Assembly (NCBI RefSeq): GCF_008326305.1
Contig: NZ_BIXY01000016.1
Location: forward strand, 1 to 64,000
From: Dictyobacter arantiisoli
Lineage (GTDB): Bacteria > Chloroflexota > Ktedonobacteria > Ktedonobacterales > Ktedonobacteraceae
Reading direction: 5' to 3'
Length of the DNA: 64,000 bases
The position numbers were made by a program, and so were the translations under genes. The notes under the pieces were generated by a model, which saw nothing but the letters and a program-made list of their open reading frames with translations, was not told the DNA's origin and made no database searches. This document shows positions 1 through 64,000 of this stretch, piece by piece (the stretch's first letter is position 1; each line of letters starts with the position of its first letter).

Positions 1-2
1 CC

Positions 3-191
3 GCCGCCAAGCAGATGATTCAAGCATGGTGGTTTTGGCTGCGTGGGACGAAAAAACCGGTTCCATCCACTCCTCCTGTTCCCCAACCTCCTTCTCCTGT
101 CGCTCCATTGCCTGAGCCGTATCGTCCCTCTGTCACCCATCCTTGGAGGCGATCTCCGGCGTGCCGTCCAAAGTATCTCGCAAAAAAATGA
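3..191 (+). CDS. C-terminal part of an unrecognised protein (truncated by window edge)
   Basis: An open frame runs from the window edge to a TGA at 189-191 and encodes about 62 residues. It starts with a Trp-rich stretch (AWWFWLRG), then a proline-rich linker with repeated PP and PSP motifs, then a basic end (PKYLAKK). I recognise no family. The proline-rich, basic composition resembles a disordered tail, but a chance open frame cannot be excluded because the start lies outside the window. Confidence 0.3.
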   Translation, partial: AAKQMIQAWWFWLRGTKKPVPSTPPVPQPPSPVAPLPEPYRPSVTHPWRRSPACRPKYLAKK

Positions 192-351
192 CGCGCACCC
201 AATACATCTGGCATAAAAACGAAGTCTTTTTGACAAAGAGTAATAGGTACGCATCACATGTGTATATTTTTTTCCATTTTGAGAATGTGGCACGGTATTT
301 AAAGAGTAGTGGGATGAGAGATTTTATTTCCAAGCTGATAAAGGAGTAGCG

Positions 352-837
352 ATGCTCAATCATAACAGCAGTGGTCTCAAGCACAACAATGGGCAATACT
401 TTAACTTCGCCTTACCTGGACCTTATCGCCACAATTCCTTACTTGTTGATACGATTGAACTCTTCGGCCCGCGCTACACGCCACAAGCATCTATTCTGCA
501 TCTCCAGGATAACGCCAACATGGTCTCGATCCACGAAGCAGAGCAATTACAGCAATTTGGTATGCATTCATCAATCAAGCATGTGCTCCCCGATATCATT
601 TTGTATCAAGAAAAGAAACAGGCGCTCTTCTTCATCGAAGTGATAACGAAACGGGGAATGGTTACACCAGCGAGAAAGTATGAGCTTGAGGAATGTTTCA
701 GCGCTTGCTCAATACGTAAAATCTATATCACTGCTTGCTATGAACTACAGGATTATAAGCACATTATTGGACAGATTGCCTGGGGAAGTTATCTCTGGTT
801 CGCTCACACGCCTGATCATATTATTTTTCAATGGTAA
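352..837 (+). CDS. Stand-alone BsuBI/PstI-type restriction endonuclease catalytic domain
   Basis: The 161-residue product resembles the C-terminal nuclease domain of the BsuBI/PstI type II restriction enzyme family. Family hallmarks are visible in order: an N-terminal PG-x3-HN-x-L segment followed by LFGPRYTP (residues 22-44), the active-site segment LPDIILY (79-85), FIEVITKRG (94-102) with likely catalytic D81, E96 and K100, then TPARKYELEE (105-114) and the terminal AW-x4-LW-x5-PDHII block (143-158). Classical members are about twice as long, so the N-terminal half is missing. The start is supported by AAGGAG seven bases upstream, which argues for an expressed short protein and not only a fragment. 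No DNA methyltransferase is adjacent, so it is not an ordinary restriction-modification pair. The family match was made by eye. Confidence 0.72.
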   Translation: MLNHNSSGLKHNNGQYFNFALPGPYRHNSLLVDTIELFGPRYTPQASILHLQDNANMVSIHEAEQLQQFGMHSSIKHVLPDIILYQEKKQALFFIEVITKRGMVTPARKYELEECFSACSIRKIYITACYELQDYKHIIGQIAWGSYLWFAHTPDHIIFQW

Positions 838-889
838 AAAAACGTTTCGTGCAGCCATAGATCAATCCGGGTGCAAATAGCATACATAC

Positions 890-3391
890 TCAAGCAGCAA
901 TATGCTCAGAGCCAGTAATACCAGCGGTTACAACAATATCAGGATGTACCAGTATATTAAGCACAATATTGTTATCCAGCACATCAGCATGAATAACATC
1001 ACCCGATCGAAATGTATGGCGTAAAAAGGCTTCTGCCAGTGCATCATCTAAAAGACGTTGCACGGTACGACGCAGAGGACGTGCTCCGTATTCGGCACTA
1101 TAGCCACGTTCAACCAATAAGGTTCGCACTGCATCTGCAACATGTAATTCAATAGATTTTTCTTTTACTCTTTGTTGAGTTTTCTTAATCATTAAATCAA
1201 CAATTTCACATAGATGTGCCATTTCAAGAGGATGAAAAACAATCGTATCATCAATACGATTGAGCAACTCAGGGCGAAAAACAGTCTTCAATCCTTGCAA
1301 AATCTGGTCACGCATCTGTTGGTACTGGATCTGAGGACGATCTTTTTCGCCCTGAGGAGTTGTAAAGGACATCATACCCGGCCTGGCATGTATCGTCCCT
1401 ACGTTGGATGTCAGAATAATAATCGTATGCTTAAAATCAACCGTCTGTCCGTGGGCATCAGTTAAACAACCATCTTCAAGTACCTGGAGCAGCAAATCAA
1501 AAATCTTTGGATGTGCCTTCTCGATTTCATCAAACAGAATTACGCAATAAGGGCGTCGTCGCACTGCCTCGGTCAATTGTCCAGCCTGATCATAGCCAAC
1601 ATATCCAGGAGGGGCACTGATAAGGCGTGAGGCATGATGGCTCTCCATAAACTCGGACATGTCAAGCGTTAGCATTGCATCTTCATCTCCAAACAGGGCC
1701 ACAGCCAGGGCGCGTGCTAATTCAGTCTTGCCCACGCCCGTTGGTCCAACAAATACGAAGGAACCAATAGGACGACGGCGATCTCGCACATCGGCCCGCG
1801 AGCGGCGTATAGCCCTGGCAACGGCCTGAATCGCTTCATGCTGCCCTACCACACGCTGATGCAACTCCTCTTCAAGATGAAGCAGACGTAAGCGCTCTTC
1901 TCCTGCTATTTGCACGACAGGAATGCCGGTACACATCGCCACAATAGATGCAATATCTTCAACCACGACACATGAACTCTGCTCACGCTGCCGAACAAAC
2001 CACTGCTGTTCAGCCTGGCATAACGCCTGCCATGCTTGCCGTTCCTGGGATAACAGTTGAGCGGCACGAGGAAAATCTCTTCTCGCAATCGCATAATCCT
2101 TCTCATGCTGAATGGTGGCCAGGGTATCACGCATCCGCAGCACATCATCAGGAAAGAAAGAGCGTCGAACACAGACACGGGCGGAGGCTTCATCTAACAC
2201 ATCCAGGGCTTTGTCTGGCTGGAAACGGTTATGGATATAGCGTGAGGACATCGTCACAGCCGCCAGGAGCGCATCATCGCTGATTTTCAGTCCATGGAAT
2301 GTCTCATAGCGGGGACGCAGACCCTGCAGAATCTTCAGCGTCTCCTCAGTAGAGGTTTCGGAAACCAGGACGGGTTGAAAACGACGCTCCAGGGCTGGAT
2401 CAGCCTCAATGGTCTTACGATATTCGTCCAGCGTTGTCGCGCCAATGCATTGGAACTCTCCTCGTGCCAGCATCGGCTTAAACAAATTCGCCACATCCAG
2501 AGATCCTTCAGCTACGCCCGCCTGAGCCAGTGTATGCAACTCATCAATCACCACGATAATGTCGGGGGCACGAACAACCTCATGCAGAATATGCTTTAAG
2601 CGTTCCTCAAGATCCCCACGGAACTTGGTTCCAATCGAGAGCAAGCCAACATCCAGGGCGACAACTCGGTGATAGAGAAGGGTATCAGGCACGTGGCCCT
2701 GGATAATGCGCAGAGCCAGCCCTTCAGCGATAGCAGTTTTTCCCACGCCAGCAGGGCCAATCAAAACAGGATTATTCTTCGTGCGTCGTGAGAGAATCTG
2801 CATGGTCCGCTCCAATTCAACCTCACGTCCAATTAAAGGGTCCAACAGATCATCCAGAGCAGCCAGGGTTAAATCCCGACTGACCTGATTAAGTATAGGA
2901 GTCTCTTCATAGCGGGTATGATAACGCGTTGAGAGAAGAAGACGCTGATAACCACCATTCATCAAGGCGGTAAACTGTTCACGTGCTGCTTCTAGATGAA
3001 TGCCAAAACTCTCTAATACTCCCAGCGCCACACTATTCTGTTCCTCAAGAATAGCAAGAAAAAGATGCTCAAGCCTTACCAGTTCAACAGTTGCTTCCAC
3101 AGCAACCTCTTCCGCCCGCGCCAGAGTTGCACGCGCCGCGACATTCAATGACGGCTCACTGAGAATAGCTTTATTGCCACGTCCTACGACAAAATCTAGT
3201 GCCTGCGCGATACTCATCGTACTCACATGCATGGACGCAAATAATCCTTCAATTAACGTATCTTGCAATCTCAGGATACCCAGCAGGAGATGTTCAGAAC
3301 CTATTAAGCGATGCCGCAAACGCTGCGCCTCTTCACGCGCATAGCTGATCACCTGCCGCACGTCCGAGCTATATTTGTCGTACTTCCCCAT
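890..3391 (-). CDS. clpC: ClpC-type ATP-dependent Clp protease ATPase subunit
   Basis: Hsp100/Clp AAA+ unfoldase that feeds substrates to the ClpP peptidase in the cytoplasm. Domain order fits ClpC (833 aa): double Clp_N repeat (about 5-140), first AAA+ module with Walker A GPAGVGKT (212-219) and Walker B DE (283-284), a short coiled-coil middle domain (about 410-475), second AAA+ module with Walker A GPTGVGKT (549-556) and Walker B DE (621-622), then the C-terminal D2-small domain. The arginine-finger region [10 protein letters not shown] is present. The start is supported by AAGGAG upstream. The ClpP-docking loop, usually I/V/L-G-F/L, reads M-S-F at about 674-676, so ClpP binding is likely but not certain. 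It stands alone, without ctsR, mcsA or mcsB. No HrcA/CIRCE operator was seen upstream. Confidence 0.96.
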
Positions 3392-3569
3392 TATAGAGCT
3401 CCTTCATCCATCATTATTCTCCGCAGTACCTTATGAGATAGATATCGGGAGCGAATGTTCTTTATAACAGAGCGGTACCAGATCAGAAAAAAAATAGAGG
3501 AAAAAGTCCTCAAGCATACAACCAGATAGGATCATTGTGAGTCAGAAGAGCAGGAAGAGCAAAACAAGT

Positions 3570-3600
3570 AAAAAAAAGAACTGGTATTTGACCAGTTCTT
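3570..3600 (-). terminator. Intrinsic terminator of the first tRNA-Arg gene
   Basis: A perfect 10-bp stem (3576-3585 with 3591-3600) with a 5-nt loop is followed on the minus strand by a run of eight T. It begins 2 nt after the CCA end of the tRNA. Confidence 0.9.
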
Positions 3601-3602
3601 TT

Positions 3603-3678
3603 TGGTGTACCCGATAGGATTTGAACCTACGGCCTACAGATCCGCAATCTGTCGCTCTATCCACTGAGCTACGGGTAC
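3603..3678 (-). tRNA. tRNA-Arg (anticodon GCG), copy 1
   Basis: The 76-nt minus-strand sequence folds into a full cloverleaf: acceptor stem GTACCCG/CGGGTAC, D arm with A20 (an arginine identity base), anticodon stem ACAGA/TCTGT around loop TTGCGGA, T arm, discriminator A and an encoded CCA. Anticodon GCG reads CGC. It is identical over its full length to the copy at 3821-3896. It has its own promoter and terminator. Confidence 0.95.
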
Positions 3679-3707
3679 ATAATTGGCAGGGCCGACATAT
3701 GGCAGTA

Positions 3708-3736
3708 ATTTTAACAAAACACCGACAACATGTCAA
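3708..3736 (-). promoter_or_regulatory. Promoter of tRNA-Arg copy 1
   Basis: On the minus strand, TTGACA (3731-3736) and TAAAAT (3708-3713) are separated by 17 nt, a near-consensus housekeeping sigma promoter placed 30 nt upstream of the tRNA. Confidence 0.8.
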
Positions 3737-3820
3737 GCTTATACGTAACCACAAGGACACATAAAAGCCTTTGCACTATGCATTACCATTTATGATAGAC
3801 ACAGAGCAAAGTACTATGTG

Positions 3821-3896
3821 TGGTGTACCCGATAGGATTTGAACCTACGGCCTACAGATCCGCAATCTGTCGCTCTATCCACTGAGCTACGGGTAC
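3821..3896 (-). tRNA. tRNA-Arg (anticodon GCG), copy 2
   Basis: Identical in all 76 positions, including the encoded CCA, to the copy at 3603-3678. The flanking sequences differ, so this is a duplication of the tRNA body only or an old duplication kept identical by conversion. Confidence 0.95.
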
Positions 3897-3981
3897 TCAT
3901 ACATTTTTGGGATTGACACGCTTTAGAAACGCTTGCGAGGACCGCTCGCGCTGTTGTTCATGTCTCTCACTGACGGAGATA

Positions 3982-4010
3982 ATAATATCAGAACAAAGAA
4001 GCTTTGTCAA
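3982..4010 (-). promoter_or_regulatory. Promoter of tRNA-Arg copy 2
   Basis: Minus-strand TTGACA (4005-4010) and TATTAT (3982-3987) with 17-nt spacing. It lies about 85 nt upstream of the second tRNA, further than the promoter of copy 1, leaving a longer 5' leader. Confidence 0.75.
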
Positions 4011-4091
4011 GACTTTTCTCAGCAGATATTAGCAGCAAGCCAGGGTGTGGAAAGCGTATCCGTTCCTGCTTGAATTGAGCATTGCTACCTC

Positions 4092-4313
4092 TCATGGAGA
4101 GAAAGTAGAGGAGAGAAACGAAGATCCATAATCAGGGTCCCACTCACGTGGAACCCCGCTAAACATACCAGAGTAAGCAGGGCTGTACGACCACAACATC
4201 AATTGGTAAAATATACCAGTCACGGCTCTCGCAGGGCGTTGAGTGCGTATACGAAGTAGAGAATAACTCTCGATAAGAACGAATATATGCCCCCAGGCCC
4301 CAGCCCCATTCAT
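4092..4313 (-). CDS. Doubtful 73-aa ORF overlapping the end of the ArsR-type gene
   Basis: The ORF starts at an ATG that overlaps the stop codon of the upstream regulator as TGATG, the arrangement seen in translationally coupled genes. The product has no recognisable domain and an unremarkable composition. I keep it only because of the overlap; it may be a chance frame. Confidence 0.18.
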   Translation of the reverse strand: MNGAGAWGHIFVLIESYSLLRIRTQRPARAVTGIFYQLMLWSYSPAYSGMFSGVPREWDPDYGSSFLSSTFSP

Positions 4314-4732
4314 CAGGCAAGGCCATCAATTACATCACGGGCACGATTCAAGGCATCACGACGTACATAGTAATAAGCCCAGAGGCCCTTTTTACGACAA
4401 TCAACCAACCCGGCATCTCGTAAGATACGCAAATGATGTGAGATTGTAGGTTGCTCTAAGGTAAAACTCTCCACAATCTCAAACACGCATACTTCTCCTT
4501 CATGGCGGCTCAACAAGCTCAGGATACGTAGTCGTGTCGGATCAGCCAATGCCTTTAAAAGGCGCGCTTGCGCAACAGCATCTTCCTCTGTCAATGTTGG
4601 TACGAACTTTGGCGTAATCACACTCGGATTATTGAGTGGGGCTGTCTGCCTGTTGAGCATTCCAACGGTATTAGTGGCTCCCCCCGGAACTGAAGCTGCA
4701 CGATTTGAATGGCTCTGATTCATCGATGTCAT
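4313..4732 (-). CDS. ArsR/SmtB-family winged-helix transcriptional regulator
   Basis: A 139-residue repressor-type DNA-binding protein. The winged-helix domain is clear: ALADPTRLRILSLL, then the recognition helix region QPTISHHLRILRDAGLV and the wing KKGLWAYYYV. The N-terminal 45 residues are polar and probably disordered. The start was taken at the ATG preceded by AAGGAG; a longer frame starting at 4756 has no SD. In arsenic-sensing ArsR proteins the helix before the recognition helix carries a Cys-x-Cys pair; here it reads EVCVFEI, with one Cys only, so classical metal sensing by that site is unlikely. No transporter or methyltransferase is adjacent, so the target is unknown. Confidence 0.88.
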   Translation of the reverse strand: MTSMNQSHSNRAASVPGGATNTVGMLNRQTAPLNNPSVITPKFVPTLTEEDAVAQARLLKALADPTRLRILSLLSRHEGEVCVFEIVESFTLEQPTISHHLRILRDAGLVDCRKKGLWAYYYVRRDALNRARDVIDGLA

Positions 4733-4956
4733 ATTCTTCTCCTTCCATCCTCCCAACCGGATGTAAAACCTTATGTAAAGCCTATAATAGATCTGTGGCT
4801 TATGGTATGTGCATACCTACAATTATTATAGAACTCTATCCAAATTGCTAGCCGCAAATGTGTGATTTTAATCCTCATAAGAAGGCAGAATGGCTCGTTT
4901 CCACTTCTACCACCCTCAGAAAAAAGAATAAATATTCATTATTACTGATACAATAA

Positions 4957-5016
4957 TGAAAAAAAAGCCAGGAATGGGAGTAGCAATGTGTGAACAGTTA
5001 CCACTCCCATTCCTGG
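4957..5016 (-). terminator. Inverted repeat with minus-strand T run downstream of aspS
   Basis: A 14-bp perfect stem (4968-4981 with 5003-5016) and a 21-nt loop, followed on the minus strand by a run of A-complement T residues. It sits about 180 nt past the aspS stop. The gene-free stretch 4757-5198 also holds the palindrome at 5128-5170; I see no gene in it. Confidence 0.6.
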
Positions 5017-5127
5017 AGTACGCTTGATTAAAGCATGACTGCTGTGCGGGCGTTGAGGCGGGAGAGAAGCGTGGGGCCAAGCCTCACGCCCCGGGTTAAG
5101 GACTTGCAGCCCTTAATAATCCCTCTT

Positions 5128-5170
5128 TACGTTCGCACGCCTGGGGAGGCTCCCCAGGCGTGCGAACGTA
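5128..5170. repeat. Perfect 20-bp inverted repeat after aspS
   Basis: Arms 5128-5147 and 5151-5170 are perfectly complementary with a 3-nt loop. No T run follows on either strand. The outer bases (tgcgaacgta) recur inside the repeat copy at 15910-15919, suggesting a shared repeat origin. Confidence 0.75.
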
Positions 5171-5198
5171 TTCAATGAGGTTACTTTTTCCTCGATGG

Positions 5199-6995
5199 TT
5201 ACTTTTTTCCCTCGGGGCGCAAATCGAGATGCAATTCATGCAATTGTTTATCGTCTACCAGGGCAGGTGCGCCCATCAGGAGATCCAATGCACTCTGGGT
5301 TTTGGGGAACGCGATTACTTCGCGAATACTCTCCGTATCCGCTAATAACATGATCAAGCGGTCAATACCAAGAGCGATACCACCGTGGGGTGGAGCTCCA
5401 TATTCAAATGCCTCAAGCATATGACCAAACTGCTCGGTAATTTGCTCATCAGTCATATTCATCAAAGAAAAGACTTTGTGTTGAAGCTCAGCTACGTTGA
5501 TACGGACGCTACCACCACCGATCTCAAATCCATTGCAGATAATGTCATACTGCTTGGCTCGAATAGCGAGAGGATCACTATCTAGCTTGCTGACATCATG
5601 CTCATCCATATTTGAGAAAGGATTGTGTTCAGCATCATAGCGCTTCAAATCGTCATCGTAATGGAATAGTGGGAAATCGACGACCCAGCACAATGCCATT
5701 TCATCAGAATCAATCAATTGCAAGCGCTCAGCGAGCTTCACACGCAGGCGGAAGAGTACATCATTGGAGACTTTAGCGCTATCTGCAACAAACAGCAGCA
5801 GGTCGCCCGGTTTGCCCTCCAGACGTGTGACAATTGCCTGCACCTCTTCGGTGGTCATAAACTTTGTCAGAGGAGATTTTATCTCGCCATTGTCGTGTAT
5901 AGCAAGCGAAACCAATCCTTTAGCGCCAAGCGTGCGAGCATATTCAGTCAGCGCTTCAACCTCTTTGCGACTGTAACCACCAGCACCAGGTACACGAATA
6001 CCTTTGACTATGCCCTGGGCTGCCAGCGTGCTCTTAAACACGCTAAAGTTACCTGCAGATGCCAGGTCAGTAATCTCCACTAACGGCAAATCAAAGCGCA
6101 GATCAGGATGGTCAGTACCATAACGATCCATCGCCTCTGGATAGCTGATGCGTGGGAACGGACGCTGCTTAATGCGTTTTGAAGTCACCTTTTCAATCAA
6201 ATGAATCAACATGTCTTCAATCAAAGACATTACATCATTTTCAGAAACAAATGACATCTCTAAATCCAATTGGGTAAACTCGGGTTGGCGATCAGCACGC
6301 TGGTCTTCATCGCGGAAACACCGGGCAATCTGGAAATAACGATCCAGACCACCGACCATCAGGAGCTGCTTTAATTGTTGCGGCGACTGGGGCAACGCGT
6401 AAAACTCACCTGCATACAGACGGCTAGGTACAAGATAGTCACGCGCACCTTCAGGCGTACTCTTCATCAAGATCGGAGTCTCCACCTCAACAAAAGCACG
6501 GTCATCCAAATAATCTCGCATCTCTTTCACAACACGGTGGCGTAACACCACGATATCGCGCATACGCGGACGGCGTAGATCCAGATAACGATATTTCAGG
6601 CGCAACGCTTCATCCACCTGCACGCTATCATTTATTGGAAAAGGTGTTGTACGCGATGGATTTAAAATCTGAATAGCTTCAGCAGAAATTTCAATCTCAC
6701 CAGTGCTCAATTGAGGATTTTCGGTTCCAGCCAGGCGGCGTACCACCTTACCGGTCACCTGCACTACATATTCCGAACGTAGCTCAGTTGCTACGCGATG
6801 AGCCTCGGGAGAACGTTCAGGATCACAAACAACCTGGGTTACGCCATAGCGGTCACGAACATCCAGGAAAATCAGCCCACCATGGTCACGGCGACGATTT
6901 ATCCAACCAGCCAGCTTGATTGTTTGATCAACCGCAGACGCGGTTAATTCACCACACGTATGCGTGCGGTACTGCACCTCAAATCCCACGTGCAT
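5199..6995 (-). CDS. aspS: Aspartyl-tRNA synthetase (bacterial type)
   Basis: Class IIb synthetase charging tRNA-Asp in the cytoplasm (598 aa, normal length). An N-terminal OB-fold anticodon-binding domain (about 1-110) is followed by the catalytic domain with motif 2 around [16 protein letters not shown] (227-242) and motif 3 GIALGIDRL near 540-548, with the bacterial GAD insertion between them (about 290-420). The start is supported by AAAGGAG five bases upstream. The gene is monocistronic, separated from the PP2C gene by a terminator. The 5' region was examined for a T-box leader; none was convincing. Whether it is discriminating or also makes Asp-tRNA-Asn cannot be told here. Confidence 0.97.
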
Positions 6996-7113
6996 GTCAC
7001 TCCTTTTGTTATGTCACTGGAGAAAAGGGTAGTGCCAACCAGAACGGAAAAGGGACTCAAAAAAGCCACCACGGCCACCACATCTCTCTCTAGCGGTATG
7101 TTATCGCATCACT

Positions 7114-7150
7114 AAAAATCACTGCTGTACCCGAAAGTAAACAGCAGTGA
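7114..7150 (-). terminator. Intrinsic terminator of the PP2C phosphatase gene
   Basis: A 10-bp perfect stem (7119-7128 with 7141-7150), 12-nt loop, then five T on the minus strand; 43 nt past the stop of the phosphatase gene. Confidence 0.85.
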
Positions 7151-7192
7151 AACAAATATCTTTCTCTTATTGTGGCACGAGCCGTCAATCCT

Positions 7193-9697
7193 CTAGGGAG
7201 CCGGAGTACAGGCTGTGGCAGAGGAAACATCAACCGTGATCTGACTCGGAGCGGGGGAACCCTTTGCCGAACCCAACAGATTGATCTGGTTCACTCCGGT
7301 ATCAAAAGTCAAGCTCTTGACTGCAGAGATATCATCCACAGATGCGTACTGGCGTATCAATTGTACGCTGGGACCAGCCAATCCCCCAGATCCTACGACT
7401 TTTCCACCAACATTATTCGTTGTCGGTGTTGGCGTCGCCGTAGAAGCCGGCGTATTACCGGCAGACACAATGGCGAAATCCATTACCCGGTGGTTTGTAT
7501 TATCCACCAGAAACACATGCGTTTGTTTACCAACCTGGCCCGCCGTCAGCAATGACTGAGGAATCTGAGCAGTTGGGGGGGGGATGGACAAAAATTTTGT
7601 AATTGAAGTAGTCGGTGTAGCCACTGGCGTTGCGACGTTAAAATTCGTGGCATTCAACGACCATGGCGTTGCAACCGCTCCCTGCACTAATACATTATCT
7701 TCTAATGGATTCACGGTTGTAAAATGCAAGCTTTTCACCTGACCATCACTATGCAACAAGAAAAGTAAATCATCAGGTAACGCCACTGCACTCACCAGAC
7801 TGGTTGAGATTGAGATAGTTGATGAAATGGGAGTGTTATTCAACTTATCAACACTATACTTCAGTACAGTAGCCTGATTGGGAGTCGTCTGGCTTGACGT
7901 GGAAAACACGTAGATTGCCCCATTCCAGGCGGTCATAAGTTGGGGTGTTGATCCTTTGAGGAAATCCGCTTTAATGACCGTACCATTCGCGACACTCTCA
8001 GCTAACTTTCCATCTTTCATCTTATACGCATGTAAGCGATAATTGATACTGGTTCCTGCTTTCACTGCGCTAGCAGTCGTCAGGGTATACAAATATTGTG
8101 CATCATTGGCGATCAACGCTATCTTATCAGGACCCGGCGTCACCTTGACAAGGGTATTTTGGGCATTCACCTGATAGAGATCACCACCCCCCAATATGTA
8201 CGTAGACGAATGATTGTTATCAACTTTAATATTTGCAACAGACATCGTTTGCGTATTTTGATTGCCCATATTCAAAGCGATAGGAACATGCGTAGTACAC
8301 GGCAAGAGAGTTACTGAGGATTGTTGATTGTAATTACTTAAAGCAACTTTGAAGTCTGAGGTAAATGTATCCTGAAGTGTTTTAAGTTGACTACTCTGCT
8401 GCGGGTTCAGCGATGCATTCTTTGCACTATGTAAATGAACTTGAGCCTTTGTCAACAATGTCAGGGCATCGCCTGGTCTGGCGGGCAGATCGCCTTTCGC
8501 CTGACCAATCAATGTATCAGCCTGTGCTAAATCCGCCTGTGCATCTGATGGTAATAAGAAATAATAGGCACCAGCGGCACCAACAGCAACAATAAGCAGC
8601 AAAGTAACAAGGACTGGCACGAGCACGCGCCTGCGCTTTTTGGCCTTCGGTAGAGCTGCAGCCGCCACAGGAGCGGTATTGCCACTGGCGGTCGGCATAA
8701 AAAACTGATCACTGGTAGGATTTAAAGGGCGACTATTTACGCGTAAATTATCGATACGGAAAGAACCAGAAGGCATACTCAGCGAGGATGAGGGGACACG
8801 TCCTAAAACGACCGTACTCTCATCAGCGGGATGCTCGGAACTTCCAGCATGGACAGGATGCTGTAACAATGTGGCTGGAATATCATCGCCAGCTTCCTGG
8901 ACACGTACGACAATCGCTGTAATATTATCGGCGCCACCATTTTCATTGGCACGCTCAACCAGATGATAGACGCTCTCTTGTGGTAAATATTTATTGACAA
9001 TGGCGCGCAGGTCATCCTCACCGACCGGCCCGGAAAGGCCATCGGAACAGAGGACAAAGGTATCACTTTCCTCTAACAGTTCAGTAAAGACATCGACCTC
9101 TACCTCAGCTTGCGTTCCCAGGGCACGCGTAATGACATTGCGTTGCGCATGCGAACGGGCCTGATCTTTCGTCAATAAACCCGCTCGTACCTGTTCCTCT
9201 ACCCAGGAATGGTCCTGTGATATCTGCTTCGACTGACCATGCCGCACCATATAGGCGCGACTATCTCCTACATTCGCGATATAGGCTACGCCACCACGAA
9301 AGACCGCAGCGACACAGGTAGTACCCATACCACTACGCATCATGTTTTCTGCCGCTCGCTGATGAATTAAAGCATTCGCTCTTTTAATGGCATTCATCAA
9401 TGAGAGAGGAATATCATCATTTTCATCTTGATAGTAGACATTGCTCACTGTGTCTACAGCAATCTCGCTTGCCACTTCCCCTGCTGCATGTCCACCCATG
9501 CCATCAGCAACAATAAACAGTGCGCCTTTTTTGGCCATAACCTGACTGTCTCTTGGGATGACATAGGCCATATTATCTTCATTATGGGGACGTTTACGGC
9601 CAACATCTGTTAGCTGTGCGACATCGAGCCGGAGTTGTTTGGACAACGCGCTTCTCTCCCGTACTTTAGTAGCTCTCGATTTGTGCGCACTGCCCAC
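7193..9697 (-). CDS. Membrane-anchored PP2C-type protein Ser/Thr phosphatase with large extracytoplasmic domain
   Basis: The N-terminal 270 residues are a PP2C (Stp/PrpC-like) phosphatase that removes phosphate from Ser/Thr using two metal ions. Signature elements: NED (39-41), DGMGGH (65-70), GDSR (144-147), SDGL (218-221) and GADN (255-258). A linker leads to one membrane helix (about 358-381) after a KKRRR stop-transfer cluster. The remaining 450 residues would lie outside the cell and contain short repeated strands that suggest a beta-propeller or similar sensor, plus a Thr/Pro linker. Such proteins usually oppose Hanks-type kinases, but none is adjacent. The frame opens with GTG at 9697 without an SD; a TTG at 9644-9646 has GGGAG nine bases upstream and may be the real start, removing 17 residues. 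Confidence 0.9.
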   Translation of the reverse strand: MGSAHKSRATKVRERSALSKQLRLDVAQLTDVGRKRPHNEDNMAYVIPRDSQVMAKKGALFIVADGMGGHAAGEVASEIAVDTVSNVYYQDENDDIPLSLMNAIKRANALIHQRAAENMMRSGMGTTCVAAVFRGGVAYIANVGDSRAYMVRHGQSKQISQDHSWVEEQVRAGLLTKDQARSHAQRNVITRALGTQAEVEVDVFTELLEESDTFVLCSDGLSGPVGEDDLRAIVNKYLPQESVYHLVERANENGGADNITAIVVRVQEAGDDIPATLLQHPVHAGSSEHPADESTVVLGRVPSSSLSMPSGSFRIDNLRVNSRPLNPTSDQFFMPTASGNTAPVAAAALPKAKKRRRVLVPVLVTLLLIVAVGAAGAYYFLLPSDAQADLAQADTLIGQAKGDLPARPGDALTLLTKAQVHLHSAKNASLNPQQSSQLKTLQDTFTSDFKVALSNYNQQSSVTLLPCTTHVPIALNMGNQNTQTMSVANIKVDNNHSSTYILGGGDLYQVNAQNTLVKVTPGPDKIALIANDAQYLYTLTTASAVKAGTSINYRLHAYKMKDGKLAESVANGTVIKADFLKGSTPQLMTAWNGAIYVFSTSSQTTPNQATVLKYSVDKLNNTPISSTISISTSLVSAVALPDDLLFLLHSDGQVKSLHFTTVNPLEDNVLVQGAVATPWSLNATNFNVATPVATPTTSITKFLSIPPPTAQIPQSLLTAGQVGKQTHVFLVDNTNHRVMDFAIVSAGNTPASTATPTPTTNNVGGKVVGSGGLAGPSVQLIRQYASVDDISAVKSLTFDTGVNQINLLGSAKGSPAPSQITVDVSSATACTPAP

Positions 9698-9898
9698 TAG
9701 GCAGTTGCTGGAACTTTAGGCTATAATACACCGATACAGAGAAAAATGCAACGTAATACACATTTCTGTGGTTGCGATCTTCTCACTCGCCTACTACTTA
9801 TACCGCTCACTGCACCTGAGTATACTCTTTCGATTCTCAGCATGCAAGGTATATAGCCCGCGGTACTAGCAGCACCCATTCTAGAAGGCAGATGTACA

Positions 9899-11188
9899 AT
9901 GGAATCATCCTCGATTCAGAAAATGCTTTTACAAGCTATCCATGCCCAACTTCCATCCTATCTGAGCGACTGGCGTTGTATCTCTACCTACTTTTATACT
10001 TTACCAGAGCCAGAGATACAAGAGGTTTTGCTCACACTTTTACCCTGCCACGGCTTTACCGCGCAAAAGTTGGATCAAAACCTTCCCATTATATATGCTG
10101 AATACGCTACAAACGCGCCACATACGGTCTTATTTGTGCTGACCTATCAGGCAGAATCGTTACTCCCAAGGGCCCAACACCTTATCTCGCCTCTCGTGTC
10201 ACAAATGGCTGCCATCCAAATCTATCAAACACACATTGGTCATCTGCCGCTTAATCTCAAGTGGCTCTTTATCGACAAAAACATGCCAGATCATGCTGCG
10301 TTTATTCGTCTGATGACCGACCATCATTCCTTACTGCAAGCAGATACCTGTATTTTCTATACAACAAAACAAGAAATTAGCCAGCAAGTGGCGTTGCCAG
10401 AACTAAGTCTGGGAATGAAAGGCCATTTGCAGGTAGAGTTAACCATCCAGACGGCTCAAAGAGCGATTCCAGCTGGCTATGGGGCTATTGCACCCAATGC
10501 CGCATGGCAATTGGTGTGGGGATTGCAAAGCATTAAAGATAGTCATGAAGAGATTCTGATCGAAGGATTTTATGATATGCTTTTGCCACCGGAAGATGAA
10601 ACGATTGAATCAATCACACAATTTCCGAATACCACATCCCAACATACCGAGCAATGGGGTACCAAGCAACTGCTGCTTGGATTAAATGGGATACAACAAC
10701 ACTATGCCCACTTTCTCACCCCAACCTGCACGATCACAGAATTTCATAGTCCTGTACCAACAAATAACGCAGAGACAGCTACAACCATTCCCTCAACAGC
10801 CAATGCACGGCTTGATTTTCAGCTGGTACCTGACCAGAATCCTTCTATTATTTTCTCCAGACTGCAACAGCAACTCGCGCCATATAACGTGCAAGCCCAT
10901 CTCCTGGCCGCAACGTTACCCCACTATACATCTATAAAAAAACCATTCGCCCAACACCTGCACAACAGCCTGTATACGGCCTATCAACAAACTCCCATCC
11001 TGATTCCTCTCAGCACACAAACAGATGTGTATGAACAAATCATCCACAATCAATTGGCGATACCCACCCTGCGCCTTGCCCTCCCCTCCCTGGGAGAGGA
11101 GCCAGAGCAACAGACTCAACATCTCGTTCACACTATCTACCAGCAGGCACTTTTCTTCGCCAGCAGTGACAGCACGAAGCGTCCATAG
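9899..11188 (+). CDS. M20-family metallopeptidase homologue lacking catalytic residues (likely pseudoenzyme)
   Basis: The 429-residue protein follows the M20 dipeptidase fold along its length. Recognisable parts are the strand before the metal site (LPLNLKWLF), the segment LLQADTCIF, the dimerisation domain start LSLGMKGHLQVEL, the segment EGFYDMLLPPEDE, and ANARLDFQLVPDQNP. The usual metal-binding pieces are absent: the HxD motif region reads VLFVLTYQAES, the segment normally EGEEE reads IDKNMP, and the C-terminal H-x-PNE is not present. It should therefore not hydrolyse peptides. AGAAGG lies about ten bases before the chosen ATG. It sits alone between the phosphatase and the polysaccharide genes. 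A binding or scaffolding role is possible but unproven. Confidence 0.7.
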   Translation: MESSSIQKMLLQAIHAQLPSYLSDWRCISTYFYTLPEPEIQEVLLTLLPCHGFTAQKLDQNLPIIYAEYATNAPHTVLFVLTYQAESLLPRAQHLISPLVSQMAAIQIYQTHIGHLPLNLKWLFIDKNMPDHAAFIRLMTDHHSLLQADTCIFYTTKQEISQQVALPELSLGMKGHLQVELTIQTAQRAIPAGYGAIAPNAAWQLVWGLQSIKDSHEEILIEGFYDMLLPPEDETIESITQFPNTTSQHTEQWGTKQLLLGLNGIQQHYAHFLTPTCTITEFHSPVPTNNAETATTIPSTANARLDFQLVPDQNPSIIFSRLQQQLAPYNVQAHLLAATLPHYTSIKKPFAQHLHNSLYTAYQQTPILIPLSTQTDVYEQIIHNQLAIPTLRLALPSLGEEPEQQTQHLVHTIYQQALFFASSDSTKRP

Positions 11189-11453
11189 CCAGGCTATCAG
11201 ACAAGCCAATAGTGCCATTTATTAGGCCAATGCTTAAGAGGGAGAGTATACTGGGAAATAAGCATACGCCCAGGAAGCAACATACACCCAGAAAATGGTG
11301 GAAACAAAAAACAAAGACGTTACGTATAGAGATGTTACAGGGTATGTATGAACTTGGACATCAAACCTAAATGAGGCAACAGGTCAGCAGAACAGTCTTG
11401 GTTCATCCTCTCAACATCTCCCCTGGAAGTCTGATGAGGAGAACTCAATAAAG

Positions 11454-12632
11454 ATGCACATAGGTATTAATGCGCAGTTGCTATCTTACAGTCAGAACTA
11501 TCGCAATGGCGGTGTGAGTCGTTACATCCGTTATCTTCTTACCCAGCTTGCCAGACAACCGCAAGAACATGCCTATACAGTATTTGTGAATGGGCAAGAA
11601 GTAATTGATCATCTCGAACCACATCCCCAGATTACCTATGTCTCTGCTCCGTGGTCAGAAGACCGGCCTACCAGCAGGATAGCATGGGAACAATTGACGC
11701 TTCCCACGCTGATTCGTCAGAAACAGATTGACGTCTTTCATTCGCCGGTCAATGTGCGTCCTGAGTTGCTTCCACGCCACTGTGCCAGCGTCGTGACACT
11801 CCATGATCTCGCGTTTTTGCGTTTCTCGCATGTGCTTACACGCGCGAAACGCCTCTACCATAGTACTTTTACCGTGCGCAGTTTAAAGCATGCCACACTG
11901 ATCATCACGGTCTCAGATAGCACAAAACGCGATCTCCATGAGCTGGTAAATATCCCGTACGAGCGTATCCAGACGATATATCCGTGTATCGACGAGCGGT
12001 TTTCAAACGTTCTTAAAGAAGAAAAGATACATTCTTTCCGGGAAAAAAACGGTGTCAAAGACGGTTTTATATTATATCTTGGTACATTAGAGCCACGCAA
12101 AAATATCGCAACCTTGCTGGATGCCTACGCGCAATTAAAACAGAAATATCAGATACAAGAAAAACTTGTGCTGGCTGGCGGCAAAGGATGGCTCTATGAC
12201 GAGATTTTTACCAGAGTCCATCAATTAGGACTAGAGGAAGCAGTTTTATTTCCAGGATTTGTCGCAGATAGTGAACAGGCTCTGTGGTATCAGAGCGCCG
12301 CTGTCTTTGCTTATCCTTCACTCTATGAGGGTTTCGGCATCCCTGTCGCGGAGGCATTAGCCAGTGGCACGCCTGTCGTCACCTCAAATGTCTCTAGTTT
12401 GCCAGAAGCTGGTGCCGGGCTGGCACTCTGTATTGATCCGCAAGATAGCAATGCATTAAGCGCTGCGCTCTATCAGGCACTGATAGATCAGCAGTTGCGT
12501 GATCGCTGCAAACAACTGGCACCAGGTATTGCCCAACAATTTTCAGCCCATGCCATGGTAGAACAAACCATTGCAGCTTACGAACAAGCCGCAAAAATTC
12601 ATCACCAACAACGTATAACGTATGTTCAATAG
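11454..12632 (+). CDS. GT4-family glycosyltransferase (exopolysaccharide cluster)
   Basis: A 392-residue retaining glycosyltransferase with GT-B fold, predicted to add a sugar from an NDP-sugar donor during surface polysaccharide synthesis in the cytoplasm. The N-terminal acceptor domain has the glycine-rich loop NGGVSRYIRYLL (18-29). The donor domain has the family motif E-x7-E at 292-300 (EGFGIPVAE) and the phosphate loop LGTLEPRKN (209-217). The closest functional group by eye is the mannosyltransferases that start from MHIGINAQLL-type N-termini. A GAGGAG lies twelve bases before the start. It is followed after 21 nt by the polyprenyl glycosylphosphotransferase, so the two are probably co-transcribed. 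Confidence 0.9.
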   Translation: MHIGINAQLLSYSQNYRNGGVSRYIRYLLTQLARQPQEHAYTVFVNGQEVIDHLEPHPQITYVSAPWSEDRPTSRIAWEQLTLPTLIRQKQIDVFHSPVNVRPELLPRHCASVVTLHDLAFLRFSHVLTRAKRLYHSTFTVRSLKHATLIITVSDSTKRDLHELVNIPYERIQTIYPCIDERFSNVLKEEKIHSFREKNGVKDGFILYLGTLEPRKNIATLLDAYAQLKQKYQIQEKLVLAGGKGWLYDEIFTRVHQLGLEEAVLFPGFVADSEQALWYQSAAVFAYPSLYEGFGIPVAEALASGTPVVTSNVSSLPEAGAGLALCIDPQDSNALSAALYQALIDQQLRDRCKQLAPGIAQQFSAHAMVEQTIAAYEQAAKIHHQQRITYVQ

Positions 12633-12653
12633 TTTTGAGATAGATATAAGCAT

Positions 12654-14282
12654 ATGGCTCGAATTGTAAATAGCAACGTGGCTCCTAACGACTCCAGAAA
12701 TACCACTATAGCCACAAAACAAGAAATGATGGGCGGAGCGACCGGACCGATTACAAAAATCATCTCCGCACGCCGCTCACATCGTCGTCACTGGCGCATA
12801 GCAGAAATAGCCTTTATGGTTATTCTCGATGCGATCCTTATTGTTGCAGCTATTTATCTGGCATACAGTCTCAGATACCACATTATAACCCCCAACAATC
12901 CATTTATTGAGGGGTTAAAAAATCAGCTCTTTGGCTATACCTATCTGGCCGATGATAGGGCAGCCCCACACTTTAGCGATTATTGGTTCTTAATCACCGG
13001 TGTTCCCATTGGACTAATTATTATCTTTGCCTCACGCCGTCTTTATAATATTCGCCTGACTGGTAACTGGTTCCAACAAGTCTGGACGATCATTAGTTCG
13101 GTAACAATTGGTATCGCATTTTTGATTACAATCTACTTCTTTTTTGTAAATCCGAATGTGGTAACTAACGAAGGATTTATTCTCCCGAACTCGCGTCTGT
13201 TGGTACCATTTATCTGGGCCTCTGCCATTATCGTACTCTGTCTGGGTCGTCTGGTCGTCTCGGGCATCATGGGTGTCCTCTATCGTATGGGATTGGGAGA
13301 AACACGTGTGCTCGTGGTGGGTTCTGGCCGCCTCGGGAAAATGGTCATGCAATGCCTGGCTGCCAGTCCTAATCTAGGCTACTCGGTTGTTGGCTTTCTT
13401 CATGATCTCAATGGTACACCGGGAGATTTTGGGCGTTTCAAAATGCTGGGTACGATTGATGATATTGGCCTGGTCATTCGCTCGATGCAGGTTGATGAAG
13501 TCATCATTGCGCTCCCTTCTGATATGAATAAATACGCGCTGCACAGCGTCAAACTTTGCGAACACCTGGGAGCTTCTTTCAAGCTAATTCCTGATATCTA
13601 TGAGCTCAATCTTTCACGGATTGATATCGAAAATATTGAGGGTATCCCACTGCTGGGTATCAAGCAGATCTCTCTTAATACGCCACAGCGCATCGTCACG
13701 CGCAGCATTGATATTAGTATCTCGTTGATCTTTCTCCTGATTGGTTCTCTGGTTTTCCTCAGTATTGCCCTGGCAGTAAAATTGAGTTCACCGGGACCCA
13801 TCATTTATAAACAAGAACGCGTCGGACTGGATGGGCGGCATTTCAAGATGTTGAAGTTCCGTTCGATGTATAAGGATGCCGATCAGCGCCTGGCGCAGTT
13901 GGAAAAGTTTAATGAGGCGCAGGGACCCATTTTTAAAATGAAAGAAGATCCACGTGTAACACCCGTCGGACGCTTCATTCGTCGCACCAGCCTGGATGAA
14001 ATTCCTCAGTTCTTTAATGTTCTGAAGGGCGAGATGAGCCTGGTTGGCCCGCGACCGCCCTTACCACGGGAAGTAGCTCAGTACAAAGAGTGGCAAAAAG
14101 CCCGTCTGTCGATTAAACCTGGCCTGACCGGACTCTGGCAGGTACGCGGTCGCAGTAATATTAGCTTTGATGAAGGCGTTTTGATGGATATCTATTATAT
14201 AGAAAATTGGTCGTTACGCCTCTATATTCAGACGCTGCTACGTACGATTCCAGCTGTCTTATTCAGTCGAGGAGCATATTAA
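12654..14282 (+). CDS. Polyprenyl-phosphate glycosylphosphotransferase (WbaP/WcaJ type)
   Basis: Membrane enzyme that moves a sugar-1-phosphate onto undecaprenyl phosphate, the first step of repeat-unit assembly for exopolysaccharide. The 542 aa include four N-terminal membrane helices (about 50-75, 110-127, 145-166, 183-205), a Rossmann-like CoA-binding_3 domain with VGSGRLGK (222-229), a fifth hydrophobic segment (355-376) and the catalytic bacterial sugar-transferase domain: SPGP (379-382), KFRSM (401-405), DEIPQ (448-452), GPRPP (465-469) and PGLTGLWQV (489-497). Sugar specificity cannot be read from the sequence. It is flanked by two GT4 genes at 21 and 4 nt, which makes the three genes one functional unit. 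Confidence 0.95.
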   Translation: MARIVNSNVAPNDSRNTTIATKQEMMGGATGPITKIISARRSHRRHWRIAEIAFMVILDAILIVAAIYLAYSLRYHIITPNNPFIEGLKNQLFGYTYLADDRAAPHFSDYWFLITGVPIGLIIIFASRRLYNIRLTGNWFQQVWTIISSVTIGIAFLITIYFFFVNPNVVTNEGFILPNSRLLVPFIWASAIIVLCLGRLVVSGIMGVLYRMGLGETRVLVVGSGRLGKMVMQCLAASPNLGYSVVGFLHDLNGTPGDFGRFKMLGTIDDIGLVIRSMQVDEVIIALPSDMNKYALHSVKLCEHLGASFKLIPDIYELNLSRIDIENIEGIPLLGIKQISLNTPQRIVTRSIDISISLIFLLIGSLVFLSIALAVKLSSPGPIIYKQERVGLDGRHFKMLKFRSMYKDADQRLAQLEKFNEAQGPIFKMKEDPRVTPVGRFIRRTSLDEIPQFFNVLKGEMSLVGPRPPLPREVAQYKEWQKARLSIKPGLTGLWQVRGRSNISFDEGVLMDIYYIENWSLRLYIQTLLRTIPAVLFSRGAY

Positions 14283-14286
14283 TCTG

Positions 14287-15423
14287 ATGAAAGTTGCATT
14301 AGTGCACGATTATCTAAATCAAATGGGTGGAGCTGAACGGGTAGTGATGGCGTTTCATGAGATCTTTCCTGATGCACCCATCTATACATCCATTTATGAT
14401 CCAAAACGCGTTGATCCGGCCTTCCAAAAAATGGATATTCGGACGTCATTTATGCAGAAATTACCCCTGGTCACGAAACATCACCAGCCCTATCTGCCCC
14501 TCTATCCTTTTGCGATGGAGAAACTGGATCTGCGCGGCTATGATCTGGTTCTCAGTAGCTCAAGTGCCTTTGGCAAAGGCGTGATTACACGGCCTGAGAC
14601 AATGCATATCTGCTATTGCCATACACCAATGCGTTGGTGCTGGAATTACGAAGAGTATGTGGAACGCGAACATCTAGGGAAAGTCGCACGCAGTATTCTG
14701 CCTTTTATGATCACCGGAATGCGCGTCTGGGATCAGACAAGCGCGATGCGGGTTGATCATTTTATTGCCAACTCACCGGTTATCGCCGAGCGCATTCGCA
14801 AATATTATCGCCGTGAAGCGGCTTATATTCCCCCTCCTGTCGAAACCGCACGCTTTCAATTCGAACCAGATATTATCCCTGGAGACTATTACTTGAGCGT
14901 TGGCCGCCTGGTTCCTTATAAGCGCATCGATCTGGCGATTGAGGCTTGCAATCGCTTACAATTGCCGCTCGTGATTATCGGTGGCGGCCGCGATGAAGAA
15001 CGGCTCAAACGAATGGCCGGTCCAACGATTCGCTTTCTGGGACGCTTGCCTGATGAAGAAGTCACTTATTACTTTAAGCACTGCCGCGCCTTGCTCTTTC
15101 CAGGTGAAGAAGATTTTGGCATCACGCCACTTGAGGCACAAGCCTGTGGTCGTCCCATTATTGCCTATGGAGCTGGCGGAGCACTGGCATCCGTAATTGA
15201 TGGCATGACAGGGGTATTCTTCAATGAACAAACGGTAGACAGCCTGACAGCCACGCTAGCGACATTTGACGAACGGACATTTGATCCACATGTCATCCAT
15301 AATCATGCTCTGGAGTTTGATACGTCTCGCTTTAGCCGTCGTATTCAACAATTCATAGAAGCAAAACTCAGCGAAAGAACGCCAACCAAAGCACTACCAA
15401 CCAATGATATCATGCATTCATAA
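14287..15423 (+). CDS. GT4-family glycosyltransferase (exopolysaccharide cluster)
   Basis: A 378-residue GT-B glycosyltransferase that begins four bases after the previous stop; GAGGAG lies inside the end of the upstream gene. The N-terminus HDYLNQMGGAERV (7-19) is typical of a GT4 subgroup found in capsule and exopolysaccharide clusters. Donor-site motifs are VGRLVPYKR (205-213) and EEDFGITPLE (274-283). Presumed to extend the lipid-linked glycan begun by the upstream phosphotransferase. The family often carries an odd YCHTPMRW segment, present here at 110-117. Confidence 0.92.
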   Translation: MKVALVHDYLNQMGGAERVVMAFHEIFPDAPIYTSIYDPKRVDPAFQKMDIRTSFMQKLPLVTKHHQPYLPLYPFAMEKLDLRGYDLVLSSSSAFGKGVITRPETMHICYCHTPMRWCWNYEEYVEREHLGKVARSILPFMITGMRVWDQTSAMRVDHFIANSPVIAERIRKYYRREAAYIPPPVETARFQFEPDIIPGDYYLSVGRLVPYKRIDLAIEACNRLQLPLVIIGGGRDEERLKRMAGPTIRFLGRLPDEEVTYYFKHCRALLFPGEEDFGITPLEAQACGRPIIAYGAGGALASVIDGMTGVFFNEQTVDSLTATLATFDERTFDPHVIHNHALEFDTSRFSRRIQQFIEAKLSERTPTKALPTNDIMHS

Positions 15424-15450
15424 GGAGTTGATAATTCTGGCTTCTCATGG

Positions 15451-15492
15451 CAGCTATCATTTGCACGCTTTACGGTGTGCAAATGATAGCTG
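15451..15492 (+). terminator. Perfect inverted repeat ending the polysaccharide cluster
   Basis: Arms of 16 bp (15451-15466 and 15477-15492) with an 8-nt loop, 27 nt after the last gene of the cluster. The following sequence has only a short TTT, so termination strength is uncertain. The rest of 15493-15821 shows no gene. Confidence 0.6.
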
Positions 15493-15821
15493 TTTGGAAT
15501 CAGATCATACCATTTTGCCAGGCATTTCTTACTCTCTACTCCTAGCAACTAAGTATAACTTATTGACAGTAGAAATAAGAGCCTTTATAGTAAAACAAGC
15601 TTGTTGCAAGGTGGAGTAGGCTAAAAAGAGATACCTTCACTCCACCCATTTTCATAGGTGAAGCTTGCAAGGACCATTTAAGATAAAGAGAAGAAAACCA
15701 AATACATCTTCCTATCTCATCTGACGATGTTCCAGGCCAGCAAAGAATAAGAACAAACACATAATATATTTAGCCAGAGACGGTCTACGGTCCTGTTTCA
15801 CATATACATTATCTATCCAGG

Positions 15822-15941
15822 AAACGAGTGTTCTGACTGGCTTCATTTGAAAAGTTGCCCGCTACGCGGGCGGGTGGTGGGAGAGGCCAGGGGATTACAT
15901 CCCCATAGGTGCGAACGTAAGGCTTTTCAAGCGGGATTGCA
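15822..15941. repeat. Repeat family A, copy 1 (with 41-nt insertion)
   Basis: The first 56 nt (15822-15877) are identical to 18320-18375, and 15919-15941 matches 18376-18398 with one mismatch. Between the two parts this copy has 41 extra bases. The unit is palindromic: GCCCGC-TAC-GCGGGC in the centre and TTGAAAAG/CTTTTCAA on the outside. Frames across it give a spurious peptide (ARVAGNFSNEASQNTR) that inflates flanking ORFs. It looks like a dispersed short palindromic or MITE-like element. Confidence 0.8.
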
Positions 15942-16120
15942 AAGGGCAGCGAGCCCTTTGCCGGGGTGTGGGGTTTCCCCAAATACCCCTTTTTCTTCTT
16001 TTCTTCGCCGCCGCGTGCGGCGACGAGAGGGAGGTGAGAGACCGGGGCACTGTCAGGGGACAGGTTCATTATCAGCCTTCAGGGCATGACATATTAGAGA
16101 AAACAACGAGGAGGACCAGC

Positions 16121-16861
16121 ATGCAAGGACGAGAAGACCAGGGAAGTGAGTCATTTGAAAAGCCCTCGACTCAAGATATTCCCTCTCTCAATGGGACCAG
16201 CAAACATCGTGTACTCATACGCAATCCCAATGAGGGTACCAGTAAACATCAGGCAATTCAGGAAGTTATTTCACAAAAAACCAGTGAACAACGCGCACTT
16301 CCAAAACGTCCTCCTGGGATGGCTCGCATAGATACTCCACCCGAAATGCAACGCGTGCCGCGCCCAACACGTGAGGAAACACAACCTCAAAAATTGCATA
16401 AACGCCTGCTCATTCTGGGAGGTATCTTTATCGTACTTGCGATTGTTGCAAGCACTATTGGAGTCTTACTGGCAAATGGCCTGAATGCGAGCGCCGGCCC
16501 CAGCACGACAGCGGTTGATTTTCTGACAGCTCTGGATACACGAGACTACACACAGGCGTACAAAAATCTCGGACCTGCCATTACAATCCGTCTTTCACAA
16601 GATCAATTTACGAAACAGGCCCAGGCAGTTGACGCTTGCTATGGAGCAGTCAATAATTATAGTGAAGTAGCCAACAGTGCCCAGAGCCAGGATAACAGTC
16701 AGAGTTATACTTATAACATCACCCGTGAAAAGAGCAACAAAAAGATTCCATACAAGTTACAAATCACCCTCCAAAAGGATCAAGATGATGGAACCTGGAA
16801 GGTGTCAGATTATGGTAATAATCTAAATCCTACTCAGGTGGGCCTGGCCTGTACAAAATAA
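16121..16861 (+). CDS. Single-pass membrane protein with C-terminal extracytoplasmic DUF4878-like domain
   Basis: A 246-residue protein of unknown function. The first 90 residues are polar, rich in Ser, Lys and Pro and probably disordered in the cytoplasm. A membrane helix (about 96-121) follows the basic stretch KLHKR. The outer domain (about 125-246) begins with VDFLTALDTRDYTQAY, a pattern seen in small NTF2-like or DUF4878-type lipoprotein domains. The start was placed at 16121 because GAGGAGG precedes it by six bases; the longer frame from 15968 runs into the repeat at 15822-15941. A repeat-type terminator follows. Confidence 0.75.
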   Translation: MQGREDQGSESFEKPSTQDIPSLNGTSKHRVLIRNPNEGTSKHQAIQEVISQKTSEQRALPKRPPGMARIDTPPEMQRVPRPTREETQPQKLHKRLLILGGIFIVLAIVASTIGVLLANGLNASAGPSTTAVDFLTALDTRDYTQAYKNLGPAITIRLSQDQFTKQAQAVDACYGAVNNYSEVANSAQSQDNSQSYTYNITREKSNKKIPYKLQITLQKDQDDGTWKVSDYGNNLNPTQVGLACTK

Positions 16862-16868
16862 GGCATAG

Positions 16869-16955
16869 CAGACCCCCTGTCGCATTGGGATCTTGCTACT
16901 TACCTGTAAGCAGGCGCTTCAGCGCCTGTGACCTTTTTTAGTATGTGATGTAGAA
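16869..16955 (+). repeat. Repeat family B, copy 1 (terminator-like)
   Basis: Shares with 22040-22125 a block with GGGATCTTGCT, a GC-rich hairpin of the pattern GCAGGCG...CGCCTG followed by CTTTTT, and a TGTGATGTA tail. It starts right after the stop of the upstream gene. Both copies occupy the same position relative to a gene end, so the element appears to work as a mobile or amplified terminator. Confidence 0.65.
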
Positions 16956-16994
16956 AAAGCTCTTCGAGCTTTTTCTACATCACATACTAAAAAA
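16934..16994. terminator. Long bidirectional palindromic terminator
   Basis: Perfect arms of 29 bp (16934-16962 and 16966-16994) with a 3-nt loop. Outer ends are T6A/TA6, so either strand gives a stem followed by T residues. It separates the convergent genes ending at 16861 and 17104. Confidence 0.85.
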
Positions 16995-17042
16995 TTTGTT
17001 TGGAGTGTGTCAGACTCCCGTAGTCTCCACCATCTCTGTGCA

Positions 17043-17116
17043 TGCGTTTTCTTGATGCCCTGACCTCGGCTTTTGAGCAGGCTCAAAAGCCGAGGTCAGG
17101 GCATCAAGAAAACGCA
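17043..17116. terminator. Very long perfect inverted repeat overlapping the gcdH stop codon
   Basis: Arms of 36 bp (17043-17078 and 17081-17116) are perfectly complementary with a 2-nt spacer. The right arm contains the last codons and stop of the gcdH gene (stop at 17104-17106 on the minus strand). This is the largest palindrome in the window. Confidence 0.85.
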
Positions 17117-18300
17117 CTTTCTCCTGTAATCGCCTGTCCAACAATCAAGGTATGAATATCGTCGGTACCTTCATAGGTAAAAACTGACTCTAGATTATTC
17201 ATATGGCGGCTGATTGGATACTCAAGGGTAATACCATTAGCACCTAAGATCGAACGAGCCTCGCGGGCTGTATGCAATGCCTCACGAACATTATTACGCT
17301 TGGCAAGTGAGATTTGAACAGGATGAATGTGTCCACTATCTTTCAAGCGTCCCAGTTGTAGAGACAGCAGTTGGGCTTTAACCAGTTCGGTCGCCATTCC
17401 TACCAGCTTTTGTTGTACCAGTTGAAAACCAGCAATCGGGCGTTCAAACTGGATGCGCGACTTTGCATATTCGAGAGCAACCTCATAACAGGCTCGCGCA
17501 GCGCCGGTAGATCCCCAGGCAATACCATAGCGAGCTTCATCCAGGCAGGATAGCGGTCCACGCATGCCACGCACACCCGGCAACATCTGTGTTGCGGGAA
17601 TACGACAATCATCAAAATGAAGTTCGGAAGTAATCGATGCTCGTAAAGAAAGCTTGCGATGAATATCTGAAGTTGAAAAACCAGGAGTGCCACGTTCAAC
17701 AATAAATCCACGGATGCCATCCTCTGCCTGCGCCCATACCACTGCCAGGTCAGCGATACCTCCATTGGTGATCCACATCTTAGAGCCATTTAAAATATAA
17801 CTAGAGCCATCACGGCGCGCGCTGGTGCGCATATGCGCGGCATCGCTGCCAGTATCCGGTTCCGTCAAACCAAAGCAGCCAATAGCCTCTCCACGGGCCA
17901 TACGAGGCAACCACAACTGCTTTTGTTCCTCAGAACCAAAGGCGAAAATAGGAAACATTGCCAGAGAACCCTGTACCGAAATGAAGGAACGTATACCACT
18001 ATCGCCCGCCTCTAGCTCCTGACATGCCAATCCATAACAGACAGCGCTCAAGCCAGCGCAACCATAGCCATCCAGATGCATACCGAGCAAACCTAGCGCG
18101 GCAAGCTCTGGGATCAACTGACGGGGAAAGGTGCCGGCTTCAAAATGTTCGCCAATAATCGGTGAGATACGCTCACGAACAAATTTACGCACTGTATCCC
18201 GTACCATCCGCTCCTCGTCCGAGAGCATCATATCGATATTATATAAATCAGTAACGACAGGCATCTGCGCCTGGTGAGCTGCATGAGGACTTTCAACCAT
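17104..18300 (-). CDS. gcdH: Glutaryl-CoA dehydrogenase-like acyl-CoA dehydrogenase
   Basis: FAD flavoenzyme of the acyl-CoA dehydrogenase superfamily (398 aa), predicted to oxidise and decarboxylate glutaryl-CoA to crotonyl-CoA in lysine/tryptophan or aromatic breakdown. The catalytic base is E377 in TYEGTDDIH (375-383). An arginine at 104 in SGIRSFISVQGSL corresponds to the residue that binds the gamma-carboxylate in glutaryl-CoA dehydrogenases, which favours this substrate over straight-chain acyl-CoAs. FAD-site motifs GCFGLTEPDTGSD (142-153) and WITNGG (176-181) are present. The start is the ATG at 18298-18300; the longer frame to 18408 reads into repeat family A and is rejected. No partner genes of the pathway are adjacent. 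Confidence 0.9.
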   Translation of the reverse strand: MVESPHAAHQAQMPVVTDLYNIDMMLSDEERMVRDTVRKFVRERISPIIGEHFEAGTFPRQLIPELAALGLLGMHLDGYGCAGLSAVCYGLACQELEAGDSGIRSFISVQGSLAMFPIFAFGSEEQKQLWLPRMARGEAIGCFGLTEPDTGSDAAHMRTSARRDGSSYILNGSKMWITNGGIADLAVVWAQAEDGIRGFIVERGTPGFSTSDIHRKLSLRASITSELHFDDCRIPATQMLPGVRGMRGPLSCLDEARYGIAWGSTGAARACYEVALEYAKSRIQFERPIAGFQLVQQKLVGMATELVKAQLLSLQLGRLKDSGHIHPVQISLAKRNNVREALHTAREARSILGANGITLEYPISRHMNNLESVFTYEGTDDIHTLIVGQAITGESAFS

Positions 18301-18319
18301 GGCAATTGATCCTCTCCAC

Positions 18320-18398
18320 AAACGAGTGTTCTGACTGGCTTCATTTGAAAAGTTGCCCGCTACGCGGGCGGGTGGAAGGCTTTTCAAACGGGATTGCA
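18320..18398. repeat. Repeat family A, copy 2
   Basis: Direct-orientation copy of the unit at 15822-15941 without the 41-nt insertion; 20 nt upstream of the gcdH start. Palindromic core GCCCGC-TAC-GCGGGC and outer TTGAAAAG/CTTTTCAA. The remaining gene-free stretch to 18745 shows nothing else I can name. Confidence 0.8.
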
Positions 18399-18745
18399 TC
18401 CCCTGCACCCCTGCTTTTCACATGAAGAGTAACAGAGTACTAGCACACTGTAATAAAAAGAGCGTATACTACTCAGCACTAAGACCTCTTTTATCCCTTT
18501 ATTATACCGTATACAATGCCTCAAATTTTCGCAAAATGTTTGATTCCCTCACTCATGAGGATTGCGCTGCTCGTTCGTAGACAGGTGAAAAAAATCATGC
18601 ATGAAGACTGCGGGAGCCATAGAAGATAACACCAATGAGTCCCATATGTTAGACAAATCGTGGAATGATACGTATGCATTAATAGGGATATAACATCATA
18701 AATTCAGAATTAGCCTCATAAAATATCTATGCAGGAAAGAGTCGT

Positions 18746-19423
18746 ATGCCAAAAGTCAGAAAAAGAACCTACCGCTCAAAATCTACCCGCAGAAAGAAAA
18801 AGATTATTTTACCATCTCTGTTTCATCTCCTCGTCGGCATAGGCACAGGCATTATTATTTGTATCAGTATTGGCAGTGTGCTTCTCTCAACGGCGAAGAT
18901 CCAGCTCTCATTTGTGTCCCCTGTACCAACCTCCTCCACCTATGTTCTTCAGGGCCCACCAACTATCGACGCAGACTTTATGAATTCTGTCCTCGAACAT
19001 TATCACTCGCCAGCCCATGGAAAGGGACAGGCTCTCTATAGCCTTGGTGTGAAATATAAGATAGATCCAGCTTATGCACTGGCATTTTTTATGGAAGAGA
19101 GTAATCTGGGAACACAGGGAGTTGCGGCAGTGACTCATTCTCTTGGCAATATTCGCGCCACCAGCGGTTATGCGCAATATAATGGATACCGTAAATATGC
19201 AAGTTGGGAAGATGGCTTTGAGGATTGGTATAAGCTGATCTCACAACAATATATCAACGCCTGGGGATTATATACCGTGGATCAAATTATCCCGGTCTAT
19301 GCTCCCAATCAAGATAATAATAATGAAAAGCAATATATTGCTGCGGTAAAAACCTTTGTCGATCATTGGCGAGCCGGGCAGATAGAAATTCCGTATGAAG
19401 AAAAGGGATCAAACCGGCTGTAA
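18746..19423 (+). CDS. Membrane-anchored glucosaminidase-family cell wall hydrolase
   Basis: A 225-residue protein with a highly basic N-terminus (about 20 residues), a membrane anchor (about 25-50) and a lysozyme-like glucosaminidase domain (about 75-215). The catalytic glutamate is probably in FMEESNLG (115-122), E117 or E118, followed by SLGNIRAT and YASWEDGFEDWYKLI, both typical of the bacterial endo-beta-N-acetylglucosaminidase family. It would cut cell-wall glycan on the outer face of the membrane. AGGAAAG precedes the ATG. The stop codon lies in the loop of the downstream terminator. Confidence 0.85.
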   Translation: MPKVRKRTYRSKSTRRKKKIILPSLFHLLVGIGTGIIICISIGSVLLSTAKIQLSFVSPVPTSSTYVLQGPPTIDADFMNSVLEHYHSPAHGKGQALYSLGVKYKIDPAYALAFFMEESNLGTQGVAAVTHSLGNIRATSGYAQYNGYRKYASWEDGFEDWYKLISQQYINAWGLYTVDQIIPVYAPNQDNNNEKQYIAAVKTFVDHWRAGQIEIPYEEKGSNRL

Positions 19424-19442
19424 GTCCGGCTTGATCCCTTTC
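19401..19442 (+). terminator. Terminator hairpin containing the stop codon of the upstream gene
   Basis: A 16-bp stem with one G-U type mismatch (AAAGGGATCAA... with ...TTGATCCCTTT). The TAA of the upstream gene (19421-19423) lies in the loop. The opposite gene ends at 19453, so the hairpin serves a convergent pair. Confidence 0.75.
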
Positions 19443-19452
19443 GGAAACAGAG

Positions 19453-20328
19453 CTAGCGCAAAGAGGTAATATCCCCACATGCAAACGGATCATTAGCAGC
19501 CTGTGACTTTGTATCAGCTGCGCCCAGGTGGATATTCACATACCAACCATTGCGTGGTATTGCATTCACACCAGGAATAATCGTCGTAGAAGTTCCATCA
19601 CCTGAAGCATTGGCAGTGATGGTCTTCAAATCATACTTGATTGGTCCCTGGCTGGCACAACTTCCACTGTGCACATGAGCCATGTGCTTTGAATTGGGAA
19701 CTAATCCCTTCAGGGTAAGAGCAACCGTTAATTGATTGTTGCTGGCAGTCAATTGAGCGGTACCCGTGACGGACTGATTGGGCGCAAACGAGTTTATTAG
19801 CGTCGCTTGAACGCTCTGAGCAGTTTTGGTAGACGTTGTCGGATTGAAGATATTGGCACAAGTAATTGCCATGGATTGATCAACGGTGTTCATAGCTGGC
19901 CCATTACTTACATCAACGTACCAACCAGTCTCTGGAATGCCATCGGTGACACCTTTGACTTTACTAACCACATCAGCAAAACCAATTTCGGTAGCCTTCA
20001 CTGGTGACAAATTATAAACGACTTTGCCGTTATTCTTACAACTCCCCGAGCTAATATGTGCCGGATGATCACTCTTTGGCGTTAAGCCAGTTAAGGCCAT
20101 GTGTACCGTCAAGGCATGAGAAGTATGATCCCACATGAGTTCCACAGTACCTGATGGGCTATGTCGAATGATAGCACTAGCCGAGTTCACAGTAGAGCTG
20201 GTAGGCGTCGCCGCCAATCCCGAGTTTGCAGAATTTCCCGAATCACATGCAGAGAGAAGCAATAACGCTGCTCCTAACAGCAGGGTAAAATGAATAAATT
20301 TGTGCTTGACAAAGTATCTTGTAAGCAT
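19453..20328 (-). CDS. Secreted lipoprotein with two CHRD-like repeats
   Basis: A 291-residue lipoprotein of unknown function. The signal peptide ends in the lipobox LLSAC, so the mature protein starts at Cys and is anchored to the outer leaflet. Two related domains follow, each with the pattern LTVxMALTGLxPxSxHPAHISSGSC and a matching second half (LTVALTLKGLVPNSKHMAHVHSGSC shortened here), resembling CHRD or cupredoxin-adjacent folds; the conserved His and Cys could bind metal or form a disulfide. The start is the ATG preceded by AAAGGAG; a longer frame to 20361 has no SD. It has a near-consensus promoter at 20366-20394. Confidence 0.78.
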   Translation of the reverse strand: MLTRYFVKHKFIHFTLLLGAALLLLSACDSGNSANSGLAATPTSSTVNSASAIIRHSPSGTVELMWDHTSHALTVHMALTGLTPKSDHPAHISSGSCKNNGKVVYNLSPVKATEIGFADVVSKVKGVTDGIPETGWYVDVSNGPAMNTVDQSMAITCANIFNPTTSTKTAQSVQATLINSFAPNQSVTGTAQLTASNNQLTVALTLKGLVPNSKHMAHVHSGSCASQGPIKYDLKTITANASGDGTSTTIIPGVNAIPRNGWYVNIHLGAADTKSQAANDPFACGDITSLR

Positions 20329-20365
20329 ATCGACTCCTTTCTCATATTTATATCCCCACACTTCT

Positions 20366-20394
20366 ATTATAATGCTATGCCTTTATACTGGCAA
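20366..20394 (-). promoter_or_regulatory. Promoter of the CHRD-like lipoprotein gene
   Basis: Minus-strand TTGCCA (20389-20394) and TATAAT (20366-20371) with 17-nt spacing, 38 nt upstream of the start codon. The remaining sequence to 20792 holds no gene I can support. Confidence 0.8.
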
Positions 20395-20792
20395 ATTTAA
20401 CAGTGTAAATATGAATACACATTTATCTAAAATAGATATAAAAGGACTAGCTGTATCTGTTAAATAGCTTGCTTCTCACACTGGAATTTTGCTGTGGTTC
20501 TACATTCACAATTATGACAATTTATTCATCTACAAAAAACAAATTCATACAGGCAACAGAAGTACTAGCGATCCCATTTCTATTCAAGTTTTTTTGGAGA
20601 GGAATGGCTAAAATCGTAAGTGCCAGAGCCAGAGTCAGAGTATGTAAACAGGATTGCTGGGAGGGAAAACTGATTGACCAGACGCGATGAAACATGTATC
20701 ATAGAAGCACATAACAGATAAAGAATTTTGTAGTGAAGATCCCCGGTATGTCTCAATCTTCTATCCACGCGCCGAAAGAGTAAACAAAGAAC

Positions 20793-22007
20793 ATGAAGCA
20801 AACTTTCTGGAATACACTCAAACGACCAATTATAGGACTGGCCCCAATGGATGGCGTTACAGATGCCCCATGCCGCACAATGCATGGCATCCATGGGCGG
20901 CCAGACATTGTCATGACCGAGTTCACTAATGTTGAGGGATTGTGGCGCGGGAGCAATCGCATTTTTCGTGATTTTCTCTACACACCTGCCGAGCGTCCTG
21001 TCGTGGCCCAAATTTTTGGTTGCCAGCCTGAATACTTTTATAAGGCAGCACACATTGTCTGTGAGTTAGGCTTTGATGGGCTTGATATCAATATGGGCTG
21101 TCCCGCCAGTAGCGTTGCCAGTAAAGGCGGTGGAGCTGCCCTAATTCGTCTTCCTGAAACGGCAAAGGCAATCATCCGTGCGACCCAGCAGGGAGTACGT
21201 GATTGGGCCAATGGACAAACATTGGAAGATTTAGAACTCGATCCTATCCGGATTCAGCAGATTCGCCAGATGAATGAGGATCGCGCACAAATCTGGGGTG
21301 ATCCCCTTAAGTACGAGCGTCGTTTAATCCCCGTTTCAGTAAAAACCAGACTCGGCTATGACTCGATTGTTGTCACCGATTGGATGAAGGAATTGCTGGA
21401 ACTTGAACCCGCGGTCATCTCCTTACATGGGAGAACACTGATGCAGCACTATAAAGGTGAGGCCAACTGGGATGCGATAGCGGCCGCGGCAGAGATTGTC
21501 CATCAAACCGACACGCTCATTTTGGGGAATGGAGATATCCAATCACTCTACCAGGCAGCCGAACGCATTCGTACAACGGGTGTCGATGGGGTACTGATCG
21601 GTCGGGCAACCTTTGGAAATCCCTGGATTTTCAACAATAAAGAACGCCTCCATCAATTATTTGCCGCCGGGACAAACATTACACCCAAAGATTTACCCGA
21701 TGTCATGCCATCCCGTGAAGAACGTCTGGTAATGGCGCGTGAACATGCCCGTATCCATGCAAAGATGAAGGGGCAGGAGCATTATGTCGAGATGCGTAAG
21801 CATATGGGTTGGTATCTAGGACACTTCGCGGGCGCCAAACAAGTACGCAATGAATTGGTCCGCATCAATAGCCTGGCAGAAGTCGAAGAGATTATTCAGA
21901 GTGCCCTGGATCATCCAGAGCTAACAGCTGATGATAGGCATGCCAAAGAACTTATGCCACTTGAGATGCCACGCAATCCCGAACTTGATCGCAGTTGTGC
22001 TGTCTAG
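20793..22007 (+). CDS. dus: tRNA-dihydrouridine synthase
   Basis: FMN enzyme that reduces specific uridines to dihydrouridine in tRNA D-loops (404 aa). The TIM barrel starts with the FMN motif GLAPMDGVTD (15-24); the catalytic cysteine is C103 in NMGCPA, followed by SKGGGAALI. NADPH/FMN motifs SVKTRLGY, SLHGRT, GNGDI and GVLIGRATFGNPWIF are present in order. Compared with common Dus proteins it has an insertion of about 35 residues around 145-180 (rich in Asp, Gln and Arg), seen in some DusB-like members. Which uridine it modifies cannot be told. The SD is weak. A family B repeat follows. Confidence 0.93.
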   Translation: MKQTFWNTLKRPIIGLAPMDGVTDAPCRTMHGIHGRPDIVMTEFTNVEGLWRGSNRIFRDFLYTPAERPVVAQIFGCQPEYFYKAAHIVCELGFDGLDINMGCPASSVASKGGGAALIRLPETAKAIIRATQQGVRDWANGQTLEDLELDPIRIQQIRQMNEDRAQIWGDPLKYERRLIPVSVKTRLGYDSIVVTDWMKELLELEPAVISLHGRTLMQHYKGEANWDAIAAAAEIVHQTDTLILGNGDIQSLYQAAERIRTTGVDGVLIGRATFGNPWIFNNKERLHQLFAAGTNITPKDLPDVMPSREERLVMAREHARIHAKMKGQEHYVEMRKHMGWYLGHFAGAKQVRNELVRINSLAEVEEIIQSALDHPELTADDRHAKELMPLEMPRNPELDRSCAV

Positions 22008-22039
22008 CTCCCAACCAATTGTAATCACATATAGAGTGT

Positions 22040-22125
22040 CAGCCCCCCAATACCAGCGGGATCTTGCTGCTCCCTGGCTGGCAGGCGTGTGCGCGCCTGC
22101 GCCCTTTTTATTGTGTGATGTAAAT
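22040..22125 (+). repeat. Repeat family B, copy 2 (terminator-like)
   Basis: Second copy of the element at 16869-16955, again just downstream of a plus-strand gene. The hairpin GGCAGGCG...CGCGCCTGC is followed by CTTTTTA. The stem sequence differs between copies while pairing is kept, which supports selection for the hairpin. Confidence 0.65.
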
Positions 22126-22387
22126 GGGAACCCAACGCTTAGCTGGATATCATCCCCAAAAAAGAAGAGGGAGAGCATTCATACTAGAGATGAACACTCC
22201 CCCTCTTCTGCAGGCTACTACTTTTCACTATCTGGACATAGCACACAAAATTTTTGTGAACAGAGTGGGAAATACGTAGAGCTAGATTCAAGAAAAGTAC
22301 TGGACATATCCCAAAGGATTCGCCGTCTTTGGAGAAGGGATATGTATTTGCTGCTTGTATGCCAGATAAGTGTATGCCTGAACGTAG

Positions 22388-22588
22388 TTAGACCAGAACG
22401 CCGTCGATCTCGCCAACTAATTTCTGAATGGCGCGTAAACGCTGTTCAGCGATCTCAACATTCTCCAAAGCCTGCGCTAAAATACGTGCTTCGAGCGATG
22501 GATACGTTTCAACTATCTCGGGATCAATAGAACTGCCGAGCAGTTCTAGAGCACGACTCAAGTTGTTTTCCAAGGTTCCAATTGCCAT
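22388..22588 (-). CDS. Small helical protein of unknown function
   Basis: A 66-residue acidic protein, predicted all-helical, with Leu/Ile/Ala spaced as in a short coiled coil (ENNLSRALELLGS and EARILAQALENVEIAEQRL). No family recognised. It is credible because GGAGAGG lies nine bases before the ATG and its composition is protein-like. An overlapping plus-strand frame (21931-22530) is judged spurious. The 816 nt between this gene and the next plus-strand gene show no convincing gene. Confidence 0.5.
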   Translation of the reverse strand: MAIGTLENNLSRALELLGSSIDPEIVETYPSLEARILAQALENVEIAEQRLRAIQKLVGEIDGVLV

Positions 22589-23404
22589 TGCTTGTTACCT
22601 CTCCAAAGCATAGAATTCAGATGTTACCAATGGGACAATTTATGTAGCCATGTCTCACCAGGAACAAACTCGCTCTCCGTATTACCTTCTACTACGTAAG
22701 CACATGCTCATTGGTTACACCCATGAGCACCTGCTTCAATTTGTCCTCTGTATCTACGTTTATATTACACCAGACGCAAACAGAGGTGCAATCGGGGGCT
22801 ATCCCCTCAGATGAGACAAACTAAGTCTATTACAGAATTACTACACATTCCATCAATCTACATATGCCTGGACATTTTCTTATCTACTTACTGTCACGAT
22901 TTTCTTTGCTTGTTTGTATTCTGCGAATCTTGTTCTCCGTCAGCATAATACCAGGGTTTTCTCAACAATACAACAAAGAGGTACCTCTGTGCATACGTTT
23001 CTGCTCAAATTGTTATCACCGTCCTCCTCATCTTCCATTCCTATGATACTGTTGAGTAGAACCACACTCTCTCTATACCTTCTATCATACCAAAACTATT
23101 GCATTTATGGATACCTATGCAAAAAAGAGAGGATACTGGCACTGCCAGGTTTGAAGCGGGCAAGAACAGATACACGTATACAAAGAGACAGCACCTGGAT
23201 GGTTTAGACTGCCATTTAAGCCCACAAACAGGCACCTTTCAGGCACGATGGGAGTATAAAATATACTCTTGCTTGCTTGTAAAAGTTTTACATGTCCGAC
23301 AGTTCTACCAATAACCTTGCTGACCACATTCTGATACGCTGCTGAACGGAAAGCTCTTGTTTTTGATAAGAGCGGGTTAAGAGATACGTAAAGGAAGGAA
23401 AGAT

Positions 23405-24100
23405 ATGCAAGATAAATATACAAACCACCATGCAGAGACCATTGTCAACGCCCCTGTTCATCAGGTCTATACATTGTTTACTCACTTCAACGACTTCCCC
23501 AAATTCATGAGTTTTGTCAAAGAAGTGACCTACCACGATGACAAATCCAGCCACTGGGTGGCCGATGTTGTAGGACGTCATGAGTGGGATGCCGTCAACG
23601 AAAAATTTATCCCTGATCGGCAGATTGGCTGGCGTTCAACCAGTGGGTTAAAAAACTTTGGGACAGTTACTTTTACATCTACTTCCCCTGAACAAACCAA
23701 AGTGGATGTATCTGTCAGCTATGATCCTCCTGCAGGAATCCTGGGTGTTGCTGGCGAAAAATTGGGCGCAGGAAATCGTTTCCTACAGGCCTTACAACAC
23801 GATCTCTCACATTTTGCCCAGATGGTAGCTCAGGCTCCAGTGGGCTCACTTGATCCCACTTCATCCCACTATCTGTTCCATACTGACAGTGCCGCTGCCA
23901 AAGGACAAACCACTACCAGACAAAATGCAAGTATGCAGAGCGATCCACACTTCAACCGTACCACTACCGGAATGCCACTGATGGATAAAGATATTACAGG
24001 CACCACAAACGAGCGCCTGGCAGAAGACATTGACTCTGGATCAGTACCAGCAGAGACATCATCCATTACACCAGAAAGAGACACACCTTACGAACGATAA
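23405..24100 (+). CDS. SRPBCC (START/polyketide cyclase-like) family protein
   Basis: A 231-residue protein whose first 145 residues form an SRPBCC domain, a deep hydrophobic pocket fold that binds small ligands. Typical elements: HHAETIVNAPVHQVYTLF (8-25), FPKFMSFVKEV, HWVADVVGRHEWDA and the C-terminal helix FLQALQHDLSHFAQMV. This subgroup is usually annotated as cyclase/dehydrase and often accompanies stress proteins. The last 85 residues are polar and low in complexity. The ATG is preceded by AAGGAAGGAAAG. Ligand unknown. A terminator follows. Confidence 0.82.
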   Translation: MQDKYTNHHAETIVNAPVHQVYTLFTHFNDFPKFMSFVKEVTYHDDKSSHWVADVVGRHEWDAVNEKFIPDRQIGWRSTSGLKNFGTVTFTSTSPEQTKVDVSVSYDPPAGILGVAGEKLGAGNRFLQALQHDLSHFAQMVAQAPVGSLDPTSSHYLFHTDSAAAKGQTTTRQNASMQSDPHFNRTTTGMPLMDKDITGTTNERLAEDIDSGSVPAETSSITPERDTPYER

Positions 24101-24123
24101 AGCTTCAATTAACCCAGAAAAGA

Positions 24124-24160
24124 AGAGCAGATGCTTCGTATTCTAGCATCTGCTCTTTCA
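24124..24160 (+). terminator. Terminator of the SRPBCC gene
   Basis: A 12-bp perfect stem (24124-24135 with 24145-24156), 9-nt loop, then TTT; 23 nt past the stop. Confidence 0.75.
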
Positions 24161-24245
24161 CTATGCATGGTTCCATAAAGGATAAACGTCGCTATGATGA
24201 GAAAAAGAAAAAAGCAGAAGGTACAAGAGAAGGATTTAGAAGGTC

Positions 24246-24380
24246 ATGCCTCAGGTCACCAAGCGGCACGATCCCCAGGCGGAAATGATGAAGGAAAATG
24301 CCGACCCTCTACAGGTACTCACCTACTTTCAAGAGAACTACGACAAGACCGTTCAAAACGATAGCGACACGACAAATTGA
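24246..24380 (+). CDS. Possible 44-aa protein
   Basis: An ATG-to-TGA frame encoding a charged 44-residue peptide, starting MPQVTKRHDPQAEMM and ending NDSDTTN. Codon third positions are rich in G/C as in the neighbouring genes, which is the main support. GAAGG lies only two bases from the ATG, a poor spacing. A second frame (24194-24364, 56 aa, very basic start) overlaps it. No family recognised. Confidence 0.25.
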   Translation: MPQVTKRHDPQAEMMKENADPLQVLTYFQENYDKTVQNDSDTTN

Positions 24381-24457
24381 ATGCACAAAAAAACGCTGTA
24401 AATATATATATACGTGCATTTAACAACATATCTCACAGCATTTTTGCTACAGCCCCC

Positions 24458-24486
24458 TTGACATATCAAAAATGAGATGGTATCTT
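24458..24486 (+). promoter_or_regulatory. Strong promoter of the candidate RNA gene
   Basis: TTGACA (24458-24463) and TATCTT (24481-24486) separated by exactly 17 nt. No plus-strand protein gene follows before 28394, so its product is most likely the structured RNA next to it. Confidence 0.75.
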
Positions 24487-24492
24487 CTAATT

Positions 24493-24920
24493 ATTCCAAA
24501 GTAGTAACGGAATATTCCAGGGAACAAAAGACCCTGGCACAAGGCAGCGGCCTTGCATAAGTAACCCGAAAGGAGATCTTATGATAAACATAGGTTTGAT
24601 AAGAACTATGAAGAAACCAATCCGCTTGCTAGGGGTTGTATTCCAGATTGACTAAGAGTGCCCGTAAATGCGGGTTTACCGAGCCTCTGAGCTTCTAACA
24701 CTACCATAATAAGCCAGACTTTCTTTTTATCGGTCTGTACCAGTCATGACGCACTATAGACGTCAGGATGTGTCAGAGGTACACAGAGGATATACGCAAA
24801 ACTATTGCGATGTACTGTAAAAGTTAGTGCTCGGTTGACTTAAACACGCGGGAGTTGTGAAGAATAAAAGAGACACAGACGGGCTGGATAGCCGTGATTA
24901 TCCAGCCCTCTTCTTTTGCC
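24493..24920 (+). ncRNA. Candidate structured non-coding RNA, about 430 nt
   Basis: The region between the promoter at 24458-24486 and the terminator at 24881-24926 contains no plausible reading frame but many perfect local hairpins: CCAGGG/CCCTGG (24517-24537), CAAGGC/GCCTTG (24540-24555), TCTTAT/ATAAGA (about 24577-24604), GCCCG/CGGGT around 24660-24674, CAGAC/GTCTG (about 24715-24736) and TGACG/CGTCA (about 24747-24765). It lacks the RNase P core GAGGAAAGTCC, the tmRNA tRNA-like ends and the SRP GGAA tetraloop domain, so it is none of the common housekeeping RNAs. The minus-strand lepA gene ends only 75 nt beyond. The hairpin count was made by eye, not by folding. Confidence 0.55.
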
Positions 24921-24926
24921 TTTTTT
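24881..24926 (+). terminator. Terminator of the candidate RNA gene
   Basis: A perfect 10-bp stem (24881-24890 with 24899-24908), 8-nt loop, then a T-rich tract ending in TTTTTT. The T run is on the plus strand, so it does not belong to lepA. Confidence 0.85.
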
Positions 24927-24994
24927 ATGAATTTCGCACCCGAGGTGCTCAAAAGGGCACTGACACGCCTGACTACAAGAAGGAATGAATTGCA

Positions 24995-26803
24995 CTATTC
25001 TTTGCCCAGGGATAGAACTGCCATGAAGGCTTCCTGAGGGATCTCTACACTACCAACCATCTTCATACGCTTCTTACCTTCTTTTTGTTTTTCCAGCAAT
25101 TTGCGCTTACGACTGATGTCACCACCATAACACTTAGCGAGTACATCTTTACGCATGGCTTTTACCGACTCACGCGCAATGACGCGGGAACCAATAGCAG
25201 CCTGAATAGGCACTTCAAATAATTGACGTGGAATCAGGGTGCGTAGCTTTTCCACAAAAGCGCGGCCCTGATAATAAGCTCGCTCGCGATGTAAAATAAG
25301 AGAAAGAGCATCCACTGGTACAGTATTGACCAGAATGTCCATTTTCACCAGATCTGAGGATCGGTAAGAGCCAAAATTATAATCCAGCGAGGCATACCCC
25401 TGTGTACGGGACTTCAACTGATCATAAAAATCAATAATCAATTCAGCCAGTGGGATCTCATAGCTCATCAGGACGCGCTCGGCCTCAATGTACTTCAGGT
25501 CCTTATATAAGCCACGTTTAGAGGTGACCAGATCCATGATTGTGCCAATATAGCGGGAGGGAGTAAAGATTGAGATGTCCATGTAAGGCTCTTCAATCAA
25601 TTCGATCTCACCAAAATTCGGCATATCCGAGGGATTATTCACCTCGATCACTTCGCCACCTGTTTTGGTGACATGATATTCTACACTGGGTGCAGTGGCG
25701 AGAATATCCAGATTATATTCGCGTTCCAGGCGCTCCTGGATAATCTCCATATGCAGCATGCCTAAGAAACCGCAGCGGAAACCAAATCCCAAAGCGTTTG
25801 ACGTTTCAGGCTCATAGAAGAGGGCAGCATCGTTCAATTTCAAACGGTCCAGAGCCTCACGCAATTCAGGATAGTCATTGCTGTCCACAGGATAGAGTCC
25901 CGCAAAGACCATCGACTTGGCAGGTTGATAACCAGCCAGAGGCTCAATCGTTTCCAATGCGGAGGGCACCGTGACGGTATCACCGACCTGGCAATCTTTG
26001 ACATTCTTAAAGCCAGTCGCGATATAGCCAACTTCGCCGGTCGTCAATTTCTTGATCGAGACCAGACGAGGATGGAAATAGCCCACCTCAAGAATATCAG
26101 CCGAACTACCAGCCGCAATCATAGAGAGACGCTCACCCTCATTGAGTTCCCCATCTACCACACGCACATAGGCAATCACGCCTTTGTAAGCGTCATAGTG
26201 GGAGTCAAAAACCAGGGCACGCAGAGGGCTATCGGTCTTACCCGAAGGGGGCGGCACTTGCTTCACAATAGCTTCCAGAATGTCCTGGGTGCCAATGCCT
26301 TCTTTAGCCGAGGCCAGAATGCACTCATCCTTCGACAGGCCAATAATATCCTCTACCTCTTGCTTGACCCGTTCAGGCTCAGCACTGGGCAGATCAATTT
26401 TATTGATGACCGGAATAATCGAGAGGTCAGCTTCAACTGCCAGATAGAGATTTGCCAGCGTTTGCGCCTCTACCCCCTGGGTAGAGTCGACCACAAGCAA
26501 AGCGCCTTCACAGGCGGCCAGACTACGTGAAACCTCATAGGTAAAGTCTACGTGTCCAGGAGTATCAATAAGATTGAGCTCATAGACTTCACCATCCAGC
26601 GCGGTATAAACCATACGCACAGCCTGGGACTTAATGGTGATACCTTTTTCACGCTCAAGTTCCATCTGGTCCAATGACTGCGCCTGCATATCGCGCTTTG
26701 AAATGGTGCCCGTATATTCTAGCAGGCGATCAGCGAGAGTAGACTTGCCATGGTCAATATGAGCAATGATACAAAAGTTCCTGATATGTGCCAGATCCGT
26801 CAT
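24995..26803 (-). CDS. lepA: Elongation factor 4 (LepA), ribosome back-translocase
   Basis: Translational GTPase (602 aa from the chosen start) that acts on the ribosome during elongation or initiation. G1 AHIDHGKST (14-22), G2/G3 region with DTPGHVDF and G4 NKID are present, then the EF-G-like domains II, III and V and the LepA-specific C-terminal domain ending [23 protein letters not shown] (split here as the family hallmark around 560-585). The start ATG overlaps the mnmA stop as ATGA, with GGAGGG eleven bases upstream, so a longer frame beginning at 26824 is rejected. Probably co-transcribed and co-translated with mnmA. Confidence 0.97.
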
Positions 26804-27978
26804 TCTGTAATAATCCCTCCACACAATACCTCAGCACCATTCTCTCCGCCATAGAACACGGCAGCCTGTCCAGGTGTGATAGCCCGCTGTGGATGTAACA
26901 AGGTAACACGAACACGGTTATCCTCAAGAGGTGTAACCAGTGCAGGCTGCTCGGGAGCCTTATAGCGAACGCGCACCATAGCCTCAAAGGGTTGAGTTGG
27001 TGTTTCGCCACTCAGATAATGCATCTCTTTAACCAGAAACTCAGCCTTTTCCAGAGCCTGAGCCGGCCCCACCACCAGAGAATTATGGTCAGAGTCAATC
27101 TTCAGGACGTGGAGTGGATCGCGGGAGGTAATCCCTAATCCTTTGCGCTGGCCAATCGTATAGTAAGCCAGACCACGATGGCGTCCCAGGGTATTGCCTT
27201 GCTGATCATAAATGGGGCCAGGCTTAGGAATAGAGATCAAAGGGGTGCCTGCAGGGGCTGCGGCACCAACGCCAGCACCGACCAGCGCAGGCTCTTCCTG
27301 TCTGGCGGCGGCGTAGCGATCAATAAAGCCGCGATAATCATTCTGTGCCACAAAACAAATTTCCTGGCTCTCAGCCTTGGTTGCCACGGTCATCCCGCGC
27401 TCTGCGGCCATCGCCCGAACCTCCGTCTTGGTATAACCACCTAACGGGAAGCAGGCATGGGACAGCTGCTGCTGATTAAGCACATGCAACACATAAGACT
27501 GATCTTTATCCGGGTCCACGGCACGACGTAAGCGGCGCATTCCAGTCACCGGATGATCATCGACACGCACATAGTGGCCCGTTGCCAGATAATCCGCATT
27601 CAAGGCCAGAGCACGCTTCAGCAAAACAGTAAAGCGAATATGGCGATTGCAATTCAGACATGGATTGGGTGTGCGCCCTCCTACATAATCTTCATAGAAG
27701 GTATCAACAATCTTTTCTTTAAATTCTTGTTCGACGTTCACCAGATAAAATGGAATATCGAGCATACGTGCAACTCGTCTGGCATCATCAACGGATTCCA
27801 GTGAGCAACATTTGTTTTGCACAACACGCTCTACACCATCATCTTCGGCTTCAATAACGCCAGGTTCTGACCAGAGGCGGAGCATAATACCGATCACCTC
27901 GTGACCTTGTTCTTTGAGGAGTGCGGCGGCGACCGAGCTATCTACGCCGCCGCTCATTGCGACGACAATTCGTGCCAT
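26800..27978 (-). CDS. mnmA: tRNA-specific 2-thiouridylase MnmA
   Basis: ATP-dependent enzyme that puts sulfur on U34 of tRNA-Lys, -Glu and -Gln. The PP-loop SGGVDSS is at 9-15, the two catalytic cysteines are C107 (NPCLNC) and C208 (EICFV), and the D-x-D/K region [11 protein letters not shown] is at 154-164. There is a lineage-specific Ala/Gly/Pro-rich insertion at about 223-250. Length 392 against about 360-370 in most bacteria fits this insertion. It heads a two-gene unit with lepA. The 5' leader holds a possible attenuator hairpin at 28036-28065. Confidence 0.97.
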
Positions 27979-28035
27979 GATAAAAGTACCTGCTTATTTG
28001 TTACTAGCGTGTCTGGTAGTAATATGTCTATGTAG

Positions 28036-28065
28036 AAAAAAGGACTAGCCTCACGGGGGCTAGCC
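28036..28065 (-). terminator. Terminator-like hairpin in the mnmA leader (possible attenuator)
   Basis: An 8-bp stem (28058-28065 with 28043-28050, one G-U pair), 7-nt loop, then TTTTTT on the minus strand. It lies between the likely promoter at 28129-28157 and the mnmA start, and no minus-strand gene lies upstream, so it would act on the mnmA transcript itself. Confidence 0.5.
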
Positions 28066-28128
28066 TCCTGAATCGTTGCAATACAAATTGGGTAATGAAG
28101 AATGTTTTGAGATTTCTTACCAAGAGTA

Positions 28129-28157
28129 AGAGTAACACAGCCAGGGGGCCTTGTCAA
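28129..28157 (-). promoter_or_regulatory. Possible promoter of mnmA-lepA
   Basis: Minus-strand TTGACA (28152-28157) with a weak -10 TACTCT (28129-28134) at 17-nt spacing. The -10 is poor, so this is tentative. Confidence 0.45.
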
Positions 28158-28188
28158 ATGAGCAATGTTACCCATTGATATCAACCAC

Positions 28189-28217
28189 TCGACTGTATAC
28201 AAGCTTTCGTGTATAAT
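28189..28217 (+). promoter_or_regulatory. Promoter of the tail-anchored protein gene
   Basis: TCGACT (28189-28194) and TATAAT (28212-28217) with 17-nt spacing. It leaves an untranslated leader of about 170 nt before 28394, divergent from the mnmA promoter. Confidence 0.6.
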
Positions 28218-28393
28218 TGATAACAATGTGCTAGTAAACGCGAGGTGTTGCAGGTGCTAGAAGGCCGTAAAAAGGCATGAGAGCGCGTCTGAACTATGAG
28301 ACATAGCGTTACTTATAGCTATCAAGAACCACAACAGCTCGAAAAGCCAATCTTCTTAAAATAGGTGATCGGGCAAGGGAGTAATAAGCCACT

Positions 28394-28858
28394 ATGCCAA
28401 AGAAAACAGCAGCTGCGCGCAGCGGAGCGCAGTATCAAAGAGCACGCGGACAAAAAAGCTTTGAACTGGTCCGACCAGAGGGTGCAGAGAACGAGAGCGC
28501 CTTAGTAGAAGCGCAAGCTGAACCCGAGCAGGTCAGGCCAGTTCCAGCAGCAGTAGTGCCCACTAAAAAAGGAAAATCCTCTGCCGAAAAGAAGCTTGAG
28601 GTGTCCGCTACAACAGCAGCAGTCGTGAAGGAAGAGCCAGTTGTTGCCAGCAGCGCCACGGCAACCGTAGGCCCCCAAAGCGCCTCTGCGCGCATTGCCG
28701 CCCGTCGGCAGGCCTCCCAAAAAACGTCCCAGCGTCAGGGAGCAGCACTGATTACGGCTGAGCATTTTTCCTATGTGCGTCGCGACTTAATTACCATTGC
28801 AATCCTGGCAACTATCATGGTTGCCGCCATTGTTATCCTCTATTTTGTGCTGATCTAA
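28394..28858 (+). CDS. Ala-rich protein with C-terminal membrane anchor
   Basis: A 154-residue protein of unknown function. Residues 1-130 are Ala, Lys, Val and Glu rich with alternating charge and look disordered. A single membrane helix (about 132-153) ends the protein, with only two residues after it, so it should be tail-anchored with the bulk in the cytoplasm. GGGAG precedes the start. The gene stands alone between a promoter and a terminator. No domain recognised. Confidence 0.65.
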   Translation: MPKKTAAARSGAQYQRARGQKSFELVRPEGAENESALVEAQAEPEQVRPVPAAVVPTKKGKSSAEKKLEVSATTAAVVKEEPVVASSATATVGPQSASARIAARRQASQKTSQRQGAALITAEHFSYVRRDLITIAILATIMVAAIVILYFVLI

Positions 28859-28880
28859 GCAAGCTTATTCTCGACAAAAA

Positions 28881-28927
28881 GATGAGGCACCGTTGTTCAA
28901 AGTGAACAGTGCCTCTCATCTTTTTTT
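28881..28927 (+). terminator. Terminator of the tail-anchored protein gene
   Basis: A hairpin GATGAGGCAC...GTGCCTCTCATC with a small bulge, followed by seven T; 22 nt past the stop. Confidence 0.8.
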
Positions 28928-28979
28928 GAAAACACCCAGGCGTGATACAGGAGCAACAATTCCTGATACAGCCATTCTA

Positions 28980-29261
28980 CTAGTGTGCGAGGGGGCCAGT
29001 CCCTAAGCCTGATGGTACTCCATGGCGGTAGACTTCAGGGATGGTAACGCCAAGTATGCGTTGCATGGCCATCGTGTGGCAACAATCGCCCCAATCGTGG
29101 AAGAAACGGCAGGTGCACTGCCATTCGCCATTATCATAACGGGTGGAATGAACATCATTTTCGCCCTGGAATTTCGCTTCGAAACTGGTGAATTGAATGC
29201 GCTCGGGTTCCTCAGCATAACGTTTCGCTTTGGCAATTTTGTTGATCATACTTGAGTTCAT
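28980..29261 (-). CDS. Small SWIM zinc-finger protein
   Basis: A 93-residue protein built around a SWIM motif, a zinc-binding fold that usually mediates nucleic-acid or protein contact. The pattern CxCx(n)CxH is seen as C49-x-C51 and C60-x-H62 (WQCTC ... GDCCHT), preceded by the strands typical of SWIM domains (FEAKFQGENDVHS). The start at 29261 follows GAAGGAG; a longer frame to 29303 lacks an SD. It carries nothing but the SWIM domain, unlike SWI2/SNF2 or transposase proteins. Function unknown. Confidence 0.75.
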   Translation of the reverse strand: MNSSMINKIAKAKRYAEEPERIQFTSFEAKFQGENDVHSTRYDNGEWQCTCRFFHDWGDCCHTMAMQRILGVTIPEVYRHGVPSGLGTGPLAH

Positions 29262-29500
29262 AATCGCACTCTCCTTCAAGGCTAGCAACCACTCCGTAGC
29301 CACATATATTTTATATTTTAGCTCCGGGGGGAGCGTAACTTACTTTTGACTTCACCGACTGATCAAAGAAGCGTAAATGTCCTCCTTCCCTCGTTGAAAA
29401 ATAAGGACATACTCCGTAGTGTATGCGATTGCAAAACAAAACCGTTAACTCATGGAATGCTCACTCAGAATAAAATCCGGCATGTCCGAAGTAGGGCTCT

Positions 29501-29540
29501 AAAAACGAAAAAGCACCAGGGATACCGGTGTCCCTAGTGC
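29501..29540 (-). terminator. Terminator of a short minus-strand transcript
   Basis: A 14-bp stem with two G-U type pairs (29513-29526 with 29527-29540) followed by CTTTTTCGTTTTT on the minus strand. It closes a transcript from the promoter at 29777-29805. Confidence 0.7.
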
Positions 29541-29544
29541 GCAT

Positions 29545-29643
29545 CTATGGGTTTATGTCAGCCATATGCTCAGCGCGAGCCTCAACCATAGTCATCATCA
29601 TACATTTACGATGACCCTGTAATCGTGTTGAGACTGTATACAT
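29545..29643 (-). CDS. Possible 32-aa protein encoded by a short transcript
   Basis: ATG-to-TAG frame of 32 residues starting MYTVSTRLQGHRK, with a run of methionines (KCMMMTM) and an acidic end. GGTGGAG lies five bases upstream. It occupies the 3' half of a transcript of about 260 nt that has its own promoter and terminator, with a leader of about 125 nt. The transcript might instead be a regulatory RNA; the SD and placement favour translation. No homologue recognised. Confidence 0.4.
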   Translation of the reverse strand: MYTVSTRLQGHRKCMMMTMVEARAEHMADINP

Positions 29644-29776
29644 AAGCACTCCACCCTCGCCAGAAAAGTATCTCCGGCACAACAACCTGTAAACCCTTGC
29701 CGACGATGTTCAACGTAGAGCATACAGGCTAAACGTCCAAACCGTGAATGTCTTTGTCTCTTAACTTATGGAGATG

Positions 29777-29805
29777 ATTATACCATAGGGATAGGTGAAA
29801 GTCTA
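29777..29805 (-). promoter_or_regulatory. Promoter of the short transcript at 29.5-29.77 kb
   Basis: Minus-strand TAGACT (29800-29805) and a perfect TATAAT (29777-29782) with 17-nt spacing. The rest of the gene-free stretch 29262-30091 shows nothing further besides the mshA terminator. Confidence 0.7.
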
Positions 29806-29998
29806 CCCTTGCACAAGCTAATCTGGATCTGCCAGGCGTTGAACTTAAAATGTGGTATGCACCAATACAATCCAATTTGTTTCATTTTGACTCAAATGCA
29901 GCGTGCTTCTTCTACTAAAAAGCTAATTTCAAAACCATTGCTCTATAAACTCTACAAATCATAGATCTGACTTATCTACATAAGAGAAGAAATACAGT

Positions 29999-30037
29999 AA
30001 GGGTGGAGGCTAGCACAACTTGCCAGCCTCCAACCTT
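29999..30037 (-). terminator. Hairpin downstream of the MshA-like gene
   Basis: A stem of about 15 bp with two mismatches (AAGGGTGGAGGCTAGC with GCCAGCCTCCAACCTT), 55 nt after the gene. The T run is weak. Confidence 0.5.
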
Positions 30038-30091
30038 AACAAGAAAAAGAATGTTTCATAACAGGGTATCCAGAGGAGTCAACTGAGAAGA

Positions 30092-31321
30092 TTAGCTTTG
30101 AAGGGCCACCAGACAATGATCTGCACTAATCAAATTATGATAGATGGACAATACTTGTCGAGCGACATGCTCCCAGGCGAATTGCTGTACCGATGGGCGC
30201 GCTGCTGCGCTCATTCTGGCATGTAAGGATGCATCCTTCAGAAGGATGTCTAAACGCTCTGCAAAGAAGCCCGGACAGCGAGGGACCAGAAAGCCAGTCT
30301 CATCGTGATGTATCACGGTCATCAGTCCACCGGCGCGTGTCGCGACAACTGGCGTACCGCACCCGAGTGACTCTACAGCCGCCAGGCCAAACGTTTCATG
30401 ATAGGAAGGTATGACGGTAACATCGGCGGCGCTATAAAACCAGGGCATCTCTGTACGCGGACGAGCACCAACAAAATGTACACGTTGCTCAATCTGTAAT
30501 GTACGAGCCAATTGCTGCAAATTCTCCAGATCAGCGTCTCCTGTGAGCATTCCACCTGCGATCACAATCTGCGCATCTTCTTGCATCAATGCAGCAGCGC
30601 GTAACAATTGATCCGGTCCTTTGAAGGGATCCAGCCGGCCAGCAAATAATAATGTAGGCCGGTCTTCAGCTAGACCCAGATAGCGGCGGGCTTCCTGCCT
30701 GTCATGGGGCACAAACAACTTTAAATCCACACCACAAGGAATGACGTCAACCTGATGAGGGGTTGCGCCACAATAGCGCAACATATGCTGATATTCATCC
30801 TCTGTGGCAGCGATAATTCGATCCGCCTGATGGATAAGTTGCTGCTCCATCTCCAGACGCAACGCAGGTTCGGTCTCATTGGGATTCGCCAGTTGCTTGA
30901 GCCGAGCCAGGGTATGAAACATCGTGACATGAGGAACATTCCAATAATCTGCCAGCCGTAGCGCTGCTATCCCAGAAATCCAATAGTGGCTATGGATAAG
31001 GTCATACGTTATAGACTCTCTTCTTCGAAATTCTTCAATGTGGCGCGCAAAAGTGGGAGTATACTGGTACAAATCATTTTTATGCAGAGAAACCATGGGT
31101 CCAGCCTTAATGTGAATAACCCTCACATTGGGAAATATATGGACCACCTGAGGAAGGTTTTCATGTGTGCGGCGGGTAAAAATATCAACTTTAACGTCTT
31201 GAGACGCTAATTCTTTCGCTAACTCACGGATATAGACATTCATGCCTCCAGCATCCTTTGTCTGGCCTGGATTATCCAGGGGAGATGTGTGGATGCTGAG
31301 CATGGCAACAGCATACGACAT
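30092..31321 (-). CDS. MshA-like GT4 glycosyltransferase
   Basis: A 409-residue GT-B glycosyltransferase that closely follows the D-inositol-3-phosphate glycosyltransferase / sucrose-phosphate synthase branch. Hallmarks: SIHTSPLDNPG followed by DAGGMNVYI (23-31), HSHYW, the donor loop AGRLDPFKGPD and the E-x7-E motif in HETFGLAAVE. In actinobacteria this enzyme starts mycothiol synthesis, but here no mshB, mshC or mshD lies nearby, so the real acceptor is open. The start is preceded by GAGGAG. It is transcribed alone. Confidence 0.88.
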   Translation of the reverse strand: MSYAVAMLSIHTSPLDNPGQTKDAGGMNVYIRELAKELASQDVKVDIFTRRTHENLPQVVHIFPNVRVIHIKAGPMVSLHKNDLYQYTPTFARHIEEFRRRESITYDLIHSHYWISGIAALRLADYWNVPHVTMFHTLARLKQLANPNETEPALRLEMEQQLIHQADRIIAATEDEYQHMLRYCGATPHQVDVIPCGVDLKLFVPHDRQEARRYLGLAEDRPTLLFAGRLDPFKGPDQLLRAAALMQEDAQIVIAGGMLTGDADLENLQQLARTLQIEQRVHFVGARPRTEMPWFYSAADVTVIPSYHETFGLAAVESLGCGTPVVATRAGGLMTVIHHDETGFLVPRCPGFFAERLDILLKDASLHARMSAAARPSVQQFAWEHVARQVLSIYHNLISADHCLVALQS

Positions 31322-31501
31322 GTCTTACAAACTCCTCTTTTCTTCAAGTGAACAAGGCAATTAAAGGTTGCAGATACGTGGCCAACGCCCTTCACTGCTC
31401 ACGTGCCAATATGCTGACATGAGCGATGCTCCTTTCTGCTTCTTCATAAATAAAAACATGGCAAAACCCGGATTCTATTCCAGAAACAAACAAAGTCAGA
31501 T

Positions 31502-32338
31502 TTATGCTTCTTTTGCATTCAATTCACTGATAGCTTCAAACATCGTTTGCATATCAACTCCACCACCGCGAGCCAGATCATCCAGGCAGGCAATACGACG
31601 TGCCAGGGCAGCATGGAACTCATCTTCTGGCATCCCAATCCAGCCAGCCAGATCGGAAAGAATGGGCGCATCGGCATGCTCAAAGCTATCATCCGCTGAA
31701 TTCCACAGGGAAAGTGGCACCGGTAAGACAGCATCCGGGCGATCTGGATCGATATGAGGCTGAATATAGTGAGCTGAAAACCAACGGCGACGGGCGGGAT
31801 AAGTATGTCCAATCAAACCAATATTGATAATCAATCCCAGACGTCGCATATCAGCAGGAGATAAGCGTAGATCGTGTTGATACATATACAATACGTCGTC
31901 AATAGTATCGGCATGAACACTGGTGGCAATATGATATCCCTGCCCTGGTAACATCAAATAACGGCGTGCTATGCGTCCCCACATATAAATAGGCAAATGA
32001 TCACTTACTTCATTACAAAGTGCATAGGTGCTGGCAGGATCGATATCTGGCAGGCGGGTAAAGGAAAAATTCTCGTACATGCCAGACATATAGGCCAGGG
32101 CGGTATTCTCGGGGAGAAATTGCAGCAGCGCATTGAGTGTGGTTGTCTTTCCCACGCCCGGTTGAGGATCAGTTGGGCCAGCAACGGTCAAAGAGGTCCC
32201 ATGTTCAAGTAATAACCAGATGAGGCCAGCGGTTTCCACATCGACGCTTTGTAAAGCAATAATTTGAGCCACAGACAGTGGTCGGCGCGACTCATAATGC
32301 CAGTAATGACGCTCATAGGGGTCACGGGGATCAAACAT
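31502..32338 (-). CDS. Orphan VirB11/CpaF-like secretion ATPase domain protein
   Basis: A 278-residue P-loop ATPase related to type II/IV secretion and Tad pilus motors. The Walker A is GPTDPQPGVGKTTT (54-67), with an unusual insertion before GVGKT. The later block GYHIATSVHADTIDDVL (about 144-160) matches the HAD/His box of the family, and NEVSD stands where the Walker B glutamate is expected. The N-terminal domain is short and there is no neighbouring pilus or secretion gene, so a dedicated local function is more likely than a full secretion system. Product substrate unknown. Stop to next gene is 180 nt. Confidence 0.68.
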   Translation of the reverse strand: MFDPRDPYERHYWHYESRRPLSVAQIIALQSVDVETAGLIWLLLEHGTSLTVAGPTDPQPGVGKTTTLNALLQFLPENTALAYMSGMYENFSFTRLPDIDPASTYALCNEVSDHLPIYMWGRIARRYLMLPGQGYHIATSVHADTIDDVLYMYQHDLRLSPADMRRLGLIINIGLIGHTYPARRRWFSAHYIQPHIDPDRPDAVLPVPLSLWNSADDSFEHADAPILSDLAGWIGMPEDEFHAALARRIACLDDLARGGGVDMQTMFEAISELNAKEA

Positions 32339-32419
32339 GCTGAGCTTCCCTTCTTAAAACAAGCAAAACACTATGACAATCACACTACAGCAACGTTCTT
32401 TTATCGATCACGATGCTTA

Positions 32420-33100
32420 CTATTCAACCGCTTCTGCCATCGGAGGCTCGGGCATCGCTTTTTCTGCGGGTCGCGTCAAGGCATCGAGCCAACTAGGTTT
32501 TGGACTCCAGCCAATCGCGACAACATGGGGAGCATGCTCTTTTTCGATTTCAACCAGACTCACCGAAGCATTATCAATGGAAAAATTTCCGGCTTTGCCA
32601 GCATCTAAACCAGCATAATGAGCCAGCAGGAGTTTAATCACATCTGCATGGGCCACGAAGACGGGATAGGACCCGATATCGTCCCTGGTCAGCCAGCGCT
32701 CTACAGCAGCGACAACCCGCTGTTGTACCTGAATAAATGTCTCAATACCTTCTGGAGCCACAGTTGGATTTTTGACATAGGCGTTCCAATCGGGATCTGT
32801 CTTCGCCAGCTCTCCAATAACCTGACCGGACCAGCGACCGACATTGGTATCCATCAAATCGGGTTCAAGCGTGATCTCAAGGGTGCGCCCCTGCGCCAGA
32901 TATTCAGCCGTGTGATATGCACGTTCAAGAGGACTACTGATCAATGCACTAATCGGCACTTCACGTAAGCTTTCAGCCAGATGGGCCGCCTGCTCACGCC
33001 CTTTCTCATTCAGTGCCACACCCTCAAGCTGCCCGGGTAAACGATGTTCTACATTCCATGTTGTCTGCCCATGCCGTACAATAAGCAATGTTTGTTTCAT
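32420..33100 (-). CDS. Histidine phosphatase (phosphoglycerate mutase-like) family protein
   Basis: A 226-residue branch-1 histidine phosphatase. The catalytic RHG is at 9-11 (LIVRHGQTTWN), the second conserved arginine in SSPLERAYHTAE, and the later catalytic His in VFVAHADVIK. The proline-rich tail after about 195 is extra. The start was placed at 33100, just before the catalytic motif; the frame to 33313 encodes a Trp-rich extension with no SD support. Substrate cannot be assigned; similar genes dephosphorylate sugar phosphates, cobalamin precursors or nucleotides. Confidence 0.85.
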   Translation of the reverse strand: MKQTLLIVRHGQTTWNVEHRLPGQLEGVALNEKGREQAAHLAESLREVPISALISSPLERAYHTAEYLAQGRTLEITLEPDLMDTNVGRWSGQVIGELAKTDPDWNAYVKNPTVAPEGIETFIQVQQRVVAAVERWLTRDDIGSYPVFVAHADVIKLLLAHYAGLDAGKAGNFSIDNASVSLVEIEKEHAPHVVAIGWSPKPSWLDALTRPAEKAMPEPPMAEAVE

Positions 33101-33445
33101 ACGCTTTTGAATACTTTCTCTATAGGTCGGATCTATCCAGATATGTATACATCTGCCGATAAAACGCCATTTCACACATAGAGCAAACCACAGGACGGCA
33201 AACCGACCGGACCATCCTTGCTGCCACCCCCGAATATTTTCCCATATCTGTCGCATATGAAGATCTCTTCTTCTGACGTACACGCTATCCACAAGGAGAG
33301 GCGACGCCATCAAACGTTTTCATCAAGCCGACTATTGTATCTCATTGTATCAGCGAAGATATTCAAGGTGCAACTCACGTTCTTTCAGATACTGGACAAT
33401 GCCGTAGCTGCTTGCAGGCTATGCGCGAATGCAAACACTCAGCAA

Positions 33446-33497
33446 GACGATAAAAAAAGATGAGCGATTCTACCATCGCTCATCTTTTTTTATCGTC
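33446..33497 (-). terminator. Bidirectional terminator of the DUF929 gene
   Basis: A perfect 23-bp stem (33446-33468 with 33475-33497), 6-nt loop, containing A7/T7 so that both strands end in T runs. It sits 54 nt past the DUF929 stop. The rest of 33101-33550 shows no gene. Confidence 0.9.
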
Positions 33498-33550
33498 TCA
33501 GCATATTCGTATCTACACATCAGCGCTGGAGTATCCAGGAGATGCGAGTA

Positions 33551-34567
33551 CTACGCGATACGTTTGCGTGTCTCGATAGCCTGGGGCAGCACACTATTCG
33601 TTACCACTGTATTCCCGGTCGAAAGCGAAGCTTGTGGCAATTTCCCTTGAAGGGATGGGATCGGGTCTGCATTACAGACACTGCCCGGCTGATTGTTGGT
33701 AATCTTACAGATTTGCGCGGTAAGATAATTGGCAGATCCCAGTACAGCACGAGAAATGTCGGTAGTTGGATCTTGTAGCTGGCTGACAATATAGTCATGC
33801 GTATTGCCAATCAGGATATCGTGAGGAAAGTACGCTCCAGCAGAGACATATTGATTCCCGACACTGATAAATGGGAAACTACCAGCGCTCGCCGCACTTG
33901 TATAAGGGGGAGCATCATAGGTGTTTACCAATTGCTGCTGCTCAGGTGTTAATTTCTGGAGCGGTTTTGGATTGGGCTGACTATTGTCAGAGACCTCAAC
34001 CGGCACAAAGTCGATATAATCACTCTTGTACGCCGAATTAAAAAACGAGAACGTCGGCACACTGAGCTCGCCCGAGACAAGGGGAGATGGTGCTGTGGTG
34101 AAAGTTCCAAAACGGCTCAGCGCGACGATCATTGCCCAGCGTTGCGCCCCACAATAAGGACAAAACTCTCCACCCATATAAAACACTTGTGGTTTACCAT
34201 TGGGGCCCTTAAGGACAGGCGTATTTTTGACTGGTTTAAGTACTGAACTGAGTCCAGACGACACACTACCAGCCCCCACCTGTGACAATAAAGCGGGCTT
34301 TACATTTGTCAGAGATTGATACACCGTTGATTTAACCGTGACGGCTTTCTGTGATGGCTTATTATTACCAAGCAGGACGAATCCCACAATGAGAAGAACT
34401 AATAACACCACAGTAACGCCGACAATCAACCAGGCATTCCTGGAGCTTTTCTTCGAGCGTCTGCTCCGGGCTTGATTACGGGCGACCTGGTTGCGTTGCC
34501 CACGTTGCACGCGTTCCTGTTCCCGGCGTTGAGCAGCAGACGTCGTATGATGCTTTACTTTTGCCAT
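33551..34567 (-). CDS. Membrane-anchored DUF929 thioredoxin-like protein
   Basis: A 338-residue protein with a basic cytoplasmic tail (1-44), one membrane helix (46-68) and an outer domain of the DUF929 family. The redox motif CPYC is at 136-139 in [13 protein letters not shown], as in thiol-disulfide oxidoreductases. It probably handles disulfides outside the membrane; the VKOR-type protein encoded at 59340-59867 could recycle it. The start at 34567 is preceded by AAAGG; a frame to 34597 is less likely. A further Cys pair near the C-terminus (AQICKI ... GSVCNA) may be structural. Confidence 0.82.
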
Positions 34568-34852
34568 TTGAGCTACCTTTTCGATGGGTTGGTTCAATTT
34601 TCAGATTATTGTAGCATAGGAAAAAACCTGTACACGCTACTCTATGCAGGTCTATATCAATAAATACGAGCAGCCCTGTTGCATTGTTACCTTCGAGAGG
34701 GGGAATCACCGCACACTCTCGGCTCAGGGCCTTTCTATTCATCATAAAACATCAAACCTAATCCCATGTATGATACACTAAAACTAGCCTATCCCAAAAT
34801 GATACATATCAATAAGTAAACGATGCAGCACATATAGTACAGGAGGAAACAG

Positions 34853-35269
34853 ATGCAGTCCCGCTATGCTCAAAAAGGATTTATTCATCCTCGGCTCCAA
34901 CATATTTCCCTGTCCATCGCACCAGGTTCTCAAGCACAGATTCGTGCCTTCTACGGCAAGCTCCTTGGATTACAAGAGAAACCAGTCCCTGCCTCCCTGG
35001 CGGATAAAGGATTAGTCTGGTTTGCCGCTGGTATTGGCGAGATGGAACTACATTTTGTTCCCGATACCCTTTTGCAGAGACCAGAAGAAAGCCGCCATTT
35101 CTGCCTTGAGGTAAATGATCTGGCATCCTATAAAAAGGCGGTTGAAGAGGCTGGCTATACGACATTTGAAGGATCGCCGATTCCTAACCGTCCCCGCTTC
35201 TTCTGTCTGGACCCGGCTGGCAATCGCCTTGAGTTCACCACCATTCTGAATGACTACAACAATGCCTGA
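34853..35269 (+). CDS. VOC-family (glyoxalase/bleomycin resistance-like) protein
   Basis: A 138-residue single-chain vicinal-oxygen-chelate protein. Candidate metal ligands are H in LQHISLSI, E/H in EMELHF, H in SRHFCLEV and E in RLEFT, in the usual spacing. The beta-alpha-beta-beta-beta units are both present, one per half. AGGAGG lies six bases before the ATG. The natural ligand is unknown. Transcribed alone upstream of tRNA-Glu. Confidence 0.85.
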   Translation: MQSRYAQKGFIHPRLQHISLSIAPGSQAQIRAFYGKLLGLQEKPVPASLADKGLVWFAAGIGEMELHFVPDTLLQRPEESRHFCLEVNDLASYKKAVEEAGYTTFEGSPIPNRPRFFCLDPAGNRLEFTTILNDYNNA

Positions 35270-35333
35270 AACTTCCATCCTCCTCCTCTCAATCCCCCGG
35301 AAGAATAGAGAGCCAATTGCATGCAATTAGTGC

Positions 35334-35362
35334 TTGACAAAGTCTGGACTATACGCTATAAT
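35334..35362 (+). promoter_or_regulatory. Consensus promoter of tRNA-Glu
   Basis: TTGACA (35334-35339) and TATAAT (35357-35362), both perfect, separated by 17 nt; 34 nt before the tRNA. Confidence 0.92.
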
Positions 35363-35396
35363 CCATTTCGTTGGAGCGAAAGTGACAACAAGGCCT

Positions 35397-35470
35397 GCCT
35401 CGTTCGTCTAGCGGCCTAGGACGTTGCCCTTTCAAGGCAAAGATCACGGGTTCGAATCCCGTACGAGGTA
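35397..35470 (+). tRNA. tRNA-Glu (anticodon TTC)
   Basis: A 74-nt cloverleaf: acceptor GCCTCGT/ACGAGGT, anticodon stem TTGCC/GGCAA with loop CTTTCAA, T arm CGGG-TTCGAAT-CCCG. No CCA is encoded after the discriminator A, unlike the tRNA-Arg pair. Terminated by the hairpin at 35478-35525. Confidence 0.95.
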
Positions 35471-35477
35471 CTATTTT

Positions 35478-35525
35478 AGAAAAGCCTGGCATCACATAAT
35501 TTATTTAAGTGAGCCAGGCTTTTCT
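35478..35525 (+). terminator. Terminator after tRNA-Glu
   Basis: A 13-bp perfect stem (AGAAAAGCCTGGC with GCCAGGCTTTTCT), about 22-nt loop. It ends 28 nt before the moeA start, so moeA needs its own promoter or read-through. Confidence 0.8.
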
Positions 35526-35552
35526 GTATTATCCTGTCTGGGAGGTTCAGCC

Positions 35553-36821
35553 ATGATGAGCGTTGAAGAAGCACTCTTGAATATGCTGTCAAATATCACG
35601 CCATTGTCCGTGACACATGTTCCTTTATCGGATGCACTGGGCTTGATTCTGGCTGAAGAAGTTATCGCGCGAGAGAACATACCACCTTTCGCTAATTCTG
35701 CCATGGATGGCTTTGCCTTACGTAGCCAGGATAGTAAGCCACAACAAAACCAACCTCCCCACTTACGGGTAACAGGTGGCGTCGCTGCGGGTTATATCGC
35801 GCATCATGCAATTGAGCCAGGCACAGCGATGCGAATTATGACTGGTGCTCCCGTTCCTCCTGGCGCGGATACCGTCATCCAGGTTGAGCTCACTCGCCAT
35901 GGAGGTCCCAACGGTGATTGGGTTGAAATTCTGCAAGAAGTGAAACCCGGCAATAATATTCGCCCCGTGGGAGAAGATATGCGCAGCGGGCAAACCATTT
36001 TAACCACCGGGACAGAACTGGGTCCGTGGGAGATTGGCGTGCTGGCGACGCTGGGCTGGGCAACAGTTCCCGTTGTGCGCAGAGCACGAGTAGCCATTCT
36101 GGGCACAGGCGATGAGATCGTAGATATTGACCAACCACTGCAACCAGGCAAGATCCGTAACAGCAATAGTTACTTGCTTGAAGCTGCCGTCCGCCAGGCA
36201 GGAGCAGAGGCATATCGGCTGGGGGTAGCCAGAGATACTGTCGCCAGTCTCCGCGAAAAATTTGCTGAAGCGTCTCAGTATGATCTTATTCTTACCTCTG
36301 GCGGCGTCTCGGTAGGAGATTTCGATCTGGTCAAAGATATCATGGCAGAACAGGGAAATATCAGCTTCTGGCGTATCAATATGCGTCCTGGCAAACCGGT
36401 CGCCTTCGGTGATATCAGTGAGACACCATTGATAGGGCTGCCGGGTAATCCCGTTTCCAGTGCGGTTACCTTCGAGCTCTTTGCCCGTCCCGTCATTCGA
36501 AAACTCCAGGGACAACACAACCTGCTCAAACCTCAGATAGAGGTTACGCTGGCAAACGATATCCCAGATCGAGCCATGCGTCGTCACTATGTGCGTGCTG
36601 CGGTGGAATGGCACGCGGGACACTTTGTAGCTCGCACCACAGGAAATCAGGGCTCCAATATTATGACCTCACTTCTGCATACCAATGCCTTTGTGATCGT
36701 ACCCGAAGGTGGCATCGTCACGCACGCAGGAGACACGCTCACCGCACTCATGCTGGATTGGCCCGAAGTAAACAGTTGGGATACCCTTGACCTCCAACAG
36801 AAGACGCAGCAGGAAGAATAA
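35553..36821 (+). CDS. moeA: Molybdopterin molybdotransferase MoeA
   Basis: Inserts molybdenum into adenylated molybdopterin to complete the cofactor in the cytoplasm (422 aa). Family motifs appear in order: PPFANSAMDGFALR, GAPVPPGADTVIQVE, GTGDEIVD, SGGVSVGDFD and GLPGNPVSSAVTFE. The start at 35553 follows GGAGG by eight bases; the longer frame from 35424 would run through the tRNA-Glu gene. No other moa/mog gene is adjacent. Confidence 0.95.
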   Translation: MMSVEEALLNMLSNITPLSVTHVPLSDALGLILAEEVIARENIPPFANSAMDGFALRSQDSKPQQNQPPHLRVTGGVAAGYIAHHAIEPGTAMRIMTGAPVPPGADTVIQVELTRHGGPNGDWVEILQEVKPGNNIRPVGEDMRSGQTILTTGTELGPWEIGVLATLGWATVPVVRRARVAILGTGDEIVDIDQPLQPGKIRNSNSYLLEAAVRQAGAEAYRLGVARDTVASLREKFAEASQYDLILTSGGVSVGDFDLVKDIMAEQGNISFWRINMRPGKPVAFGDISETPLIGLPGNPVSSAVTFELFARPVIRKLQGQHNLLKPQIEVTLANDIPDRAMRRHYVRAAVEWHAGHFVARTTGNQGSNIMTSLLHTNAFVIVPEGGIVTHAGDTLTALMLDWPEVNSWDTLDLQQKTQQEE

Positions 36822-36856
36822 GTCGTATCCCACAGGATAGGATAGCTATTGCCAGG

Positions 36857-37936
36857 TTAAGGATAGGCTTCCTCAGAAGCATAACTGGATCTGCTCGCCA
36901 GCCGATAGCGCAATTTATCACGTGATATCCCCAACAAAGCGGCGGCTCGTACCTGATTGCCACCACAGCGTTTCAAGGCATCCTGGATAAACGAATATTC
37001 GATACCAGCCAGAAGCGCCGACAAATTTATGCCTTCGGCGGGAAGGTGTAAATTTTGTAATAAGTCAGATAATTGATAACTATCACTCGCAGATGCAGTA
37101 GATACGACATTAAGCAAATTTTGGGGTCGAATTACATTATCATCGCATAGGATACATCCTTGTTCAATAGCGTGTTGCAGTTCGCGAATATTTCCAGGCC
37201 ATGTATAATGTAAAAGCAAACTCATAGCCTCATCACTTATTGACAGAGCTATCCCTCGACGCGCACTTTCCCTTCGCAAAAAATGCTCAATTAACAGAGG
37301 AAGATCCTCCTGACGTTCTCGTAAAGGTGGCATGAAAAGGGTAACTACATTCAAGCGATAAAATAAATCGTCGCGAAACATCTTTCGAGCCACAGCGGCC
37401 TGCAGATCTGTATTTGTCGCAGAAATAACGCGTAGTTGCACGTGAAACTCTTTTGTGCCACCGACACGCCGGAAACTGCATGTCTCAAGAAAGCGGAGTA
37501 ATTTAGCCTGTAGAACCAAAGGCATCGCCCCAATTTCATCCAGGAAGAGGGTTCCTCGATGGGCACGCGCCAGCAGGCCATCGCGCGAAAACTTCGCATC
37601 TGTATATGCGCCCGCCTCAACACCAAATAACTCTGTTTCTAATAAATCCTCTGGAATAGCGGCACAATTAATAGGAACAAATAGACCCGGGGTTGAAGAA
37701 CGGTGACTTAACTCATGAATGACGCGCGCAATAACATCTTTCCCGGTCCCACTCTCACCTTGAAGTAGAACCCTTGCAAGTGGATATGTCGCCACCTGAT
37801 GCGCCGTCAACATGATATTCAGCAAAGCGGGACATCTACCAATTACCATGCCAGCGATGGGGTCTTCAGTCTCTATCGTGGTAACCACCTCAGCCGAAGC
37901 CTGTTTTTCCGACTGAAACACAACAACCTCCTCCAC
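36857..37936 (-). CDS. Sigma54-type AAA+ transcription activator without receiver domain
   Basis: A 359-residue bacterial enhancer-binding protein. After a short N-terminus (1-25) comes the AAA+ module with Walker A GESGTGKD (60-67) and Walker B DE (133-134), then a Fis-type HTH (about 322-348, GGNQVRAAALLGISRDKLRYRLA). There is no REC, GAF or PAS sensor, so activity may be set by a partner protein or by level. The sigma54-contact loop, normally GAFTGA, reads GAYTDA (109-114), which should weaken contact with sigma54. The upstream DUF4388 gene starts 40 nt away but ends, so they may form a unit. Confidence 0.85.
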   Translation of the reverse strand: MEEVVVFQSEKQASAEVVTTIETEDPIAGMVIGRCPALLNIMLTAHQVATYPLARVLLQGESGTGKDVIARVIHELSHRSSTPGLFVPINCAAIPEDLLETELFGVEAGAYTDAKFSRDGLLARAHRGTLFLDEIGAMPLVLQAKLLRFLETCSFRRVGGTKEFHVQLRVISATNTDLQAAVARKMFRDDLFYRLNVVTLFMPPLRERQEDLPLLIEHFLRRESARRGIALSISDEAMSLLLHYTWPGNIRELQHAIEQGCILCDDNVIRPQNLLNVVSTASASDSYQLSDLLQNLHLPAEGINLSALLAGIEYSFIQDALKRCGGNQVRAAALLGISRDKLRYRLASRSSYASEEAYP

Positions 37937-37977
37937 CTATCCAACACACTTAGATCAGGTTATCATTTACATATAGA

Positions 37978-39591
37978 CTAGTAATCATGACTCATTGGCG
38001 CATACATGCCATTGATATCATCCAGAGGTCCACTTGGTGCCAATGGTTGCAACGGCTGTGGTGTTGTAATCCAACCTCGTCCAGGAATAAAGGTTGCCCC
38101 ATTTCCACCATTCCCCCACTGTGACTCTGTCGTTACTCCATGCGTATCAGTCGGGCCGACAAAGGCTGGTGGCGTCATCAGATCAGCAGAAGGAGGAACA
38201 GCGGGAAGCGAAGCAGACCAGGGGGAGGCAGCCGCAGAGGCATAACCAGGAGCGACATAGCCATTACTCAATCCTGAAGCAACCAGATCGCCAGAAACTG
38301 GAGCAGGCGAAGGATCATCAGTTGGGAAAGACGGCGTAATCAGATCTTCAGCAATCAGCTCACCCACAATCGGACACACAATATCTGGTGTTGCGCCCAG
38401 ATCCTGGCAAATTGCCATTAACGAGGTACGCCCATCCACATGCGTTAAAACACACCACTGATCCTGCGTAATCTGTACCTGCGGATTTTGCTCACGATAC
38501 AGCGAGAGATCCTTGGGCAAGAGCACCATATCCGGCGTCATAAACGATGTATCAATACGCTTAGGCGGAACGGGATTGAGTACCGGCGTAGGCGACAAAG
38601 GAGAGGATGCAGCAACGGAATCCATATTGCCAAGAAACGATACAAAACCAGAATCGGTTTGCCGCGGAGCCTCATCCGAGAACGCTGGGGCAACATCAGC
38701 AAAGGAAGGGGTCAGGTCAGCAAAAGATGGCATCGCATCAGCAAAAGGTGGCGTAATATCAGCAAAGGATGGAGCTAGATCAGCAAAAGACGGCGTCGCA
38801 TCACCTGAAGACGGCACTTTAGCCTCTTCCGCAGGAAGCGTTGAAAGCGATCCAGTCGATGGAAACGATGTCGCAAAAGAAGGGGTCGCAAACGGTGTAT
38901 CATCAAAAAATTGTGAAGCGCTCATTAGCGTAGGAACGCGTGCCACGTCAGGAGACGGCTTGGGTTGAGTGCGTGGCGTAACTGGTGTTTGAGGCAAAGC
39001 GGGCGTTGAAGGTGGCTGCTGGGCAGGCAATGGAGGTTGCATAGCAACCATAGGTATTGGCGGCTCAATAGGACTATAGACCGCTGGGGGAGGCGGAACA
39101 GCCACAGGTGCAGGCGTCGTGGTGGCAGCGGCCGACCCGAGTAAATCCGAAAAAGACATAGACACCAGCAGGCGTTCAGCCGGTGGTGGCGTTCCTTCTT
39201 CGAAATAAATATCGCCAGCACTCCACAGCAGAAGTACTTTTAAAACCTCAACAGTATTATGAATAACCCAGGCACGCAGTCCGTCGCGACTGGCATTGCC
39301 AGTTTCCATCAATGTACGCGCAATCAGTGACTCACCCAGATTGGCATTCCCAAGGGTCTGGCGCACCTGATTCCATACATACAGTGAAATAACACCGTCC
39401 TGTACGAGGCGGTCACCAAGCGAGGCATATGTACGTAGAGGGCCAACGCATAATAGATGACCATCACGTATATAAAATTCAATCCATTGCGGGCTCTGCC
39501 GAATGATCAGTAAGCCGGTCTTTTCATGCCTCTCAAGTCGTAGCAACACATTTGCTAAACCGAACTGCTCTAATGTACCTATCAGTGACAC
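37978..39591 (-). CDS. DUF4388 (PATAN) protein with tandem 7-residue repeats
   Basis: A 537-residue protein that starts with a DUF4388/PATAN domain (about 1-150), a module found in Mgl-type polarity and signalling proteins. A long proline-rich linker follows. Between about 262 and 307 there are six heptad copies of a T/A-P-S-F-A-D-L/I/V unit, a 21-nt tandem repeat at 38680-38806. Near 380-440 a second small helical domain (QVQITQDQWCVLTHVDG ... AEDLI) resembles a winged helix. The C-terminus is Pro/Gly rich. Presumed adaptor between signalling proteins; exact partner unknown. It precedes the AAA+ activator in the same direction. Confidence 0.75.
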   Translation of the reverse strand: MSLIGTLEQFGLANVLLRLERHEKTGLLIIRQSPQWIEFYIRDGHLLCVGPLRTYASLGDRLVQDGVISLYVWNQVRQTLGNANLGESLIARTLMETGNASRDGLRAWVIHNTVEVLKVLLLWSAGDIYFEEGTPPPAERLLVSMSFSDLLGSAAATTTPAPVAVPPPPAVYSPIEPPIPMVAMQPPLPAQQPPSTPALPQTPVTPRTQPKPSPDVARVPTLMSASQFFDDTPFATPSFATSFPSTGSLSTLPAEEAKVPSSGDATPSFADLAPSFADITPPFADAMPSFADLTPSFADVAPAFSDEAPRQTDSGFVSFLGNMDSVAASSPLSPTPVLNPVPPKRIDTSFMTPDMVLLPKDLSLYREQNPQVQITQDQWCVLTHVDGRTSLMAICQDLGATPDIVCPIVGELIAEDLITPSFPTDDPSPAPVSGDLVASGLSNGYVAPGYASAAASPWSASLPAVPPSADLMTPPAFVGPTDTHGVTTESQWGNGGNGATFIPGRGWITTPQPLQPLAPSGPLDDINGMYAPMSHDY

Positions 39592-39859
39592 AATACTTCA
39601 CCGTCCGTCCCAAAACGGCCCTCATTTTGCCCCTGCCTTTCTCTTAGAGAACAGAGACACTACTTCCACGAGAGCCAACGACTACTTTTTCTATTTCAAC
39701 CATATGCGCACAGTGTAGATTCTCGCAAAGCACCTTGAAATTCATTGTCAGTATCATCTGCTGCTAGCTAAAATTAGGGCATGATGTCCTGGCACGTTTG
39801 AGGCAATAGTAGATAAAATAAATCTAGAGCAGACGTTCATGTATATCATCTGCTCTAGA

Positions 39860-39943
39860 ACGGAAGGAGAGGGATTCGAACCCCCGGGACTCTCATCCAG
39901 CTGTTTTCAAGACAGCCGCATTAGACCACTCTGCCATCCTTCC
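39860..39943 (-). tRNA. tRNA-Ser (anticodon TGA)
   Basis: An 84-nt minus-strand gene with a long variable arm typical of tRNA-Ser, acceptor stem GGAAGGA/TCCTTCC, anticodon stem with loop CTTGAAA, and discriminator G. CCA is not encoded. The T arm reads GGGGG-TTCGAAT-CCCTC. Confidence 0.92.
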
Positions 39944-40170
39944 GCAGATAATATACCACAACTATGCCGACTTGTGAAGGGGTTTTATACAGGAATTTTC
40001 CAGGTTCAAGATATTCGTTTCACAGGTTTTCTATCCCTTCACACAAGACGTACCCTCTCTTATTACGTTGCAGACGAAAGTATAGATTTACCTACATATG
40101 GACATAGTACCTTTGGAACAACTATGGTATCGTCTGCCTGCTAATAAAACACTAACAGAGCAGCCATAGC

Positions 40171-40395
40171 ATGACCAACCACCAATCTCGACCCATTCCA
40201 CGCATAGAGAGAACTCAACCATGCCTTGCCAAGAATCAGCCGACACAATATATTGAAAAAGTTCAACTTTATTACACTGAGGCAGACGTGGAACCTCAAC
40301 GGGATATGTTTTGCCACGTTTTTACAGGGCCTCAAGAATCACCTCAAAATGCTGGAAGATACGATCCAGACTTAGCATGTATGGCATGTATATAG
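40171..40395 (+). CDS. Possible 74-aa protein
   Basis: A polar 74-residue frame with four cysteines, two of them near the end in ACMACI. Composition is protein-like but there is no clear SD and no known family. The gene-free stretch 39944-40563 contains otherwise only a loose inverted repeat near 39971-40045. Treat as tentative. Confidence 0.25.
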   Translation: MTNHQSRPIPRIERTQPCLAKNQPTQYIEKVQLYYTEADVEPQRDMFCHVFTGPQESPQNAGRYDPDLACMACI

Positions 40396-40563
40396 TATAG
40401 CATAGAGCAGGATATTTAACCGATTTTGGAGACGCAGTAGTACATTAGCACTGGATTTCATTGCACAAGTTTGCAATTGTCGATCTTTAGGGGTTACAAT
40501 AGAAAAAAGAAAATTGTACCCTTTAAAAATGTACTATTAGAATTTGGCAGGGCGGTTTTTGGA

Positions 40564-41388
40564 ATGAGTCAATCAGTACAATTACTTTGTTCAACCGGTG
40601 TTTTTAGTCGTTATCCAGATCTCACAGGCTATCAAGCCATTCTTAAATATGGTCCTTACCTTGAGGTTGATGGCTTCGAGGTGATGTTTTATCCCTCCTG
40701 GTATTCCCATATCGAGCGCATCGCAGAAGAGTTTCAACGCTCTCAGCTCTGTTTTCCAGCAATGCATACCGAGAAAAATATTGGGACAACACTCGGTCAA
40801 ACAGATCCAGCTGAACGCGCCCGAGGCGTTCATATGTTAGCTAAAAATTGTCAACTGGCTGGCTGGTTGGGCTGTAAAATAGTAGTGTTGCATCTCTGGA
40901 ACTGGCCCGAGTTGGATGATAACCTGGATAATAATCTCTCTGTACTACACGAATGCTATGATATAGCCCTTCAACATGGCGTAGAACTAGCATTGGAAAG
41001 TATTCCAGGACGGCATTTTGATCCGCTAACGAATCTACAGCGTGCTTTCACCTATGAGCCGCGTAGCCACTTTGCGCTGGATACTGAATTTCTCGCTAAT
41101 TACAAGCAGCTAGAAACAGTTTTCCAAACACCATGGCTATGGAAAGAGCAACGGACACATCATGTCCATATCAAAGATTCTATAGGACAGCCATTTGTAG
41201 ACGGGAAACGCCGCTATCTCCATCCCGGTGAGGGACATATTGATTTCCAACGCTTCTTTTCACAATTGCAGGAGACAGGTTTTACAGGCAACCTGAGCCT
41301 CGAATCGCCAGCGATTACTATCGATAAGGAAGTGGATCTGGCACAACTCCATGCCAGCCTGAATTTTATACGCCGCTTTCTCTGGTAG
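40564..41388 (+). CDS. Sugar phosphate isomerase/epimerase-like TIM-barrel protein
   Basis: A 274-residue TIM-barrel of the xylose-isomerase-like / AP-endonuclease-2 superfamily. Metal-binding style motifs are visible: ALESIPG, FALDTEF, HHVHIKD and LSLES, and an early SxH-type loop AMHTEKN. The start was set at 40564 (MSQSVQ); a longer frame from 40471 adds a Lys-rich N-terminus without SD. Substrate cannot be assigned; members act on inositols, hydroxypyruvate or DNA. A perfect 29-bp inverted repeat follows. Confidence 0.72.
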   Translation: MSQSVQLLCSTGVFSRYPDLTGYQAILKYGPYLEVDGFEVMFYPSWYSHIERIAEEFQRSQLCFPAMHTEKNIGTTLGQTDPAERARGVHMLAKNCQLAGWLGCKIVVLHLWNWPELDDNLDNNLSVLHECYDIALQHGVELALESIPGRHFDPLTNLQRAFTYEPRSHFALDTEFLANYKQLETVFQTPWLWKEQRTHHVHIKDSIGQPFVDGKRRYLHPGEGHIDFQRFFSQLQETGFTGNLSLESPAITIDKEVDLAQLHASLNFIRRFLW

Positions 41389-41426
41389 CTATCAAACAGC
41401 GATACATCTACACATTGTGTGCATCT

Positions 41427-41490
41427 CAAACTCAACAGCAAAAAGTCAAGCATTTTTCATCAAATGCTTGACTTTTTGCTGTTGAGTTTG
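41427..41490. terminator. Perfect 29-bp inverted repeat
   Basis: Arms 41427-41455 and 41462-41490, 6-nt loop. Internal A5/T5 gives a possible T tract on both strands. It lies 38 nt past the TIM-barrel gene and before a 395-nt leader of the ABC-F gene. Confidence 0.8.
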
Positions 41491-41886
41491 TATGATTGAT
41501 TGTATGCAGAATGAAGTTATCTGCCGTGCTGTGCAAGATAAAATTGCACAGTTTCTGGCCTATCACTACCACTATAAAGCAATCACACATGTGCTTGCCG
41601 CATAAGCCTGATACATTTGCTTATGCGGTGGAAAGCAGTGCTGATGTCGTAAAGAAACGCTACGTGTCCACATCATGTGAGACGTAGGTTTGCTTCTCTC
41701 TGTACTTCTTCTTCTACCTTCTTCAAAAACCAGGGCGTCATCTCATCTTCTTCCCAAAGCAGCTTATGTTCAGGCATTCCTCTCCCTTACCTGCTCTGTG
41801 CTGTATGCATGTATGCATGTATGTATGCTCTACACGTGTGCCGACCTGCTCCCATTGTGCCGTGCACACCCTCAAAGGAAGATGCG

Positions 41887-43524
41887 ATGTTATTAGTTCA
41901 ATTTTCAAAAGTCAGTAAAGACTACGCAGGCAATGCAATTTTTGACGAGCTCGATTTAGAAATTTTGACTGGCGAACGGATTGGCCTGGTTGGAGAAAAC
42001 GGATGTGGAAAATCAACCCTGCTCAAGCTGATAGCTGATCTGGAGACGCCAACCGAAGGCACTATCGCCCGGAAACGACGCCTGACTATCGGCCATCTGG
42101 CCCAGGAGATCGATCCTCGCCAGTATCATAAAACGATTCTGGAAGTAGTGCAGGAAGTATCTGAAGAATTTGCCGCACATCTTGCTTATCTGCGTCAACT
42201 TGAAAAACAGATGGCTGATCCCATTTTAACCAGCAATCCGACACGCTTGACGGCAATCCTAGAGGCCTATGACAAAGCCCAGCTCCGTTTTGAAGCCCTG
42301 GATGGATATAACGTTGAACACCGGGCCAGGACCGTACTGATGGGTCTGGGCTTTTCAGAAGCCTGGTATGATCAGACCCTGGGCTCCCTGAGTGGTGGAG
42401 AGAAAAAACTGGTAAATCTGGCACGTATTCTGGTACAAACACCAGATTTGCTCTTGTTGGATGAACCCGATAATCATCTCGATATCGAAGCCAAGCTCTG
42501 GCTGGAACAGTTTATTCGCGAATATCCAGGTACGGTGATGGTCATCTCCCATGATCGCCATCTCCTGGATCAAATCGTCAAAAAGATTTATCAACTCGAG
42601 GATGGGGCGCTGGATGTTTATACAGGAAACTATAGTGCCTATGTCAAAGAGCGACAGGAGCGTTTACAACAGCGCTATGAGTATTATCTGACTCAGCAGG
42701 ATGAAATTAAACGCCTTGAAGCTAGCCTCATTCAATTGCGTGAATGGGCGAAACAAAACGATAAATTTGCTGGACGTATGCACAATATGGAGAAGCGCAT
42801 CGCTCGTATTAAAGAACAACTCACACAGAAACCTGTCATGAGCCGGAATACCATCCAGGTCAATTTGAATGGAGAGCGTGGCGGCAAGAAAGTACTCGAA
42901 GTCAAAAATTTGAGTATTGCTATCAATGAGCGCGTGCTTTGCAAAACATTTGATCTGACTATCCTGCATGGGGAACGCGTAGGGATTGTAGGTGAGAATG
43001 GCAGTGGAAAAACCACGCTGCTGAAAAGCTTATTGGGCCTACGTCCCATCTCGCAGGGAGAGATTAAGATTGGCCCCAGTATCATCACAGGCTACTATGC
43101 GCAGGAACAGGAGACATTACCTTTTGAGCAAACGCCGCTCCATTTTGTCACGCGCTTAAAAAAGATGAGCGAGTCACAAGCGATTGCGCTACTCCGTCGT
43201 CTGTTATTCTCCTATCAGGATATGCACACACCTATTCGTGCTCTGAGTGGAGGAGAAAAGAGCCGACTACAAATCGCCCGTCTGATGCTGACAGAGGCGA
43301 ATTTTCTGGTGCTTGATGAACCAACCAACAACCTGGATATTCCATCAGTAGAAGTGCTGGAAACAACGCTACAACAATTCGAAGGCACCATCCTCATGGT
43401 CTCTCATGACCGCTACTTTTTAGATCAAGTCGCGACAAAAATCATTGCCATCGAATCTGATCATACGGTACAATCTTATCCCGGCAATTTCTCCTACTAC
43501 AGTGAGAAGCAACTCACTTTTTAG
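41887..43524 (+). CDS. ABC-F family ATPase (ribosome-associated)
   Basis: A 545-residue tandem ABC protein without membrane domains, the ABC-F class that acts on ribosomes in translation control or antibiotic resistance. First ABC: Walker A GENGCGKS (36-43), signature LSGGEKK. Second: Walker A GENGSGKT, signature LSGGEKS and LDEPTNNLD. The interdomain linker (about 245-310) is charged and helical. The start is the ATG at 41887 with AAAGGAAG upstream; the longer frame from 41677 encodes a Cys-rich leader-like sequence. The leader (41491-41886) holds several hairpins and a GTATGCAT repeat, and resistance ABC-F genes are often controlled by attenuation, so a similar role is possible here. Precise subfamily not decided. 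Confidence 0.9.
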   Translation: MLLVQFSKVSKDYAGNAIFDELDLEILTGERIGLVGENGCGKSTLLKLIADLETPTEGTIARKRRLTIGHLAQEIDPRQYHKTILEVVQEVSEEFAAHLAYLRQLEKQMADPILTSNPTRLTAILEAYDKAQLRFEALDGYNVEHRARTVLMGLGFSEAWYDQTLGSLSGGEKKLVNLARILVQTPDLLLLDEPDNHLDIEAKLWLEQFIREYPGTVMVISHDRHLLDQIVKKIYQLEDGALDVYTGNYSAYVKERQERLQQRYEYYLTQQDEIKRLEASLIQLREWAKQNDKFAGRMHNMEKRIARIKEQLTQKPVMSRNTIQVNLNGERGGKKVLEVKNLSIAINERVLCKTFDLTILHGERVGIVGENGSGKTTLLKSLLGLRPISQGEIKIGPSIITGYYAQEQETLPFEQTPLHFVTRLKKMSESQAIALLRRLLFSYQDMHTPIRALSGGEKSRLQIARLMLTEANFLVLDEPTNNLDIPSVEVLETTLQQFEGTILMVSHDRYFLDQVATKIIAIESDHTVQSYPGNFSYYSEKQLTF

Positions 43525-43534
43525 TAGCAGTACT

Positions 43535-43580
43535 ATGCCAACAAAAAAAGCACCTCGTGGGGTGCTTTTTTTGTTGGCAT
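43535..43580 (+). terminator. Terminator of the ABC-F gene
   Basis: A perfect 20-bp stem (43535-43554 with 43561-43580), 6-nt loop, with A7/T7 inside, 10 nt after the stop. Confidence 0.92.
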
Positions 43581-43745
43581 GAGTTTTTCTTGAGAAGAAT
43601 TTGAGATATTCCTGTGTTCTCCAGAACTCACATTGAGTTATCCCAGACTACACTTATTAAGCCGTGAGGAAAAGTATCGATTGAAAAATATTGACCGCTT
43701 CACGCTTGCGAGAGGGATATGTACAACACGACTGAAGGAAAAGCA

Positions 43746-44153
43746 ATGACGACTGGAGCACGCATACTACTCGTTGAAGATGACGAGGTTCTATGTGATC
43801 TGGTAAGCCGCAATCTGAAAGCGCGCCACCATGAAGTAGCTATCGCCATGGATGCATTGAGTGCCATCCATTTCCTGCGAACCAGCGCCTTCGATCTGAT
43901 CTTGCTGGACATCAATCTTCCCGATCAGACCGGATGGGATGTCTTACGAACAGCGCAGCAGGAGGGATGCATACACGATATCGGTGATGAGGCCCATAAG
44001 CTTCCAGTTGTGGTACTTTCCGCTGTACGTGTTAGCCCCCATCGCCTGGCCGAGTTTCATCCTCTTGCTTACTTGCCAAAACCGTTTCCGATGGAAACGG
44101 TGCTGCGCTTTGCAGCCGAGGCATCCCAGAGGAATCAGACAGACACGGTGTAG
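43746..44153 (+). CDS. REC-only response regulator
   Basis: A 135-residue receiver domain without an output domain. Phosphorylation site D55 (LILLDINLP), acidic pair E11-D12-D13 in LLVEDDE and the K of LPKPF are present. A loop of about ten residues (DIGDEAHKL) is inserted before beta-strand 4. The start at 43746 follows GAAGGA. It sits 52 nt upstream of the Kdp operon in the same direction and may be co-transcribed, but it is not KdpE, which has an OmpR-type DNA-binding domain. No histidine kinase is adjacent. Confidence 0.85.
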   Translation: MTTGARILLVEDDEVLCDLVSRNLKARHHEVAIAMDALSAIHFLRTSAFDLILLDINLPDQTGWDVLRTAQQEGCIHDIGDEAHKLPVVVLSAVRVSPHRLAEFHPLAYLPKPFPMETVLRFAAEASQRNQTDTV

Positions 44154-44205
44154 CACAGCATAACCTATTTTGCTGATACTTTTCCGGTCATACGAGGAGA
44201 AAGAT

Positions 44206-44292
44206 ATGCTTCTAGATCTCATTTGCATTGCCGTTTCAATTATCTCATTTGTTGTGTTTATCGGCTTCGCGGTAGGCTGCGATCAACTGTAG
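44206..44292 (+). CDS. Small membrane protein upstream of kdpF
   Basis: A 28-residue peptide with one membrane helix and the ending GCDQL. Similar tiny proteins ending C-D/E-x-L are found ahead of kdpF in several Kdp operons. GAGGAGAAAG precedes the ATG. Role unknown; a stabilising subunit is a reasonable guess. Confidence 0.6.
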   Translation: MLLDLICIAVSIISFVVFIGFAVGCDQL

Positions 44293-44305
44293 AGAGAGGG
44301 ATGTA

Positions 44306-44401
44306 ATGAACACTCCGCTGGAATATATCCTGGTTGGTATTGTCACATTACTTGTGATTGTATATCTGGTATTCGCGCTGCTAGCGCCTGAGAAATTCTA
44401 A
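44306..44401 (+). CDS. kdpF: KdpF, small subunit of the potassium-transporting ATPase
   Basis: A 31-residue single-helix protein (MNTPLEYILVGI...ALLAPEKF) in the usual place directly before kdpA. KdpF stabilises the KdpABC complex. Typical features seen: a Leu/Val-rich helix ending in a Tyr-Leu-Val-x-Ala-Leu pattern. It is too short for common ORF calling. The start follows GAGAGAGGG. Confidence 0.88.
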   Translation: MNTPLEYILVGIVTLLVIVYLVFALLAPEKF

Positions 44402-44432
44402 TGTACTGTTTTCAACTAAGTGAGGTGAAACT

Positions 44433-46166
44433 GTGACGCTCAATAGTGTCGCGCAGGTCCTTGCCTTTGTGATCCTACTGCTGGTAGTTACGAAACCAAT
44501 GGGCCTCTATCTAAGCAGGGTCTTTAATGGTGAGCGCACCTGGCTATCGCCGTTTTTTGTGCCAGTAGAGCGTGTGCTCTATCGAATATCTGGTGTGAAC
44601 CATGAAGAAGAGTCTTCATGGAAACGCTACGTCATTGATATGCTGCTCTTCAGCCTGGTAGGAATGCTGTTGTTGTACATCATAATGCGCACACAGCAAT
44701 GGCAGGGAGCATTCTTCAATCCACAGGGAATGGGAGCGGTCGAACAGCGGTTGGCCTTTAATACGACAGCCTCCTTCACCACCAATACAAACTGGCAGAA
44801 CTACGCTGGTGAACAGACGATGACCTATCTGACACAGATGGTTGGTCTGGCTTTTCACAACTTTGCCTCTGCAGCCACCGGCATAGCCCTGGCAGTTGCG
44901 CTGGTACGTGGCTTATCCCGTCGTAGCGCGCAACATCTGGGCAACTTCTGGGTTGATATGACTCGTTGTATGCTCTATATCCTGTTACCAATCTCAATTG
45001 TGGGAGCACTGGTGCTAGTTTCACAGGGTGTTATCCAAAATTTCAGTCCTTATATTACCGCACATACCCTGAATGGTGCGACACAAATTATTGCCCAGGG
45101 ACCAGTCGCATCGCAAGAATTTATCAAAAACTTTGGCACAAATGGTGGAGGCTTCTTTAATGTAAACTCCGCCCATCCCTACGAAAATCCGAACATTATC
45201 ACAGAGTATATTACGATCGTTTCAATCTTTGCCATTCCTGCTGGCCTGTTCTATATGTTTGGGAAAATGGTTGGCAATACCAGACAGGGCTGGGTACTCT
45301 GGATCGTTTCGATCATCCTCTGCCTGATCGGCGTCGTCGTCACGTTGACAGCAGAGCAGGGTGGAAATCCCATGCTAGCAAATCTCGGTTTGAACCAGCA
45401 AGTATCAGCCACGCAGGCTGGTGGCAATATGGAAGGGAAAGAGGTACGCTTCGGTATCACGCAGTCTTCTCTCTTCACCGTTGTCACAACTGATGCCTCC
45501 TGTGGAGCCGTCAATAGTTTCCTGGATAGCTATACACCAATTGGTGGTCTGGTACCCTTGATCAATATCGGTCTGGGTGAGATCGTCTTTGGTGGTGTTG
45601 GTTCAGGACTTTACGGCATACTGGTCTTTGCAATACTCTCGGTCTTTATCGCAGGCTTGATGGTAGGACGGACGCCTGAATATCTGGGCAAGAAGATTGA
45701 GCGCAAAGAGATCATGATGGCAGCAGTAGCAATTTTGATCCTGCCAGCTTCGATCCTGCTCTTTTCAGCTCTGAGCATAGTCTTACCCCAGGGTAGCAGT
45801 TCAATTGCCAATGCAGGACCGCATGGGCTAACAGAAATCTTGTATGCCTTTACCTCGGCCAACGGTAATAACGGTTCGGCTTTTGCTGGACTGTCAGGCA
45901 ATACCCCGTACTATAACTGGACGCTCGGTCTTGCTATGATCATTGGTCGTTTTGCCTTCCTGATCCCGGTACTTGCGATGGCAGGATCATTAGTGAAGAA
46001 GAAAGTCGTTCCCGCGAATCTCGGTACCTTCCCTACGACAGGTCCATTGTTCGTCACCCTGTTAATTGGCGTCATTTTGATTGTAGGTGCGCTTACCTAC
46101 TTCCCTGCCTATGCATTGGGTCCAATTGTCGAACATTTACTGATGATTTCAGGAAAGGCATTCTAA
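44433..46166 (+). CDS. kdpA: KdpA, potassium-binding/translocating subunit
   Basis: Channel-like membrane subunit (577 aa) of the high-affinity K+ pump. Four selectivity-filter segments of the Trk/Ktr/Kdp fold are recognisable: [27 protein letters not shown] and [10 protein letters not shown]. About ten membrane helices. It starts with GTG, preceded by GAGGTGAA. The operon order small ORF-kdpF-kdpA-kdpB-kdpC is standard. Confidence 0.98.
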
Positions 46167-46172
46167 TATAAA

Positions 46173-48371
46173 ATGAGTACGCATATGACAAATAACGCTC
46201 CTGAAACACAAGCAGTACTAGAGCAGCCAGCAGAGGCGGAACTACAGCAGAAGAACAAGAAAAAAGGTAGCCTCTCAATCTTTGATGCAAAGATTCTGCG
46301 CCGTGCTGTGCTCGACTCATTTATCAAACTCGATCCACGAGTGCAGGTGAAAAATCCTGTTATGTTTGTGGTTGAGATTGGTAGTGTCGTCACAACGATT
46401 GAATTCTTCCGTTTATTGCTCTTTACTGCGCCAACAGGTGCATTCACCAGTGCTCAGTTGCAGAGTGAAACCTGGTTTGTGTTGGCAGTAGCGATCTGGT
46501 TGTGGTTTACCGTCCTTTTTGCCAACTTCGCTGAAGCCATGGCTGAGGGCCGAGGGAAAGCTCAGGCAGACACGCTGCGCAAAGCACGGACAACTACCAG
46601 CGCGAAGCGCCTGTTAACAAGCGACCGTAAGGGTAAATTTGAAGAGGTGGCCGCTCCAGATCTCCGTAAAGGTGATCTAATACTGGTCGAGGCTGGTGAT
46701 GTAATCCCTGGCGATGGTGAGGTGGTCGATGGAGTGGCATCCGTCGATGAGTCGGCGATCACTGGTGAGTCTGCTCCTGTGATCCGTGAGAGTGGCGGTG
46801 ATCGTAGCGCAGTCACAGGCGGTACACGTGTCCTCTCAGACTGGGTTGTGGTCAAGATCACAGCTAATCCCGGAGAGACCTTCCTGGATCGTATGATCGC
46901 TCTGGTTGAAGGCGCCTCTCGCCAGAAGACGCCAAACGAAATTGCCCTGAACATCCTGATTACCAGCCTGACGATCATCTTCGTGCTGGTCTGTGTCTCG
47001 CTCGAACCCTTCGCGATCTACTCCGGTACCGCCGTCTCGGTAACGACCCTGATCGCGCTGCTGGTCTGTTTGATCCCGACCACGATTGGTGGTTTGCTCT
47101 CAGCCATTGGTATCGCGGGTATGGACCGTATGGTACAACGCAATGTCCTGGCGATGAGTGGACGTGCAGTCGAGGCTGCTGGAGATGTCGATGTGCTGCT
47201 ACTGGATAAAACTGGCACCATCACGATTGGGAATCGTATGGCAAGCCGTTTCGCTTCGCTGCCTGGTGTGGATGAGCGGGATTTAGCACATGCGGCCATG
47301 CTGTCAAGCCTGGCTGATGAGACGCCTGAGGGACGCTCGGTCGTTGTGCTAGCGAAACAAAAATATGGCCTGAGTGAAGAGGGTCAGGCGGATGCAACGT
47401 TTATCCCCTTCTCAGCCCAGACCCGCATGAGTGGCGTCGATATTGCTGGTCCCGGCGCAAGCTTACATTCAATCCGTAAGGGTGCTGGAGACTCGGTCGC
47501 CGAGTATGTGGCGGAAAACGGCGGAACATCCAGCGCTGAGTTGGATGCACTGGTCAATGATATCGCACGTCAGGGCAGTACCCCCCTGGTCGTCGCGGAA
47601 ATTCAAAGTGCCAATGGTAAAACAACCGCTGCTCGCGTATTGGGAGTGATTGAACTGAAGGATATCGTGAAGAGTGGCATGCGTGAACGCTTTGATCAAA
47701 TGCGCCGCATGGGTATTCGCACGATCATGATTACAGGTGACAATCCATTGACCGCCGCGGCTATTGCCAAAGAGGCTGGCGTCGATGACTTCCTGGCTCA
47801 GGCAACACCTGAAACCAAGATGAAACTGATTAAAGAACAACAACAAGGCGGGCGTCTGGTCGCGATGACTGGTGACGGTACCAACGATGCACCAGCGCTG
47901 GCTCAAGCAGATGTCGGCGTCGCCATGAATACCGGAACACAGGCCGCGAAAGAGGCCGCCAACATGGTGGATCTCGACTCCAATCCGACCAAACTCATCG
48001 AGGTCGTTGAAGTAGGTAAGCAGCTCTTGATCACCCGTGGTGCCCTGACCACCTTTAGTATCTCAAATGACGTCGCGAAATACTTCGCCATTATTCCGGC
48101 AGCCTTCGCCGTCACCTATCCGCAGTTAAATGCATTAAATGTTATGCATCTGGCAACACCCCATAGCGCGGTGCTCTCTGCTGTTATCTTCAATGCCTTG
48201 ATTATCATTGCCCTGATACCGCTGGCACTGCGCGGTGTAAAATATCGGCCTATCGGAGCAGGTCCACTGTTACGCCGTAACCTGCTGATCTATGGTCTGG
48301 GTGGAATCAGCATTCCATTCATCGGTATTAAGATTATTGACCTTATTCTAGTCGCATTGCATCTGGCATAG
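46173..48371 (+). CDS. kdpB: KdpB, P-type ATPase catalytic subunit
   Basis: Energises K+ uptake (732 aa). The phosphorylated aspartate lies in DKTGTIT (about 348), the TGES actuator loop is present, and the hinge motif [20 protein letters not shown] is seen near 570. The N-terminal 30 residues are polar. It starts 6 nt after kdpA; MSTHM and the inner MTN are alternative starts with weak SD. Confidence 0.98.
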
Positions 48372-48448
48372 GATGCCTGGTCAGTCCGAGGGGCCGCTCG
48401 TCAGCGGTCCCTGCCGATATGGCAGAACAAGTCAAAGGAAACAGCATT

Positions 48449-49051
48449 ATGAATATGAGTATCGTGAATAAATCTCTCCGGCCAGCCATTATGATGGTGA
48501 TCCTTTTTTCGATCATCATTGGATTAATTTATCCTGGAATTGTAACTGCCATTTCGCAGGTCATCTTCCCATATCAGGCGAACGGTAGCTTACATACCGT
48601 TAATGGTCAGGTCATTGGCTCGGATCTAATTGGACAAGAATGGACCTCTCCACGTTACTTCCATGGTCGTCCGTCCGCGACCCTCGCAAACGATGGCAGC
48701 AAGTCACAGCCCTATAACGCACAGAACTCAGCGGCATCAAACCTGGGGCCAACAAACAAGACATTGATCAAAACTGTGAAACAGCGCACAGAGGAACTAC
48801 AAAAAGAGAATCCTGGTGTCGCAGTGCCAGTTGACCTGGTTACCTCATCTGGCTCAGGATTGGATCCGGATATTACACCAGCAGCAGCCTACTTTCAGAT
48901 TCCACGTATCGCTAATGAACGGGGGCTCACACCGGATCAGGTCAAAAAACTGGTTGCAGACAATACCACCGGACGCTTCTTATGGATCTTCGGTGAAGCA
49001 CATGTTAACGTTCTCAATTTGAACATTGCCCTGGATGCGCTCAAAAAATAA
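48449..49051 (+). CDS. kdpC: KdpC, potassium-transporting ATPase C subunit
   Basis: Single-pass subunit (200 aa) that assembles with KdpB. Signature elements: an N-terminal helix LRPAIMMVILFSIIIGLIYPG (about 9-28), the loop GSDLIGQEWTSPRYFHGRPSA and NLGPTNKTL, and the end AHVNVLNLNIALDAL. The start at 48449 follows AAAGGAAA; a longer frame from 48419 is unlikely. No kdpD or kdpE follows. Confidence 0.96.
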   Translation: MNMSIVNKSLRPAIMMVILFSIIIGLIYPGIVTAISQVIFPYQANGSLHTVNGQVIGSDLIGQEWTSPRYFHGRPSATLANDGSKSQPYNAQNSAASNLGPTNKTLIKTVKQRTEELQKENPGVAVPVDLVTSSGSGLDPDITPAAAYFQIPRIANERGLTPDQVKKLVADNTTGRFLWIFGEAHVNVLNLNIALDALKK

Positions 49052-49072
49052 GAGTACTCATCTCTTTTACTG

Positions 49073-49115
49073 TTGAGGATAGAGGCAGGTTGCGCCTGCC
49101 TCTATCCTCAATTTC
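49073..49115 (+). terminator. Terminator of the Kdp operon
   Basis: A perfect 17-bp stem (49073-49089 with 49095-49111), 5-nt loop, then TTTCT; 22 nt past the kdpC stop. Confidence 0.88.
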
Positions 49116-49287
49116 TATCTCCCTGCTTCATAAAAATGATCAGGATAGGATAGTTAACCGACGCTAAAAACAGGTAGGATAGCAAACAAATTACACGCAA
49201 ATATCCCATTGCAGATTTCGGCACTTTAACATACACTATAGACTGTTGTTTAAAATATCGTTATGCCATTTCGCGTTATGAGGGTTC

Positions 49288-49761
49288 ATGATTACCATTA
49301 TCAAACTCGATCCTTTGGGGAGAGAAAAGGTGCGCTATACAGGCGACATTATCCATCGCTCACCCCACGGGGTTGTCGTTCAGGCCAATTGGACGATGAC
49401 AGAACGGGACCTTGGCTATACGCGCTTTGAACCAGGAGATCGCTTTATCGAATATTATTATACCAATCGCTGGTTTAATATTTTCGATATCGCCTGCCCG
49501 GATGGTGTACGCAAAGGCTGGTACTGCAATATTGCTGAACCGGCACGCATTCTCGCAACCCATATTGAACAGGTTGACCTCTTTCTGGATGTCTGGGTTG
49601 ATCCTAGGGGAAATCCTCTCATTCTGGATGAGGACGAGTTTGAAGCTGCCACAATGCTTCATCATCAACAGCGCCAAATGGCACGCCAGGGTTTACAAAC
49701 GTTGCTCCATCTACTGGAAAACCGTACAGAGGTTTTTTCCAGTCTGGCAGCATTCTCGTGA
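49288..49761 (+). CDS. DUF402-family protein (nucleotide phosphatase-like)
   Basis: A 157-residue protein matching the DUF402 family, which includes FomD-like and nucleoside tri/diphosphatases. Typical blocks: YYTNRWFNIFDI (about 51-62), GVRKGWYCNI (73-82), DLFLDVWVDPRGNPLILDEDEF (split; about 96-117). Conserved acidic residues there could bind metal. Followed after 57 nt by the HEAT-like gene in the same direction. Confidence 0.82.
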   Translation: MITIIKLDPLGREKVRYTGDIIHRSPHGVVVQANWTMTERDLGYTRFEPGDRFIEYYYTNRWFNIFDIACPDGVRKGWYCNIAEPARILATHIEQVDLFLDVWVDPRGNPLILDEDEFEAATMLHHQQRQMARQGLQTLLHLLENRTEVFSSLAAFS

Positions 49762-49818
49762 CGCTCTACGCTTAGCTAGAGCATGGTGGGCTAGCATAGC
49801 CCGGAAAGGTTATTCTTG

Positions 49819-50259
49819 ATGGAAAAAAGGGACGCCAGGCTGCTCCAATCACCACCAGCTTCTCAAGAAGGCAAGTGGAATGTTTTAGAGCTTGAGTCTC
49901 AATCTTATAAAAAAATTCACAGCAAAATCTGCGAATTCATTGCATTAACCAATCACAGCACGCTTTCTACACGAGAGATACAACAACGTCTCCAGCAATG
50001 CCAGAAACGCTATGGCAAACACTTTGCGATACACCTTGTCGCTTCCCTCCAACAGAGTGATGTCGCTGAACGAGAAGCAATTGTCTGGCTTTTAACTCAG
50101 CTTCATGATCAGGAAACGATTCCGCTCTTACAACAACTGGCGCATCACCACCAACAACCACGAGCGATTCGCCTCTCAGCGTCGCTAGCCCTGGCCGGTC
50201 TGGGACAAACACCAGAAATGCTTACAAACAAACGACCCAGGCTCTATGCGATCAGCTAA
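49819..50259 (+). CDS. Small HEAT-repeat-like protein
   Basis: A 146-residue protein whose C-terminal half has two helix pairs with the HEAT-like pattern EAIVWLLTQLHDQETIPLLQQLA and AIRLSASLALAGLG. The first 40 residues are polar. GGAAAGG precedes the ATG by eight bases. Likely a protein-binding adaptor; partner unknown, though it may be co-transcribed with the DUF402 gene. Confidence 0.6.
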   Translation: MEKRDARLLQSPPASQEGKWNVLELESQSYKKIHSKICEFIALTNHSTLSTREIQQRLQQCQKRYGKHFAIHLVASLQQSDVAEREAIVWLLTQLHDQETIPLLQQLAHHHQQPRAIRLSASLALAGLGQTPEMLTNKRPRLYAIS

Positions 50260-50436
50260 ACAATTTCATATCTCACATTTCTCAACAGGCGCAGTGGATT
50301 GCGCTGTTACGCGCAATCCAGGCAAGCGAGCGCCATCCATTCATTCCCATAATGATGTGGATGAAGCGGAAAAGCTAAACAATACGTATTAAAAAGGACT
50401 GAACTCATACATATAAATAGACATGGAGGTTAGAGT

Positions 50437-50790
50437 ATGCATTTCACTATAGGAAATTTCATTGTCTGGCTGATCATCGCATTAATTGGTGCGTTTATTG
50501 GCGAAATGATTGCGCGCCGCAGAACACGAGATGGATTGATTGGAGCAACCATCATCGGCTTCCTTGGGATGATCATCGTCGTTGGGATATTGGGTCTCCA
50601 TTTCGCTGGCGATTATATCATCGGTGGTGCACCTCTCTTCACATCTTTACTGGTAGCGGCAATCCTGGTTGCACTCTGGAGCGGTCTGGGGTATCATCGT
50701 GTCTATCGCCCTGGCTACGAGCGCTATTACCGCCGTCGCGGAAGCTATGTACGCCGCCCCCGTCGTACCCGCCGCCGTCGCTGGTTTTAG
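50437..50790 (+). CDS. GlsB/YeaQ/YmgE-family small membrane protein
   Basis: A 117-residue protein with three hydrophobic helices typical of the transglycosylase-associated protein family: FIVWLIIALIGAFIGE, GLIGATIIGFLGMIIV and LFTSLLVAAILVALW, followed by a basic Arg/Tyr tail. These are stress-linked membrane proteins of unclear function. GGAGG precedes the start. Confidence 0.85.
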   Translation: MHFTIGNFIVWLIIALIGAFIGEMIARRRTRDGLIGATIIGFLGMIIVVGILGLHFAGDYIIGGAPLFTSLLVAAILVALWSGLGYHRVYRPGYERYYRRRGSYVRRPRRTRRRRWF

Positions 50791-51037
50791 GAAAATATCT
50801 ATAGCTCTCTATCTCAAGAGATATAACATTATGCAGAGCACCTGTATCCAGATAGCAGTACAGTGAGGGGCATCAGAAGAAATTTCTTCTGGTGCTTCTT
50901 TGCATGTAGCATCTGATCGAATGCGTGCTACGGATTCCAGGGATAACCAACCTCTTCCCAAAAAGTAAGATCCTTGCACAAGGCAGACTGGTGAGTTATG
51001 CTTAAACAAGAATTATAATTGAGGGAGAATAAAACCA

Positions 51038-51502
51038 TTGGCTATAAAGATTGACATTCCCCAAAGAGGTGTTATCGAACTGCAACATGCAGTCTTTGAT
51101 GTAAACGGCACCCTCGCCGTGGATGGTGTCGCAATCGCAGGGGTTGTAGAACAGCTCAAGACGTTATCTGCACACCTTACAATTCATTTACTAAGCGCCA
51201 ATAGTCATGGAAATATCACAGAACTAGAAAAGACATTCGGCTTTCGTATCCACGAAACACATCGTGGAGACGAAAAAATGCGCTATGTGCAAAATCTTGG
51301 ACCTGCCAATGTAATTGCCTTTGGAAACGGCGTCAATGACTCCACTATGTTAAGATTAGCCACGATTGGCGTAGCAGTGATTACACCAGAAGGAGTTGCC
51401 ACCAGGACGATGCAAGGCGCAGACATCATCATCTCTGGTCCACTCGATGCTATCGATCTACTCTTAAAACCCGACCGCTTACTAGCCACCTTACGTAGCT
51501 AG
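51038..51502 (+). CDS. Soluble HAD phosphatase resembling a P-type ATPase P domain
   Basis: A 154-residue HAD-fold protein. Motif I reads DVNGT (21-25), the nucleophile D21 followed by N at +2 where phosphatases usually have D, a pattern closer to P-type ATPases. Motif III/IV AFGNGVNDSTML is present and also recalls GDGxND of P-type ATPases. It starts with TTG at 51038 with GAGGGAG eleven bases upstream. Similar soluble P-domain-like phosphatases are known; substrate unknown. Confidence 0.8.
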   Translation: MAIKIDIPQRGVIELQHAVFDVNGTLAVDGVAIAGVVEQLKTLSAHLTIHLLSANSHGNITELEKTFGFRIHETHRGDEKMRYVQNLGPANVIAFGNGVNDSTMLRLATIGVAVITPEGVATRTMQGADIIISGPLDAIDLLLKPDRLLATLRS

Positions 51503-51515
51503 ACAAGTACTATCT

Positions 51516-52464
51516 ATGGAAAGCGAGATCGGCTACGAAAACCAGCGAGCGGAGCAAGAACCATACAACGACAATAACATCTTCTACACCGGCAGATATA
51601 ACACAACGGAGTGGTCTGTTTTATGTTGGCATCGCTGTCCTATTTTTCGGCACCAGTCCTGTCTTCATACGCTGGTCGCATCCTTTTAACGCTGTCGAAA
51701 TCGCTTTCTGGCGTCTCGCCATTGCTACCTGCATGGTCATACTCCTGGGACTTCTGACGCGACAACCAATGCGCATCAGAAGTCAAGAGTTCCCACGCTT
51801 TCTCCTCTACGGATTAGTGACCGCGCTCCATTTTGTCTTTTATGTAGCATCCCTGAACTATACCACCACAGCGCATAGCCTGGCGCTCGTCTACACCTCA
51901 CCTCTTCTCGTAACCATCCTCTCAGCGCTCTTTTTACGAGAGTCCATGGCAACGAGAAAACTACTGGGCATACTGGTCGCCGTCATCGGCATTGCCATCA
52001 TGGTCGGATTTGAGCCACACTACACCGCCTGCTCGTTAACCGGACAATGTATGTTTCTAGGGGATGGTTTTGCCCTGCTCTCGGCGCTCTGTTATGCCAT
52101 CTACTCGGTTATTGGGCGGAGTGAGCGCGATAGGCATCCATTATTCCGCTATACCACGCATGTCTACAGGCTAGCGGCGCTCTGGCTCCTCCCCCTGGCC
52201 TGCCTCAACGCCTTCCGGCATCCCTATACATTATCAGCCATGGGAGCAGTTGCCGCCCTGGGCATATTTCCACTAGGATTGGGACATACACTGTATAATG
52301 CAGCCTTGAGAAAGGTTCACGCCACCTATGCCAATCTCATCGCCACGCAGGAGGTCACCATCGGCATTGTGCTCGGCATCGTCTTTCTGCACGATATCCC
52401 TTCCTGGACGACCGTCATCGGTGTCCTGGTTACACTAGGAGGAATTACCAGCGTGCTACTTTAG
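51516..52464 (+). pseudogene. EamA/DMT-family transporter with disrupted 5' end
   Basis: The body (51733-52464, 243 aa) is an EamA drug/metabolite transporter with at least eight helices and a second EamA repeat (FALLSALCYAIYSV). The first helix (YVGIAVLFFGTSPVFIRW) is encoded just upstream in the same frame, 51623-51676, but that frame has no ATG, GTG or TTG after its last stop at 51496-51498. The only nearby ATG, 51516, is one base out of frame; an extra base after it, or in TTTT at 51619-51622, would explain this. So it may be a frameshifted gene, a sequencing error or a gene with a rare start. If used, ATG 51733 would give a protein lacking helix 1. Confidence 0.65.
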
Positions 52465-52739
52465 GAAGGACGTCACTTTCGATAAACATCCAGAGGAGCG
52501 AAAGCGAAAAAGCGGGAGAAGAGGGAACAAATCGGTACCATTAAATGAGGAAAAGTAAATCGCAGCAGGCACAGGTAACAGAACAGGCTTACACGGAGAA
52601 GGGGCGCTGATAAAACCGGGACCAAAAATAGAGACAGAGTAAACGTGAGACATCATATCCACTCGCTGCTGCTGCGCCCCCTTTCCCAACCATCTACATC
52701 ACCACTTAAAACAATCAGTTTGAAATAAAAGAAAGAAAG

Positions 52740-53315
52740 TTACAATTGCGCCATTACATTTTTGCTGATTGTACGTAGCGTCGCGAAAACGCCACGGCCA
52801 TCAGAAGCGACAGCTTCAAAACTTGGCACTCGTCGACGATTGAGATAGCGCTCCAGGACAGGAACAGGCAAGACATTGGGCATATCACGTTTATTCCACT
52901 GCATAACGAGAGGAAAGGTCATCAGATCTTTGCCAATGCGCCGCATATTCATATCAAGTTCAGCAATACTTTGTACATTTTCTTCAAACTTTTCAGCTTG
53001 CGAATCCGCAACAAAGACAATACCATCCGCACCATTCAAGACAGCCAGGCGAGTACGCTCATACAAGATTTGTCCTGGCACTGTATAAAGGTGAAAGCGG
53101 GTGCGAAAACCATGTACAGTCCCAAGATCTAACGGTAAAAAGTCAAAGAACAGAGTACGCTCTGTTTCCGTGGCAATAGAGAGCATATCACCCCGAGCGT
53201 TGGGGTGAATACTCCTATGCACATGCTGCAAATTCGTTGTCTTCCCACAGTATCCAATGCCATAATACACAATCTTACAGTGGATCTCATGGGTTGCAAT
53301 ATTGATGAGAGCCAT
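52740..53315 (-). CDS. MglA-like small GTPase
   Basis: A 191-residue Ras-like GTPase of the MglA family, cell-polarity switches. G1 GYCGKTT (21-27), G3 TVPGQ (about 78-82) with the MglA-type Pro-Gly-Gln, and G4 NKRD (about 138-141) are present. It is the last gene of a three-gene unit after two roadblock proteins, which usually act as its GAP or partner (MglB). Gaps are 15 and 66 nt. Confidence 0.92.
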   Translation of the reverse strand: MALINIATHEIHCKIVYYGIGYCGKTTNLQHVHRSIHPNARGDMLSIATETERTLFFDFLPLDLGTVHGFRTRFHLYTVPGQILYERTRLAVLNGADGIVFVADSQAEKFEENVQSIAELDMNMRRIGKDLMTFPLVMQWNKRDMPNVLPVPVLERYLNRRRVPSFEAVASDGRGVFATLRTISKNVMAQL

Positions 53316-53330
53316 AAAAGACAGGTTCCT

Positions 53331-53825
53331 CTAATCGCGGAAAAGCAGATCGATGGTATCCTCAACGGACGAACGGAACTGAAGATTGAGCACCGAAGAT
53401 TTTGTACGCGTGGTATCGGAGCGTACGCGTTCCAGAGTGCGCCCAAGTTCATCAGAAGATTTTTTCGAAAGCACTTTAACCAGGCCAATATGCGTTAATT
53501 TATCGAAAATAATCACCAGGAGCCATTGTTCTTCCACCATGGTGGTGTAGATATTTTCTTGCACCCCTTGTTGAAAGATATTGCGAAAATCCTTTTCATC
53601 GAGAAGCTTCGCTACTTCTCGCGATGACGAAAAGACACCAGCCAATAAAGCGCCCAGCGTTGTTGCATTGCGACGTGTACCTGTTCCTTGCACGGCAACA
53701 ACCTGACCACTTTTATCGAGAAGCATCGCAGAAGTGGCATTAGTATCATTCATCAATTTCAGCAAGACTGCTGAAATTGAGGCAAGTTCGCGATCAGAAA
53801 TGATAAGATTTGTTAATTGTTCCAT
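53331..53825 (-). CDS. Roadblock/LC7 (MglB-like) protein
   Basis: A 164-residue protein whose first 120 residues fit a roadblock/LC7 domain: LLDKSGQVVAVQG (about 35-47), TLGALLAGVFSSSREVA, and the hydrophobic strand EEQWLLVIIFDKLTHIGLV. It ends with a helical tail of about 40 residues. The start at 53825 follows CGGAGGG; the frame to 53858 is longer without support. Probable regulator of the downstream GTPase. Confidence 0.82.
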   Translation of the reverse strand: MEQLTNLIISDRELASISAVLLKLMNDTNATSAMLLDKSGQVVAVQGTGTRRNATTLGALLAGVFSSSREVAKLLDEKDFRNIFQQGVQENIYTTMVEEQWLLVIIFDKLTHIGLVKVLSKKSSDELGRTLERVRSDTTRTKSSVLNLQFRSSVEDTIDLLFRD

Positions 53826-53891
53826 GGACGCGCCGCCCTCCGTGTACACGTCTGGCATAAGGTAGAATACACCATTTTATATTGCGCTAAC

Positions 53892-54257
53892 CTAAGCTAT
53901 ATCTAGAGCCTCAAGAATTTCGTTCCGACTCGCTTTAACCAAATGGCGTACGCGACCAATATTCGAGGCATTATCTGAGAGGGTCACCATCAAGGCAAAG
54001 TCTCCCAGTGGATCGACACTCACTAAGCCATGTTCGTACTCCAAGAGCAGCCCCACCGCACTTCCTTTGCCGATCTCTCGCCCCAATGCCTCAGCGGTAC
54101 TAAAGCTTGTCGTGGTAATCGCACCCACCGCTTCCATATCGTCTTTTCCGTCGCGCGTCATGCCCTCAATCATCAGGCCATCGCGACCCACCAGGACCGC
54201 CTGTCGAACACCGGGAATTGCGATAAAGCGGCTTAGCATTTGTTTTAGATCAATCAT
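53892..54257 (-). CDS. Second roadblock/LC7 protein
   Basis: A 121-residue roadblock protein: IPGVRQAVLVGRDGLMIEG, AITTTSFSTAEALG, LLLEYEHGLVSVDPLGDFALMVTL. The start at 54257 follows GGAGGG; the long frame to 54380 is rejected. First gene of the MglA unit. Two different roadblock proteins suggest a heterodimer or two separate roles. The 330 nt upstream show no gene. Confidence 0.85.
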   Translation of the reverse strand: MIDLKQMLSRFIAIPGVRQAVLVGRDGLMIEGMTRDGKDDMEAVGAITTTSFSTAEALGREIGKGSAVGLLLEYEHGLVSVDPLGDFALMVTLSDNASNIGRVRHLVKASRNEILEALDIA

Positions 54258-54587
54258 TGTTCCCTCCGCATGGTAGGTTGCCAGCTTGTTCTTGGTGCGT
54301 GAGTCTGAGACCCTTGTTATTCTAACCGATGCAGCAGAGAGTCGCAAATCATATGAGACATCTTGGCTAATGTATATCAATCATGCTGACCACGCTAAGT
54401 ACGTTTTCTCGCTTTTTACACGTATCTGCGCACTATTCGTTCCGCTAGAGCAGCTTGCAACCTTGCTTTACAACTATTCATACAGCGTATAGTATTTTAA
54501 GATACAAACAGATGCAGTCGAATACAATCAGATACACTGCGTACATACAAGCAGTGTGACGCATCGAACTGAAAGGAACTTTCGCGT

Positions 54588-55136
54588 ATGGATGAACCAC
54601 ATGCACTATGGATGCCCTCAAACAATTATTTTCCTGATCGTGCCGGGCACACCCCTCGTTGGATTATTATACACGGTACAGCTGGATTTGGCAGTGCAGA
54701 AGAGGTAGGCGCATATTTTCAACGGGTCGATGTCTGCACCCATTACACCATTGGACGTGATGGAGTGCTTGTCCAATCGGCCCGCGAACATGATGGAGCC
54801 TGGGGCAATGGTGGCATCACCGCCGGACATGATCCCTGGTGGTCGCATGAAGTAAATCCAAATAATGTGACCATTTCTATTGAGCATGTAAAACCACATC
54901 ACGACAATTCTGATGAGCTCACGGAGATCCAGAAAGAAGTAAGTTTTCGACTCATTCAACATATTTGTGAGCGTCATCACATTCCCATGCGTGCCGCCGA
55001 CACCGAAGGTGGCATCACAGGACACTGCTCGATGGATCCCATGCAACGCAGTTTCTGCCCCGGCCCCTATCCCTGGGAGGAACTCTTTGCCTTCCTCGCC
55101 TGCTCTGAGAACACTGCTTTACCTTCCGAAATATAA
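54588..55136 (+). CDS. N-acetylmuramoyl-L-alanine amidase (Amidase_2)
   Basis: A 182-residue PGRP-like amidase that cuts the bond between MurNAc and L-Ala in peptidoglycan. Zinc ligands are likely H29 in IIIHGTAG, H in TGHCSMDP and the Cys/Asp of FCPGPYPW. The central segment THYTIGRDG is typical. No signal peptide is visible, so export would need another route, or it acts inside, as phage lysins do. AAAGGAA precedes the ATG. Confidence 0.88.
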   Translation: MDEPHALWMPSNNYFPDRAGHTPRWIIIHGTAGFGSAEEVGAYFQRVDVCTHYTIGRDGVLVQSAREHDGAWGNGGITAGHDPWWSHEVNPNNVTISIEHVKPHHDNSDELTEIQKEVSFRLIQHICERHHIPMRAADTEGGITGHCSMDPMQRSFCPGPYPWEELFAFLACSENTALPSEI

Positions 55137-55138
55137 CA

Positions 55139-55186
55139 AACCACCCTGCTGAAGTATCCTATAGAGGAGGCTTCAGCAGGGTGGTT
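55139..55186. terminator. Terminator between amidase and guaB
   Basis: A perfect 16-bp stem (55139-55154 with 55171-55186) serving two convergent genes; 3 nt after the amidase stop. Confidence 0.85.
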
Positions 55187-55214
55187 CTCAATTAGCTGAG
55201 CTTATCTACTTCAC

Positions 55215-56720
55215 TTAGCGGTTTTTAGTACCATAATTGGGGGCTTCTTTTGTGATCATCACATCATGAGGATGACTCTCGCGCAAGCCTGCGTTTGTGA
55301 TACGGGTAAACTGTGCATTCTGCATATCAGCAATAGTCGCAGCGCCAGCATAACCCATGGCCTGATGCAGGCCACCAACCAATTGATACACCAATGGACC
55401 AAGCATTCCTTTATAAGGAACGCGCGCTTCAATGCCTTCAGCAATTAACTGGGACTCGTCCACCTCGCCCTGGAAGTAGCGATGCTTGCTATAACTTCTC
55501 TGCTTCATAGCGCCAATGGAACCCATGCCACGATAATCTTTGAAACGCTCACCACGTGAGATAATCAATTCACCTGGGCTCTCATCCACACCGGCCAGCA
55601 AGCTTCCTAACATTACCGTGTCGGAACCGGCAACGATAGCCTTGGCGATATCACCAGAATACTGGATACCACCATCGCCGATCACCGGCACATCATATTT
55701 ACGCGCTACCAGAGCACAATCATAGATCGCAGTAATTTGAGCCATACCTACGCCGGAGATAATACGCGTTGTACAAATAGAACCAGCGCCAATACCAACT
55801 TTTACCGCATCCACACCAGCCTGAATGAGAGCCTCAGTCGCTTCAGGAGTTACAACGTTACCAGCAACGAGCTGTACTTTTTTACCAAACTTATCATGGA
55901 TCTGAGCAACACGCTCAATCACCATACGCGAATGACCATGGGAAGTATCAACTACCAATGCGTCCACCCCCTCTTCCACCAGAGCCCCACAGCGCTCCAA
56001 TGAATCAGGACCAACGCCCACTGCTGCGGCAACCCGCAAACGACCAAATTCGTCCTTGGCAGCGTTAGGATAGAGAATCTTCTTCTCAATGTCCTTGGTG
56101 GTGATCAAGCCTTTGAGCATATTATTCTCATCTACCACAGGCAGTTTTTCAACTTTGTGGCGATGAAGAATTTCACGCGCCTGCTCCAGCGTGGTTCCGA
56201 CGGGAACGGTTACCAGGTTTTCATGGGTCATGAGCTCTGAAATGGGGCGTTCCACATTGGTCTCAAAACGCATATCGCGGTTTGTCAGGATACCAACAAG
56301 CCGACCATTTTCAGTTATTGGAATACCTGAGATATGAAAACGCTTCATCACCTGAAGCGCATCGCTCAATGCAGCATCTGGATCAAGAGTAATTGGATCG
56401 GTAATCATTCCTGACTCGGAGCGTTTGACCTTGTCAACCTCTTCAGCCTGGAAAGCAATCGATGCATTACTGTGCACCACACCAATACCGCCCTCACGCG
56501 CCAGGGCAATTGCCAGGCGAGCTTCCGTCACGGTGTCCATTGCAGCACTCACAACAGGAATGTTGAGATTGATGGTGCGAGTGAAACGTGTTTTCGTGGA
56601 GACATCACGGGGGAGAACCGAAGAAGCAGCGGGTATGATCAGCACATCATCAAATGTGAGACCTTCTTTGGCGAACTTGTAGTTAAAGTCAAAGGAGTCC
56701 GGTTTCTGTGCCAGAGACAT
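55215..56720 (-). CDS. guaB: Inosine-5'-monophosphate dehydrogenase
   Basis: First committed step of GMP synthesis, oxidising IMP to XMP with NAD (501 aa). The TIM barrel holds the catalytic cysteine loop [10 protein letters not shown]; two CBS domains (about 100-215) are inserted, as usual. The motif [13 protein letters not shown] binds phosphate. The start is the second ATG after AAGGAGG (spacing about 12); the first ATG directly abuts the SD. The SD lies right after a terminator-like hairpin (56740-56775), a possible attenuator. Confidence 0.97.
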
Positions 56721-56739
56721 GGTTAAAGACATCCTCCTT

Positions 56740-56775
56740 AAAAAAATACCAGCACACTTACAAATGTGTACTGGT
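56740..56775 (-). terminator. Terminator-like hairpin in the guaB leader (possible attenuator)
   Basis: A 10-bp stem with one G-U pair (56766-56775 with 56748-56757), 8-nt loop, then ATTTTTTT on the minus strand, immediately before the guaB SD. Smaller hairpins (GAATC...GATTC; CAGG...CCTG; CCCGCGAGGG) lie upstream and could form an alternative fold. Confidence 0.55.
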
Positions 56776-56981
56776 CCCTCGCGGGTTAAACAGGTTAACA
56801 CCTGACAGCTTATCTTGAAGAATCTAAGATTCACGTCGTAATTTTTTGATAGTGTAACATCTAGCGTAAGTAAACGTCAAATAGCGGGCCGCACAACGCG
56901 AATAGAGGATGAGAATTTGTGAGAAGAATGAGAGATACAGGCAATAGAACAGTGCAGAGAGTAACCTCTGCTATAAAGCTG

Positions 56982-57047
56982 AGGGCATGCCTGGCAAAAC
57001 TCTCGTATGATAACAAGTATCACTGAGAGTTTTGCCAGGCATGCCCT
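56982..57047. repeat. Perfect 23-bp inverted repeat after the Lmo0937-like gene
   Basis: Arms 56982-57004 and 57025-57047 with a 20-nt loop; no clear T run. It lies between the Lmo0937-like stop and the guaB leader. Confidence 0.75.
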
Positions 57048-57070
57048 GAAAAAGTGTCTCCGCCAACTCT

Positions 57071-57238
57071 TTAGAGAGTGCGGCGACCACGAGCCCCCAT
57101 CACCAGATTGTAGATGATAACCACAACAGCGATGATCAGTAAGAGGTGAATCAGGCCACTGGCGACGTGGAATACAGCGAAACCAAGAAGCCACAGCACA
57201 AACAGTACGACGGCGACTGCCCAGAGTAAACCAAGCAT
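57071..57238 (-). CDS. Lmo0937-family small membrane protein
   Basis: A 55-residue protein with two membrane helices, the pattern MLGLLWAVAVVLFVLWLLG then a short loop and IHLLLIIAVVVIIYNL, ending in basic residues. It matches a widespread family of unknown function. AAGGAG precedes the start at 57238; the ORF start at 57256 is not needed. Confidence 0.8.
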   Translation of the reverse strand: MLGLLWAVAVVLFVLWLLGFAVFHVASGLIHLLLIIAVVVIIYNLVMGARGRRTL

Positions 57239-57498
57239 GATACATCTCCTTCTCAAGAAAACTTTAAAGATTTATAATTCCGCTTTTTCTCCATGATATA
57301 TGGGAAAAAGCTTTTTCAATATCTGCTATTTACACGAATGAGTAACCAAAATAGATGCGACTATCAAAAACCAGGGTTGTGATCTAGACAAAAGAGGAGT
57401 TACGCTGTACTTTATACAAAGGATTACCTGGTTTCTTGATATCACCTCATCCTCCCAGGTTGAGTGCAAGAAATAATTGCATATAAGGAGTAACTCTT

Positions 57499-58467
57499 AT
57501 GTCTGCTCATACGCAGACAACGACACAGATGGCTCAGGCCCTGCAAAAGGGCAGTCCAACCATTGTCGTTGGTAATTTCAGCAAAAACTATGGCGCACAT
57601 CGCGTCGTTGATCATTTGAGCTTTTCGGTCCAACCCGGTGAGGTCTTTGCGCTACTTGGTCCCAATGGTGCCGGCAAGACCACCACAGTTGAAACGCTGG
57701 AAGGCTATCGGGCCCCGGATGAGGGTAGTATTCGGGTGCTTGGATTGGATCCCATTCGTCAGGCCCAACAACTCAAGCCGCGCATCGGCGTAATGCTCCA
57801 ACAGGATGGCCTGTATCCAGCCCTGACTGCTCGTGAGGTTCTGCGCCTCTTCGCAGGATACTATGCACATCCACAATCTGTGGATGCCCTCCTGGAACGT
57901 GTCGGGCTTACAGCGGCAAGTAAAACACGCTGCCGCCGCCTCTCAGGTGGTCAAAAACGCCGTCTGGCTCTGGCTGTTGCCTTGATTGGCAATCCAGAAC
58001 TAGTCTTTTTGGATGAGCCAACAGCCGGGATGGATCCTCAGGCACGTCAAACAACCTGGGAAATTATTCGCGAGCTAAAGCGCAGCGGCGTAACCATCCT
58101 GCTTACAACCCATCTGATGGATGAGGCAGAACGCCTGTCAGATCAGGTAGCAATCATCGATCATGGTCAACTCATCGCATTGGATACGCCAGAAAATCTG
58201 ACTGGTGCCAAAAATGCGAATATTGTCCGCTTCGTCGCGCCAGAAGGGCTCGACTGTCAACAACTGGCAGCCTTACCGGGCGTCAAAAAGGCCGAGGAAG
58301 TGCGTGCTGGCAGCTATGTGCTGGAGAGCGATACTATTCCCACCCTGCTGGTTGATTTGACCACCTGGTTGCGGGATCGCAATGTGACGCTCTCTGAATT
58401 GCGCGTAGGTCATGGCTCCCTTGAGGATCTCTTCTTACGTTTAACTGGATCAGAGGTACGAGATTAA
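57499..58467 (+). CDS. ABC transporter ATP-binding protein (DrrA type)
   Basis: A 322-residue ATPase of the ABC-2 exporter class. Walker A GPNGAGKT (about 54-61), signature RLSGGQKRR, Walker B LVFLDEPTAG, and the H-loop TTHLMDEAE. The C-terminal 80 residues resemble the DrrA-type regulatory end. It overlaps functionally with the permease that starts one base after its stop. AAGGAG precedes the ATG. Exported substrate unknown. Confidence 0.94.
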   Translation: MSAHTQTTTQMAQALQKGSPTIVVGNFSKNYGAHRVVDHLSFSVQPGEVFALLGPNGAGKTTTVETLEGYRAPDEGSIRVLGLDPIRQAQQLKPRIGVMLQQDGLYPALTAREVLRLFAGYYAHPQSVDALLERVGLTAASKTRCRRLSGGQKRRLALAVALIGNPELVFLDEPTAGMDPQARQTTWEIIRELKRSGVTILLTTHLMDEAERLSDQVAIIDHGQLIALDTPENLTGAKNANIVRFVAPEGLDCQQLAALPGVKKAEEVRAGSYVLESDTIPTLLVDLTTWLRDRNVTLSELRVGHGSLEDLFLRLTGSEVRD

Positions 58468-58468
58468 C

Positions 58469-59260
58469 ATGGCGACAAACACATCATTAACAACAGCTGA
58501 GATGTCATCCAAAAATACGCCCGCCTCAGCGGGACGCCAGATTCTCAAGCAAACTCAATTTGAGTTGCTCTTAACCAGTCGACGCGGTGAAAATATACTG
58601 GTGACATTGATTATCCCTATCATGCTGCTGATCTTTTTTGCCTCGTTAAAGGTTATTCCCGCCCCTAAAGGTGGAAGCGCCGCAACCGAATTATTACCTG
58701 GTATTTTAGCTATCGCCATTATCGCAGCGGGCATGGTAAATCTGGGCATCGCCACGGCCTATGAGCGTCACTATGGAGTTCTCAAACGTCTGGGCAGTTC
58801 CCCTCTGTCACGCAGTGGACTGATCAGCGCTAAAATCATTTCAATTCTCGCCCTTGAGATCGTACAGGTCGTGTTGCTGATCATTGTCGCAATAGCATTC
58901 TATGGCTGGCGACCAGTCGGCTCACTGCCTATTGCTTTGCTGGCCCTGCTCCTGGGGACGGTTACATTTTCAGCATTGGGATTGGCTATGGCCGGAGGAT
59001 TACGGGCGGAAATGACGTTAGCGGGAGCCAATGCTCTCTTCCTGGTCTTTATCTTGCTCGGGGGCGGCATTTTACCATTAGATCATTTGCCAGCGCCAAT
59101 CGCAGCACTGGCACAACTCTTGCCAGCAGCAGCGTTGACACAGGCGCTCCAACAAACGATGATCGCGGATCAACCATTCCCAACTTATCCGCTGCTCTTG
59201 CTGGCACTCTGGGCAATCATTATTCTCTTTGTAGCAATACGCACCTTTAAGTGGGAGTAG
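58469..59260 (+). CDS. ABC-2 type transporter permease (DrrB type)
   Basis: A 263-residue membrane protein with six helices, partner of the ATPase encoded immediately upstream. Typical features: the cytoplasmic start, RHYGVLKRLGSSPLSR amphipathic segment and the region LFLVFILLGGGILPLDHLP. Together they form a simple exporter for a lipid, drug or natural product. Confidence 0.92.
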   Translation: MATNTSLTTAEMSSKNTPASAGRQILKQTQFELLLTSRRGENILVTLIIPIMLLIFFASLKVIPAPKGGSAATELLPGILAIAIIAAGMVNLGIATAYERHYGVLKRLGSSPLSRSGLISAKIISILALEIVQVVLLIIVAIAFYGWRPVGSLPIALLALLLGTVTFSALGLAMAGGLRAEMTLAGANALFLVFILLGGGILPLDHLPAPIAALAQLLPAAALTQALQQTMIADQPFPTYPLLLLALWAIIILFVAIRTFKWE

Positions 59261-59316
59261 TTTGGTGAGGCCATCTTAGAGATTACATTCGAGGAGGCTT
59301 TGTTCGGGCAGGCGGT

Positions 59317-59353
59317 AGCATCAGATGTAGCTGATCCAGCTACATCTGATGCT
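59317..59353. terminator. Inverted repeat overlapping the end of the VKOR gene
   Basis: A perfect 17-bp stem (59317-59333 with 59337-59353), 3-nt loop. The last four codons and stop of the minus-strand VKOR gene lie in the right arm. It stands between convergent genes. Confidence 0.75.
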
Positions 59354-59867
59354 GCTGCGCGGTAATCTGAGACACAGCCTCTTCCTCTTCGTCGTCCTCA
59401 AACTCACCCTCATCCTCATCTGAAGAGGCTTGTATTAGCTGAAATACAGCTACAAGCAGCATGACAAGCATAATAATGTGCAACGAGGTACACCAGGCGC
59501 AGATCTTTTTTAATTGGACAATCTCTACATAGACCAGGTAGAGGGCAGTTAACATACCAAGGGCAAACCAGATGGTCTGTCCTACTCTCAAGGCCCGCCA
59601 TACAGGCCACACCTTCCAGGCTAATACCGCAAGCACCGCACTCATCAGAAACCAGAGTAAACCCGGGACAGATATCGGAATGCTCGTGCCAGGAACAAAC
59701 GAATAGACGCTCGACAACACGCGCTCACAATCGATCAATCCATTCGTTGAACAGGCAACTGGAGCATTAGCATAATGCGCAACTGTTAAATAAATAGAGA
59801 TTGCCACACCAATGACAGATAGCACAAGAAAGGTGATTTGAGCACCAAAACGCCGGAAATAAGTCAT
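59340..59867 (-). CDS. Vitamin K epoxide reductase (VKOR) family protein
   Basis: A 175-residue membrane protein with four helices that can oxidise partner thiol proteins and pass electrons to quinone. The active-site CAWC is at 123-126, and the loop cysteines are C39 and C47 in the segment VACSTNGLIDCERV. No thioredoxin domain is fused, so a separate partner is needed; the DUF929 protein (33551-34567) is a candidate. The C-terminal tail is very acidic. Confidence 0.92.
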   Translation of the reverse strand: MTYFRRFGAQITFLVLSVIGVAISIYLTVAHYANAPVACSTNGLIDCERVLSSVYSFVPGTSIPISVPGLLWFLMSAVLAVLAWKVWPVWRALRVGQTIWFALGMLTALYLVYVEIVQLKKICAWCTSLHIIMLVMLLVAVFQLIQASSDEDEGEFEDDEEEEAVSQITAQQHQM

Positions 59868-60001
59868 TTAACCCCTCTCCATTGCCATAATGAACCAGTC
59901 AGGATAGCATAATAACACTTCACAATAGGGATAGCATATGCTTTGAACATGGCCTTGTCAATACGTTTTTCGCCTGGAGAGATTATATAGATACAATGGA
60001 A

Positions 60002-61027
60002 TTACGCTTGAGGAGCCGCTCCACTTACCTGTTCGGAAAAATGGCAGGCGGCAAAATGCTCATGGCCCATCTTGGCTTCAAAGGCTGGCTCTATCTCCCG
60101 GCAAATCGACTGTGCCATGGGACAGCGCGTATGAAAACGACAGCCACGTGGCATATGAAATGGACTGGGCAGGTCACCCGATAGGATAATACGCTGCCGC
60201 TTCTTCTCAATTTGTGGATCAGGAATTGGTACCGCCGAGAGCAAGGCTTTCGTATAAGGATGTTGAGGAGCCAGATAGAGTTCATCGCGGTCCGCCAGTT
60301 CAACAATTTTCCCCAGGTACATTACGGCAACACGATCCGCCACGTGGCGCACTACACTTAAATCATGGGAGACAAAAAGATAGGTGAGATGAAATTGCCG
60401 CTGAAGTTGTTGTAATAGATTAAGTACCTGCGCCCGCACCGATACATCCAGAGCGGAAACTGGCTCATCGGCAATGATTAACTGAGGATTGAGCGAGAGC
60501 GCCCTGGCAATGGCAATACGCTGCCGTTGGCCGCCGCTAAATTCATGTGGATAGCGATCCATATACTCGGAACGCAATCCTACCACGCGCAATAACTCTT
60601 CTGTGCGGGAGCGAATCTCCTGTGCCATGCCAGTCTTATAGATATGCATCGGTTCCGCAATCAATGTGCCAATTGTAAAACGCGGATTCAAGGAAGCAAA
60701 AGGATCTTGAAAAATCATCTGCATCTGCTGGCGTATACGCCATAGGGCAGCACCCTGCACCTGAGCGAGATCCTGTCCATCAAAAAACACCTGACCGGCG
60801 GTCGGCTTATATAAGCGTATAATGGTACGTCCAAGCGTTGTTTTACCGGAGCCGCTTTCACCGACCAGACCCAATGTCTTGCCGCGTTCAATGCCAAAGC
60901 TCACCCCATCCACCGCCTGAACATGTCCCACTGTACGTTGCAGTACAATCCCCTTTGTCACAGGAAAATACATTTGAAGATCGCGTACATCCAACAACAG
61001 TTTACTCGCAACCAGTGTATCCACCAT
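60002..61027 (-). CDS. Oligopeptide/dipeptide ABC transporter ATPase (OppF/DppF type)
   Basis: A 341-residue ATPase of the peptide/nickel uptake class. Walker A GESGSGKT (about 53-60), Q-loop [10 protein letters not shown], signature FSGGQRQR, Walker B LIIADEP and the C-terminal oligo_HPY motif with cysteines ([11 protein letters not shown] ... AACHF), which may bind an iron-sulfur cluster. The start at 61027 follows GAGGAG. It is downstream of the OppD-type gene by 36 nt. Permeases and binding protein are missing nearby. Confidence 0.92.
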
Positions 61028-61063
61028 AATATGGCTCCTCTCTTTTCTTTGGTGCAAGAGTAT

Positions 61064-62113
61064 TTAATCAGTAGCTGTCTGCAAAGCCGCACGCCGCGCC
61101 TGCTGACGTCGTTGTGCGCTAGCTTGCTCCTCGGGATTGGTAATATCAGCCCAGCAAGCTTTACGATGGGTTGATTGCTCAGGCAGAGGAATCAGAGGAG
61201 GCATCGTGCGACAGGCCGCACGTGCGAAGGTACAACGTGGCATAAAAGGGCATCCGGAAGGAGGATGCAACAAATCAGGTGGGGAGCCATCGATGGTATC
61301 CAACTCGTTGCGACGTGCTTCATCTAAACGCGGCACAGAGGAAAGTAATCCCAGTGTGTAGGGATGGCGAGGATGGGCAAATAATTCATCAGTTGGAGCC
61401 TCCTCCACGACCTTCCCGGCATACATCACCACTACCCGATCAGCGATACCAGCTACAACACCCAGATCATGGGTAATCAAGATCAACGATGTCCCAAATT
61501 CCTCGCACACTGAACTGATGAGTTCGAGAATTTGAGCCTGTACCGTCACATCCAGCGCAGTGGTAGGCTCATCCGCAATTAACAGGCGTGGACGACAGGC
61601 CAGGGCCATTGCAATCATCACGCGCTGGCGCATGCCACCGCTAAACTGATGAGGGAAAGCAGCAAAACGCTGCTCAGGTGCAGGAATGCCTACCTGCTCT
61701 AGCAGTGTTATCGCCCGCCGACGTGCCTCGGTTGCATTCAATTTCAGATGAAGCTGTAAGCCTTCAGCAATCTGCTTACCAACTGTCATGGTTGGATTTA
61801 AACATGCAAGCGGATCTTGAAAGATGATCCCTATCTGTCCACCACGGATGCTACGCATTGTTCGTTCAGAAGCAGCGAGCAGATCCTCACCGGCAAACAA
61901 AATGTGTCCGCCAGCATACTCGCCGGGAGGTTGCGCTACCAGGCGCATAATAGAGAGAGCGGTAACACTTTTACCACAACCACTCTCTCCTACCAGGGCT
62001 ACCTTCTCACCAGATCGTACCGCAAAGCTCACCCCATCAACAGCGTGTACATAGCCGGCCCTGGTCTTGAAATAGGTCTGTAAATCCTGTACATCCAACA
62101 GATACTCATTCAA
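61064..62113 (-). CDS. Oligopeptide/dipeptide ABC transporter ATPase (OppD/DppD type)
   Basis: A 349-residue ATPase pairing with the OppF-type one. Walker A GESGCGKS, signature FSGGMRQR, Walker B LLIADEPT and the oligo_HPY end with GCPFMPRC and KACW. I take TTG at 62111-62113 as start because AGAGGAG lies eight bases upstream; the frame extends to a TTG at 62137 without SD. Orphan pair: no binding protein or permease follows or precedes. Confidence 0.9.
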
Positions 62114-62249
62114 TTTCAGATCTCCTCTGGCTACCAATACTCGTCGCTACAAACAATGCAACAAAGCCATTCCGCAACCGATCAGGTCGTTTAGAATCAT
62201 ACATAGAAAAAGACGCTGAACGAACAGGAAACATAAAAGCACGTCCGTA

Positions 62250-63929
62250 TCAGGAAGCCCGAGTAACCAGTCCGCGTTCGAGCACCAGATCAATAAAGAG
62301 TGTTTTATAGCCCACCTCATCAAAAAGAATCACCATTTTATCCCCCTCATAGCGTAACACCAGGCCATCACCCCAACTTTTGTGCACGACTTTGGTATTG
62401 ATCGGAAATGGCTGATTGGCAACATCCTCCAGCACAGTAATGCCAGCATCACAATTATCACAATGGGAACACGTCTGAGCATCAATGCTCTCCCCAAAAT
62501 AATTAAGCAGATATTTGCGGCGACAATCCCCAACTTCAGCATAGCAGCGCATCATTTCGATCCGCGAGCGATCAAACTCACGGCGCGAGAGATGAGAGTC
62601 CATAGCTTCCTGGGTGACCTCATCCAGATTCTCAATGATACCATTAGATAAAATTTCACCCGTTGGCAATGTTTTTATGGCGTTACACTCTTGTAGACGA
62701 GTCAGAGCTTCGGTCAACTTTGAACGAGAGAGATGGGTTACCGCACTTAACGCCTGCAATGTTACAGGTTCTGCTAGCTCCTGAATCACGCGCGCAACCA
62801 GTTCCACTTGATCAATATCGATGCGTCCCGCTCCAGCAAAGAAACGATGGATACGCAAGTCCTCGGCGCGATAGAAAAGGATAGCGCGGGCAGGCAAACC
62901 ATCGCGCCCCGCCCGACCGATCTCCTGATAATATGAATCCAGCGAGTCACTGATATCATAATGAAAGACAAAGCGCACATTCGGCTTATCAATTCCCATA
63001 CCAAAGGCCACCGTCGCCACAATCACCTCAATCTCATCCTCCATAAACTGTTGCTGTACCTGCACCCGCTCGGTTGCCCGCATCCCGGCATGATAATATG
63101 CCACTTTGACATCATGTTGCGTTAGCTCTCTCGCAATCTCTTCAGCGTGTTTACGAGTCGCCGTATAGATGATACCAGGCTTTTCCGACTCCAAAACGCG
63201 CTCAATCAACGCCTGCTTCTTATCCGACTCCTTGTGAAAGTGCTCTACACCAAGCCAGATAGTAGGACGATCAAAACCCTGTACGATAATCTGGGGATCA
63301 CGCATCTGGAGTCGTTCAATAATTTCTTCACGCACCAGGGGAGCCGCCGTAGCCGTCAGGGCCACGACAGTAGGATGATCAAGGACATCAATCACAGAAC
63401 TCAGACGGAGATATTCGGGGCGAAAATCATGTCCCCATTCGCTAATACAGTGAGCTTCATCAATCACAAACAGAGCAGGATGGGCATCCTTGAGTTGCTG
63501 AAGTGTATCCTCATTGGTAAATTGTTCTGGAGCAAGGAAAAGATAATTTAACGTGCCATCTTTTAAACGCTCTAACACAGCTTGCCGCTCTGCATCTCGC
63601 ATCGTTGAATTAATAAAGGCAGCATGACCAACCTGTAGATCTTCAATCGACTCTACCTGATCACGCTGTAAAGCAATGAGAGGAGAAACAATAATCGCTG
63701 GCCCCTTCAACATCAAAGTGGTCACCTGATAGATCAAAGATTTCCCTAATCCCGTGGGCAAAATCGCCATTGTATCATGCCCATCGAGAATTGAACGGAT
63801 GGCGGCATCCTGCCCGGGACGCAATTCTTCATAACCAAATTTCTCACGCGTAATACGCTGTAATTGACGCGCATTTTTATGTCGCTTCATACGTGTTTTT
63901 AATTCATCCGCTACTTTGTTATGCCACAT
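62250..63929 (-). CDS. recQ: RecQ-family ATP-dependent DNA helicase
   Basis: A 559-residue 3'-5' DNA helicase. Motif I LPTGLGKS, motif [15 protein letters not shown], motif [16 protein letters not shown] and [10 protein letters not shown] are present. The RecQ zinc-binding region has the Cys set CRRKYLL...CSHCDNC. Instead of an HRDC domain the C-terminus (about 505-559) carries a small SH3-like segment ([23 protein letters not shown]) seen in a subset of RecQ proteins. The sequence beyond 63929 to the window end shows no gene. Confidence 0.95.
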
Positions 63930-64000
63930 TACTACTATTTACTCCTCGCATTTTTTCTCCTCATTGTATGTGGGCTGACACATTCCCGCTTGAGAGAGCG

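Follow-up and report, generated by a model that had tools for sequence, protein, structure and literature searches.

A Free-Standing Transcription Unit

The window analyzed here, a stretch of 64,000 nt from the genome of Dictyobacter arantiisoli (contig NZ_BIXY01000016.1, positions 1 to 64,000), carries on its plus strand a compact unit that an earlier note, made from the sequence alone, had described as a free-standing structured RNA gene that has a promoter and a terminator of its own. The promoter, TTGACA-17-TATCTT (24458-24486, plus strand; extended -10 element with TG at 24478-24479), matches the consensus at 10 of 12 positions and ties for the best among eight promoter-like sites in the 5.5 kb scanned. 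Of 48 related loci, 38 have a promoter-like site of the form TTGAC-16..20-TAnnnT about as far upstream, where 0.9 were expected from shuffles. At the other end, an intrinsic terminator (24881-24917, plus strand; stem 24881-24908, followed by a T-rich tail) is the strongest of the region, and its stem, helix 8 of the consensus fold, shows two-sided compensatory changes in all seven counted pairs. The promoter and the strong same-strand terminator of the note are both confirmed, and their conservation in relatives supports the free-standing architecture. We regard the transcription unit as a real stand-alone gene, as its promoter, terminator and RNA are all conserved in relatives.

The gene that follows outside the unit is a convergent lepA, encoding elongation factor 4 (24995-26824, minus strand; TIGR01393, 975.8 bits); mnmA also lies downstream on the opposite strand, in what is overall a lepA/mnmA/dus neighbourhood. 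About half of the related loci also have lepA downstream in convergent orientation, and the neighbours of the remaining ones differ; in Ktedonobacter and Thermosporothrix the neighbour is a gene which we take, from its sequence by eye, to be homocysteine methyltransferase-like. No conserved co-directional downstream gene was found across the related loci. With either a convergent lepA or differing neighbours beside it, the unit is not a leader, in agreement with the note, and a leader RNA, riboswitch or attenuator is ruled out by context. The neighbourhood hints at a role in translation, but it may be just ancestral gene order since the link to lepA is lost in several genera.

Three smaller observations concern neighbouring genes. 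Two tRNA genes of the window (3606-3678 and 3824-3896, minus strand) have equal score and length and lie 145 nt apart, possibly as the result of a recent duplication. Lipoprotein genes that look alike by eye are found near the RNA in two genera, at 19453-20361 of the window (minus strand) and downstream of the ORF in locus L009. A T-box leader match below threshold (L030:1895-2197, plus strand; 47.7 bits, E 1.8e-07, gathering threshold 93) adjoins the orthologue in another family of Ktedonobacterales.

A Micropeptide ORF Inside the RNA

When the relatives are aligned, the best-conserved block of the RNA spans about 24608-24700, and in its first part the variable columns are mostly three bases apart. 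The block reads AAG AAA CCN ATY CGN NTN NTN GGN RTN GTN TWY CAR ATY GAY. Upstream of it stand AAAGGAG and an ATG in frame, and in most members a stop codon comes shortly after it. In the window this corresponds to an ORF of 24 codons plus TAA (24581-24655, plus strand) with the predicted product MINIGLIRTMKKPIRLLGVVFQID, to which the micropeptide sequence KKPIRLLGVVFQID belongs; its conserved core occupies 24611-24652 (plus strand), and a Shine-Dalgarno (SD) sequence AAGGAG (24570-24575, plus strand), kept in nearly all related loci, ends 5 nt before the ATG. The 434-nt stretch holds no plus-strand ORF of at least 60 aa.

Of 50 loci, nearly all keep the SD, start codon and frame, while the length of the N-terminus varies, giving peptides of typically 15-25 aa (widest range 14-34 aa; 24 residues here) that share the core K-K-P-[IV]-[RH]-[LVI]-[LFI]-G-[MV]-V-[FY]-Q-[IV]-D. 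Beyond QxD both length and sequence are variable, some members end in Pro-stop, and UAA, UAG and UGA are all in use as stops. In a few paralogous units (the second of L041 and the first of L042), no ATG stands at the expected place.

An earlier codon test was partly circular, because some loci had been fetched with a codon-shaped pattern, and it was redone with nucleotide BLAST as the sole source of loci. On these, pN/pS of the ORF was 0.145 against a shuffle mean of 0.90, with none of 500 column shuffles as low, and variation affected all 14 third codon positions, four first positions and two second positions. Such codon-wise conservation leaves little doubt that 24581-24655 codes and, judged by the substitution pattern, the peptide core is under strong purifying selection. 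The note had seen no credible ORF, which is wrong, and had proposed a purely non-coding RNA, which is refuted by one of the note's own refuting conditions: the reading frame is conserved, and no segment of the RNA is more conserved than this ORF.

Two further coding possibilities were rejected. A candidate second ORF at GGGAGTTGTG, or one past the hairpin described below, does not keep its start or frame (e.g. GTG TAG in L007, L010 and L020). Recoding of UAG at ...QID-UAG-GAG is unlikely because UAA and UGA are also found there and the next Cys codon is not kept.

The Hairpin at the Stop Codon and Additional Copies

Directly after the stop codon lies a GC hairpin, GCCCGU-AAAU-GCGGGU (24660-24675, plus strand), which is helix 3 of the consensus fold and is 100% paired. 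In the family the hairpin takes the form GCCCGU-NNAN-GCGGGC and is found within a few codons of the core almost everywhere; the combination of ORF end and hairpin occurs in 37 of 47 Ktedonobacterales genomes, with 0 matches for the control. In deep-branching members and paralogues, the ORF enters the hairpin and ends as ...QxD-x-E-C-P-stop, with the loop's first three bases as the stop codon, and in most Ktedonobacteraceae a stop right after QID precedes the hairpin. In several loci that have an earlier stop (L008, L023 and L024), the codon in the loop has lost its stop function, and this trade-off in itself speaks for translation. Several members of group f4 and L022 continue through the hairpin to a longer tail. 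The read-through tails of L107, L108, L068 and L022 have alanine-rich or otherwise non-polar ends (e.g. ...VKRANRAAAPTA), which may represent a degradation signal or drift.

Some genomes hold further copies in the form of short transcripts composed of SD, ORF, hairpin and terminator. Two such units stand in tandem in genome G013 and three in G015, with one hairpin per unit and with the SD and start codon kept in most, not all, of them. The long 3′ domain of the RNA is absent from the paralogues L114, L118 and L119 and from f2 members; it is found mainly in the main orthologue, and one duplicate, L043/L117, carries it as well. As the paralogues keep the ORF and hairpin and drop most else, these two form the irreducible module.

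A Conserved Fold with Compensatory Changes

That the RNA is structured, as the note had claimed, is borne out by folding. The 434 nt between promoter and terminator fold more favourably than any of 100 shuffles on average would suggest (z -3.6), and the check for compensatory changes, now run in relatives, found them. A consensus fold of 39 pairs, made up of an RNAalifold consensus and one hairpin added by eye and derived from 20 sequences, has 90.3% of cells paired and two-sided changes in 25 pairs; none of 500 shuffles, which take no account of relatedness among the 20 sequences, reached any of the fold measures. Sliding the partners by 1-3 columns lowers pairing to 37-50%, a control that is biased towards the structure because the structure was derived from the same 20 sequences.

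From the 5′ end, the plus-strand fold begins about the transcription start with hairpin 1, ATTCC/GGAAT (24493-24513; helix 1, 91% of cells paired, one two-sided pair), followed by hairpin 2, CCAGGG/CCCTGG (24517-24537), which appears in relatives in the compensatory form CCAGAG/CTCTGG, and by hairpin 3, CAAGGC/GCCTTG (24540-24555; helix 2, 92% paired, two-sided changes in three of four pairs). The next hairpin, CATAAG/CTTATG (24556-24583), encloses the SD and the start codon. The probability that the AUG is paired is 0.98 in the window and ranges from 0.05 to 0.99 among relatives; start-codon pairing is therefore a lineage-dependent feature and gives no firm mechanism. Past the ORF, a long-range helix spanning 24685-24788 is formed by 24685-24689/24784-24788 and 24691-24697/24774-24780 (helices 4 and 5; 95% and 91% paired, two-sided changes in 9 of 11 pairs), and it contains a hairpin GACG/CGTC (24748-24764; helix 7, 87.5% paired, three of four pairs two-sided). 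Most compensatory changes sit in the terminator and in the long-range helix 24685-24697/24774-24788. Judged by this covariation, the conserved fold is real, and the same RNA also codes.

Distribution and Comparison with Known RNA Families

The Ktedonobacterales are soil bacteria with a complex life cycle for which few genetic data exist. A 506-nt stretch around the unit occurs once in the D. arantiisoli genome and was recovered by nucleotide BLAST from nearly all tested Ktedonobacteraceae genomes and weakly from a second family of the order. Allowing up to three mismatches, 41 of 47 Ktedonobacterales genomes carry the ORF (13 of the 14 good ones), with two matches for a reversed control pattern, and the exact ORF pattern was present in 30 of 400 Chloroflexota genomes, all of them Ktedonobacterales; among the other sampled Chloroflexota the ORF was not found. 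A scan of 84,980 species returned 28 loci, from Ktedonobacteria, Ktedonobacterales and Chloroflexi MAGs and from one “Acidobacteria” MAG. This last locus (L068; DAHVCP010000029.1, filed as “Acidobacteria bacterium”) has a lepA-like gene beside the ORF, an arrangement known from Ktedonobacterales, and is most likely a mis-binned MAG contig. The examined ORF matches were short ORFs, never parts of larger proteins. The lineage-specific RNA that the note had suggested is thus conserved and, within the genomes searched, the unit is restricted to Ktedonobacterales. A phage or plasmid origin was rejected, as plasmids, phages and viral contigs gave no match.

Rfam cmscan of the window and 17 related loci, a check that the note had proposed for its idea of a new RNA class, gave no hit at gathering thresholds and, when these were relaxed, no convincing one; the matches at the RNA itself were at chance level (ctRNA_p42d on the terminator). 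The note had also stated, rightly, that the core motifs of RNase P RNA, tmRNA and SRP RNA are absent here, and all three are encoded elsewhere in the genome, whose other genes were searched by family models: the covariance models for RNase P RNA miss the locus and place the genome's copy at G000:C37:27485-27867 (286.6 bits), tmRNA (RF00023) does not match the locus and is found at G000:C15:63046-63415 (188.1 bits), and SRP RNA (RF00169), again without a match at the locus, is found at G000:C85:23201-23300. tmRNA is also a structured RNA of similar length in which a short internal reading frame is followed by a hairpin, whereas the RNA described here has an SD and AUG. For 6S RNA (RF00013), the whole genome gave no match at E<=0.1 with a model that may miss divergent 6S; 6S RNA differs from this RNA also in size and architecture.

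A Probable Structured Small-Protein mRNA

We consider the locus best explained, at a probability of roughly 0.8 for the explanation as a whole, as a small-protein gene with its own structured transcript, and our best reading is to place it among structured small-protein mRNAs, as a candidate new family without a match in the catalogues. A sigma-70 type promoter would give rise to a terminated RNA of about 430 nt, on which ribosomes would load at the SD inside its hairpin; the micropeptide that they make would end in the core KKPIRxxGMV[FY]QxD, with the GC hairpin sitting directly behind the stop codon or, in deep-branching members, around it. Translation in the cell is thereby predicted, and the peptide, rather than the act of translation, would be the main product. 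We infer that the peptide binds a conserved intracellular partner, because the peptide sequence is constrained order-wide and is too short and polar for a membrane toxin, and because I/V/L and F/Y are swapped as in a beta strand. The folded 3′ domain in Ktedonobacteraceae may tune stability or add a role at the RNA level. As the peptide has no match in Pfam, NCBIfam or the PDB, its function is deduced from such features instead of from a protein family.

Known bacterial small-protein genes resemble this one in having their own promoter, an SD, a tiny conserved ORF and a terminator, and in being missed by gene finders; unlike them, this transcript is unusually structured and the hairpin is always at the stop. 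The peptide gene is probably unannotated: it is too small for most gene finders and has no match in the family libraries. A peptide of 15-25 aa that stays near-unchanged across a bacterial order and is carried on its own structured transcript would offer a clean case, open to testing, in which a micropeptide gene and a covarying structured RNA are one and the same.

A bolder version is speculative and, on balance, we doubt it: the ORF-hairpin module would be order-wide, possibly core, and chained in tandem, its peptide would bind an essential partner (perhaps in translation), and the 3′ domain would be an independent regulatory RNA. If true, this would be a kind of dual-function RNA that is not known to have been described from Chloroflexota.

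Alternative Readings

RNAIII is similar in length to this RNA and contains an internal ORF of 26 aa. Together with SgrS/SgrT, SR1, Psm-mec and VcdRP it exemplifies the dual-function RNAs (PMC8672173), with which the present RNA shares a free-standing, structured transcript with a short conserved ORF; it has no sequence or family relation to them, and here the ORF-hairpin module is constant and tandem-duplicated. That kind is defined by regulatory action, and with its conserved ORF and structure on one transcript the RNA is a candidate for it. A true dual-function RNA, in which the micropeptide is joined by a folded 3′ domain (helix, hairpin and exposed GGGAGUU) that works in trans by base-pairing or protein binding, as in SgrS, RNAIII or VcdRP, is a serious possibility that we nevertheless hold tentatively, and it extends the small-protein mRNA explanation without contradicting it. 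The covariation of the 3′ domain exceeds the needs of an mRNA tail, and so does a near-invariant element, CACGCGGGAGTTGTG (24845-24859, plus strand), with a CAC/GUG stem and GGA in its loop, a candidate single CsrA site. Its motif RGGAGTTG lies 190-222 nt past the ORF in most Ktedonobacteraceae, against a background of 0.04 per 420 nt, and CsrA is encoded in 28 of 29 tested Ktedonobacterales genomes, in some in 2-4 copies (G000:C72:25821-25967 in this genome). Against it, the f2 members and the three paralogues named above lack the long 3′ domain, and GGAGUUG is missing from Thermogemmatispora and several other lineages.

An arrest or leader peptide, whose stalled ribosome would control this RNA or a downstream gene, could account for the strict C-terminal conservation, the hairpin at the stop codon and the Pro-stop of some members. 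We think it improbable, since what follows is a terminator and usually convergent lepA rather than a conserved co-directional gene, and an arrest site would not be conserved because the C-terminus after QxD varies.

Very short ORFs in multiple and tandem copies are also a feature of type I toxin mRNAs such as Ibs and Ldr, and the brevity of the peptide, with extra copies in several genomes and tandem ones in two, would likewise suit a secreted signal or RiPP precursor. We think this group of readings improbable: the peptide is amphiphilic and short, with no membrane-spanning hydrophobic helix; the consensus scan showed no antisense promoter over the ORF, and the sole minus-strand promoter-like site near the unit is directed away from it; the paralogues adjoin unrelated genes and, by inspection, no modification or export gene is shared beside the copies; and signals or RiPP cores do not typically stay near-identical throughout an order.

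A purely non-coding structured RNA with an incidental ORF would agree with the good conserved fold, the size and the free-standing architecture, and is very unlikely given the third-position pattern, the conserved SD, start codon and frame, and paralogues that retain the ORF and lose most of the rest. RNAs of the CsrB type carry many GGA hairpins. A CsrA-sequestering RNA like CsrB or RsmY would fit CsrA being found throughout the order, the one near-invariant CAC-RGGAGUU-GUG hairpin and the GGA in the SD, but the RNA has 7 GGA where 7.1 are expected and, as GGA is not enriched, such a sponge can be set aside, a single CsrA site alone being possible.
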